Virus record (IMG/VR): IMGVR_UViG_3300043313_000560
Location: 1 to 37,733 of that record
Direction: 5' to 3' (one strand)
DNA length: 37,733 bases
From: a virus
The first letter of the stretch is position 1, and every line of letters begins with the position of its first letter. Below, in pieces: positions 1 through 37,733 of this stretch. The position numbers were made by a program, and so were the translations under genes. Under the pieces are notes generated by a model that saw nothing but the letters and a program-made list of their open reading frames with translations, did not search any database and was not told where the DNA came from.

Positions 1-28
1 TCGCGGGGCGCGACCGCATAGAAGGATC

Positions 29-57
29 TTGACACCCTTACCGTCGGCCGCTATGCC
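29..57 (+). promoter_or_regulatory. Possible promoter at the left end
   Basis: TTGACA (29-34) and TATGCC (52-57) are separated by exactly 17 bases, a good sigma-70-like spacing. No plausible plus-strand gene begins directly downstream, so its target is unclear. The TTGACACCC word here also occurs inside the repeat at 629-647 on the opposite strand, so it may instead be an operator-like element. Bases 1-164 otherwise hold no supported gene. Confidence 0.3.
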
Positions 58-164
58 CGGTGGCAGATGTCTCACTCAACAGCTTGACTTCGCGCCGTTC
101 CCGTGCCATGGGTGACGCGAGTGTGTCTCACCCGGCGCAGACAGGGTGTGATCACGTGCGCGGC

Positions 165-428
165 TCACCGGATGCGGGTCGGTGCGATGACCCGCGCGAG
201 TTCGGGTTTGCGTTCATCGAATGCGGCGATGCAACAGCCTTTACCACCGATGAACCGTCGGCGCAACATGTTCGCCATCATGCGCCATTGCTCGGCCTGT
301 TCGGCGTCGCCGTTGTCGGTGGCCTGCCGTGCCCATGCGTCGAACCTGTCGACCTCGCGCTGGACCTTGCCGCGCGCCCAGCGCAGCACGTCGGCGTCGG
401 TGTTGTAGTCGTGTGCTGTCGGGTCCAT
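165..428 (-). CDS. Small phage protein of unknown function (87 aa)
   Basis: The ATG at 428 is preceded by a strong GGAAGGAA ribosome binding site 9 bases upstream, which fixes the start. The product is a charged, Arg-rich, mostly helical protein with a WARGKVQREVDRFDAWAR segment and a CC pair near residue 66. I recognise no catalytic motif. It stands alone on the minus strand, separated from the rest of the early operon by two plus-strand genes and a divergent intergenic region (429-717), so it probably has its own promoter. It could be a small early protein of the kind found at actinophage genome ends; function is not assignable. Confidence 0.7.
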   Translation of the reverse strand: MDPTAHDYNTDADVLRWARGKVQREVDRFDAWARQATDNGDAEQAEQWRMMANMLRRRFIGGKGCCIAAFDERKPELARVIAPTRIR

Positions 429-717
429 CGGTGCCGGTTCCTTCCGTGGTCGAGCCAGCCGGCCGGGTCTGCCACCGTGCCCGCTGTTCGTCTGCCCGCC
501 GGGAGCGGCCGACGTCCGGCCCTGCCCGGTGCACCCGGGGTGGGGTGGCGCCGGGTGGGGGGGTGTTTAAAAATCGGGGCCGCTGGTCGAGCTGGGCGGG
601 CCAGGATGCGGTTCGAAATGCGGGAAGGGGGGTGTCAAAAAATCGGGCCTGCCCGTCCGGGGGAACGCCGGGTCGATCGTGGTGGGCGCGACGGTGGCGC
701 CGCCTAGGCTGCGTCTC
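429..717. promoter_or_regulatory. Divergent intergenic region with a direct repeat
   Basis: This 289-base stretch separates a minus-strand gene from a plus-strand HTH gene and holds no convincing gene. It contains two near-identical 19-base words, GGGGTGTTTAAAAATCGGG at 560-578 and GGGGTGTCAAAAAATCGGG at 629-647, 69 bases apart in the same orientation. The second contains TTGACA on the minus strand, but no good -10 follows at 17 bases. A TAGGCT hexamer at 702-707, ten bases before the ATG at 718, is a weak -10 candidate for a short-leader or leaderless transcript. Operator function is inferred, not shown. Confidence 0.45.
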
Positions 718-1014
718 ATGATCCGTCGTACGCGTCTGGTGTCTGCGGTGTTGTCGGCGCTCGACACTGAGCAGTGGCGGTGGGGTAACCATCTCGCTGT
801 CGTGTGCGGGGCCAGGTCGAGCACCGTGTCGAAGATCTTGCGCCGTCTGGCGGATGAGGGTTTCGTCGAGTCGAAGGACGAAGATCCGCGTGAGGCTGAC
901 TCGTTCGAGCGAGGGTCGAGCCGGTACGTCTACCGCCGTGCACCTCGCCGGTACTTCCGGTTGTCGCCGTCAGGGGTCAGGCTTGAAGCTGAGTGGCGTA
1001 CGCGGGGGAGGTGA
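718..1014 (+). CDS. Winged helix-turn-helix regulator (PadR/MarR-like, 98 aa)
   Basis: The start is the ATG at 718, MIRRTRLVSAV. Residues 5-60 fit a winged helix: an N-terminal helix, then RSSTVSKILRRLADEGFVES, which is a typical recognition helix followed by the wing, as in PadR/MarR-type regulators. The C-terminal part ends RYFRLSPSGVRLEAEW, resembling the wing and following helix of such proteins. It is transcribed away from the rest of the early region, next to the repeat-bearing region 429-717, and is followed after 7 bases by a 47-residue gene. It is the best left-end candidate for a regulator of lysogeny or of the early operon, but no such role is shown. Confidence 0.75.
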   Translation: MIRRTRLVSAVLSALDTEQWRWGNHLAVVCGARSSTVSKILRRLADEGFVESKDEDPREADSFERGSSRYVYRRAPRRYFRLSPSGVRLEAEWRTRGR

Positions 1015-1021
1015 GCATGTG

Positions 1022-1165
1022 ATGCCCGGTCATAACCATGGCAAGTCGATCAAGAATCCGCGCGTGTATGAGGCGCTGAAACGCCAGGGTTACAGCAAGT
1101 CGAAGTCGGCGGCGATCAGTAACGCGCAGCGCGGCGGCGGGAGTAAGGGCCGACGGAAGCGCTGA
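1022..1165 (+). CDS. Small basic protein, KNPxVYExLxxxGxSKxKAAxISNA type (47 aa)
   Basis: The ATG at 1022 has a strong GGGGGAGGTGA ribosome binding site. The product has the pattern KNPRVYEALKRQGYSKSKSA followed by AISNA and a Gly/Arg/Lys-rich tail. This resembles a small family of actinobacterial proteins of about 50-70 residues with unknown function, often seen in phages and chromosomes. It is cotranscribed with the upstream HTH gene (7-base gap) and ends just before a bidirectional hairpin. The highly basic tail could bind nucleic acid; this is inference only. Confidence 0.75.
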   Translation: MPGHNHGKSIKNPRVYEALKRQGYSKSKSAAISNAQRGGGSKGRRKR

Positions 1166-1179
1166 GCGGCTGTCAGGAA

Positions 1180-1209
1180 GGCGCCGGGGTCGCCAGTGTC
1201 CCCGGCGCC
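1180..1209. terminator. Bidirectional terminator hairpin
   Basis: A perfect 10-base stem (GGCGCCGGGG at 1180-1189, CCCCGGCGCC at 1200-1209) with a 10-base loop lies between convergent genes ending at 1165 (plus) and 1221 (minus). There is no long T-run, as is common for GC-rich actinophages. Confidence 0.7.
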
Positions 1210-1220
1210 CGTTCGTGGGC

Positions 1221-1415
1221 TCAGCGTGGCGCTGGACGGTCCGGCGTGACGTCGAGCGCGTGCGGTGCGCAGCGCGGCTGTTCGTATCCGGGGCGGGTCC
1301 ACAGGGCGGGTCGGCCGCATCGCTGGGTGCGTGACCCGCGGCAGCCGCAGACGACGGATCGTGTAGCCCGTGTCCAGCCGGCGGCAATCAGCGTGTCGAC
1401 GATGGCGCTACTCAC
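1221..1415 (-). CDS. Small Cys-containing protein (64 aa)
   Basis: The GTG at 1415 is preceded by a GGGGGAG ribosome binding site 7 bases upstream, which decides the start. The product begins VSSAIVDTLIAAGWTR and carries VCGCRG, QRCGRP and PRCAPH, so four cysteines that could hold a metal. It is the last gene of the long leftward early operon, 22 bases after the YkgJ-like gene, and stops before the hairpin at 1180-1209. I do not recognise a family. Confidence 0.6.
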   Translation of the reverse strand: MSSAIVDTLIAAGWTRATRSVVCGCRGSRTQRCGRPALWTRPGYEQPRCAPHALDVTPDRPAPR

Positions 1416-1437
1416 GATGCGCTCCCCCTGTGCCAGT

Positions 1438-1947
1438 TCATGTCTGGTGCAGCATCTCGGTGATGATGCGTTCGACCTGCGCGGCGCTGATGTCGCCCCG
1501 TGCTGCGGCATTGATCACGGGCGCAAACCTGTCTAGGCCACCGCGTGTGCACGCCCAGCGGAACCGTTGTGCGTCCCGATGCTGCCCGCCGATCTCGTAC
1601 ACGTCGGCCATGAGCGCATAGGTTTCGCGGAGGTCCAGCAGCCGTGTTGGCTGGCAGCCGTGCGAGCAGATCATGCCGGTAGTGATGCCCCATAGCCGGC
1701 AGATGAGCGGGCGTATGTCGTAGGCACCACACCGTCTGTCGTCGGTGAGCAGCGGGCATGACTCGGTGGGCGTGCGCCGCTGCGGTGACAGTCCGATCTC
1801 GACACGTGTGCGCCGCAGGATCTCGCGTGCTTCCGCGCGGGGTACGGGAAAGGTGGTGCACGAGTAGGCGCACAGTCCGGCGCAGTCGACGGTGGGAAGC
1901 GTGGCGTAGACGGCGGCGAGTCGTTGCCGTACCGATCGGGTGCTCAC
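1438..1947 (-). CDS. YkgJ-family Cys-cluster protein (169 aa)
   Basis: Members of the YkgJ family (PF03692) are predicted to bind zinc or iron through a Cys cluster; their cellular role is unknown. Here the cluster is seen as DCAGLCAYSC near residues 25-34, then SCPLLTDDRRCGAYDIRP and LICRLWG, the hallmark C-x-Y-x-x-R-P-x-x-C pattern, and a further C near residue 101. The start is taken as GTG 1947 because GGAGAG lies 9 bases upstream; an upstream ATG would add residues that read through two inverted repeats. It follows a 200-base spacer with hairpins. Family assignment is fairly secure; function in the phage is not known. Confidence 0.75.
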   Translation of the reverse strand: MSTRSVRQRLAAVYATLPTVDCAGLCAYSCTTFPVPRAEAREILRRTRVEIGLSPQRRTPTESCPLLTDDRRCGAYDIRPLICRLWGITTGMICSHGCQPTRLLDLRETYALMADVYEIGGQHRDAQRFRWACTRGGLDRFAPVINAAARGDISAAQVERIITEMLHQT

Positions 1948-1975
1948 TGCCCAGGTCTCTCCTGTCACGTCCGAC

Positions 1976-2011
1976 GCCCGGCAGGTCAGGGTGAGAACTG
2001 ACCTACCGGGC
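1976..2011. repeat. Inverted repeat upstream of the YkgJ-like gene
   Basis: GCCCGGCAGGTCAG (1976-1989) and CTGACCTACCGGGC (1998-2011) pair over 14 bases with one mismatch and an 8-base loop. It lies 29 bases ahead of the GTG start of the YkgJ-like gene. It may be an operator, a leader hairpin, or part of a tandem termination region with 2062-2115. Confidence 0.5.
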
Positions 2012-2061
2012 GCACTGACCCCATCATCTCTATCTGCGGCACGCAGCTTTGCCGAGGTCGT

Positions 2062-2115
2062 GTCTCGCCCGTGCACACCCATACGCGCAAACGTGGCTGT
2101 GCGCACGGGCGAGAC
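2062..2115 (-). terminator. Hairpin after the 79-residue gene
   Basis: A perfect 13-base inverted repeat (GTCTCGCCCGTGC at 2062-2074, GCACGGGCGAGAC at 2103-2115) with a 28-base loop lies just downstream of the gene ending at 2149. It is probably a terminator or RNA-processing hairpin. Confidence 0.5.
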
Positions 2116-2148
2116 GCTTTCCGGGCGGCGTTGTGCCGTGCACACAGG

Positions 2149-2388
2149 CTATGCGTTCTGTTGTCGACGGTGGTGTCGGCCCGCCGCCGTGTCACCTGTT
2201 CGGGGTACGGGTCGGCCGCCGATGCCGTAGTGACATGCCGTACACCATGCGGCCCGCTCGTCGTCGTGGTCAACGAATTCGTGTGGCCCGGGGCAGTGTT
2301 CTTTCATCAGGTCGAACAGGCGCAAGGTGGCACGGTCGGCGGCGTCTGCGGCCCGTTCGATGCGCAGCACGGCAATATGGGCTGTCAC
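2149..2388 (-). CDS. Small protein with a CxxC pair (79 aa)
   Basis: The start is GTG 2388, whose last bases overlap the TGA stop of the upstream gene (GTGA), a coupling used repeatedly in this operon. The product begins VTAHIAVLRIERAADAAD, is predicted helical in its first half, and has a CPGPHEF then WCTACHYG segment, so a His/Cys set that could form a small zinc site. The C-terminus is basic. No family is recognised. Confidence 0.65.
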   Translation of the reverse strand: MTAHIAVLRIERAADAADRATLRLFDLMKEHCPGPHEFVDHDDERAAWCTACHYGIGGRPVPRTGDTAAGRHHRRQQNA

Positions 2389-2576
2389 AGCTTTGCCTGC
2401 CCGGTGGTGGCGAGATCCCAAATGAGCTGCGCCGACGCCTGCCACGCGTCGCGAGTGCCCTGCGGCAGGTCGTCGAATGCCGGCATTGGCTGACCGTCTT
2501 TGTTGAGAAAGTTGACCGCTTTGCCGTAGGCGGTGTACGCGAGCCGTGCCCGGCTTTCCGGGGTTGTGGTCGTCAT
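2385..2576 (-). CDS. Small protein of unknown function (63 aa)
   Basis: The product reads MTTTTPESRARLAYTAYGKA and continues with an aromatic and acidic helical sequence, GTRDAWQASAQLIWD. Actinophage early operons commonly carry short proteins of this style. The start is uncertain: ATG 2576 is used here, but an in-frame ATG at 2588 is also possible; neither has a strong ribosome binding site. It is translationally coupled to the next gene through GTGA. No function assignable. Confidence 0.65.
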   Translation of the reverse strand: MTTTTPESRARLAYTAYGKAVNFLNKDGQPMPAFDDLPQGTRDAWQASAQLIWDLATTGQAKL

Positions 2577-2597
2577 GGCTGCCATCATCTCGTGCGT

Positions 2598-2840
2598 TCA
2601 CACAACCGGCGGGGCTTTCTCGGGCTGTTCGGCGAGTCGTTCGACCGCGCATGCGAGCAGTTCGGCGAGTGCTTCCGTGTTGCTGTCGCGCAGATGGTGT
2701 GCGGTCGCGGCGACAATCGATTCCCGGTGGTGGGTGGATCTCATCTCCCGGTTGGCGATGATCAGCGCATCGAGTTCGATGGTGCGTCGGGCGTGCGCCT
2801 GATCGTAGTGATGAATCTGTGCCGCTGTCGGTGTGTTCAT
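2598..2840 (-). CDS. Small His-rich helical protein (80 aa)
   Basis: The ATG at 2840 (MNTPTAAQIHHYDQAHARRT) has GAGG 9-10 bases upstream. The protein is predicted all helical and rich in His and Ala, with a central NREMRSTHHRESIVAATAHH segment. No domain is recognised. It is the first gene after a 267-base spacer that holds a hairpin, so transcription may restart or be attenuated ahead of it. Confidence 0.6.
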   Translation of the reverse strand: MNTPTAAQIHHYDQAHARRTIELDALIIANREMRSTHHRESIVAATAHHLRDSNTEALAELLACAVERLAEQPEKAPPVV

Positions 2841-2981
2841 GGGGCTCAACCTCGCTGACGGATGTTGCGAAACGCCCTGTGCGCGAAGGCGTTTCACTGT
2901 TTCGGGCGAGTTGTCAACGGTCCGGCTGCGGCGGTGTCGGCGCGGTCGGTATCGTGTCGGGCTAATAGCCCCGCGAGGGGT

Positions 2982-3004
2982 CGCCGGTCGGGGGGCGACC
3001 GGCG
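2982..3004 (-). terminator. Hairpin downstream of the glycosidase gene
   Basis: CGCCGGTCG (2982-2990) and CGACCGGCG (2996-3004) form a perfect 9-base stem with a five-G loop, about 100 bases after the stop of the glycosidase-like gene at 3108. The 267-base spacer 2841-3107 otherwise shows no gene. Confidence 0.5.
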
Positions 3005-3107
3005 CGCGTATGGGCCGGTCGGTGTCGTGTGGGGCCGTTCATTGTCAGACGACGTTTGGTGGGGTCGGGGCGTTCGCTGTCACGGGAAGCCGGCGGACGT
3101 TCCGACC

Positions 3108-3941
3108 TCACGCCGTCTGCGTGGCGAGTAGCCGGAACCCGTCTCGGACGGCTGTCTGTGCGGCAGCGTCGAGCGCCAGGCCTTCGTCACCTTCGCTGCC
3201 GCTGGAGCCCCATATCAGGTAGAGCTGCGGCGGCCGGGCCTGGTGGGTCAGCCACCGGAATTCTCGGGCGATGGTGCGCGCCCTGTCCGCACTGCCGATC
3301 GGCGGGCAGGTCCATCCGCGTTCGGTGACACCCCACTGCGCGCTATACCTGTCGACTTTGCGCCGCCATCGCGCGTACCCGGACAGCTCGGGCAGGATCG
3401 TTGTCAGCGGAAACGACCGGCCACTGTAGGCGTCGATGCTGTTGAGCCGCGCCAGGGTGCGCCACCGTGCGGCCTGCGTGTCGTCCATGAGCCCGCTGTC
3501 GCGGTAGGCGTAGGCCATCGCCGCATGGCAGGTGATCAGGTCCGGGTGGATGGCGGTGAGCCAGACGTGCACCGTGTTGAACATGGTGACGAATTCTTCG
3601 GGTGTGGCGAACCATCGGGGGATGTCGTTTTCGGGTTCGTGCCAGATGGTGACGATGGTGGGGCAGACGTCGCGGTAGGCGTACAGATACCGGGCGAGCT
3701 GCTGCACCGGCTGTTTCCACGTGCCGTCGAAGACCCGGGCGGGTGCGGGTTTGAATGACCATACGGCGGTGTGTCCGCTGCGCCACGCCTCACCGCATTG
3801 CCGGGTGATGCGTTCGGTCAGATCGTCCGGTTCGGTGAGCACGTTGGCCGAGAATATGCGCGCCGCCGCATGGCCGGGGTATTGCAGGCCGCGTTCCGCG
3901 CTGGTGGTGGTCTTTTCGTGCACGCCGAGCAGAACAGGCAT
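3108..3941 (-). CDS. Glycoside hydrolase-like TIM-barrel protein (277 aa)
   Basis: The sequence looks like a clan GH-A style glycosidase. Residues 95-106 read TIVTIWHEPEND, with Glu at 102 and 104 at the end of a predicted strand, where the acid/base Glu sits in such barrels. WGVTERGW (residues 203-210) offers Glu207 as the likely nucleophile. SIDAYSG and LYLIWGSSG fit later barrel strands. No signal peptide or membrane segment is seen. It lies among small early genes, not with tail or lysis genes, 9 bases after a 60-residue gene. It could trim host cell-wall polysaccharide or a capsular glycan at lysis or entry; substrate is unknown. No GH family number can be given from sequence alone. Confidence 0.6.
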   Translation of the reverse strand: MPVLLGVHEKTTTSAERGLQYPGHAAARIFSANVLTEPDDLTERITRQCGEAWRSGHTAVWSFKPAPARVFDGTWKQPVQQLARYLYAYRDVCPTIVTIWHEPENDIPRWFATPEEFVTMFNTVHVWLTAIHPDLITCHAAMAYAYRDSGLMDDTQAARWRTLARLNSIDAYSGRSFPLTTILPELSGYARWRRKVDRYSAQWGVTERGWTCPPIGSADRARTIAREFRWLTHQARPPQLYLIWGSSGSEGDEGLALDAAAQTAVRDGFRLLATQTA

Positions 3942-3950
3942 GGCATCTCT

Positions 3951-4133
3951 CTATTCCCATACGCAGTCGTCGGGTTCGTCGCCGCAATTATGGTCGGGGA
4001 AGATTTCGATCATCTGCCGGGCGACGACACGAAAACCGTCCGGCCCGAATCTGCGGCACAGGATGCCGTCGACTTCGATTTCGGTCACGGCATTCCGGGG
4101 GATAAAGCTCACAGGGTCGCGGAGGTCGCTCAT
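3951..4133 (-). CDS. Small acidic protein (60 aa)
   Basis: The reading frame runs from ATG 4133 (MSDLRDPVSFIPRNAVTEIE) to a stop at 3951, nine bases before the glycosidase-like gene. It is predicted beta-rich and ends in an acidic CGDEPDDCVWE tail. There is no strong ribosome binding site at the ATG. Composition and tight placement favour a real gene; no function is recognised. Confidence 0.6.
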   Translation of the reverse strand: MSDLRDPVSFIPRNAVTEIEVDGILCRRFGPDGFRVVARQMIEIFPDHNCGDEPDDCVWE

Positions 4134-4194
4134 GTGTCACAGCGTAGGAACGGCCATCCGGCGCGGCGTCGGCATCGGCGGCCGGTTCCCCCGT

Positions 4195-4569
4195 TCAGGG
4201 CATCTCGTCGCGCCACCATCCGCCAGGCTGCCGCAGGCCCGTCTGCCGGTTGTGACAGTCGACGCACAGCGGGCGCAGATGTTCGGCGGCGTCCGGGTCG
4301 TCGACACCCGCGGCGACAAGCTGCTTGCGGCTGTACGGGTGGTGGTCGGCGATGGTGGCCATGCGCGGGCACAGGGCGCAGGTCGGGTGCGCGGACAAGA
4401 AGTCGATGCGCCGGGCACGCCACTGCGAGTCGTATCCGCGCTCTGCGGTCGTCTGCACGCGTAGCCGGCGGTTGCCCTGCCGTGCCTGTCGGCAGCGGGC
4501 GCAGCGGCCGGTGACGGCCCGTCCGGGGCAGCGCGGTGTGGTGCACGGGCGCAGCGGTGGTGTCGGCAT
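4195..4569 (-). CDS. HNH endonuclease (124 aa)
   Basis: The HNH fold is seen as CALCPRM (Cys64, Cys67), IADHHPYS (His76-His77, catalytic), and HLRPLCVDCHNRQTG (Cys102, Cys105, His106), the usual zinc-bracketed beta-beta-alpha-metal site. An N-terminal CTTPRCPGRAVTGRCARC segment adds a zinc-ribbon-like Cys set, a common arrangement in actinophage HNH proteins. The start at 4569 is supported by a GGGGGG stretch 8 bases upstream. In HK97-like cos phages an HNH enzyme often works with the terminase; here it is far from the terminase on this linear map, but only about 7 kb away if the ends are joined. A homing role is the alternative. Confidence 0.85.
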   Translation of the reverse strand: MPTPPLRPCTTPRCPGRAVTGRCARCRQARQGNRRLRVQTTAERGYDSQWRARRIDFLSAHPTCALCPRMATIADHHPYSRKQLVAAGVDDPDAAEHLRPLCVDCHNRQTGLRQPGGWWRDEMP

Positions 4570-4593
4570 GGTCGGCCCCCCGTCCGCCGGGCA

Positions 4594-4635
4594 CAGAAAC
4601 GGCACCCGCGCGTACAGGGCGGGGTGCCGTTTCTG
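4594..4635 (-). terminator. Hairpin ahead of the HNH gene
   Basis: CAGAAACGGCACCC (4594-4607) and GGGTGCCGTTTCTG (4622-4635) form a perfect 14-base stem with a 14-base loop in the 207-base gap between genes ending at 4777 and starting at 4569. It may partly terminate the upstream operon or process its mRNA. Nothing else is seen in the gap. Confidence 0.65.
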
Positions 4636-4776
4636 CCATTGGGGTGCGGGCCGAAGGTGGCGCTTTTCCGAACCCGGCGACTGTCTGCCGTCGATGCGTG
4701 AACAGCTTCGACCCGTGGTGTGGTCGCCGTTATCAGGGCGCACTTCTGCCTGCGTGGCCGAGCGTACCTTTCCCGC

Positions 4777-5052
4777 TCACCACCGGCCAGCAGTTCGCGG
4801 ATCTGGTGCCCGATGCCAGTCGGCGGGGACGAACGCGTAGTCGACGTGCTCTTCGCCGCTGAAGACGTGTGCGCCGCAGTGTGGGCACTTGAAAAGGGTG
4901 CCCGGTTCGCCGGGGTCGCGCTGCTGCGGCTCCCACGGCCACGGGCAGCGCTGCCCAGCCTCGTTGAGCGGGGCAATGATGTCGTCGCGCTTGCGCAGGT
5001 CGATGTCTTTCGCGTCGGCCGGGTCGATGTCCTGCCACCGTATGACCGTCAT
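4777..5052 (-). CDS. Zinc-ribbon-like protein (91 aa)
   Basis: The ATG at 5052 overlaps the preceding stop (ATGA). After an N-terminal MTVIRWQDIDPADAKDIDL segment the protein has RCPWPWEPQQ and then LFKCPHCGAHVFSG, a single CxxC knuckle with a possible third Cys, followed by an acidic, aromatic C-terminus. It resembles the short zinc-finger proteins common in actinophage early operons. Role unknown. Confidence 0.7.
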   Translation of the reverse strand: MTVIRWQDIDPADAKDIDLRKRDDIIAPLNEAGQRCPWPWEPQQRDPGEPGTLFKCPHCGAHVFSGEEHVDYAFVPADWHRAPDPRTAGRW

Positions 5053-5834
5053 CCGGTTGCACCTTTCGTGATCTCGTCGAATGCGTCCATGCATACCCGG
5101 GTGATTATCATCAGGTGCATGACGACCATGTGCGGTTTCGACAACCGGTCAGCCTTCAACTGGCCTATCGGGTTGTTGTCGATGAACTCCGCATCGCCGC
5201 GCAGCAGCCGCGCCCATCCGGGCATTGCCGTCACTTCCCTCTCGACGGCATCGCTGAGGCGTTCCCGGACGACCGCGTAGGCGCGCCCGTCGAGGTCGAT
5301 GGCGGCGGCGACATGCGCAGGCTGCCTTCCGCCTCCGCCGGCCGGCTCGACTTCACCGTCGCAGACGATCGCCCATGCGAGCGTGGTCTGCGGCGAGTCG
5401 TGGAACCATCGTGTCGCCAGGTCCGTCAGCGGCGCCATCGCGTCGTCGGCGAAGGTGTCACGGAAGAACGTATCCGACGGTAGGCGCAGTTCGTAGGCAC
5501 GGATGATGTTCTGTTCGGCGGTGAGGCTGCGCTCACTGGAGTGGAACTGGAGCGCGAATATCGACGGTGTCTCGCTCACCGGTTCCCGCGCGTGTTTCTT
5601 CTCCACTTCGCACAGTATGTCGAGTACGCCGCCGGACATGTAGACGTCGACCAGCGGGACACCGCCGAGTTCGGTCAGCTCCCGGATCTGCTGGTCTGTC
5701 GCCCTGTCTGCGGTCGTCGGATGCACCGTCCATCCGGGGCATTCCCGGTTGGCCGCACCGCAGTGTTCACATCCCGCGTACGGGTGCAGGTGTTCGCAGG
5801 TGCCGCACAGTGCCGGTATGACGGTCAGGTTCAT
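5049..5834 (-). CDS. Protein with N-terminal Cys cluster, unknown function (261 aa)
   Basis: The start is ATG 5834, overlapping the previous stop by ATGA. The N-terminus, LCGTCEHLHPYAGCEHCG then ANRECPGW, has five cysteines and a histidine and probably binds zinc. The rest is a mixed alpha/beta region with no motif I recognise, containing ALQFHSSERSLTAEQNI and a Gly-rich EPAGGGGRQPAHVAAAIDLDG stretch, and ends in a hydrophobic MVVMHLMIITRVCMDAF helix. It is in the middle of a tightly coupled operon downstream of the Lsr2-like gene. Confidence 0.7.
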   Translation of the reverse strand: MNLTVIPALCGTCEHLHPYAGCEHCGAANRECPGWTVHPTTADRATDQQIRELTELGGVPLVDVYMSGGVLDILCEVEKKHAREPVSETPSIFALQFHSSERSLTAEQNIIRAYELRLPSDTFFRDTFADDAMAPLTDLATRWFHDSPQTTLAWAIVCDGEVEPAGGGGRQPAHVAAAIDLDGRAYAVVRERLSDAVEREVTAMPGWARLLRGDAEFIDNNPIGQLKADRLSKPHMVVMHLMIITRVCMDAFDEITKGATG

Positions 5835-6190
5835 CGGTCCCCGTTTCGTGTCCGGGTGCGTGGCCGGGCACCCATCGCCAGGATCTCGCCGACCCGGTAC
5901 TCCCACCGGCCGGCGGCGTCTTGGCGCCCGCCGACCTTTCCACGGCAGCGCGCCTTGCGTAGTGCGGACATGCTGACCGCTGCCAGGTCGGCGGCGTCGG
6001 CGGCGGAAATGTACGCGTCGACATCGGTGGTGACCGGCCGCGGTATCACCCACTGTTGCCCGTACCGGCGCATGATCTCGTCAAGGTCGGCGCAGGCTTG
6101 CGGGTTGCATTCTTCGAGCCGCTGCCGGTAGGCGAGCGCGACTTTACGGTCACGCACGGCTTTGGTGTCGCCGGGGAACGGCCAGGTCAT
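5831..6190 (-). CDS. HTH DNA-binding protein, excisionase/MerR-like (119 aa)
   Basis: An N-terminal helical region is followed by residues 60-100 reading YISAADAADLAAVSMSALRKA, then CRGKVGGRQDAAGRWEYRVGEIL. This is the fold pattern of MerR/excisionase-type helix-turn-helix proteins: an HTH, then a short wing with the pattern GRWxYxxxEI. It starts 5 bases after the Lsr2-like gene. It could be the recombination directionality factor or a transcription regulator; position alone does not separate these. Confidence 0.7.
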   Translation of the reverse strand: MTWPFPGDTKAVRDRKVALAYRQRLEECNPQACADLDEIMRRYGQQWVIPRPVTTDVDAYISAADAADLAAVSMSALRKARCRGKVGGRQDAAGRWEYRVGEILAMGARPRTRTRNGDR

Positions 6191-6195
6191 GGCGC

Positions 6196-6633
6196 TCAGG
6201 CGGGCGCCGCCGCCGTTTCCGGCTTCGGCTTGCGGGTGCGGCGCTGCTTCGGTGCGGGGGCTTCCGGTTCAGGTGCCGGCTGTGTGCCGCGTTCGGCGTA
6301 CGCCTGCTTGACCAGCTCGGGGATTGATCCTTTCGCCTGCCACGTCGGCAGGTGCACCGGGTTGTCCGCCCACCACTGCCGGATTTCCGACGGGGTGGCG
6401 CCGCCGGTGTCGGCGGGTGTGTTTCGGCGTCGGCTGGTGCCGGTGTACGGCTTGCCGTTGCTGCGTAGCGGGCGCCCGGCGTCGAGGAACGGGGTCAGCG
6501 CTTTCTGCAACTTGGCGGTGTTGTTCTCCGACAGGTCGATCTCGTAGGTTTTGCCGTTGAACGCGAACGTTCTGGTTTCGGCATCGGGGGTGCCGTCGAG
6601 GTCGTCGGTCACCAGCGTCTGTGTGATCTTCAC
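6196..6633 (-). CDS. lsr2: Lsr2-like nucleoid-associated protein (145 aa)
   Basis: Lsr2 proteins are actinobacterial H-NS-like silencers that bind AT-rich DNA. Here residues 1-54 match the oligomerisation domain closely: KITQTLVTDDLDG, then TRTFAFNGKTYEIDLSENN and AKLQKALTPFLDAGR. The C-terminal domain is recognised by PSEIRQWWADN and SIPELVKQAYAE at residues 81-113. In host Lsr2 an Arg-Gly-Arg, AT-hook-like motif precedes the IPxxVxxAY helix; here the corresponding residues are Ala-Lys-Gly (100-102). A Lys/Arg/Pro-rich tail follows. The start is GTG 6633 (GTGA overlap, AGAAAGG 8 bases upstream). It may silence host or phage genes, or interfere with host Lsr2 through mixed oligomers; the latter is inference. 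Confidence 0.85.
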   Translation of the reverse strand: MKITQTLVTDDLDGTPDAETRTFAFNGKTYEIDLSENNTAKLQKALTPFLDAGRPLRSNGKPYTGTSRRRNTPADTGGATPSEIRQWWADNPVHLPTWQAKGSIPELVKQAYAERGTQPAPEPEAPAPKQRRTRKPKPETAAAPA

Positions 6634-6857
6634 TGTGTCTGCCTTTCTTCGTCGAGAATGTCGGTGGCGATGCGACGGGCGACGGTGGCGATGATCTCGA
6701 CAGCTTTCTGTGGTGTGACGCCGTGCCGGATCATCACTTTCAGTAGGTGCGTCAGGCACACGTCGAATGCCAGTTCATCGCCGACGGTCATGCTGAGTTG
6801 CGCGACGGCTTCGTGGCCGCATTTCCCATCCTCGTTGTTTCTGCACAGACTAGTCAC
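6630..6857 (-). CDS. Small protein upstream of the Lsr2-like gene (75 aa)
   Basis: It starts at GTG 6857, overlapping the previous gene by 8 bases, and its stop overlaps the Lsr2-like start. The product has MTSLCRNNEDGKCGHEAV at the N-terminus, FDVCLTHLL in the middle and a helical C-terminus. The spaced Cys/His residues could bind a metal. No family is recognised. Tight coupling suggests coexpression with the silencer. Confidence 0.65.
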   Translation of the reverse strand: MTSLCRNNEDGKCGHEAVAQLSMTVGDELAFDVCLTHLLKVMIRHGVTPQKAVEIIATVARRIATDILDEERQTQ

Positions 6858-7134
6858 CGGGGCGTCCTTCGGTGTGAGGATTGTTCAGATACGCGGCGCC
6901 GAAAGCTTCAATACGCTTCCACAGTTCTTGCGCGGCGGCCCAACTGCTGGTGTCGTAACCCGTGCACGAGCAGACTCCGTATTCGTGACCGACGGTGCCG
7001 AGCAGTTGGCATGCGGCGTGTAGCCACCGCAGCGATGAAACCCCGTCGGCGTCGATCACCACTGTCGGCGCACTCAGGTCTTCGTCGGCGATTTCCTCGT
7101 CGCATTGGATGCAGGCATCTGTCACCGTGTTCAC
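6850..7134 (-). CDS. Small Cys-containing protein (94 aa)
   Basis: The start is GTG 7134, overlapping the upstream TGA (GTGA). The protein has CIQCDEEI near residue 8, LRWLHAACQLLG in the middle and YGVCSCTGYD near residue 55, so CxxC and CxC pairs likely to hold zinc. The C-terminus is helical with AAQELWKRIEAF. It belongs to the set of small zinc-binding proteins of this operon; no function known. Confidence 0.65.
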   Translation of the reverse strand: MNTVTDACIQCDEEIADEDLSAPTVVIDADGVSSLRWLHAACQLLGTVGHEYGVCSCTGYDTSSWAAAQELWKRIEAFGAAYLNNPHTEGRPGD

Positions 7135-7559
7135 CACTTCAGCCGCGGATAGAGCCGGCGTACGAGCGTGCCGAGGATTTCCTCTTGCCCGAGCGCTTCG
7201 AGCGGCTGGTCGGGGTCGGTGCGCTTGCGCAGGTAGGTGGTCGGATACCGGTAGCGACAGCCGCCGTCGCGGACCATGCGCCCGTCGCGCAGCGCCAGGA
7301 ACCATTCGATGCGGGCGGTGCCGCAACCGCCGAGACAGGTCATTTCCCGTTCGACCTGCCGGCCCGCTTCGACATACCCGAGAATGCGCCAGACGACACC
7401 GCCGCCGGTCGGGATGTGTCCGCTTTTGCTTTTGCCTAGCCGGGGCATGCGCGGCCACTGGTGCCGCAGGGTGCGGCATTCGAGGGTGGCGAGCGGGGTG
7501 TGCTCCAGCCATTCGCGGGTGTCCGGCTCGACAACGGCGCCGGGGATGATGGCACTCAT
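7131..7559 (-). CDS. Actinophage hypothetical protein with CLGGCG motif (142 aa)
   Basis: The ATG at 7559 overlaps the preceding stop (ATGA). The protein has LECRTLRHQWPRM, REMTCLGGCGTARIEWF, and GCRYRYPTTYLR. This C...H...CxxxC arrangement with the RHxW and YRYPxxYL words is a type I know from actinophage genomes, where it is annotated only as hypothetical or zinc-finger. It sits between two coupled genes. Nucleic-acid binding is plausible but not shown. Confidence 0.75.
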   Translation of the reverse strand: MSAIIPGAVVEPDTREWLEHTPLATLECRTLRHQWPRMPRLGKSKSGHIPTGGGVVWRILGYVEAGRQVEREMTCLGGCGTARIEWFLALRDGRMVRDGGCRYRYPTTYLRKRTDPDQPLEALGQEEILGTLVRRLYPRLKW

Positions 7560-8035
7560 GGCTTCGCCGGGAATTCGGTACCGCGGGCTTTGGCGGCGGC
7601 GATCCAGGCGAACACGGTTTGCGAGGAACAGCCGACCTTCCGCGCCACGAATGCCGCACTGCGCTCGTTGTCGAGCCAGAGTTTGAGCAGCGTCGCATCG
7701 TCGGGCCTTTTCCCGGTGAATCGCCGCTCCTTCACCGGCGCTTTCCTCACGGGCACCGGCGCCTTTTTCGCCGGGAGTCTTGGCGTGGGCGGTTTGCCAT
7801 TGGTGGCGTCACGGGCGGCGGCGTTGATCGCCGAGACTGTCGCGGTGGTCGCGGTGCCGCCGGGCAGGGTGAGCCCGAAGAACCGCACCAGCAGCAGATC
7901 GTTCGCTGTCACCGAAACCTCGTCGTCGGCGGTGAACCGGATTTCGGTGATGCGTGGCCGGGCGCCGGAATCGTCGACTGTCATCGCGGCGGTGATGCGG
8001 GTTTCGTCGTCGTGCACGGAAATGGTGTGTGCCAT
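7556..8035 (-). CDS. HTH DNA-binding protein (159 aa)
   Basis: Residues 1-60 form a beta-rich N-terminal part (ISVHDDETRITAAMTVDDSG). A Lys/Pro/Ala-rich linker spans about residues 85-105. The C-terminus, PDDATLLKLWLDNERSAAFV then ARKVGCSSQTVFAWIAAAK, is a clear helix-turn-helix of the Trp-repressor/sigma-like type. The ATG at 8035 is used. It is a probable regulator or DNA-recruiting protein of the early operon. The spacer just upstream (8036-8322) may carry its own promoter. Confidence 0.7.
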   Translation of the reverse strand: MAHTISVHDDETRITAAMTVDDSGARPRITEIRFTADDEVSVTANDLLLVRFFGLTLPGGTATTATVSAINAAARDATNGKPPTPRLPAKKAPVPVRKAPVKERRFTGKRPDDATLLKLWLDNERSAAFVARKVGCSSQTVFAWIAAAKARGTEFPAKP

Positions 8036-8322
8036 GGGAAGCCCTCTGGTCGGGTGTGCGGGTCGTCGGGTCGGGGTGGGTGCCGTGCGGCGGTCCGCGT
8101 TGCCGTGCCGGTTGCGCCGGGCGCCGGGTCGTCCACCGTGTCGGCGGCGGATGCTGCGGCGCTTCGACGGACGGTGCCGGCCGGACGACGCAGGTCAGCC
8201 GGGCCACGTGCACGACCACTACATGATCTTTCGCACGCATTGACCGGCCTTTCTCGACGGAATTGTTCGAAGCGGACCCTGCCATGCATGTGATGTCAAC
8301 CGCGTATTCGCCACGTGCCTTT
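8036..8322 (-). other. Spacer with no confident gene
   Basis: This 287-base gap interrupts the coupled operon. An ATG at 8240 preceded by GAAAGG opens a frame (MRAKDHVVVVHVARL) that runs to 7809, but it overlaps the HTH gene by over 200 bases and turns Arg/Pro-rich, typical of a shadow frame. If real, the gene may be shorter or frameshifted. A perfect minus-strand TTGACA (8299-8294) suggests an internal promoter, though no good -10 stands at the right distance. Confidence 0.3.
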
Positions 8323-8985
8323 TCACCCGGTCGAGTGAAAGCGTGTTCTTCCTAAAATCAACGACGCATCGACGCGATATTCGGCGACGGTGGCGGTACG
8401 TCGGCAGTGCCGGCACTGGACGTCATCGGTGCCGGACGGTCGGGTGAGGGCCTGCGCGCCGCAGTGGCGGCACATGCCGGGCAGGTGGGTGGCGGGGGCG
8501 GTGAGGCCGAGCAGCCATCCGGCCTGCCGGTGCAGCCGTTGCAGGCTCAACACCCCGTTAAGGCCACTACGTGCCACGCAGCCGGCCTCGATGCCGTCGG
8601 GGTATCCCCATGTATCCCCTAGGGCCAGAAAATCGCTCAGCGACGAGCTGAGCAGGGCGGACGCCCTATGCACGAGTCGGGCCATGGGTGCCCGTTCCGG
8701 GGCTGGTGGCAGCCCGGCGGCTTCCCGCACGGGTGGCTCCCATGCGCCGCAGCGCCAGGCGATGTCACGGGCGAGCGCGTCGGCGGCGAGGTCGATGGGC
8801 ACGCTCGGGGTGTGGGTGCCGCTGACGCGCTGTGCGGGTGCGCCGCGGGGCGGGGCGAGCCCGGCGAGCGCGCCGTAGTCGACGGCGAGGGCGGCGATGT
8901 CGGAGGCGGCGACGGGCCGGCAGCGTTCGCAGAGCGGCAGTTCGTCGGCGAGCAGGGTTCGGCACGAGGCGCAGCGGTCGCTCAT
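8323..8985 (-). CDS. Double zinc-ribbon actinophage protein (220 aa)
   Basis: The N-terminus has CASCRTLLADELPLCERC (residues 5-22), and the C-terminus has MCRHCGAQALTR then DVQCRHCRRTATV (residues 170-200), so two CxxC-based zinc ribbons flank a helical core with RLVHRASALLSSSLSDFLAL. This overall arrangement is common in actinophage early genes of unknown function. The ATG at 8985 overlaps the upstream stop. Its position next to the putative replication initiator suggests, without proof, a role in DNA metabolism or transcription. Confidence 0.75.
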   Translation of the reverse strand: MSDRCASCRTLLADELPLCERCRPVAASDIAALAVDYGALAGLAPPRGAPAQRVSGTHTPSVPIDLAADALARDIAWRCGAWEPPVREAAGLPPAPERAPMARLVHRASALLSSSLSDFLALGDTWGYPDGIEAGCVARSGLNGVLSLQRLHRQAGWLLGLTAPATHLPGMCRHCGAQALTRPSGTDDVQCRHCRRTATVAEYRVDASLILGRTRFHSTG

Positions 8986-9305
8986 GAGCCGGACCTGCCG
9001 TAGCGCGTTTCTAAGCCGTCAGAATCCCCGGACCTAGCCTGACCCACCACCGAGCCCTGTTCGGCCGCCCGTGGCTCATCCGCGGAGCGGGAACGGGCAT
9101 CTGCGTATCGGCCGTCGACCCCCGGAGGTGCTGGCCGGCGGTAGACGCCCTTCGCGTCGGCGGCATGACCCACGTCTTCGGGCGGCAGGCATGTCCCGTC
9201 GTGCCGGTGCCAGTCGAAGCCGCGGACGCCGCCGAACGTGCGATGACAGGCGCCGCAGTGCGCTTGCGTCGGCGTCGGGCGGATGCAGGCGGCCGAACAG
9301 CTCAT
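8982..9305 (-). CDS. Zinc-finger protein, CGxCHRTFxxxxxFDxHR type (107 aa)
   Basis: The motif CGACHRTFGGVRGFDWHRHD followed by GTCLPPEDVG (residues 17-46) is a C2H2/C2HC-like finger I know from many actinophages, where the product is a small protein of unknown function. The C-terminal half is charged and probably disordered. The ATG at 9305 overlaps the stop of the winged-helix gene (ATGA), so the two are coupled. A role beside the replication initiator is inferred from position only. Confidence 0.8.
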   Translation of the reverse strand: MSCSAACIRPTPTQAHCGACHRTFGGVRGFDWHRHDGTCLPPEDVGHAADAKGVYRRPAPPGVDGRYADARSRSADEPRAAEQGSVVGQARSGDSDGLETRYGRSGS

Positions 9306-10156
9306 CGAAGATCGCCACCATCCGCGGGAGCATCGACGTTTGTCGACGGACCTCGAGGTCGATCGACGTCAGTCGATGGTTCGGCCGGGTACCGCGACAG
9401 GGGCTTGCCCGGCGGAAGCGTGCGGCGCAGCATCGACAGCGCTTGATCCCGAGTCAGCGTTTCTTTTCGATCAATCGATAAATGATTTGGATCTTCGGGG
9501 GCCTCGCGTACGCGGGCATGCGCCTGCGCGCCGCCGCGCGCACCCGACATGGATCCCCCCCTAAAGGGGGGTCCATCTTGTGGAGGAATTCCTGATTCGG
9601 TGACCGTATCGCTTCGGGACGATGACCGTATCAGGTCGGGGTCCGAACCGTATCGCTTTGTATCGCCAACTGATACGCCTACCGTATCGCTTCCATCTTC
9701 ACCCGATACGGTGACCGAATCAGGTGTTCTACCCGATACGCCTGTCGTATCACTTTCGGCCCGACCCGATACGGTGACCGTATCGCTATGGCTTTCACCC
9801 GATACGCTGGTCGTATCAGGATCACCGCTACCCGATACGGCTGTCGTATCGCTTTCGGGGATTGCCAGCCGGTACACCTGAATCCGGCCGCCCCGAATGA
9901 TCATGACGTCGAGCGGCTGCAACCAACCTTTTTCGACCACCGAACGGCGCACCCGGACGGCCGTTTCGTGCGACGAGATCTTGCCCTCACGCATGATCCG
10001 CCGCTGCGTCAGCCACGCCGAATCGGCGCCCCGCTTCGCCGCCCTGGCATACAGCAGCAGCACCATCGCCTCGACCGTCGACAGCTCATCAGGGTCGGCC
10101 GCGTACACCGCATCGGCGAACGTCTGCGCCGGTGTCGGGAACCGTTCACCGTCCAT
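9302..10156 (-). CDS. Winged-helix protein with embedded palindrome array, candidate replication initiator (284 aa)
   Basis: Residues 1-95 look like a winged helix: FADAVYAADPDELSTVEAM, LLLYARAAKRG, then SSHETAVRVRRSVVEKGWL and a wing RGGRIQVYRL. From about residue 98 to 190 the protein is an 11-residue repeat with DTxxVSG (DTTAVSG, DTTSVSG, DTVTVSG, DTVGVSV). At DNA level each repeat is a palindrome (see 9594-9850). The C-terminus is charged. The layout of a DNA-binding protein whose own gene carries iterons matches lambda O and its relatives, so I propose it recruits host replication machinery. The start is ATG 10156 with a G-rich ribosome binding site. A transcription regulator is the alternative. 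Confidence 0.7.
   Translation of the reverse strand: MDGERFPTPAQTFADAVYAADPDELSTVEAMVLLLYARAAKRGADSAWLTQRRIMREGKISSHETAVRVRRSVVEKGWLQPLDVMIIRGGRIQVYRLAIPESDTTAVSGSGDPDTTSVSGESHSDTVTVSGRAESDTTGVSGRTPDSVTVSGEDGSDTVGVSVGDTKRYGSDPDLIRSSSRSDTVTESGIPPQDGPPFRGGSMSGARGGAQAHARVREAPEDPNHLSIDRKETLTRDQALSMLRRTLPPGKPLSRYPAEPSTDVDRPRGPSTNVDAPADGGDLR
9549..9575. other. Palindrome next to the iteron array
   Basis: ATGGA-T-CCCCCC and GGGGGGTCCAT pair around CTAAA with a single bulged base. It lies 19 bases from the first palindrome of the array. On the other side, 9465-9495 is the most AT-rich stretch nearby (TTTTCGATCAATCGATAAAT). Iterons, a hairpin and an AT-rich block together are typical origin parts. 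Confidence 0.45.
9594..9850. repeat. Array of nine spaced palindromes (candidate origin iterons)
   Basis: The 17-base unit GATACGGTGACCGTATC (perfect at 9768-9784) recurs, with variation, starting at 9594, 9616, 9638, 9672, 9705, 9735, 9768, 9801 and 9834. The two at 9616 and 9638 keep only the right half-site. Spacing is 33 bases for most pairs, 30 and 34 for one each, and 22 for the degenerate end, so sites lie near the same helical face. All are inside the winged-helix gene and are in frame with its 11-residue protein repeat. Confidence 0.85.
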
Positions 10157-10418
10157 GGCGCGGCCCCCGTCCGGGCACCGGTGCGACCCGGCCGCCCGGC
10201 GCCGCGACCTCATGCTGACAGTCGAGACACCGGGCGGTGAACCATTGGATCGGCGAAGCGTCGACCTGCGGCGGATCGTCCGGCACCAGATACCCGCCGC
10301 ACTCCCGGCAGGTACCGATCACCTCGCCCGCCGCTTTCGCCCGTTTCCATCGGTCGTCGCGGACGAACCCCGCATGTGTCATCGCTGAATACAGTCCGCC
10401 GTGCTGTGCGTCCGCCAT
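10146..10418 (-). CDS. Zinc-ribbon protein (90 aa)
   Basis: The product has GTCRECGGYLVPDD and FTARCLDCQHEV (residues 35-70), two CxxC knuckles forming a zinc ribbon, after a helical N-terminus with DRWKRAKAAG. The stop overlaps the start of the winged-helix gene by 11 bases. Probably a nucleic-acid-binding accessory protein; no specific function known. Confidence 0.7.
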   Translation of the reverse strand: MADAQHGGLYSAMTHAGFVRDDRWKRAKAAGEVIGTCRECGGYLVPDDPPQVDASPIQWFTARCLDCQHEVAAPGGRVAPVPGRGPRHGR

Positions 10419-10424
10419 TTCCGG

Positions 10425-10625
10425 TCACCCGAATCTGTGATTACGGCACCATTGCAGAATGTTGATCGTTTCTTCCTGATAGCGCACCGGCTGTTGTACC
10501 CGTGCCCGGTACGCGGTCGCGTGTGCTCGCCGCATGGCGGTCGGTATCCGTTCCCAGCATCGAGCGCACGGCATGCTGCGGCGCGTACGCACCATGCGGC
10601 AGCCGGGACATAGGTCAGTCCTCAT
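10425..10625 (-). CDS. Zinc-knuckle protein (66 aa)
   Basis: The start is ATG 10625 (MRTDLCPGCRMVRTRRSMPC), overlapping the previous gene by 11 bases, with a GAGAGG ribosome binding site. CPGC and CARCW make a four-Cys zinc site in the first 24 residues; the rest is basic and helical, with ATAYRARVQQPVRYQEE. Likely binds nucleic acid; role unknown. Confidence 0.7.
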   Translation of the reverse strand: MRTDLCPGCRMVRTRRSMPCARCWERIPTAMRRAHATAYRARVQQPVRYQEETINILQWCRNHRFG

Positions 10626-10887
10626 CGCTGTGATACCTCTCGTCTTTGTGCTTCTGGCACAGCAGCATCGAGCCGGACTTGGCATGCCGTCGCCAGAGCG
10701 CACGGCGGGGCAGCGGTGCGAGTGCCTGGCCCAGCTTGTGGATGTCAAGGCAGCAGTCATCGCAGAGCAGCCGCTTGCCGTGCGTCCGGACTTTCGTGTA
10801 CCGGACCTTTGTCGACGGTTCCCGCTCGGGTCGTCGCGGTGGCGGTGCCGGCACATCGAACAGCGGCGGCTGATCGTCGGCGTTCAC
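10615..10887 (-). CDS. Zinc-finger protein with LCDDCCLDIH motif (90 aa)
   Basis: After a Pro-rich N-terminus (LFDVPAPPPRRPEREP) comes a Lys/Arg-rich stretch, then LLCDDCCLDIHKLG and MLLCQKHKDERY, which give a Cys/His zinc site. ATG 10887 overlaps the stop of the DUF5131 gene by ATGA, so the two are coupled. The pattern is one I know from small mycobacteriophage-type proteins with no assigned function. Confidence 0.75.
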   Translation of the reverse strand: MNADDQPPLFDVPAPPPRRPEREPSTKVRYTKVRTHGKRLLCDDCCLDIHKLGQALAPLPRRALWRRHAKSGSMLLCQKHKDERYHSDED

Positions 10888-12104
10888 GACAGCTCACCCA
10901 CCGCGTCGGGGTACTGATCGAGCAGAACCATGCCGGGAATCCCGGACAGGTTCGGTTTCAGATGCACCCGGCACCCTGCGTCAAGCGCTTGCATTGCGAT
11001 GCGGGCGACCCATTCGAACGGCGGCGCGAACCCTGGCACGAACCCGTCCGGTTGGTGTGTGGCGGTCTGTGCGCCGATCACCACCCAGTCGAACATGGAC
11101 AGGTCAGAGAATTCGAGCGGTTCTTTCAGCGGCTCCAAGCTCAGCCACTTCACCTTGACGCCGTCGATCTTCCGAAAGGCTTTCTCTGCAATGCTTACCC
11201 GCTTCTGTTCGTCCACCGACGTGCCGACCCACGCGTTCGGCGGTAGGTCCAACCCGACGTAGCGGGCCGGGAACTTCGTCAACAACAGGTATTCCCACTC
11301 TGGGCTTGCCAGCATCGACGCGTGCACCTGCTCGATCCACTCATCCGGCACCCACCGGCCGTAGAGGTCGGCCATCGAGCAGACGAACACTCTGCGGTAG
11401 GCCGGATCATCACGGTGCGCCGCAGGTATCCGGGTATTGGCGGGCGCGGGCAGACGCTCATGGTGAAACAGCGGCGTGAACCCGGCCGGGAATCCGTCCG
11501 GGAATCGGCTAGCAATGGCACGGGCATAGCAGTACTTGCAGCCGTGCAGACAGCCGGTGACCGGGTTCCACGACCATGCCGCCCACGAAATCCCGTCGCC
11601 TGTCGTCTCGTTGAACGTGGCCTTGCTCGCAGGCTTCGGATACTCGATCGCCTCACCTTTGTGCGTGCGCAGCGTGATCGTGACCGGTGCCGCCCTAGCT
11701 GGCGCGGTCGGTCGCGGCGTGGTCGGCTCGGGTCTCGCCGCCGCGTAGGTCTTGCCATTCACGCCTTGAATAGTGGCGGGCTCTACTGCGGCGCTTCCCT
11801 TGTCACGTGCCGCAGTAGAGAGGTCGCGGCCCACTGATCTCTGTTCAACGCCCGTAACACTCGCAATCGCCCGGATCGACAGGCCACCGGCGCGCAGCTC
11901 GGAGGTCACCTCGCGCGGCAGGCGCAGATCTTCGCCGTCGCACATGGCTGCCCATGACTCGTAACCCAACGCCAGCCACGCGCGGCGCCGGTACGCGTCG
12001 ACAACGCGGCGCGGCGCCTCATCCTGAACGGTGTGCACGTAGTCGATGAAATCCTTTGCTTCGGCCGCGCCCATGTCGGGCGGGCTGAATTGCAGCTCCG
12101 TCAT
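10884..12104 (-). CDS. HTH plus Gp37/Gp68-like (DUF5131) three-Cys protein fusion (406 aa)
   Basis: Residues 15-100 form an N-terminal module of ParB-associated HTH type: WLALGYESWAAMC, LPREVTSELRAGGLSIRAIA and a second helix GVEQRSVGRDLS. A VNGKTYAA word and a Pro/Ala linker follow. Residues 172-400 match the Gp37/Gp68 family (DUF5131): WSWNPVTGCLHGCKYCYARA with Cys185, Cys189 and Cys192 in CxxxCxxC order, VFVCSMADLYG, LLLTKFP and GAQT words. The Cys triad resembles a radical-SAM cluster site, but the reaction is unknown. ATG 12104 overlaps the preceding stop, which fixes the start. The joined DNA-binding and enzyme-like modules suggest action at a DNA target; that is inference. Confidence 0.8.
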   Translation of the reverse strand: MTELQFSPPDMGAAEAKDFIDYVHTVQDEAPRRVVDAYRRRAWLALGYESWAAMCDGEDLRLPREVTSELRAGGLSIRAIASVTGVEQRSVGRDLSTAARDKGSAAVEPATIQGVNGKTYAAARPEPTTPRPTAPARAAPVTITLRTHKGEAIEYPKPASKATFNETTGDGISWAAWSWNPVTGCLHGCKYCYARAIASRFPDGFPAGFTPLFHHERLPAPANTRIPAAHRDDPAYRRVFVCSMADLYGRWVPDEWIEQVHASMLASPEWEYLLLTKFPARYVGLDLPPNAWVGTSVDEQKRVSIAEKAFRKIDGVKVKWLSLEPLKEPLEFSDLSMFDWVVIGAQTATHQPDGFVPGFAPPFEWVARIAMQALDAGCRVHLKPNLSGIPGMVLLDQYPDAVGELS

Positions 12105-12406
12105 GTCCTCCGCTCCTTCTTGGACAAGTCCAACCGTTCGATGACGTCCGCGCCCTGCGGCGAATCGAGGCGGAAGAACGAGCGCTTTTCCCATTGCGGC
12201 ATGCGCGCCCAGTTGGACCAGAGCACGAACGTCCATTGCCATGCGCCGATGGGCTCCCGGATCAGCACAACCCGCTTATCGACCGCGCGGATGTGGTCGG
12301 AAAGAAACGGCCGGCCCGGATCGCCGCCCCGTCGCCGCTTGTACTGGGTGGCTGAAACGTATGAGAGCAGGTCTACGCGTGGGAGCATCTTCGCCGCATG
12401 GTTCAA
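12101..12406 (-). CDS. Unknown protein coupled to the DUF5131 fusion (101 aa)
   Basis: A TTG at 12406 preceded by AAAGGA 4-5 bases upstream is the preferred start; ATG 12388 is the alternative. The product is basic and aromatic, with LLSYVSATQYKRRRGG, VVLIREPIGAWQWTFVLW and EKRSFFRLDSP. It is predicted alpha/beta and soluble. No family is recognised. Its stop overlaps the start of the DUF5131 fusion, so it may be a partner. The 103-base gap upstream (12407-12509) has no gene. Confidence 0.55.
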   Translation of the reverse strand: MNHAAKMLPRVDLLSYVSATQYKRRRGGDPGRPFLSDHIRAVDKRVVLIREPIGAWQWTFVLWSNWARMPQWEKRSFFRLDSPQGADVIERLDLSKKERRT

Positions 12407-12509
12407 AAGATTCCTTTACATATGTTCGCATGCATGGTCAGGATGCCGCGGAAGTCTTCCTCTTTCCGCTCCGTCTCCGCGCTCACCCACTTCTCGGGTG
12501 TTTGGTCGC

Positions 12510-12848
12510 TCATCTCGGGTCGCCAAACCCGGCGTCGCGCAGCAGCACCACCGCATCGGCCAGCCGCAGTATGGTCGGCCAGTCGGCGACAGACAGCGCA
12601 CCGGCACCGTACGGGCGGTGCACCACCAGCGGCAGGCCTGGCCGCGACGCTGCCTCACGCATCCACGCACCGGGGCTGAAATCCCTGCGCCCTTTCACCT
12701 CGACCGACAGGCCAGGCACGTTGAGGATGTCGATACCGCCCCGCCCGGCGCCGACGTCGGTCGCAAACGGCCAGCCGTGCCCGCGCAGGTATGCGGCAAC
12801 CGCGGATTGCGTTTCCGCACCCCGGCGTTTACTTGACGTCACGGACAT
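12510..12848 (-). CDS. PD-(D/E)XK nuclease, Holliday junction resolvase-like (112 aa)
   Basis: The core is KRRGAETQSAVAAYLRGHG, then GAGRGGIDILNVPGLSVEVKG, giving Asp40, Glu50 and Lys52 of a PD-(D/E)XK site. These proteins (VRR-NUC/Hjc-like) cut branched DNA. It lies directly after the RecT-like gene (TGATG overlap), as expected for a phage recombination module: nuclease, annealing protein, resolvase. The C-terminal part (WPTILRLADAVVLLRDAGF) is helical. ATG 12848 is chosen over the in-frame GTG three bases earlier. Confidence 0.75.
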   Translation of the reverse strand: MSVTSSKRRGAETQSAVAAYLRGHGWPFATDVGAGRGGIDILNVPGLSVEVKGRRDFSPGAWMREAASRPGLPLVVHRPYGAGALSVADWPTILRLADAVVLLRDAGFGDPR

Positions 12849-14080
12849 CACACCGCCTCCCCGTCGTTGTCTCCGTCGTCGCTGTCGTCTTTCTGCCCGT
12901 ATGTGGTGCGCACGTCGTCGAGCCCTTCGGCGACCAGCGCGGTGATCACCTCTGACGCTTCGCCGACGGTCAGCTCATTGGACGTCGCGACTTCGCGGCC
13001 GATGACGTGGGCGACGAACGCCAACCTCTCGTCGCGTTCGACCAGCCCGACCCGGCGCATTTCGACGTTCATCCGTTTGCGCTGGGCGTCCGACATGTAT
13101 TCCTGCGGTGCGTCGACCGGCTGTTGATTGCCGTTGAGTTCCCGTTCCGCGGCCTGCCGGGTGGGGCAGTTCGGCGGGCAACCCATCGGCGCCGGTTTGC
13201 GCATATCGTGCGGCATGGTGATATCGCACGTGTCGGCGAGCACTTCGACGTCATCGTCTTCGAGCGACGGCATTTCGGATGCGGGCCTCATGGTGTCGAT
13301 GACGTCGACCACCTCAAACCCTGCCGACTCCAGCGTCTGCGCCGCTTTCGCCTCACTCACCACCGTCGGACGTTGCTGTTCGTCGGCGGGCGGGGCCGGC
13401 ATGTCGCCGGGTAGTGCCTGCGGATCGACCTGCGCGACGACAGGCTTTGCGCGCTGGGCGGTGCGCCGTTTCTTCGGTTCCGGCGGTGCCTGTGCCTGCG
13501 GTGTCGAATCGGGAAGCTCAGGTCCGTCATCGTTCAACTCTTCGACGATGTACGGCATGCCGATGAGTACGTCTGCGGCGACAAGCCGGGCAACTTCGGC
13601 GGTGGCCCGCGCGACGAGCATCGACGTCGGCTGTTTCTGCCAGTTCTTCTTACCGGCGAGGCCCGCTTTCGTCGCCCGATCCATCGTCCACACCGAGCGC
13701 TCGATACGCGTCGACCCTTTGCGCTGCCCGCATACAACGGCGCGGGTTGCGGTGGATTCTTCCACCCACGTTTCATGCCCGTGCGCCAGCAGCAGGCCGC
13801 GCAGGGCGAGTGCGCGCATGGCGGGGCGGCGTTCGATGATGTCGATCGACTGCAACGCCATCATCGGGGACATGTCCAACTCTTGCCCGGCGAGGATAGC
13901 TGCGGTCACTTCACCGGGGCGGCGGAACATCGACTCGGGAACGAATGCCGTTTCGGCGAGCACCAGCGCGATTTCGTGGGCTTTCTGCGCCGCGTATGCC
14001 CACGCCAACAGGTCGCCACCGCCCGCCGGCTGCGGCTGCGGTTCTTCGTTGTCGCTGCGGATGTCAATCTCCGAACTCAT
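12848..14080 (-). CDS. RecT-like single-strand DNA annealing protein (410 aa)
   Basis: RecT-type proteins pair single strands in phage recombination. Here residues 25-200 carry the core: YAAQKAHEIALVLAETAFVP, EVTAAILAGQELDMSPMMAL, IIERRPAMRALALRGLLLA and KNWQKQPTSMLVARATAEVA. The long C-terminal part (residues 200-330) is Pro/Ala/Glu-rich and probably disordered, and contains CPPNCPTRQAAEREL, a small Cys patch. The last 80 residues are helical and may bind partners. ATG 14080 overlaps the RecB/Cas4-like stop, forming an exonuclease-annealase pair. Confidence 0.8.
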   Translation of the reverse strand: MSSEIDIRSDNEEPQPQPAGGGDLLAWAYAAQKAHEIALVLAETAFVPESMFRRPGEVTAAILAGQELDMSPMMALQSIDIIERRPAMRALALRGLLLAHGHETWVEESTATRAVVCGQRKGSTRIERSVWTMDRATKAGLAGKKNWQKQPTSMLVARATAEVARLVAADVLIGMPYIVEELNDDGPELPDSTPQAQAPPEPKKRRTAQRAKPVVAQVDPQALPGDMPAPPADEQQRPTVVSEAKAAQTLESAGFEVVDVIDTMRPASEMPSLEDDDVEVLADTCDITMPHDMRKPAPMGCPPNCPTRQAAERELNGNQQPVDAPQEYMSDAQRKRMNVEMRRVGLVERDERLAFVAHVIGREVATSNELTVGEASEVITALVAEGLDDVRTTYGQKDDSDDGDNDGEAV

Positions 14081-14874
14081 GCCGCCACCGCCAGTACGGG
14101 CGGGGTGAGCGCGGCGCCGATCTGTTCGCGGACCATGTCGTAACGCTGCGCGATGTATGCGGCAGCGCGGAAAGTCTGAAAGGCCATTGATTCGTCCCTA
14201 CTGGCGCCGGTGTTGATCGGGATGACGTCGTAGCCGTCAGCGCGGATCTGCACCACGAACGTGCACTCGACCCCCACCTCCGACATGGGCTGTTCGGTTC
14301 CGTCGGCGCCGACGTAGAAGTCGGCGAAGCGGTAGGCGGCGAGCTGAAGCGCCACATCGGGCCAGACGCCGCCGGTTTTGTAGTCGAGCAGCGCACGGCC
14401 GATACCGGGAATGTCGGCGATCAGATCGAGCGTGCCGGCGTACGGCATCCACCGGCTCCCGATGGTGGCTTCGGTCAGCACGGGTGCCGGCTGCCACTGG
14501 TCGAGGAACGCCAGGCACGATTCGACGTGGCCCTCTAACTCTTCGGGGATGTCGGTGCCGTATTCGAGTTGTTCGCCGCGGGACAGTCGTTCGGCGAGCC
14601 CGTGCACTTGTGTTCCGCGGGCGGCTGCGGCATTGCGTTGCGCGACCGGCTGCGCGAGCAGTGACGTAATGATGGCGTCGCGGTCGAGCATTCGCAGGTC
14701 GGCGAGTTCGGTGTCGGCGGCGTCGGCGATAAACGCGGCGATGACCTTCCCCGACCAGCCGACCAGGCCCGGCGCGGGGAAGCCTTTCTTTATCAGCGTG
14801 GTGACCCCGGTGACGGTTTCGCCATCAAGCTTGTACGAATGGCCGGTGCCGCATTTTTTCCGGACAAGTGTCAT
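14077..14874 (-). CDS. RecB/Cas4-like PD-(D/E)XK exonuclease (265 aa)
   Basis: The nuclease core is seen as RGTQVHGLAERL (His motif), PYAGTLDLIADI (Asp), ALLDYKTGG (Asp-x-Lys) and LQLAAYRFADF (Gln and Tyr motif), the standard order for the RecB/Cas4 superfamily. It probably resects double-stranded DNA to feed the RecT-like protein encoded next. The start is taken as ATG 14874, which overlaps the upstream stop (ATGA); an in-frame ATG at 14904 would add ten residues. No Fe-S cysteine set like that of Cas4 is visible. Confidence 0.85.
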   Translation of the reverse strand: MTLVRKKCGTGHSYKLDGETVTGVTTLIKKGFPAPGLVGWSGKVIAAFIADAADTELADLRMLDRDAIITSLLAQPVAQRNAAAARGTQVHGLAERLSRGEQLEYGTDIPEELEGHVESCLAFLDQWQPAPVLTEATIGSRWMPYAGTLDLIADIPGIGRALLDYKTGGVWPDVALQLAAYRFADFYVGADGTEQPMSEVGVECTFVVQIRADGYDVIPINTGASRDESMAFQTFRAAAYIAQRYDMVREQIGAALTPPVLAVAA

Positions 14875-15065
14875 GCCGGCCGCCGCGGGTGTATCGGCCG
14901 CCATATCCGGCGCGGTGACGGCCGGCGGGGTTTCACCACTGCCGTGCCGATCAACAGTTCGATGTCGGCGACGGCCGGTGCGGGCGGTTCGTCGGCGGGC
15001 GGGTCGGGTCGGCGCCGACGGAATGCGGCGAGGATGCGCCGCCAGGTGTGGACGGGATTTCCCAT
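14871..15065 (-). CDS. Small basic Pro/Arg-rich protein (64 aa)
   Basis: ATG 15065 (MGNPVHTWRRILAAFRRRRP) has a GGGGGAA ribosome binding site close upstream, the same type used by other genes here. An amphipathic basic helix is followed by a Pro/Ala/Asp linker and a basic tail. It starts the recombination operon and is coupled to the exonuclease gene. No family recognised. Confidence 0.55.
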   Translation of the reverse strand: MGNPVHTWRRILAAFRRRRPDPPADEPPAPAVADIELLIGTAVVKPRRPSPRRIWRPIHPRRPA

Positions 15066-15407
15066 GGTTCCCCCGTTGGTGTGGCGTGTCGGTATGCCGA
15101 GCAACATAGGCACCGTGCTAGTCGGGCCGCGCCGGTTCCGGCGAAACACGAAACGCTGTCGACGTTCGCGGCGGGCATTTCACTGAGCAGGGTGACTGCC
15201 GTCGGTTCCGCCCCGGGATGCGCCTGCCATGTGCTATCGCCGACGAGACAGAAGCCACGGCGTCTCGTCGATTTCCGTCGTGCCGGTGTGGCGATGCTGC
15301 TAGCGTCTGCCGTGCGGGCCGGGGTGACCCTTTCCACACGTCGATGAGTTAGCCGCTTCCGTCATGTGTCTGCGTCATGTCTCTAAACCCCGGCCCGCAC
15401 CCGGCAT
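15066..15407. other. 342-base spacer with inverted repeats
   Basis: No convincing gene is seen between the endolysin stop and the 64-residue gene. The spacer holds a 14-base perfect inverted repeat (GTGCGGGCCGGGGT 15312-15325, ACCCCGGCCCGCAC 15387-15400) 61 bases apart, a TCATGT direct repeat near 15362-15380, and a separate 9-base hairpin at 15241-15270. It is the likely site of endolysin termination and of the early recombination-operon promoter. Confidence 0.5.
15241..15270 (-). terminator. Hairpin downstream of the endolysin
   Basis: CGACGAGAC (15241-15249) and GTCTCGTCG (15262-15270) form a 9-base stem with a 12-base loop in the spacer after the endolysin gene. A terminator role is inferred from position. 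Confidence 0.4.
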
Positions 15408-16199
15408 CTAATTCCCGAGTGGTCGCGTCCATGGCGTCGGCCACGTTTTCGGACCGACGGCACCGTCGACCGGCATCCGGCAGTTCTTCTGCCAGGCCCG
15501 GACAACGGTGTCGAATTTTCTTCCCGGCAGCCCGTCGGCGACACCGATCGATGTCCAGCCGCGGGCGCGCATTCTCGCCTGCCACTGCCGCACCGCCGGA
15601 TCGGGTGTCCGCTGCCGGTCATTGCGGCGCAGCACCCGGCCCGGATACGGCGGCGGTTTCGGTATGAGCGGCTTGCCAGGCCCGGATGCGGCGGTGATGC
15701 CGCGACTGCGCAGCCATGTCGCCACCGACTCACCGCGCAGAATCGACAGGATGGCCTGATTGGAGACGGTGTCGGCGATATAACGTCGCCGTTGCTCCAA
15801 GTGAATGTGCCATTTATGATCCGATGTTGCGCGGCTGGTGCGGCGGGAGTAGAAGTCGTATCGGGTCGCGTGCTCGCCGCCGTCCCACCCGTTGAAGGCG
15901 TTCAGGTATTTGCGCCGCGGATCGGCGGTGTTGCGGAAAGCATTCGCTAGGCGTGCTGTCGCCAGTCGCATGTCACTGGCGCCCATCGTCATGTCGATGC
16001 CGGCAGACCCGTCGCCGGGGCCTAACTTGTCGTCGGGGCGCACCACCGAATAGTCGCCGTCCGGCACATCGTCGCGGCTGCGATGGTATCCGCGCTTGTG
16101 TCGCCGGTCACCGACGATGCCGCTACAGACGGCCGAATGGTAGATGCGTTCGAACCCGTCGGCGAGTTCCCGCATGGCCTTGTACGCCTTAGTCGCCAT
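15408..16199 (-). CDS. Endolysin: peptidase-like domain plus peptidoglycan-binding domain (263 aa)
   Basis: The C-terminal 65 residues (VRQWQARMRARGWTSIG then GLPGRKFDTVVRAWQ and VDGAVGPKTW) are a PG_binding_1 domain. The N-terminal two thirds has IYHSAVCSGIVGDRRHKRGYH, then SRDD, AGIDMTMG and KWHIHLEQRRRY; the His, Asp and HxH order recalls M15-type zinc peptidases, so a peptide-cutting lysin is likely. ATG 16199 with GGAGG 7 bases upstream is the start, overlapping the previous gene by 11 bases. Only one catalytic domain is present, and no LysB-type mycolylarabinogalactan esterase is encoded nearby. The holin lies across the integrase at 18.5-19.0 kb. Confidence 0.75.
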   Translation of the reverse strand: MATKAYKAMRELADGFERIYHSAVCSGIVGDRRHKRGYHRSRDDVPDGDYSVVRPDDKLGPGDGSAGIDMTMGASDMRLATARLANAFRNTADPRRKYLNAFNGWDGGEHATRYDFYSRRTSRATSDHKWHIHLEQRRRYIADTVSNQAILSILRGESVATWLRSRGITAASGPGKPLIPKPPPYPGRVLRRNDRQRTPDPAVRQWQARMRARGWTSIGVADGLPGRKFDTVVRAWQKNCRMPVDGAVGPKTWPTPWTRPLGN

Positions 16200-16551
16200 C
16201 GTCGCCTCCGGTTTCGGCGTCGATGGCGAGCAGGTCGAATGCGTCACCTTCCGCAGCCGTCCAGCGGAGCCCGTCGTCGAGGGTTTCCGGGTGCTCGCTG
16301 CGGACGAGGAATGCGCCGTTGTCGCGCCGGTCGTATAGCCACGCCTGGCGGAGCGGCTTGTCGACGAGCAGGAATCCGCGCGGGTATCTGCTCTGCGCCC
16401 GGCGTCCGTCCCATGGCCCGCCGATGACCGGGCCGGTGTACAGCTCGGGTGCCTCGCTCTGGTCGGCGGTGTCGGGCTGCTCGGGTTCGGGTGCAGGGTC
16501 GAGTTCGGCTACTTCGTCGGCGATGCTGTCGCGGGTGTCGTCGGTGTCCAT
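16189..16551 (-). CDS. Acidic protein of unknown function (120 aa)
   Basis: ATG 16551 has GGGGAG 6-7 bases upstream. The first 40 residues are Asp/Glu/Pro-rich and probably disordered. A conserved-looking core follows, GGPWDGRRAQSRYPRGFLLV and RQAWLYDRRDNGAFLVR, of the small beta-rich GGPxDG type often seen in actinophages. It overlaps the endolysin gene by 11 bases, so the two are coexpressed. No function assignable. Confidence 0.65.
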   Translation of the reverse strand: MDTDDTRDSIADEVAELDPAPEPEQPDTADQSEAPELYTGPVIGGPWDGRRAQSRYPRGFLLVDKPLRQAWLYDRRDNGAFLVRSEHPETLDDGLRWTAAEGDAFDLLAIDAETGGDDGD

Positions 16552-16605
16552 GCGGTCTCCCCGTCGGTGCGGTGCGGGGGGCCTTACACGACGCTAGACC
16601 TGTTC

Positions 16606-16635
16606 ACGTTCGGTGGCGACACCGTCACCGAACGT
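16606..16635. promoter_or_regulatory. Long palindrome between the endolysin operon and integrase
   Basis: ACGTTCGGTG (16606-16615) and CACCGAACGT (16626-16635) are perfect inverted repeats around a 10-base centre. It lies 55 bases upstream of the minus-strand ATG at 16551, next to a TAGCGT hexamer (minus strand, 16596-16591) that could be a -10, and 160 bases upstream of the integrase promoter. Operator function is inferred. The rest of 16636-16796 shows no gene and no recognisable attP core. Confidence 0.5.
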
Positions 16636-16796
16636 CGATAGTTGTGGATGATTTTCGGGTGGTGGCGGTAGTAGCGGCGTTGCGGGCCACCCTCGGTATA
16701 CGTGGGCAAATGTGTCCGAAACGGGCGGGGCGCCTGTTGCCTATGTCCCAATTGGTGATCATTTGTGGGGGCCTGAATAGTTGTCCAGTTCCAGCC

Positions 16797-16824
16797 TTGC
16801 CACCCACAAAACCCCTGCTAGAGT
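16797..16824 (+). promoter_or_regulatory. Integrase promoter
   Basis: TTGCCA (16797-16802) and TAGAGT (16819-16824) are 16 bases apart, and TGC directly before TAGAGT makes an extended -10. The predicted RNA start near 16831 leaves a leader of about 44 bases with GAGGGG at 16862-16867. Confidence 0.6.
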
Positions 16825-16874
16825 GCGGTTCCGCGCCATGATCAAGTGGCACCGAATTGCAGAGGGGTTCCCGC

Positions 16875-18047
16875 TTGTCCACCACCGTCATGTTCCAACC
16901 ACCCAGTTTCCCACCGGCGCCGACCATGCCGCAGGTCTTCACCGAACCCACGCCGAGCTTCCCCGCCGGGTTCGTCAAGCCACCCGGCAGCGTCAGCGCC
17001 CGCGGCACCCGATGGCTCGCCCAACAGCCACCCAGCGCCGGGCGCAAATCCAAGACGTTCGACACCCCCGACGAGGCGTGGCGGTGGCTAGCCCGCGCGC
17101 ACGCCACCACCGTGCTCTACGGCGCCGACACTGACGCCGCGGGCAAGATGCCGCTAGCCGTCGCGATGGCGTCGTGGTGCAGCCGGCTGACCGTCAAAGA
17201 GACCACCCGCGCCTGCTACCTGCAAACCCTGGCGCCGACCCTCGCCGACGACATCGCCGCCATGGCTGTTCGCGATGTCCGCGGCATGCACGTTGAAGCA
17301 CTCATCCTGGCCCGCCCGATCGGTCACGCACGCGCCAAAACCGCCGAACACCTCCGCGCGTTCTTCCGCTGGGCCACCGCCAACGACCTGACCGCCCGCG
17401 ACCCGTACATTCGTTCCGACGGCGAGAAGCTGCGTAAGCACGCGCTAAAACGTGCCGGCCGGACCTCGACAACCGGCTTGGCATGGACGGTCGAGCAGGC
17501 GCGTACCGCCCTGGCAGGCATGCAGGATCGACAGCTACGCACCCTGGCCGCGTTCATGCTCATCACCGGTGCCCGCCGCGGGGAAACGCTCGGGCTGGCA
17601 TGGGGTGGCATCAACGGGCATGTGGCGATGCTCGCCCGCAACCACACCATCGGCGGCGGCAAAGCCATGACCGAAGACCTGCCGAAGACGGAAACGGCCC
17701 GTAGTGCCTACTTCGGTCCCCGGTTGGCGGCGATGTTGGAGGCGCACTGCCCGCCCGGCTTGATGGCGTTCGACGACTACGTGTTCACCGCACCCCGCAA
17801 GGGTGGCCCGCTGCACCCCGGCGCCGTCAGTCTCCAGCTCACGCGCACCACGCAGACGCTGGGCCTGCCGCGGATCGGCGCTACTCACGCATTGCGGCGC
17901 ACGTTCGCGACGGCGCTTGATGCCGACGGGTGCCCGCCGATCGTGCGTGAGGCCCTGCTCGGGCATGCCGGTAGCCGGTATGCGGTCGCCCACGAAGACG
18001 ACATGCGCAAATGGGGTGAGCGCGCCGACGAACTCTTTCTAGGCTGA
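16875..18047 (+). CDS. int: Tyrosine integrase (390 aa)
   Basis: This site-specific recombinase integrates the phage into the host chromosome. The catalytic domain shows ITGARRGETLGLAW (Arg234), THALRRTF (His338, Arg341) and EALLGHAG (His364). The likely nucleophile Tyr369 sits in SRYAVAHED, only five residues after His364, where most family members have nine; see findings. An SAM-like core-binding domain (residues about 85-180) precedes. The start is taken as TTG 16875 with GAGGGG 7 bases upstream; ATG 16890 is the alternative. It is transcribed opposite to the flanking late and early genes and ends in a strong hairpin. Confidence 0.9.
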   Translation: MSTTVMFQPPSFPPAPTMPQVFTEPTPSFPAGFVKPPGSVSARGTRWLAQQPPSAGRKSKTFDTPDEAWRWLARAHATTVLYGADTDAAGKMPLAVAMASWCSRLTVKETTRACYLQTLAPTLADDIAAMAVRDVRGMHVEALILARPIGHARAKTAEHLRAFFRWATANDLTARDPYIRSDGEKLRKHALKRAGRTSTTGLAWTVEQARTALAGMQDRQLRTLAAFMLITGARRGETLGLAWGGINGHVAMLARNHTIGGGKAMTEDLPKTETARSAYFGPRLAAMLEAHCPPGLMAFDDYVFTAPRKGGPLHPGAVSLQLTRTTQTLGLPRIGATHALRRTFATALDADGCPPIVREALLGHAGSRYAVAHEDDMRKWGERADELFLG

Positions 18048-18054
18048 ACGACAA

Positions 18055-18101
18055 AAAGGCGGGCCGGTATCCCCACGGTAGGGGAATACCGGCCCGCCTT
18101 T
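18055..18101. terminator. Strong terminator after the integrase
   Basis: A 20-base-pair stem with a single bulged A (18055-18074 with 18081-18101, loop ACGGTA) lies directly after the integrase stop. The stem starts AAAGGCGGGCC and ends GGCCCGCCTTT, so it has a short T-run in both directions and can stop transcription from either side. Confidence 0.9.
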
Positions 18102-18184
18102 GCGCGCCATGACAATACACTCGGGCGGGTGAAACCGCCGCTTACTCAGCCCTGCCGCACATCGAGTGTTGAGACAATCGCCTC

Positions 18185-18466
18185 ATGACTGCCATGCTTG
18201 AAATGCTAGACATCTTGCGAAAGATGCCACCCGAAATGACAATCGCAGAATTCCTCACGCAGTTCGATTCCGCGACCGCTCGCGCTAATTGCCGCTTCTG
18301 TCACCGCCCGATCAGCAGGCTAGATGCGGGGGACCCGCGATGGTTCCATGACGACCCTTCGCGGATGAGAGGCTGTCGCGCGGCGAGTTTCGACGTAGAC
18401 CGCGACGGTTGGAATGATTCGCTGCCCCGCGAATGGAAAGCCACCCCGGAGTCGCTGTCACGATAG
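18185..18466 (+). CDS. Small Cys/His protein downstream of integrase (93 aa)
   Basis: The ATG at 18185 (MTAMLEMLDILRKMPPEMTI) is followed by a helical half and then NCRFCHRPISRLDAGDPRWFHDD and RMRGCRAASF. CxxCH plus a later H and C suggest a zinc site. It is separated from the integrase by the strong terminator, so it needs its own promoter; TTGAGA at 18170 is suggestive only, and no clear ribosome binding site is seen. It ends 7 bases from the convergent holin gene. No function recognised. Confidence 0.65.
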   Translation: MTAMLEMLDILRKMPPEMTIAEFLTQFDSATARANCRFCHRPISRLDAGDPRWFHDDPSRMRGCRAASFDVDRDGWNDSLPREWKATPESLSR

Positions 18467-18473
18467 AGCCGGA

Positions 18474-18959
18474 TCACGGCTGATCTCTCGGCAACCGTAT
18501 CGCCGTTGTCGTGGGGCTGTCGGTAACGACGACATCGTCCGACGGTGGCGTCTCCCCGCCGTGCACTGGCAGATCCTGCAACGTCGTCGGCGGAAGTATC
18601 CGATCCTGTTCTGCGGTCGTCGGCGGAATCGACGTCCGGTTCTCAATCTTCGCCGCCAGGCCGGACGGATTCCAGAACAGTTTATAGGCGACGAACGTGC
18701 CGCCGCACACTTGCAGCAGCGCGTTACGCCATTCCTGCCAGCCGTATTCGCCGCGTATCAGCGTCACCCCTGCCGAGTAGGCCGCGCAGACGGCTAACGC
18801 GATGAGCGCCTTGGCCTCTGTCGGCCATTTGCGCTGATTGAGTAGGGCGATGATCGGCGGGAGTACGAACGCCGCCATGGTGAGATCGACGGGTTCGATG
18901 CCGAGATCTTCGGAAGGATTCCCGCCGTCCTGAGCGAGAATCGGAACGGCGGAAAACAT
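18474..18959 (-). CDS. Holin-like membrane protein (161 aa)
   Basis: Holins form membrane lesions that time lysis. This protein has three hydrophobic segments: residues 26-42 (LTMAAFVLPPIIALL), 50-68 (KALIALAVCAAYSAGVTL) and 81-96 (LLQVCGGTFVAYKLFW), a short N-terminus, and a long hydrophilic Pro/Thr/Asp-rich tail. It is the last gene of the late operon, 38 bases after the third fibre gene. The endolysin is on the far side of the integrase module. Assignment rests on topology and position, not on a diagnostic motif. Confidence 0.7.
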   Translation of the reverse strand: MFSAVPILAQDGGNPSEDLGIEPVDLTMAAFVLPPIIALLNQRKWPTEAKALIALAVCAAYSAGVTLIRGEYGWQEWRNALLQVCGGTFVAYKLFWNPSGLAAKIENRTSIPPTTAEQDRILPPTTLQDLPVHGGETPPSDDVVVTDSPTTTAIRLPRDQP

Positions 18960-18997
18960 AGAGGCGACTCACTTTCTACGTGGCGTCAGGCTAGGGC

Positions 18998-19702
18998 CTA
19001 CATTCCTAAGTACCTGACATTGAAGACGCAACCGTAACCGCTATATGCATTCGCATAGTAGTAGCTGACTAGGTCATGAGTGGACGATGACGTGTGCATT
19101 GCCACCAAAGTCACATATGATCCGTCCGTGCCATTGAAATACATTATTACCGGGCGGGGAGTCACCGTGAGCACATCGCTGACAGAAGATCCCGCCGGGT
19201 AAAGCTGGCTCATCGACCCTGGCACGGCAGATGCCATACTGATACCGTTAAGCCCTAGCCATGCTGCACGATAGCCGTCGACGGCTGGAGTGCTGAAACA
19301 GACCAGCGCTTCGATTTCGTAATAGCCCGGCACGGTCGGCGTGAACTGATTGTTCGCCCACCATGAGTTAATGTTCTTCGTCTTAACAGATGTTAGATTG
19401 ACTCGGGTTGGAGTGCCGCTGACGTTGAGCGTCTGACTGGCGCTACCGCCCATTGCGGCCATTATCATTCCGGTGGTGTGAGAACCAGCCGCAGGCGCCC
19501 AATAGGACGATCCCCCTACGGTGATCCGGGAATAGGTAATTCCATCGTCCTGCATGTGTACCCGCATCCCCTGGAGTGGGGCCAGAGACCCGACCAGGAA
19601 AGCGTCGCGGGCGGCGGCGTTGGTGAAGGATAGATTACTAAAAACTATGAGGTCATTCAGATCGTTTGCGGTGATCTTGTCACCGTCTATAAAACGTCTC
19701 AT
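18998..19702 (-). CDS. Tail fibre-like paralog 3, C1q-like (234 aa)
   Basis: Probable receptor-binding or fibre-tip protein. The N-terminal 70 residues match the two upstream neighbours: a short DxItAxDLNDL segment, then NAAARDAFLVGSLAP and GMRVHMQDD. The middle has QFTPTVPGYYEIEALVCFS, the strand pattern of C1q/TNF-like jelly rolls, and it ends VFNVRYLGM. Base composition is AT-richer than the rest of the genome. Two bases separate it from paralog 2. Homotrimer formation is typical of such folds but is inferred here. Confidence 0.7.
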   Translation of the reverse strand: MRRFIDGDKITANDLNDLIVFSNLSFTNAAARDAFLVGSLAPLQGMRVHMQDDGITYSRITVGGSSYWAPAAGSHTTGMIMAAMGGSASQTLNVSGTPTRVNLTSVKTKNINSWWANNQFTPTVPGYYEIEALVCFSTPAVDGYRAAWLGLNGISMASAVPGSMSQLYPAGSSVSDVLTVTPRPVIMYFNGTDGSYVTLVAMHTSSSTHDLVSYYYANAYSGYGCVFNVRYLGM

Positions 19703-19704
19703 GG

Positions 19705-20382
19705 TTACTGCCCTAAGTACTTCGCGCTAAATACAGGCGCCATAGCTCCCGTATTGGTGCTGGTGGCAGTGGACGCGTAGGCGATCAGTTCGACATAGTC
19801 GGTGGTGCCGTTCATATTCAAGATGAACTTGCGAACCGAAAAGCTCACCGGCACGTTGGTGGTAACGATCTGGCCACTTGCGGAAGCCACGTGATAGGTC
19901 GTGTTACCGGTACCGTTGAGACGAAATCCGGCCCGATGGGTGAAGGTGGCGCCGACTGGGCCGCTGGTCATGCTCATGCCACCGGTGAACTCATACAGCC
20001 CTGGGACTTTCGGCGTGAACTTACCGCTCGTTGCATCAAGCCAGTTGCCATAGTTGCGGTTCCCATGGTTTGCCAGAGTGTAACCGGCGATAGCCACGAA
20101 CGTATTTAGTGCGAGCGGTTGGGTAGCGGCCTGCTGGGCGTAGAAGCATGGCGTATGCGGCATCGGAGCCCAGTAGCCGACGCTGTTAACGACGATGTAT
20201 ATAAGCTGACGATTAGTATCCAGCATAAACACGATCATGCCCGGTTGGGGAGCCAGATCGCCCGTGCAGAAAGCATCGCGGGCGGCGGTATTGGCAAACC
20301 GCATGCAGGATGCCGCTAACAATTCATTGAGGGCAGCCGAAGTGAGAAGTTCCTGATCCGCCCAATCCCTGACGGACATCAT
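19705..20382 (-). CDS. Tail fibre-like paralog 2, C1q-like (225 aa)
   Basis: It shares with its neighbours RFANTAARDAFCTGDLAP, a GMIVFML strand, NYGNWLDATSGKFTP then VPGLYEFTGG, and the terminal SAKYLGQ. The C1q-like FTPxVPGxYEF word suggests a trimeric jelly-roll head. It overlaps paralog 1 by ATGA. The central and C-terminal parts differ strongly from the other two copies while the ends are kept, which suggests divergence of the binding face. Confidence 0.7.
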   Translation of the reverse strand: MMSVRDWADQELLTSAALNELLAASCMRFANTAARDAFCTGDLAPQPGMIVFMLDTNRQLIYIVVNSVGYWAPMPHTPCFYAQQAATQPLALNTFVAIAGYTLANHGNRNYGNWLDATSGKFTPKVPGLYEFTGGMSMTSGPVGATFTHRAGFRLNGTGNTTYHVASASGQIVTTNVPVSFSVRKFILNMNGTTDYVELIAYASTATSTNTGAMAPVFSAKYLGQ

Positions 20383-21050
20383 GCCCCCAAGTACTTGACG
20401 GTGAACAGGGCAGGATAGTCAACCGACGGCGATACTGTCGCGCCAGACGACACGGTGTTTCTGATCTGCAAGTAAACAGCCCCGCCGGTACTCGCCACGT
20501 AAATCACTGAAGTTGCATACGCGTAATTGTAGTTCGACGAAGTCCCATACGAGGGCTGCCATTGCGATTCGGTTTGGCAGTACATATTGCCACTAGCGTT
20601 ATATATCGGGCTTAATACCCGACTGCCCGTGGTGATGGTGGCAAAGAAACAGCATGCGGCGTTGATCTCGTAATAGCCTTGAATGTCGGGAGTGAAAATT
20701 CCATTTGACGGGTTAAACCAGTTACCATAGTTTCTGCTTCCGAGCAGGTTGGTACCCCAAGGAGTAATAGTTTTCGCCGTGTCGCCACTTGCGATAGTAA
20801 TCGCCGTCGTTGAGGCATAGCTGAAACAGACTGTTCCTGGCATTGGAGTCCATTTCCCGGCGCTATTGCGTCGGTAATGCGTCTGTTCGCCAGCGATGAC
20901 CACATTGGTTCCATTAACGGGAGCATAGATGCCCGTTAGGGCAGCATCGCGGGCGGCTGCGGTGGCAAACCGCATGTTGGACCCGAATACGAGCGCATCC
21001 ATGTCTTCACTATAAAAAACTGCACCGTCGTTGAATTTTTGCAACGCCAT
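20379..21050 (-). CDS. Tail fibre-like paralog 1, C1q-like (223 aa)
   Basis: The first of three tandem related genes. It has RFATAAARDAALTGIYAP, a GTNVVIAGEQ strand, NYGNWFNPSNGIFTP then IQGYYEINAACCFF, and ends FTVKYLGA. The ATG at 21050 has a GGAGGTGA ribosome binding site. It lies four bases after the minor tail protein gene. By position and fold pattern it is a tail-tip or fibre protein that contacts the host surface. In 120 bases I counted (20641-20760), GC is about 47 percent, far below the tape-measure gene. Confidence 0.7.
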   Translation of the reverse strand: MALQKFNDGAVFYSEDMDALVFGSNMRFATAAARDAALTGIYAPVNGTNVVIAGEQTHYRRNSAGKWTPMPGTVCFSYASTTAITIASGDTAKTITPWGTNLLGSRNYGNWFNPSNGIFTPDIQGYYEINAACCFFATITTGSRVLSPIYNASGNMYCQTESQWQPSYGTSSNYNYAYATSVIYVASTGGAVYLQIRNTVSSGATVSPSVDYPALFTVKYLGA

Positions 21051-21054
21051 GGTC

Positions 21055-22131
21055 TCAGCTCACCTCCGTCGGTGCTACCAGAACCAACGCGCTCCGATAG
21101 TGGCCACCGCTGAACGAATGGTTAATCTGCGACACCACCCGCACAGAGCCGAAGAAGTCGATAGCAGCGGGCGCCCGCACGCCGATATCGGTGGCAGTGG
21201 AATCCGGGTTACGGGCTAAGCGAGACTGGCTCAGCCTGAAATCAACACCAAGTGTGCCCGCTTCCAACGCCTGTTTTCCGATGCCAGCAATAAACACGTC
21301 GTAGTCCTTCACGACGTCCACCGATTGCACCTTTTCGGCGGGGATACTGAACGGCGGTTTGACCACATCTGACAGCAGCTCGGCGCCGAGCGTCCACTCT
21401 TTCGCCGCAGGCAGGATCAGCGGCGGCGGCGGTGAGCCCGCGAACACCACCACCGGCACGACAGTCAAACCCACCACCGGCTTGTTGGTGTTCTCCGTCC
21501 GCACCGGAAAGCGGGTGACCTCTGTGAAGTCGCGGGCCAGGTCGAGCAGCGTCGAGCTGCCCGCCGGTGTCGACGGCGCCGTGACCGTGTTCAGATAGCT
21601 CACGATCGTGCTGCGGCACTGCGAGGTGTCGACGGTGAAGAACCGCCGCAGCCTCGTCAGCGCGCCCTCTGCCGGTAGCGCCGACGTCCATGTCACCGTC
21701 TTGTTGAGCATGGTCACTGCCGCGCCAGCCAGAACGTACTTCGTCTTCTTGACCCAGTACGGCCCGTCGGTGCCCATGGACGTCTCGACCCGGGTCACTT
21801 TGCCCTGCGCCACAATCGTGTCGTTGTACCGCAGTTCCCAGTTCGTACCCGTGTACATGGCGTGCTGCTGCGCCCATGCTTCGACGGCATCGCCGGGCGC
21901 GGCATTCATGCGCTCGGCGAACGTCGCCGTACCCGTCAGCGGGTCGATGGACAGTTCCCCGTTCGACCCGACGTCGTAGCCGTCGATGAGTTCGATCGAT
22001 GACAGGTGTTCCTCGTCGACCAGTTCTGACAGGTCCTCACCGAGCAGGGACTTGCCGACGACCAGTGACACGCCGATGACCGAGCCGGGGATGACCCGGC
22101 GGAATTTCAACAGTTTCGGATCGTACGCCAC
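21055..22131 (-). CDS. Minor tail protein (358 aa)
   Basis: The gene directly follows the tape measure (3-base gap), the usual place for distal tail and baseplate proteins. The product is beta-rich, with GSVIGVSLVVGKSLLGEDLS at the N-terminus, TWTSALPAEGALTRLRRFF in the middle and SGGHYRSALVLVAPTEVS at the end. The C-terminal pattern (FSGGHYRSALVL) resembles Gp37-like minor tail proteins of Rhodococcus phage type (ReqiPepy6), an uncertain link made from memory. It is the only large tail-tip gene besides the three fibre-like genes. Confidence 0.7.
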   Translation of the reverse strand: MAYDPKLLKFRRVIPGSVIGVSLVVGKSLLGEDLSELVDEEHLSSIELIDGYDVGSNGELSIDPLTGTATFAERMNAAPGDAVEAWAQQHAMYTGTNWELRYNDTIVAQGKVTRVETSMGTDGPYWVKKTKYVLAGAAVTMLNKTVTWTSALPAEGALTRLRRFFTVDTSQCRSTIVSYLNTVTAPSTPAGSSTLLDLARDFTEVTRFPVRTENTNKPVVGLTVVPVVVFAGSPPPPLILPAAKEWTLGAELLSDVVKPPFSIPAEKVQSVDVVKDYDVFIAGIGKQALEAGTLGVDFRLSQSRLARNPDSTATDIGVRAPAAIDFFGSVRVVSQINHSFSGGHYRSALVLVAPTEVS

Positions 22132-22134
22132 TGG

Positions 22135-25100
22135 TCACCCCACGTTCATCGAGATCGGACGGCCGAGCGCAGAGGACACTTCGTTGAACGCGGAACTGAT
22201 CGTGTCGACCATGCCGCGCTTGTCGACGATCGTGCCCGTATTCACGGTGACGGTGACGTTCCCGGCCGTTGTCGTCGCCGGCACCGCCTTGCCTTTCTTC
22301 GGTGCCGCGACAGCGCCTTTCTTGACGGCGACGGCGGGGACCTTCGGTGTGGCCCCTGCCACCGCGGCGTTGATCTTCTTGTTGAGGTCGGCGACGATCT
22401 GCAAAATCGACGCCTCCAAGAACGCCTGCTGTGAGGCGAACCCTTCCGCGGTTTTCTTCGCCATCGCGATACCGGTGTCGTACATGTGCCCGGCGACGAC
22501 CTCACCGGCAGCCTGGCCGGTCGCGGCGATGTCCGCATAGTTCTTGCTCAGTTCGGCCACCTGATCGGCGGACGCCGCCATGAGCGCCCGCGCCGTCTCC
22601 AGCCCGGCAGCAGGCCCGGCGGTGGCAAGGTCGTGCAACATGTCCGGCGGTAGTCCGCGCCCGGCAAGCGCTTTCAACCCGTCGGCGAACTCTGTTGCCT
22701 GCGCCAGCGCATCGCGGGAACGCTGCAACATGTCATCGATCGGCTTGACGTTCTTCTCGGCGAAACTCTTGTTGATCTCTTGAAGTTCTTTGCCGGTCGC
22801 GGCCAGGAGAACCCGTGCCGTCTCCAACGCCTCGGTGGGCTTCGCGGCGGCGATCGCCTTAAGGACTTCGGGACCGACGCCTTTAGCTTGCAGGGCTTCG
22901 GTCATCCCGCCGGCGAACTCTTCGGCCTGCTGCTGCGCGGCGCGGGACTGGTCAAGCAGATCACCGATAGCAGAGATGCCCTGCGTCTCGACCTTCTGAA
23001 CGAGCCTGAACGAGCCGGTGATGGCGTCGGCTACTGCCGAGACGACACCAGCGCGCGCCTGTTGCAACTCGGCGATGTTGTCGTTGGCATCTTTCAACCC
23101 TTTGGCGGCGGCGTCGCGCTTGCCGGCCAGATCCTGCAACGTAGCATTGTCTTTCGCGATCCGGTCGAGTAGTGCGTTCTTCGTCGTCGCGCGCTTCTTG
23201 CCTGCTGCCAGTTCGCTCTTTTTCCACGCCTCAATGACGGACAGCTTCGTTCCCTTGGCGAACGTCTTCTTGACCGACGTGGGGAACGCCTTGATGACGG
23301 CTTTGGCAAGGTCTTCCGTGGTTTTGATCAGATCCTTTTTGCCGGTCTCCAACCCGTCGACCATGCCTTGCACACTCAGCCGGCCGATCTCCATGAACAC
23401 CTTGGAAGGGCTAGCCATACCGAGCGCGCTCTTGGCGGCATTGACGGCGCCGGAAACTACCTCTCTGGCCTTGCTGGCGACCTGGCTCGCCATCTGGCCG
23501 ATACCGGCGATGAGCCCTTGAATCATCTGGCGGCCGACGTCGACAAGCCAGCCGATTGCCCCGGACACGGCGGACTTCACTTTGCCCGGCAAGCTTTTGA
23601 CGGTGGTGATGACGTTGCCGATACCGGTCGTCACCGCGGACCTGACGGCGTTCCATGCGCTGACCGTCGCCGACTTCACCGCGTCCCACGCGGCCGAGAT
23701 GGCGCCCCGGATAGCGGCACCGCCCGCGCTCACAGCGCCTTTCAGTGCCGGCCATATCCCGGTGATGAATGCCTTTATCGCGTTCCATGCCGCCGTTGTC
23801 GCCGACGACACCGCAGCCCATGCCGCCGACGTCGCCGCCTTCACCGCATTCCATCCGGCGACGATGGCCGCACCGATCCCCGATACGACAGCGACGATCG
23901 CCGACTTGATGCCGGCCCATATTGCTGCTATCGCCGACGCGATACCGGACATGGCAGACGTTACGGCAGACTTGATTCCGTTCCATGCGGCGACCAGTAG
24001 CGCTTTAATTCCGTTCCATGCGGCGACGGCGACGGATGCCACAATCGACCAGGCCGCGCTCAGTCCCCTAGTGATGAACTGACCGAGCAGGGTCACCCCG
24101 GCCATCATCAGCCCGAAGATGCCTTGAATGAGCTGCCAGGTGCCGGACACGATGCCCTTCACGCCGTCCCACGCCTTGCCCCAATCGCCGGTGAGTACAC
24201 CGATGATGACGTTAAAAACACCTTTGATGATGTTGAAGAATCCTTGCAGGGCGGTGACGACACTCGCGAACGCCGTGGAAATGTAGGCAAGAATGTTCGC
24301 GCCGAACGTCTGCCAAATGAGCTGAACAAGCGCAACCCAATTCGATATCTGGGCTTTGATGATGGCGAACGCCTGGCCGACGATCTCACCGACAGTCCCG
24401 AATATCGCCTTGATCTGCGGTAGCGCTTTGGTGAATGCGCCGCTGAGTGTCGACGCCACCGCCGTGATGATCGGCATCACCACCGCGAGCGCGTTCTTGA
24501 TGACCGGCCCGAGCGACATAAACCCGTTCTTGGCGTTGTCGAGAATCGACTGCACCTGACTCGACTGCGCCACATCGACGATAGCTTTCGGTGGCTTGAA
24601 ACCACCGAGAGCATCGAAGCCTGCCTTCAACTTCGGCCCGAGGAATTCCCCGAGCTTCTTGACCGCCGGTATCGCCGTATCGTTGATGAACGCCATGCCG
24701 CCAGTGAGCGCCGGAAGGAACACACTACCGATCGCCCCGGCCGCATCCTTCAACTGCGCTTTCAGCACGTCCATCTGGACGCCGTAGCCTCGCTGCTTAC
24801 GCTCCGCCAAACCGACCTTATTCGCCATCGACTCGGTCATGATGGCGTTGAGTGCGGCCGCTTTGTCCTGATCGGTGAGCGCCTTCGCGTTCTTCTTACC
24901 GCTTAATTCCATCGCTTTCTGCTGCAACGACGCCGCCGACAGCGTAGGGATCAGCTTCTGGATCGGGTCGTATTCGCCGATCAATGCACTCCTGACCGCG
25001 TCAAGAGATTCCGCCACCGGAATGTCGCCGAATGCGGACATGTTCGCCGCCATCGTCGCCCAGTTCTTCGACATGTCGGCGGCTGCTTTGGTGCCCATGC

Positions 25101-25464
25101 CGACGCCGGTGAAGAACCCGCCGAACACTTTCGTTGCGTTCAACGCTTCGGCTTGCGAGATGCCGAGTGTGGTCGCGGTCGTTTTCGACCACGACAGCAT
25201 GTCAGCAGATGCGCCCTTGAAAATTGTCTTGGTGGTGCCGATCGCCGCCGACAGCGAAGCAGCCTGGTCGATGACCGTCTTGAAGCCTTCGACGATGCCG
25301 GCCGCCGCCAGTGCGGTGCCCATCGTGGCGAACCCGGCAGCGATACCCCGGCCGACCCCGCCGAGCTTCGAACCCATGCCGGTCGCGGACTGCTCGACCT
25401 GGTGCATGCCGCGGACAGCCGGTGCAGCATCGGCAAGGATGGCAATCCTGATCGGTCCGGCCAC
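22135..25464 (-). CDS. Tape measure protein (1109 aa)
   Basis: It sets tail length and is extruded into the host on infection. The N-terminus holds the conserved tape-measure core (ALNATKVFGGFFTGVGMGTK and MAANMSAFGDIPVAESLDAV). Hydrophobic segments lie around residues 300-420. From about 480 to 650 runs an 11-residue Ala-rich repeat with Trp (AAWNGIKALLVAAWNGIKSA), followed by GMASPSKVFMEIGRLSVQGM, the usual closing motif. The rest is coiled-coil-like. The start is GTG 25464 with a GGGGG ribosome binding site. At the usual ratio of about 1.5 angstrom per residue the tail would be near 165 nm. Confidence 0.95.
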   Translation of the reverse strand: MAGPIRIAILADAAPAVRGMHQVEQSATGMGSKLGGVGRGIAAGFATMGTALAAAGIVEGFKTVIDQAASLSAAIGTTKTIFKGASADMLSWSKTTATTLGISQAEALNATKVFGGFFTGVGMGTKAAADMSKNWATMAANMSAFGDIPVAESLDAVRSALIGEYDPIQKLIPTLSAASLQQKAMELSGKKNAKALTDQDKAAALNAIMTESMANKVGLAERKQRGYGVQMDVLKAQLKDAAGAIGSVFLPALTGGMAFINDTAIPAVKKLGEFLGPKLKAGFDALGGFKPPKAIVDVAQSSQVQSILDNAKNGFMSLGPVIKNALAVVMPIITAVASTLSGAFTKALPQIKAIFGTVGEIVGQAFAIIKAQISNWVALVQLIWQTFGANILAYISTAFASVVTALQGFFNIIKGVFNVIIGVLTGDWGKAWDGVKGIVSGTWQLIQGIFGLMMAGVTLLGQFITRGLSAAWSIVASVAVAAWNGIKALLVAAWNGIKSAVTSAMSGIASAIAAIWAGIKSAIVAVVSGIGAAIVAGWNAVKAATSAAWAAVSSATTAAWNAIKAFITGIWPALKGAVSAGGAAIRGAISAAWDAVKSATVSAWNAVRSAVTTGIGNVITTVKSLPGKVKSAVSGAIGWLVDVGRQMIQGLIAGIGQMASQVASKAREVVSGAVNAAKSALGMASPSKVFMEIGRLSVQGMVDGLETGKKDLIKTTEDLAKAVIKAFPTSVKKTFAKGTKLSVIEAWKKSELAAGKKRATTKNALLDRIAKDNATLQDLAGKRDAAAKGLKDANDNIAELQQARAGVVSAVADAITGSFRLVQKVETQGISAIGDLLDQSRAAQQQAEEFAGGMTEALQAKGVGPEVLKAIAAAKPTEALETARVLLAATGKELQEINKSFAEKNVKPIDDMLQRSRDALAQATEFADGLKALAGRGLPPDMLHDLATAGPAAGLETARALMAASADQVAELSKNYADIAATGQAAGEVVAGHMYDTGIAMAKKTAEGFASQQAFLEASILQIVADLNKKINAAVAGATPKVPAVAVKKGAVAAPKKGKAVPATTTAGNVTVTVNTGTIVDKRGMVDTISSAFNEVSSALGRPISMNVG

Positions 25465-25479
25465 GACGCCACCCCCGTG

Positions 25480-25907
25480 TCATTTCAGTTTGAGACCTTT
25501 GACCCGTAGCGCCGCCCGGTAGAATGCGTCCGCTTCACCGAATGTCAGCCCGTCGCGGACGTCCGGACCGAAGCCGGTTACGACGCACCACTCGGCAAGT
25601 TCGGCGGCGTCATCCCTGGCCCTTTTCCCGCGGCCGACTCATCCCCGTCGAACTGCTTGTCGGTGAAGTAATGCAGCACCGTACCGAGATCGAAGTCGTC
25701 GAGCTGGGCTTCGGTGAAATCCGGGTTCGTCCGATGTTCGAACAGCCATACGAGCGCCCACAAACACGACTCCAGCTTTGCTTCGTCGGCGAAGTCCTGC
25801 ACCAACGACACCCCGAACCGTTCTTTGACGGTGCGCAACTCCCGCCGGGTGATCGACTCGATGGCTTCCTCTTGCGTCAGTTCGGAGCGCGGCTTGTACG
25901 CGGTCAT
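25480..25907 (-). CDS. Tail assembly chaperone, frameshifted long form (gpGT-like, 142 aa)
   Basis: A -1 slip on G GGA AAA (minus strand, 25629-25623) joins the first 95 residues to 47 residues encoded in the -1 frame, starting RARDDAAELAEWCVV and ending LTFGEADAFYRAALRVKG with a stop at 25480. The extension is a plausible protein and runs to within 15 bases of the tape measure, exactly as gpGT products do. The coordinates span both frames, so a simple translation of this interval will not give the protein. Confidence 0.9.
25578..25907 (-). CDS. Tail assembly chaperone, short form (gpG-like, 109 aa)
   Basis: The ATG at 25907 overlaps the gp10-like stop. The product is acidic and helical, with LTQEEAIESITRRELRTVKE, CLWALVWLFEHRTNPDF and DDFDLGTVLHYFTDKQF, the pattern of actinophage tail chaperones that coat the tape measure during tail assembly. 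After GDESAAGK the zero frame continues only 13 more residues. The slip site at 25629-25623 yields a longer form. Confidence 0.9.
   Translation of the reverse strand: MTAYKPRSELTQEEAIESITRRELRTVKERFGVSLVQDFADEAKLESCLWALVWLFEHRTNPDFTEAQLDDFDLGTVLHYFTDKQFDGDESAAGKGPGMTPPNLPSGAS
25623..25629 (-). promoter_or_regulatory. Programmed -1 frameshift site GGGAAAA
   Basis: The heptamer reads G GGA AAA in the zero frame, fitting X XXY YYZ exactly. It is the only slippery heptamer noticed in the chaperone gene, and the -1 frame is open to the tape measure. Frameshift efficiency cannot be read from the sequence. Confidence 0.9.
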
Positions 25908-26278
25908 GTCAGCCCTGCCTGTCGGATCAAACGGTCGATGTCGGCGGTCAATGTGGGCACGATCTTCGGGGATACCTGCGCGTCGGCACGTTGCATGAAA
26001 TGCTGCGCGGCGATCCCGCGGCGCGGCGAGCCATAGTTGATGACACCCGCGTACTGACTGGTCGGTCCCCGCCCGGCCGTCACGACTGCTTTGTTCTTGG
26101 CGCGGTTGCCGCGGACCGATCCGGCCAGGGCGCCTGACTGGGTGGGGGCGAAACCGGCGGCGGCTTTCGCGCCCATGTCCGCCAGCTTCGCCATGCCGTC
26201 TTTCAGGTCGTCCACACTGATACCGAGCTTTTTCAGGTCCCGGTTCAGTTGCGCGATGCCGGTCACCTTGATAGTCAT
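25904..26278 (-). CDS. HK97 gp10-like neck/tail-completion protein (124 aa)
   Basis: The pattern VTGIAQLNRDLKKLGISVDD, ADMGAKAAAGFAPTQSGALA, GSVRGNR and QYAGVINYGSPRRGIAAQHF is that of the HK97 gp10 family, which acts at the neck or in tail completion. In most siphophages this gene lies before the tail tube gene; here it follows it, between the tail tube and the chaperone. It overlaps the chaperone by ATGA. Confidence 0.85.
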   Translation of the reverse strand: MTIKVTGIAQLNRDLKKLGISVDDLKDGMAKLADMGAKAAAGFAPTQSGALAGSVRGNRAKNKAVVTAGRGPTSQYAGVINYGSPRRGIAAQHFMQRADAQVSPKIVPTLTADIDRLIRQAGLT

Positions 26279-26290
26279 GGCCGGTTCCGG

Positions 26291-26716
26291 TCAGGTCACG
26301 ACACGATCAGGCTTGCCGGTGAGCTTCCACTCGCATTCGAAGGTGAACTTCGCCGACGTAGAAGCGTCGGCTTCGCCACCCAGGATCGTCCCGTCCGGCT
26401 CTGATACGACAGCCGTCATCTCGAAGTGCGGTTCGGTCGCCGACGCGATGTCATTGCCGTAAGGCGCCATGATTACTGCTACTTCGTCGCCGGCATTGTC
26501 CCACATTTCCGACCACAGTGACGCCGTGGTGGCATCCTGCACGGCCGTAAACTCCAAGGCATAGTCGCGCCCGCCACCGGCCGCAGCGTCGGCGAAGGAC
26601 ACGAAATCGGAGTCGGTTTCTCCGGACGTCACCTCCGCGCGGGAGACATCCATGTTGTATTCAACCGGCGGAGTACCGACCTGAATCTTGAGTTTGCGTG
26701 TACCGATAGCAGCCAT
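26291..26716 (-). CDS. Major tail tube protein (141 aa)
   Basis: The protein is beta-rich and acidic: GTRKLKIQVGTPPVEYNMDV, SGETDSDFVSFADAAAGGG, ATTASLWSEMWDNAGDEVAV and KFTFECEWKLTGKPDRV. This fits the small tail tube proteins of actinophages. The ATG at 26716 has a strong GGGGGGAAA ribosome binding site, as expected for a highly expressed structural gene. It lies upstream of the chaperone and tape measure genes. Confidence 0.85.
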   Translation of the reverse strand: MAAIGTRKLKIQVGTPPVEYNMDVSRAEVTSGETDSDFVSFADAAAGGGRDYALEFTAVQDATTASLWSEMWDNAGDEVAVIMAPYGNDIASATEPHFEMTAVVSEPDGTILGGEADASTSAKFTFECEWKLTGKPDRVVT

Positions 26717-26731
26717 GAGTGTTTCCCCCCG

Positions 26732-27109
26732 CTACAGATAGACCGTCTTGCCGAGATGGACGACGGTGCCGAAAAATTCGACGGTGCTGCCAGGGACGGC
26801 TGACACTTGCGGTGCATCGACACCGTCCAGCGACCAGTCGGCCGAATTCCGCAGCAGTTCCTCTAACAGATCTTCGAGCGCATCGCGGGCCTGATCCGGC
26901 ACCGACGAATCACGGACCAGGACGACAACATCGATGTTGATGACGAAAGATGCGAACTGTTCGCCGCCGTCGACATACGACCTCCCGGCGGCCGGGGTGA
27001 GCAGCACGCACGGCGGTTCGGCGTTCAACTGCCAGCCATCCATGACGGGCACACCGAGCACGTTCAGGTCGGCGATGAGCGCGGCGCGGGCCTCTTTCAG
27101 CTTCCCCAC
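26732..27109 (-). CDS. Tail terminator-like protein (125 aa)
   Basis: GTG 27109 (VGKLKEARAALIADLNVLGV) with GGGGGAA upstream is the start; longer in-frame starts would overlap the adaptor gene. The protein has VDGGEQFASFVINIDVVVLV, then SVPDQARDALEDLLEELLRN and FFGTVVHLGKTVYL. This beta-helix-beta pattern and position before the tail tube suit a tail terminator, the ring capping the tube at the neck. Assignment is by position and pattern. Confidence 0.7.
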   Translation of the reverse strand: MGKLKEARAALIADLNVLGVPVMDGWQLNAEPPCVLLTPAAGRSYVDGGEQFASFVINIDVVVLVRDSSVPDQARDALEDLLEELLRNSADWSLDGVDAPQVSAVPGSTVEFFGTVVHLGKTVYL

Positions 27110-27123
27110 GACGGTTCCCCCGT

Positions 27124-27747
27124 TCAGGTGAGCCGGTACCGGGCGATGAGCCGCGCCTCTAGTTCGGAGAATCCGAGATCCCGGAACATCTGTGAGCTGT
27201 TGCCGGTGGAGCGCTGCAACAGGTTTTCCGGGTTGGAGTACAGCCGGGCGGCGATGGCGCAGCACACGATCCGGACCTCATCCGGTACCGGCTCGTAGCC
27301 GTGATCGACGTCGGCGGCGATACGGCGCAACCCGCGCGGCCAACAGCCTGCAGCCGACGTGACCACCAGAATTCCGTTGGCGCTCCACCCATAGTCGGCG
27401 ACATCGAGCACGGCGCCATCCACACGTACTTCGGTGACGTCGTTGAGTCGCAACGTCGGCAGGTTCACCGATGCGCCGCCGCTCGCATCAACGGTCAGCG
27501 TCTCGACTGTGCGGGCGATGTCCCACCCGCAATGCCCGCGGACGATCCCGGAGGCGCCCTGAACAGCCATGTCGGCGGAGAACCGGTCAAGGTCGCGTTG
27601 CAGGTACCCGGCGAGTTCTTCGACGGCGACGAGCGGGTTCAGCGGGCCGGCAGGGATCGTGTAGGTGGTGACGTCCGGCCGCTGCACGGTGGTGCCGCCG
27701 CCTGGCCGCACGATGGCGATCGGATCGTTCGGTGCGGTGCCGGCCAC
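27124..27747 (-). CDS. Head-tail connector/adaptor protein (207 aa)
   Basis: GTG 27747 has GGGGGAGG 8 bases upstream. The protein has PLNPLVAVEELAGYLQRDLD, RFSADMAVQGASGIVRGHCG, TLRLNDVTEVRVDGAVLDV, YGWSANGILVV and DEVRIVCCAIAARLYSNPEN. This is the helical adaptor (gp6/gp15-like) fold pattern that docks onto the portal. The neighbours, small head protein upstream and terminator-like protein downstream, agree. Confidence 0.8.
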   Translation of the reverse strand: MAGTAPNDPIAIVRPGGGTTVQRPDVTTYTIPAGPLNPLVAVEELAGYLQRDLDRFSADMAVQGASGIVRGHCGWDIARTVETLTVDASGGASVNLPTLRLNDVTEVRVDGAVLDVADYGWSANGILVVTSAAGCWPRGLRRIAADVDHGYEPVPDEVRIVCCAIAARLYSNPENLLQRSTGNSSQMFRDLGFSELEARLIARYRLT

Positions 27748-27762
27748 GCTGACCGCCTCCCC

Positions 27763-27966
27763 CTACTTGCGTGCCCGGTTGTGTGCCTGCTCGTGCGTGT
27801 GCTGCTGCGCTGCCTGCGACTGGCCTTGCGGTTCGGCATTCTTGCCGTGCGCGCCGACCTTGCGGGCGTGCGGGAAACGGTTCTTCGCATCGTCGTCGGA
27901 CAGTTGCACGGTGGTGACGATGCCGTTCTTATCTTCGATCTCGTATTCGTGCAGATCCTCTGCCAT
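27763..27966 (-). CDS. Small head-region protein (67 aa)
   Basis: ATG 27966 (MAEDLHEYEIEDKNGIVTTV) with GGAAGGAAA upstream is preferred to a longer frame through the hairpin. Acidic N-terminus, then QLSDDDAKNRFPHARKVG and a Gln/His-rich tail. Similar short proteins often follow capsid genes in actinophages; function is not known. Its expression may be set by the hairpin just upstream. Confidence 0.65.
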   Translation of the reverse strand: MAEDLHEYEIEDKNGIVTTVQLSDDDAKNRFPHARKVGAHGKNAEPQGQSQAAQQHTHEQAHNRARK

Positions 27967-27988
27967 CGGACTGTTTCCTTCCGTAGAT

Positions 27989-28024
27989 GGAACGGCCCCC
28001 GCATGCAGGTACGGGGGCCGTTCC
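27989..28024 (-). terminator. Hairpin after the major capsid gene
   Basis: GGAACGGCCCCCG (27989-28001) and CGGGGGCCGTTCC (28012-28024) form a perfect 13-base stem with a 10-base loop between the capsid stop and the next start. No T-run follows. It likely attenuates transcription or protects the capsid mRNA 3' end. Confidence 0.75.
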
Positions 28025-28042
28025 GGCTCGATGTCTGGCGCG

Positions 28043-29365
28043 TTAGACAAGTGCAATCTTGACGAATGCCGGGGGCTTCAATACCCCAAACGCAGCCCGC
28101 ATCTCGGCCAAGACAGCCACCAGATTTCTGATAAAAAAGTCGCTGTGCGAATCGGTCGCCTGAATGGTCGCCTGCTCGCGGTCCCAAATCATGCCCATGC
28201 GCCAGTCCGCACACCAAGCCGTACCAGCGGCAACCGCTTCCGACTCGATAACCGGCAAACCCCACAGGGTGGACGGCGTCAGCGCAAACGGCCCGGCGCC
28301 ATAGAATTGCTTATTGTTATCTCGAAGTAGCTCGATGTTTTCCCAGTCAATCGGATTCATCACGAACGCGGTCGGAATCGCCCGGCCGCCAATGCGGACC
28401 TTGCGGCGAGCACGACGGGTCACCGTGAACACGTCTTCACCGGATGCACCCACCGGCGCGGCCTGCGTCTGCACACCCGACACGCCGTTCAGTCCGAGGA
28501 AGTTCTCACCGGTGCCGTTACCGGAAATGAGCTGGTCCTCAAATTCTTCCTCTAAGCCATATCGGAGGAAAGTGTCAATCAGGGTGCGTACCTGCGCGGC
28601 ATCGGACAGTGCGCGCTTCGTCGCCGGAATCCAATGCGCAATGGTTTTCGTAGTCGTCGCCTGCTTGACCAGATTAAAACCCGATTCTGGCTTGACGCCA
28701 CCGGCCGCGGGCAGCACCGTACCGCCGGTACCGTCACCGACCTTGCCCGCGCTCGTCGCCTCTGGCACCGGTGCGGCGTTGTTCGTCTGCGACAGGATCT
28801 GCACGTACTCGACCGAATCGCTGCCGGTCTGACCCTGCGAGAACAGTTGCCGGATCGTCAACGGTCGCTGATTGAACGGTTCCGCCGGCAGCGGCAACTG
28901 CTGCGGCGCCACCAGCGCACCGGCACTGTCATCGGCCACCCCGGTAATCAGCGACTTCACACCGAACGGCTGCGACTGCACATGACCCTGGTCAGCGAAC
29001 CGGCCGCCGGGCGCACCGGCGAGCAGCGACTTGTATTCGGCGCTATTGACGAAGGCTTCACCGATCGACTGACCGCGCTTCGCCTGCCGGAAATGCGATG
29101 CCTCGCCTTTCTGCCAGCCGTGCACACTGCCGTTGTCGCCGTTGTCGCTGTCGGCGGGGATGCCACTACCGAACTCACCGAACGCTTTCAGCGTGTCAGC
29201 GGCGGCATCCGAACGGGCCTTGATCTCTTTCGCCTTCTCCAGATGGGCGGTGACCTGTCCGCGTTCCTCATCGGTGAAATCCCGATCTTCACTCCCGGCG
29301 CGGTCAGCGATGGCGGTCACCTTCGCCATTTCCGCTTCGATGGCCTTACGTGTGCTCTGCCTCAT
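28043..29365 (-). CDS. Major capsid protein, HK97 family (440 aa)
   Basis: The protein has the HK97-type layout: a charged coiled-coil delta domain at residues 1-75 (KAIEAEMAKVTAIADRAG, QVTAHLEKAKEIKARSD), then the shell domain with DQLISGNGTGENFLGLNG, RARRKVRIGGRAIPTAFVM and WGLPVIESEAVAAGTAWC. The start is ATG 29365 because GGAGGAA lies 9 bases upstream; an ATG at 29386 overlapping the protease stop has no such site. The protease encoded upstream should remove the delta domain. A hairpin follows the gene. Confidence 0.95.
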   Translation of the reverse strand: MRQSTRKAIEAEMAKVTAIADRAGSEDRDFTDEERGQVTAHLEKAKEIKARSDAAADTLKAFGEFGSGIPADSDNGDNGSVHGWQKGEASHFRQAKRGQSIGEAFVNSAEYKSLLAGAPGGRFADQGHVQSQPFGVKSLITGVADDSAGALVAPQQLPLPAEPFNQRPLTIRQLFSQGQTGSDSVEYVQILSQTNNAAPVPEATSAGKVGDGTGGTVLPAAGGVKPESGFNLVKQATTTKTIAHWIPATKRALSDAAQVRTLIDTFLRYGLEEEFEDQLISGNGTGENFLGLNGVSGVQTQAAPVGASGEDVFTVTRRARRKVRIGGRAIPTAFVMNPIDWENIELLRDNNKQFYGAGPFALTPSTLWGLPVIESEAVAAGTAWCADWRMGMIWDREQATIQATDSHSDFFIRNLVAVLAEMRAAFGVLKPPAFVKIALV

Positions 29366-29382
29366 GGCCTGTTTCCTCCGTG

Positions 29383-30150
29383 TCATACAGTCGGAAGTCC
29401 GGCGAGGAATTCCTCGACAGACGCGCGACTCGACTCGGGCGAAACGCGACTCGACTTGACCCTTTCGGGTTCCTCGTCTTTAGCTTTATCGCTACCGTCA
29501 TCGTCGCTGGTCAGGGCTGTCAGCGCGCTTGTCAGCAGATCCCTGGCCTGTTTGATCCTGTCCTGGTTCTTCGGCGACATCGCCGTCCCCACCGTGAGTA
29601 GGGTGTTCTTCGCCGCGACCAGTTCAGTCAGTTCGTTCGCGCCGATCTGCGTCGGTGAAATCTCGTACAGTTTCAGCTTGCGCAGTTCCCAGATTTCACG
29701 CCCGTCGGACTTGCCCCATCCGGCGTCAATCTCGTCGTAGGCGTAGCTGAACTGTGTGACCCGGCGCGCTTTCATCAGCCGCAGCGCATGCACGGCGATC
29801 GGGGAAGCATCCGCCCCGGTGTCGATACGGCCCTTCACCCACAGACCACCATTGGCTTTCACCAGCGGGTCAACCCAGTCGGGCAGGTCGCGGCCGGGTT
29901 CGAACTCGCCGATGTCGAGCACTTCGCCGATGTTGTAATTCGGGTCGTCCATGCGGTGCGACCAGAGCACCGGCAACGTGTTCGGCGAAGCCTTCCACTG
30001 TGTGATGGTGTCGGCGAACGCGCCAGGTTGCACGACGTCGCCCCAAGAGTCGACGTTGCCGAACACGGATACGATCGCTTCGAATTCGCCGGCTGCTGCG
30101 GCGCTGTCGTCGGTGGCCTTGAAACGCACCGGCGCGGTTTTCAGTTTCAC
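29383..30150 (-). CDS. Prohead protease, HK97 U35 family (255 aa)
   Basis: The herpes-protease-like fold of HK97 maturation proteases is seen as EFEAIVSVFGNVDSWGDVV, LPVLWSHRMDDPNYNIG (His65) and VTQFSYAYDEID (Ser135), followed by LRKLKLYEISPTQIGAN. The C-terminal tail is long and charged, and may act as scaffold or be removed during maturation. ATG 30150 overlaps the portal stop. Confidence 0.95.
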   Translation of the reverse strand: MKLKTAPVRFKATDDSAAAAGEFEAIVSVFGNVDSWGDVVQPGAFADTITQWKASPNTLPVLWSHRMDDPNYNIGEVLDIGEFEPGRDLPDWVDPLVKANGGLWVKGRIDTGADASPIAVHALRLMKARRVTQFSYAYDEIDAGWGKSDGREIWELRKLKLYEISPTQIGANELTELVAAKNTLLTVGTAMSPKNQDRIKQARDLLTSALTALTSDDDGSDKAKDEEPERVKSSRVSPESSRASVEEFLAGLPTV

Positions 30151-31697
30151 GACGCACTCCCCGCTGCTAGGTCATCGAATACGCCGCGCACGGCATCCTT
30201 CGGGTTCGGTCCGGCCAGCGCCGGGGCGAGACATTCGGCGGTGCGGGCGTTGATCGCCGCAGCCCAGTCCGACGCCTTGCCCTCATCGACAAGTCCGGCC
30301 AGGTCGGCGGCGAGTTCGGCATCCCACCGGCCGCGCTCGAATACCTCCGGCAGGCCGGCACCGACGCGCGACATGACGGCGTTGCACTGGCGCCGGTAAT
30401 GGTTGAGCAGCAACGCCCGTGCTTTCGGGTTCCCGTCGGTGCTCGGGTTGTCCGGTGCGGTGTCATTCGGCGACGCCAGGCCACCCGCTATCACGTTCAA
30501 CGGCACGATCAGCTCATCGCCGCCGTCGAGCGCGGCCAGGTTCAGCATGCCGCGGACCTCGTTGCGGGTCATCCACGGTGAACCGGTCGCCGACTGGAAT
30601 GCGCTCGCCTGCTCTTCGAAGCTGCCGCGCATCTTTTCGGACAAATTAAATTCAATATAGGTGGACCCGTCGACCGCGCCCGGGTCGAGGTCTTCCAACA
30701 GTTGGCTTTCGAGATCCTGCGCAATCTGTTGCAGATACGGCGCCAGGGTGTCCTGATACAGCATCGTATGCAATTCCCTCATCGACGAAAAGTTCATCGC
30801 CTCCGTCATGCCGACCATGGCCGGGGACACGTGGTAGGCGACCGCGCATTCCTCGCGGGTCAACCGGCGCGACTCCACATACTGTGCGTCCTTCGGCGAC
30901 ACACTTGCCGGGGAGAATTCCATGCCGTCTTCGAGGATCGGCGTGCCGCCCGCCTCCGGGCCTTCGCCGGTGTACTGCGATTTCCACTCGGCGACGAACC
31001 GGCCGCGCCCGTCCTGCGTCCACCGGGGTGCATCCTTCGGCCGGTGCAGATAGCCGGCCGCCCGCGCGCCGTTACGCCACAACTGTTCCCGGTACTGGGT
31101 GGCCGCATACTCTTCGGCGAGGATCTGCCGCAGCGTTTCGATCGGCGAGACACCCTGGCGCATGTCGTCCGGGTTGTAGCCGTACATGTGCACGACCCGG
31201 TCAGCGTCGACCGCGTACTCACCTTGGCTGCCGCGCAGGACGTACCGTTGCGCCGACGTCCACCCGGAGCCTTCCGGGGTGATGTTCCGCGGCGAGACCG
31301 GCAGCAGTGCCGGCTGTCCGCCCACGTTCAGTTTCAGCAGGAACGCATTGTCGTAAATGCCAAGGTCGTGCATGATGCCGGACAGCAGCCGATATTTTGT
31401 CAGCTTGCTACCGGGGTACGGGCGCTCCAGCAGCCGCGCCACCGGATGATCGCGAACCTTTTCCCGGTCGGTGTCGGACACCCGGCGGTACACGTCCACA
31501 CCGAGTTGGGCGACGTTACGCGCCAGCAGCCCGATGACGGTGCGCAGTTGCGGCTGCGAGCGCCACATCTGCTGATACGTCATCGACAGGGTGGGCGACA
31601 GCATCACCGACTGTGCCGGATTCCACCCCCACCAGGATGCGGAACGTTCAGTGTTCTGTATGGCGGTGATCTGCCCGGCCGTAACGACAAAAGCCAT
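30147..31697 (-). CDS. Portal protein, HK97 family (516 aa)
   Basis: The portal ring is the DNA entry channel and head assembly start point. Recognised words are QPQLRTVIGLLARNVAQLGV, HPVARLLERPYPGSKLT, GVSPIETLRQILAEEYAATQ, ILEDGMEFSPASVSPKDAQY, EECAVAYHVSPAMVG and MTRNEVRGMLNLAALDGGDE, in the order usual for HK97-type portals. ATG 31697 follows a purine-rich site. The C-terminal 90 residues are extra, helical and charged. Confidence 0.95.
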   Translation of the reverse strand: MAFVVTAGQITAIQNTERSASWWGWNPAQSVMLSPTLSMTYQQMWRSQPQLRTVIGLLARNVAQLGVDVYRRVSDTDREKVRDHPVARLLERPYPGSKLTKYRLLSGIMHDLGIYDNAFLLKLNVGGQPALLPVSPRNITPEGSGWTSAQRYVLRGSQGEYAVDADRVVHMYGYNPDDMRQGVSPIETLRQILAEEYAATQYREQLWRNGARAAGYLHRPKDAPRWTQDGRGRFVAEWKSQYTGEGPEAGGTPILEDGMEFSPASVSPKDAQYVESRRLTREECAVAYHVSPAMVGMTEAMNFSSMRELHTMLYQDTLAPYLQQIAQDLESQLLEDLDPGAVDGSTYIEFNLSEKMRGSFEEQASAFQSATGSPWMTRNEVRGMLNLAALDGGDELIVPLNVIAGGLASPNDTAPDNPSTDGNPKARALLLNHYRRQCNAVMSRVGAGLPEVFERGRWDAELAADLAGLVDEGKASDWAAAINARTAECLAPALAGPNPKDAVRGVFDDLAAGSAS

Positions 31698-31721
31698 GAT
31701 TCACCCGCTTCCGGCCGCGGT

Positions 31722-31931
31722 TCACGGTTGCACTTGAATGAACGAAATACGTGTGCGCTCTATCAGCACTTCGCCGTCGACCTCGACCGGATCGTTTCCC
31801 GGTTCGATCAGCTTCGCCTGCCGCAGCGTCAACAGCGGGCCGCGGCGGGCGAACAGAATGCCGTCGAATGCCCGGCCGTCGGTGAGGTTGACGAGCACGT
31901 GTCGGCAGATCGGCCACCGTCGCCACTGCAT
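31722..31931 (-). CDS. Small beta-rich head-region protein (69 aa)
   Basis: ATG 31931 has AAAAGGGG 8 bases upstream. The sequence VLVNLTDGRAFDGILFARRG then PVEVDGEVLIERTRISFIQV looks like a small beta-barrel (SH3/Sm-like). Genes of this size and type often lie between large terminase and portal in actinophages. Function is unknown. Confidence 0.8.
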   Translation of the reverse strand: MQWRRWPICRHVLVNLTDGRAFDGILFARRGPLLTLRQAKLIEPGNDPVEVDGEVLIERTRISFIQVQP

Positions 31932-31945
31932 TCGAAGGTCCCCTT

Positions 31946-34117
31946 TTAGGCAATGATGAGATCGTGATCGTCGTATGCGGATGTCAGCCGTGCGTTGTCG
32001 ACTGCCGCGCGCCAGGCGTTCGCCGCCATCGCCGCGGTCGGCACGGCGTCGATCCGTTCCCTGGCCGCACCCCGATCCGGCTTCACCGGGCGCTTAAGGT
32101 TCGGGTCATAGGGCGCCGCTTTGACGTGGCAGGCGTCGAAGCAGAACGTCGCGACAGGGTTGCCGTGGTGGTGGAAACGTTGCGCATCCACCAACGCCAT
32201 GACGTCATCCATGCCGGGGCTGAGCGTGTCGTAGGTGTTGCGGTAGGCGGTGACCGCACCGCTGTTACCGTCGAGCCCGACAGCTTCCGCCACCCGGTTG
32301 ATGATCGGCCACATCGACCACTCATCGGAATCGACACCGGCCACCCGGAATTCAGTACCATCAATGGCGATGTCTGCCGTAACTCGGTCGTAATCGATCA
32401 CGCCGCCATCTGTAGCTGTAATCCAACCCTGTGCAACCCAGCGCGAGAACAGGCCATCGTGATACTTGTCGAGCCGTTCGATTCCACCCTCTGGCAACCA
32501 GAAGCGCCATAGAACATCCACCGGACTCTCGTCGGTATCGCCGGGAATCAATAGGCAGAACGCAGTGAGATCGAATTTCGCGGCTAGGTCGAGACCTCCG
32601 TAGGCGACCCTGCCGATGAGTTCGCGGCGGCCGTCGACCGGGTTAAGCCAGAGGTTGCCGCACGACTGCACCCACTTCGTCATGGGCATCCACCGGTGCG
32701 ACTGTGACGTCCACTGGTTGAGCCTGAACTGTCTGAACGCCTGCTCTTTCGATGGATCGTTCTTCGCCTCCAACGCCTCTTCGCGCAGGGCGTCGATCGA
32801 CAGGAACGAACCGAGCGCCGGATTCGCATGCGGCCAGTTGCGTTCATCCCACGGGTCGGCGTCGCGCGGGGTGTTGCGGATGTAGGTGAATACGTGCGGC
32901 GCCCGGTCGGGATCTTCGGCGATACGCACCGCTTCGGCATGCTCGTTCGCGGCGAACGTGTGCCCGTCCGTGCCGGCCGTACCGGCGGCGATCATCAACG
33001 GTTGCAGGCGGGCGCCCATCGCGGTGCGCATCGCCGTCCACAAACCGTCATCTTTCTGCACTTCCAACTCGTCGAAGATGATGCCGGACGGATTGTGCCC
33101 GAGGTTTCCGGCCGAGTCCGCGGCGACGATCTCATAGAACGATCCGGTGCGCTCATCGACGATCCGCTTCGCCTGCTTGTAGATCTGCAACCGTTTACGC
33201 AGCACCGACGACAATCGCACCATGCGCTCAGCGACGTCGAACACCTTTCGTGCCTGGTCGCGGTCGAGCGCACATCCGTAGATTTCGGCGCCCTCTTCGT
33301 CGTCGGCGACGAGCAGATAGAGCGCGACCCCGGCGAGCAGTTCCGAATTGTGCGTCGGTGTCAGCGACCGGCCTGCCAGGAACACGTGTGACGGGTGTTC
33401 TACGGCGATGCAGACAACCTCACGGTCTCCGGCCGGCTCGACAGCGACAATCGCGTTCGTTGGCCCGACGTCGATCCGCGTAGCAATGTCGACGTCTGTC
33501 CGGACGACCGGGCCGGGTGTGGTGACGCTGTACCGCCCCGGATCGTCGGCCAGCCCGGCGGTGGTGACGACCCGCGACCAACCAATATGCCGATCATTGA
33601 CCGTCCACTTGTGGTCGTCGGCGGCGACGATCTGCGCGCCGTCCGCGAACCGCACCATGTACGCCGGGCGGATGTGCCGCCCTGACACCCACTGGACGGC
33701 GGTGAGGCTGCCGTCTTCGGCGTGCACCCGGTCGCCGGTGGTGAGTTCACCCATGGTCGCCCAGCCGCGCTCGGCAAGGATCGGCGTATCGACGTCGAGG
33801 GCCTTCCCGTTCTTGCGCGCCAGTTCGATGAACGCAATCCGGTACCGGCGCACGTACTCTTTCGATTCGGCATCCCACCGGACGATGCCGAACAGCGGCG
33901 CAACGATGTCGTCAGCCTGCCATTCGGCCAGGGCGAACGGCTTACGCGCGAACCGGCCTTTGGTGTGACAGAGCACTTCCCGGAAAAAGCCGATCACTTT
34001 GACAACCCGCGGCAGACACCAGTGCTCGCCGCGCTCGGTGCATTCGTGTTCGTCGAAGACAAAACCGCAGGGTGGCAGGCTACGCGTTGAGGTACCTCGC
34101 CGACGTGGTGCCGCCAT
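31946..34117 (-). CDS. terL: Large terminase subunit with mini-intein (723 aa precursor)
   Basis: The packaging motor ATPase and nuclease. The N-extein has FARKPFALAEWQADDIVAPL and FIELARKNGK (Walker A start, Lys105); the intein spans residues 106-257; the C-extein begins SELLAGVALYLLVADDEEG at Ser258 and restores GKS. Walker B is GIIFDELEVQ. The nuclease domain has YGGLDLAAKFDLTAF and SPGMDDVMALVDA. Removing the intein gives 571 residues, a normal size. ATG 34117, 38 bases inside the small terminase gene and with a GGGTGAGG site, is the start. The gene is intact only if the intein splices. Confidence 0.95.
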   Translation of the reverse strand: MAAPRRRGTSTRSLPPCGFVFDEHECTERGEHWCLPRVVKVIGFFREVLCHTKGRFARKPFALAEWQADDIVAPLFGIVRWDAESKEYVRRYRIAFIELARKNGKALDVDTPILAERGWATMGELTTGDRVHAEDGSLTAVQWVSGRHIRPAYMVRFADGAQIVAADDHKWTVNDRHIGWSRVVTTAGLADDPGRYSVTTPGPVVRTDVDIATRIDVGPTNAIVAVEPAGDREVVCIAVEHPSHVFLAGRSLTPTHNSELLAGVALYLLVADDEEGAEIYGCALDRDQARKVFDVAERMVRLSSVLRKRLQIYKQAKRIVDERTGSFYEIVAADSAGNLGHNPSGIIFDELEVQKDDGLWTAMRTAMGARLQPLMIAAGTAGTDGHTFAANEHAEAVRIAEDPDRAPHVFTYIRNTPRDADPWDERNWPHANPALGSFLSIDALREEALEAKNDPSKEQAFRQFRLNQWTSQSHRWMPMTKWVQSCGNLWLNPVDGRRELIGRVAYGGLDLAAKFDLTAFCLLIPGDTDESPVDVLWRFWLPEGGIERLDKYHDGLFSRWVAQGWITATDGGVIDYDRVTADIAIDGTEFRVAGVDSDEWSMWPIINRVAEAVGLDGNSGAVTAYRNTYDTLSPGMDDVMALVDAQRFHHHGNPVATFCFDACHVKAAPYDPNLKRPVKPDRGAARERIDAVPTAAMAANAWRAAVDNARLTSAYDDHDLIIA
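33347..33802 (-). other. Class 3-type mini-intein in the terminase P-loop (152 aa)
   Basis: The intein starts ALDVDTPILAERGWATMGEL (Ala1 instead of Cys/Ser), so it cannot splice by the class 1 route. Block B reads DDHKW (His64, Trp66), block F reads REVVCIAVEHPSHVFLAG (Cys131) and block G reads LTPTHN then Ser+1 (Thr150, His151, Asn152). Trp, Cys and Thr at these places form the WCT signature of class 3 inteins. There is no homing endonuclease domain; the middle is only about 50 residues. Insertion is between Lys and Ser of the Walker A GKS. Confidence 0.9.
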
Positions 34118-34544
34118 GGCTCGCCTCACCCTTGTGAATTTCGGACCGTGCGGACGGGGTGAACCCGAATTCGCCGGCGAACTGGCGCACCACCTGGGCT
34201 GCATCGCGCTGGATACGCACGGCCGGGTTGGTGACGGTGGTGCCTTTGATGGCGCCGGGCAGCAGCAGCGGCGACCGGGCAAGCAGGGCGCACGCTTTGC
34301 GGTGGGTTACCACCGCTTCGGCATAGCAGCGCAGCGCGTCACGGTCGGCGGGTGTGGCGATACCCATCACGATGAGCTGCGTGATGGTGTAGTCCCACAC
34401 GGCGCGTACCTCGTCGCTGCAATCTTCGGGACATTCGGGCAACCCGGACGGGGCCGGCGGTTCGTCCCTGTTGATTTTGCATGGCTGGTCGCCGTGCAGC
34501 AGCCGTAGCTGTGTCGGCTTCGGTATCGGTCCCCGCTTACCCAT
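34080..34544 (-). CDS. terS: Small terminase subunit, P27-like (154 aa)
   Basis: The protein begins GKRGPIPKPTQLRLLHGDQP, the typical start of phage terminase small subunit P27 proteins, and continues with PECPEDCSDEVRAVWDYTIT, DRDALRCYAEAVVTHRKACA and VVRQFAGEFGFTPSARSEI. It recognises phage DNA at the packaging site and delivers it to the large subunit. ATG 34544 has a GGAAAGGGG site. It heads the late operon. Confidence 0.95.
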   Translation of the reverse strand: MGKRGPIPKPTQLRLLHGDQPCKINRDEPPAPSGLPECPEDCSDEVRAVWDYTITQLIVMGIATPADRDALRCYAEAVVTHRKACALLARSPLLLPGAIKGTTVTNPAVRIQRDAAQVVRQFAGEFGFTPSARSEIHKGEASHGGTTSARYLNA

Positions 34545-34653
34545 GGCTATGCCCCTTTCCGTGTTGTGGCGTTCCGCACAGTGGCGCCGGGTGCGGGCCG
34601 TCGAGCCGATAGGTCGGATGTCAGAACGTCACCGACCAGGAAGGCCCGCCCTG

Positions 34654-35010
34654 ATGAACGTCTCCCGTACCGCCGCCGTGTTCGTGCTCGCGACCGTCGG
34701 CGTCATCGCCGGGGCCGGTAGCGCCAGTGCCGCACCGAAGACGGTGACGACGTTGCGCGCCGGGCTGTATCAGACGCCCGCGCTGGTCGCTGTCGGCGCT
34801 GTCATGCCTTCGTATGTTCCGGTGCTCAAGCCGGGCACGTACACGACGACCCGCACCGGTCGGCAGGTGTGCACGTTGCGGGCCATCGGTGAGATCGGGG
34901 AGACGTCGAGCAACCTGATTCTGGCGTTCGCGAAGTCGGGCACGGTGAAGGTGGCCGCTGACTCGTGGGTGGTCGAGGTGACCGGACCGTGCGTGTGGCG
35001 CCGTAAGTAG
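34654..35010 (+). CDS. Small secreted protein (118 aa)
   Basis: The ATG at 34654 has AGGAAGG 9 bases upstream. Residues 1-27 form a clear Sec signal peptide: basic MNVSRT, hydrophobic AAVFVLATVGVIAGAG, and SASAA before PKTV. The mature part of about 90 residues is beta-rich with two cysteines (RQVCTLRAIGEIG and VEVTGPCVWRRK) that may form a disulfide. It is divergent from the terminase genes. Candidate roles are superinfection exclusion or change of the lysogen surface; both are inferred from secretion and position. Confidence 0.8.
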   Translation: MNVSRTAAVFVLATVGVIAGAGSASAAPKTVTTLRAGLYQTPALVAVGAVMPSYVPVLKPGTYTTTRTGRQVCTLRAIGEIGETSSNLILAFAKSGTVKVAADSWVVEVTGPCVWRRK

Positions 35011-35052
35011 TGGCCTAGAACACTGGCGCTGTACTGTACGGTCCGGTATAGT
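35008..35052 (+). promoter_or_regulatory. Promoter/operator element, copy 1
   Basis: It shares about 40 bases with 35701-35746: TAGTGGCCTAGAACACTGGC, then GTACTGTACGGTCC and the -10 TATAGT (35047-35052). It contains AGTG-N8-CACT and an imperfect ACTGTAC/GTATAGT inverted repeat over the -10. There is no good -35. The ATG at 35060 lies eight bases beyond the -10 with no ribosome binding site, so the transcript may be leaderless. Confidence 0.75.
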
Positions 35053-35059
35053 TCTGAGT

Positions 35060-35263
35060 ATGAACAGCGCAGCGAAGCTCACCATCAAGGCGCATCTCGC
35101 CAATGGGCTTGACGTGACCCGCGAGGTCGCCTGGGTCAACCACCTGGGTCAAGTAGTGCCGGGCCGGCTCGTCAAGGAAGGCAAGTTCTGGGCGGTACTT
35201 GACTTCGACGGTAACTGTCTTCAGAACGGCGGACCGGGCGCCCGGTACGTATTCATCTACTGA
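35060..35263 (+). CDS. Small beta-rich protein (67 aa)
   Basis: The ATG at 35060 follows promoter copy 1 so closely that a leaderless message is likely. The product (MNSAAKLTIKAHLANGLDVT, then VPGRLVKEGKFWAVLDFDGN) is predicted all-beta, with no catalytic motif. It heads a three-gene plus-strand operon. No family recognised. Confidence 0.75.
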   Translation: MNSAAKLTIKAHLANGLDVTREVAWVNHLGQVVPGRLVKEGKFWAVLDFDGNCLQNGGPGARYVFIY

Positions 35264-35278
35264 ACGGAAGCGACTCCG

Positions 35279-35476
35279 ATGCCTCGTAAGGAATACACCG
35301 CGATCAGCTTCGAACCCGACGCCGCGCGATCGATGCGCGCCATCCGCCGCAGCCTGTCGGCAACGCTGGGCCGCGACATCAGCCTCTCCGACGCCGCACG
35401 TATCGCCGAGTACATCGTCGTCGACGGCGGCACGGTGCGCGACGCCGCGACCATCGTTTTGGGGGTAGCGGCGTGA
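35279..35476 (+). CDS. Ribbon-helix-helix-like small DNA-binding protein (65 aa)
   Basis: ATG 35279 has GGAAG 9 bases upstream. The N-terminal KEYTAISFEPDAARSMRAIR, then LGRDISLSDAARIAEYIVV, has a strand followed by two helices, as in RHH repressors and antitoxins. It could control the duplicated promoter element that flanks its operon. Assignment is moderate because the sequence is short. Confidence 0.6.
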   Translation: MPRKEYTAISFEPDAARSMRAIRRSLSATLGRDISLSDAARIAEYIVVDGGTVRDAATIVLGVAA

Positions 35477-35640
35477 AGGTCTACACGATCGAAGTCGCCC
35501 TAGAAGATCTCGGGATCACCGGCACAGCAACGCTCAGGGTCGCCGCCGTGTCCCGGACGAACGCCGAACGGGCCGCGCGAGACACATTCAACGTGGAAAG
35601 CATGCAGCTCAACATCATCAACGAAGAGCCCCACGGCTAA
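35473..35640 (+). CDS. Small protein coupled to the RHH-like gene (55 aa)
   Basis: GTG 35473 overlaps the preceding stop (GTGA). The product reads MKVYTIEVALEDLGITGTAT, with a beta hairpin followed by VSRTNAERAARDTFNVESMQ, a helix and strand. The alpha/beta fold resembles a short DUF-type phage protein, but I cannot name it. A toxin partner of the RHH protein is possible by operon shape only. A hairpin ends the operon. Confidence 0.6.
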   Translation: MKVYTIEVALEDLGITGTATLRVAAVSRTNAERAARDTFNVESMQLNIINEEPHG

Positions 35641-35659
35641 ACAAGCACTCATCGACGAC

Positions 35660-35691
35660 AGGCGCCGCTGCGGACATCCCGCGCGGCGCCT
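35660..35691 (+). terminator. Hairpin ending the first plus-strand operon
   Basis: AGGCGCCGC (35660-35668) and GCGGCGCCT (35683-35691) form a 9-base stem with a 14-base loop, followed by TTCGTCG, between the operon stop at 35640 and promoter copy 2. Confidence 0.7.
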
Positions 35692-35700
35692 TCGTCGTAT

Positions 35701-35746
35701 TAGTGGCTTAGAACACTGGCCGTCGTACTGTACGGTCCTGTATGCT
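35701..35746 (+). promoter_or_regulatory. Promoter/operator element, copy 2
   Basis: Second copy of the element at 35008: TAGTGGCTTAGAACACTGGC, GTACTGTACGGTCCTG and the -10 TATGCT (35741-35746). The palindrome is less exact on the right than in copy 1. Transcription should start near 35753, giving a leader of about 35 bases with GAAAGG before ATG 35788. Confidence 0.75.
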
Positions 35747-35787
35747 TTCGGCAACAGGTAAAGCACCACGGCGAAAGGCACTCCCCG

Positions 35788-36348
35788 ATGAGCAACACGA
35801 CAACCGTCACCCACCCGGACGGAACCATCAGCACCCGCACCAGCAAATCCCGCGCATACACTCACGCCGTAGTGGTCTCTCCAGCCCCGGCCATTGCGTA
35901 CGCGGCGATGCTAGACGCCGTCGCCCGCACACTTCGGGACAAGGCAGAGGCATTCCGGGCAGCGGCAGAGGCTGGCCACGTGACCGTGACAGATCGCCGC
36001 ATCGGACGTGTCGGGGCCGACGACATGTTCTCGCACGTTGCGAAGCTGACCGGTACGGACCTCTCCACGTGGTGCTCCGCCGATGGCCGGACGCTGGACG
36101 GGGACGCCGCCGTACCGGTCAGTTCGTACCTAAAGGACTACGCCTACGGCATGGCAGACGACGCGGACCGCCTAGCCGCCGGACGGGAAGCACTCGCAGC
36201 CGAGATCAGGGACGCGGGTACCCCCGTTGGCGAGTGGGGTGTGCTCCGCTGGTCGAGCCGCGCAGACCTGGCCGCGAAGGCAGCGGCCGGCGAGTTCGCA
36301 ACCTTCGCAACCGGCGGCCGAACCGTGTCCGTTGTGGCGGTTGACTGA
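35788..36348 (+). CDS. Unknown protein of the moron-like region (186 aa)
   Basis: The ATG at 35788 has GAAAGG about 9 bases upstream. The protein begins MSNTTTVTHPDGTISTRTSK and is otherwise mostly helical: AIAYAAMLDAVARTLRDKAE, DDMFSHVAKLTGTDLSTW, DDADRLAAGREALAAEIRDA. A short Thr/Ser-rich N-terminus precedes two helical bundles. No domain recognised. It stands alone between a promoter copy and a strong terminator, typical of a gene expressed from the prophage. Confidence 0.75.
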   Translation: MSNTTTVTHPDGTISTRTSKSRAYTHAVVVSPAPAIAYAAMLDAVARTLRDKAEAFRAAAEAGHVTVTDRRIGRVGADDMFSHVAKLTGTDLSTWCSADGRTLDGDAAVPVSSYLKDYAYGMADDADRLAAGREALAAEIRDAGTPVGEWGVLRWSSRADLAAKAAAGEFATFATGGRTVSVVAVD

Positions 36349-36363
36349 ACAGCACGACACGTC

Positions 36364-36394
36364 GACACCCCCGCGGATCGCCCGCGGGGGTGTC
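36364..36394 (+). terminator. Strong terminator
   Basis: GACACCCCCGCGG (36364-36376) and CCGCGGGGGTGTC (36382-36394) form a perfect 13-base stem with a 5-base loop, followed by TTGCT, 16 bases after the upstream gene. Confidence 0.9.
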
Positions 36395-36458
36395 TTGCTG
36401 TGCCCAGCCCGGCAGCGAGCAGGCACTACCGATCAAGGTCCATCCATGGGACGCTGCG

Positions 36459-36626
36459 ATGATGGTCACCCGCAACCGAGACAGCATGATCACCATGCCG
36501 TGTGACATCGAGACCCGGCGCACCGAACCGCGCCGCCGCGCCGCATGGCACCGCGACTGCCCCCACCCGGACCGCTGCCGCTGCCCCGCCCATGAACGCG
36601 ACACCGCGGAGCGCGACCGGACGTGA
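36459..36626 (+). CDS. Small basic Cys-rich protein (55 aa)
   Basis: The frame is supported by a GTGA overlap with the next gene. ATG 36459 is chosen, but ATG 36486 is possible. The C-terminus WHRDCPHPDRCRCPAHERD holds three cysteines and several histidines and may bind zinc. The N-terminus is Arg-rich. No function known. Confidence 0.5.
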   Translation: MMVTRNRDSMITMPCDIETRRTEPRRRAAWHRDCPHPDRCRCPAHERDTAERDRT

Positions 36627-36895
36627 TCGACGCAGAGCAGGCGCTACGTCGCCATGCCGCACACATGGGCTGGCCGGACGGCGCCGCCGACGCGTGCATA
36701 CGCCTACGCCGCGAACATCCGCGGTGGAACGTCTACTGGTCGGCGCGGCCCATGAGCATCGAACCGAACGCCCGCGCCGTCGCCGGCTATCAGGCGTCGC
36801 TGGGCATGGCCGGATTCCGCAGCGAGTTGTCCGCCACCACCATCGACGAGCTGCGCCGGAAGATCATGACGGTCGAGTCGGAACTACCGCCGTAG
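36623..36895 (+). CDS. Small protein of unknown function (90 aa)
   Basis: GTG 36623 overlaps the preceding stop. The product (AEQALRRHAAHMGWPDGAAD, then HPRWNVYWSARPMSIEPNAR and TIDELRRKIMTVESELP) is helical at both ends with a Trp-rich beta-like centre. Its 3' end overlaps a convergent minus-strand gene by 32 bases. No family recognised. Confidence 0.65.
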   Translation: MIDAEQALRRHAAHMGWPDGAADACIRLRREHPRWNVYWSARPMSIEPNARAVAGYQASLGMAGFRSELSATTIDELRRKIMTVESELPP

Positions 36896-37043
36896 GCAGG
36901 CGATGCTGACAGGTGCACGACGGGCGATCACAGTGCATCGAGCGAGCGACGATCAGGCCACGGTCAGCGTTACTCGGCGAGAGACCCGGCCGGTGCCACT
37001 TCGCCAGGAAGTCCGCAGCATCGGCACACAGACGGCACATCAT
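36864..37043 (-). CDS. Small Cys-rich protein (59 aa)
   Basis: ATG 37043 has GGAGGTG 7-8 bases upstream, one of the best ribosome binding sites in the window, which overlaps the stop of the SLOG gene. The product (MMCRLCADAADFLAKWHRPG, then MHCDRPSCTCQHRLP) has two CxxC/CxC groups with His and probably binds zinc. It overlaps the convergent plus-strand gene by 32 bases at its end. Function unknown. Confidence 0.65.
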   Translation of the reverse strand: MMCRLCADAADFLAKWHRPGLSPSNADRGLIVARSMHCDRPSCTCQHRLPTAVVPTRPS

Positions 37044-37046
37044 CCG

Positions 37047-37424
37047 TCACACCTCCGTCGACCGCTCGTACCGGACTGTCGGAATACCCGAATGCTCCGC
37101 CAGGTCGGCGCAATGGGAAGCGCCGCGCGACCGTTTGTGGATGAAAGCGAGGCACCGATCGGGCCGCGACTCGACCATTTGCGCGTTGCGGAAGTAGCCG
37201 GCGGCGCGGCCCATCGACCAGTCCGCCGGGTAGCGCTCGACCGGAACCCCTCGCCGGAAGCACCACCAGTCGGCGATACGGTCGGCACCGGCCGGGCAGT
37301 CGCCGTGCACGACCGTCAGCTCACCGGCGAACACCGCGAACAACTCCGTCAGCGCATCCTCGATCACGTCCGGCCACACCCACGTGCGCGACCCGGTCAC
37401 CATCACCCGGAAACGGCCGGTCAT
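37047..37424 (-). CDS. SLOG-domain protein, DUF2493/YspA-like (125 aa)
   Basis: The Rossmann-like SLOG fold is shown by FRVMVTGSRTW at the N-terminus (nucleotide-binding strand and loop), ELTVVHGDCPAGADRIADWW (phosphate-binding PxGxD-like turn) and VERYPADWSMGRAAGYFRNA (RN motif). Such proteins probably bind nucleotides or related ligands; they are common single genes in actinophages, with unknown role. ATG 37424 overlaps the upstream stop. Confidence 0.85.
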   Translation of the reverse strand: MTGRFRVMVTGSRTWVWPDVIEDALTELFAVFAGELTVVHGDCPAGADRIADWWCFRRGVPVERYPADWSMGRAAGYFRNAQMVESRPDRCLAFIHKRSRGASHCADLAEHSGIPTVRYERSTEV

Positions 37425-37588
37425 GAGCCGGGCGATGTTGCGCTGCCGAGCATCGCGAGCACGATCTGCATCGCCTGATCTTCGGTGAACCCAGCATCGA
37501 CAGCCGCCTTGAATGTCTCGTGTAGCTGCACCATGCCCGCGGCGAGGGCCGTGAACGGGGCTGACGGGCGCTTGTCATCGTTATCCAT
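37421..37588 (-). CDS. Small helical protein (55 aa)
   Basis: ATG 37588 (MDNDDKRPSAPFTALAAGMV) has AAAGGA about 13 bases upstream. The product is a helical hairpin with TFKAAVDAGFTEDQAMQIVL, an AGFTxxQAxxIV word known from other actinophage small proteins. It is coupled to the SLOG gene by ATGA. The remaining 145 bases to the window end hold no supported gene. Confidence 0.7.
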   Translation of the reverse strand: MDNDDKRPSAPFTALAAGMVQLHETFKAAVDAGFTEDQAMQIVLAMLGSATSPGS

Positions 37589-37733
37589 CGGGCTGCATAA
37601 TCCTTTTGTTGTGAGACGCAACATATCCGCTGTTGGCAGATCGCGGCCAAACGCCAATAAGCACGCGACGTCCCTAGCACAGATCCGGCGGGCGCGCAAG
37701 GAATCCGAAAAACTTTCACGCGGGTAAGCGCGA

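Follow-up and report, generated by a model that had tools for sequence, protein, structure and literature searches.

What does an array of palindromes do when it lies inside a gene? We addressed this for a 37.7-kb virus record of ~65% GC, analysed as one stretch of 37,733 nucleotides (the window), where a preliminary description had pointed to a possible lambda O-like origin of replication. The gene concerned is on the minus strand at 9302–10156. Elsewhere, the window has an integrase gene at 16857–18047, and Pfam and PHROG scans placed head, portal, tail and terminase genes at ~21 to 34 kb. The host is likely actinobacterial, because the closest relatives of the portal are those of Arthrobacter phages (46–48%). 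A gene for an Lsr2-like nucleoid protein (phrog_1223, 6196–6759) also points to an actinobacterial host.

The minus-strand early strip comprises, in order, endolysin, exonuclease, RecT, DUF5131, small genes, the initiator-like gene studied here, a zinc-binding gene and a phrog_1568 gene. The zinc-binding gene, next after the initiator-like gene (8982–9305, minus strand, 107 aa), was recognized by its Phage_zn_bind_3 domain. The gene following it (8323–8985, minus strand, 220 aa) matched phrog_1568, 'DNA binding protein'. Several long open frames within positions 1–8000 had no PHROG or Pfam match.

The array and the gene that contains it

The array was confirmed, with nine sites inside the gene. 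Their best consensus is the hyphenated palindrome GATACG-N5-CGTATC, perfect in five sites, with one mismatch in two, and reduced to a half-site in two. Nine copies of a 17-base palindrome had been claimed; the count stands if the half-sites are included, but the exact 17-mer is present only once (9768). Searching both strands with that earlier 17-base consensus at ≤3 mismatches gave 10 matches, all within 9594–9817, while the same search of shuffled sequence gave a mean of 0.07 and a maximum of 2. One exact gapped palindrome occurs in 5 copies in the initiator-like gene, and in 78 other same-length stretches of the window no exact gapped palindrome of any kind reached two copies.

The individual sites are all on the minus strand. 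Arms are perfect and the reading frame is 0 for iterons 1 (9834–9850, read as DTTAVS), 2 (9801–9817), 3 (9768–9784, identical to the earlier 17-base consensus), 4 (9735–9751) and 6 (9672–9688). Iteron 5 (9705–9721) has one mismatch (GATTCG) and is also in frame 0 (DSVTVS). The half-sites are iteron 7 (9638–9654, GATACGG), 34 bp from iteron 6 and in frame 1 (RYG), and iteron 8 (9616–9632, GATACGGTCAT), 22 bp beyond iteron 7 and in frame 2 (LIR). Another 22 bp beyond, iteron 9 (9594–9610) has one mismatch and returns to frame 0 (DTVTES). Steps in the coding direction are thus 33, 33, 33, 30, 33, 34, 22 and 22 bp, in agreement with the spacing first described (33, or 22–34 bp) and equal to two or three helical turns at 11 bp. 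The suggestion that the sites lie near the same helix face also held up: an 11-bp helical period fits, with a phase concentration of 0.76 at 10.75–11.0.

Two neighboring features noted earlier are present. The GC-rich hairpin beside the array (9549–9577, minus strand) pairs a C6 run with a G7 run, at −10.8 kcal/mol (z −2.9) when folded as DNA, and has no T-run after it; no other hairpin of the C-run/G-run form (C5+/G5+) occurs in the window. The AT-rich block, about 100 bp past the array at 9456–9495, is 32.5% GC, in the lowest 0.05% of 40-base windows, and is a candidate unwinding element.

The gene product has 284 aa from its likely start at 10156 (the ORF opens to 10213). Its predicted layout is a winged helix, a repeat linker and a C-terminal tail of low confidence, in which a single helix is predicted. 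The full-length AF2 model was poor (pLDDT 40). Residues 1–104 (9845–10156, minus strand) gave a confident model (pLDDT 88, pTM 0.80) with the order H-H-H-H-beta-beta; this, with the O-like PHROG match of a homologue (below), supports the earlier view of a winged-helix gene product. The region beyond residue 104 probably forms a flexible linker carrying a single C-terminal helix.

The protein matched no Pfam, PHROG or NCBIfam profile and has no sequence relative in the PDB. Fold search with the N-terminal domain gave viral matches that were mostly HTH proteins, including replication protein O of phage Min27 (9.2e-4). PDB matches were generic winged helices, with a best E of 0.03. Among them were 4pql ('N-Terminal domain of DNA binding protein') and 4pt7 ('Structure of initiator'), which we take to be RepA_N proteins; their Z of about 8 is not distinctive among winged helices, a fold common to many regulators. 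Lambda O by name was absent among the PDB matches listed, which carries no weight.

DNA sites or protein repeat

The array had been said to produce an 11-residue DTxxVSG protein repeat. This is correct for seven sites, while each of the sites at 9616 and 9638 falls in one of the two remaining frames. Selection might nonetheless have acted on the protein repeat, a linker grown by tandem duplication, leaving the palindrome as a by-product: seven of nine sites do share a frame, and tandem repeats with similar codons exist in bacteria. Against this, the repeats force rare codons. The repeat valine codon is GTA, which makes up 6% of Val codons elsewhere. Synonymous resampling with the protein held fixed gave an expectation of 0.01 perfect sites under phage codon usage and of 0.17 under a within-gene shuffle, compared with the 5 observed, and five were reached in none of 20,000 trials. 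Moreover, in the 34-22-22 tail of the array the word GATACGG passes through all three frames, as RYG, LIR and DTV.

Used directly as queries, neither the initiator-like gene nor its protein found a match among phages, viral contigs or bacterial genomes. A homologue on viral stretch L014 was reached solely via the DNA pattern, and its initiator is 42% identical to the window protein. L014 has the same exonuclease-RecT-initiator order, judged by position and size. Its iteron arms are similar to those of the window but extended, as AGCGATAC-N7-GTATCGCT, and its steps are 33-33-34-22-22, in frames 0-0-0-1-2-0. The 34-22-22 tail and the frame order are those of the window, and the 11-bp helical period is kept in both phages. 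Yet the off-frame and tail sites encode RYT, AIQ and DTA, versus RYG, LIR and DTV. L014 likewise has a single C-run/G-run hairpin (4506–4519), offset from the start of the last iteron by 37 bp, compared with 39 bp in the window. L014 lacks a counterpart of the AT-rich block, whose unwinding role is therefore less sure. The L014 initiator matches phrog_391, 'replication initiation O-like', at 3.4e-5, a family that the window protein itself does not match; a weak phrog_391 match in the window, at 766–888, is outside the initiator-like gene.

The preliminary description had reasoned that related phages keeping the protein repeat while losing the palindromes would speak against an origin. We found the reverse, with homologues keeping the palindromic array, its spacing and its frame cycling while residues change. 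In Staphylococcus phages the word appears in two frames, and at the same register a Bacillus relative carries another palindrome (below). Because of the codon test, the three-frame tail and the agreement of L014 in frames but not in residues, we do not regard the palindrome as a by-product of the protein repeat. By these sequence comparisons, it is the DNA that is conserved, and selection on the protein repeat, the least probable of the alternatives considered here, is already largely refuted.

A candidate origin within a putative initiator gene

We interpret the gene as a phage replication initiator and the array as an origin embedded in it, with a mode of action like that of lambda O, SPP1 G38P and pSK41 Rep, at a probability of roughly 85%. 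The N-terminal winged helix would bind the palindromic iterons, probably with one dimer per full site. Since the sites are two or three helical turns apart, bound proteins would line up into an O-some-like complex. This complex would put strain on the adjoining AT-rich block until it opens, and would recruit host helicase and primase. We infer binding, dimerization, unwinding and recruitment, as well as any role of the hairpin.

In lambda and the Stx phages P27 and 933W, the origin lies centrally within the initiator gene, with iterons that are inverted repeats of 18–19 bp with hyphenated symmetry and with an adjoining AT-rich tract (PMC7466680, PMC6022878). The window resembles lambda O/oriLambda in its dyad-symmetric iterons in mid-gene and its predicted N-terminal winged helix. 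Lambda, however, has four iterons, a directly adjacent AT-rich region of 39 bp and a P gene, whereas the window has nine sites, most of them at 33-bp steps, a C/G hairpin separating the array from the AT block, and no recognizable P/DnaC. The earlier term 'lambda O plan' is apt for the mode of working; with no P-type loader found, we do not claim strict membership. A layout known from lambda, with the origin inside the initiator gene, appears to recur here in a virus that looks unrelated and whose host is of the actinobacterium type.

SPP1 gp38 binds repeats inside its own gene 38 (oriL), and an AT-rich unwinding element is part of the SPP1 origins (PMC6316719). SPP1 differs from the window in its loader gp39, its helicase gp40, its second origin and its repeats, which are described as direct. 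In the staphylococcal plasmid pSK41, the winged-helix N-terminal domain of Rep (RepA_N) binds Rep boxes in the center of the rep gene, and the linker that the boxes encode is dispensable in the protein (PMC5703833). In the Rep of plasmid pPR9, which replicates autonomously, a phage-type HTH domain replaces RepA_N, and pUSA03 Rep has been named as a hybrid of the same type (PMC5703833). In pUSA03 rep (L077, 101–1060) we found in-gene iterons, GACACGTCYAGAAATGTC, 23 bp apart and read in three frames. pSK41 and pUSA03 are plasmids while the window is a phage, and its protein lacks the RepA_N domain (no Pfam match to PF06970 at E 0.01). By the logic of the lambda/Stx, SPP1, pSK41 and pPR9/pUSA03 precedents, the window protein should bind its own array and open an origin nearby.

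The statement that no helicase or primase is encoded agrees with our profile scans, which recognized neither in the window, nor a loader; a P- or DnaC-type loader was not found beside the initiator-like gene. A phrog_50 match at 33566–33826 was considered as a loader and rejected, as it lies inside the large terminase. For want of a loader we do not file the locus as an O-P type module, and with neither DnaB_C nor a loader found in the window, it is not an initiator-loader-helicase module of the SPP1 kind either. In L014 too, a phrog_1568 protein directly follows the initiator (4678–5337), the position where lambda-like phages have their helicase loader. It is conceivable, though we consider it unlikely, that this protein, possibly with the zinc-binding product, replaces the loader and recruits the host helicase, and that the conserved C/G hairpin is a further origin element, such as a single-strand primosome entry site.

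Arrays of this sort also serve as operators or centromeres, and the protein might bind its array for control (autorepression, or a roadblock to the early operon) or for plasmid-like partition, instead of starting replication. The frequency of the winged-helix fold in repressors and the lack of a recognized replication partner in the window would fit such a role. The array, however, is in mid-gene rather than at a promoter; L014 and array-bearing relatives match replication initiation families; relatives adjoin loaders or helicases; and scans named no ParA/ParM-type gene. We therefore rate control or partition as quite improbable.

Alternatively, the palindromes and the C/G hairpin might act in mRNA, in attenuation, processing or termination, and not as DNA sites. 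A perfect site and the hairpin are indeed stable as folded single strands, and the hairpin is conserved. But RNA hairpins need no 11-bp helical period, which both phages have, half-sites unable to form hairpins are kept in place, and no T-run follows the hairpin. Action in mRNA thus seems very improbable, and replication initiation from the embedded array remains our preferred reading. Cumulative GC skew, for which the usual rule is a minimum at the origin, did not assist: its turning point at about 9.0 kb lies beside the array but is a maximum, as would suit a terminus, and the curve is confounded by gene content. For a phage lineage in which standard scans name no replication genes, the array provides a precise candidate origin.

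The array pattern in other phages

We searched 2.9 million viral contigs blind for the array pattern. A three-copy pattern, GATAC-N7-GTRTC, matched 14 viral stretches, and a related two-and-a-half-copy pattern matched 26. By inspection, about 7 of the 14 independent groups in the latter set had initiator-like genes, namely Staphylococcus DnaD-like genes, L003/L007, L011/L012, L014, L047, L055 and L058; the arms shared across groups are partly ascertainment, since the search pattern fixes them. The array of L011/L012 directly adjoins a wHTH frame, and the next gene in L002 and L003 is loader-like (IstB/DnaA-type AAA ATPase; phrog_50, DnaC-like, in L003). Because the pattern alone led to initiator genes of several unrelated phage lineages, it could map origins in metagenomic phages at scale. 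As a general diagnostic of an origin hidden in a gene, we suggest a DTxxVS-like repeat after a winged helix, in which rare codons are used and the copies cycle through the frames. On its own the pattern is no proof, as some viral matches were repeats belonging to structural or other genes (L006, L016, L009, L051/L059); matches in bacterial genomes were mostly ordinary tandem repeats.

Annotated initiators were also chosen by protein similarity. Of the 22 examined, 11 carried the same exact gapped palindrome two or more times, compared with 1 of 89 neighboring control stretches (Fisher 1.6e-8, an optimistic value because several of the 22 are close Staphylococcus relatives). With half of these initiators lacking an exact palindrome pair, embedded palindromes appear common but not universal. 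Staphylococcus phages Sebago, SpT152 and IME1318_01, with DnaD-like initiators, have GATAC..GTATC palindromes or half-sites that occupy more than one frame of the initiator gene, and have helicase or DnaC genes close by. They differ from the window in having two or three sites 22 bp apart, and beyond the winged helix no sequence kinship was detected. A Bacillus phage whose initiator is 45% identical carries another palindrome (TGGTCA/TGACCA) at the corresponding register, as coevolution of site and DNA-binding domain would predict. The annotated replication protein O gene of E. coli phage mEp554 has GTGTC/GACAC sites 22–23 bp apart, in two frames.

Two further kinds of array were noted. L008 (5874–6213) and L010 (4783–5018) have a similar array (GATACCTC..GAGGTATC, 33 bp apart) in a gene with weak small-terminase matches (phrog_1206, E 0.0027), possibly a packaging site embedded in terS. 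Lachnospiraceae genomes (L017, L022, L031, L033) contain many GAYACCTyyrGGGTRTC palindromic repeats, 18–40 bp apart, both within and between genes. These encode DTSxVS stretches in unrelated proteins, and look like a dispersed palindromic repeat family.
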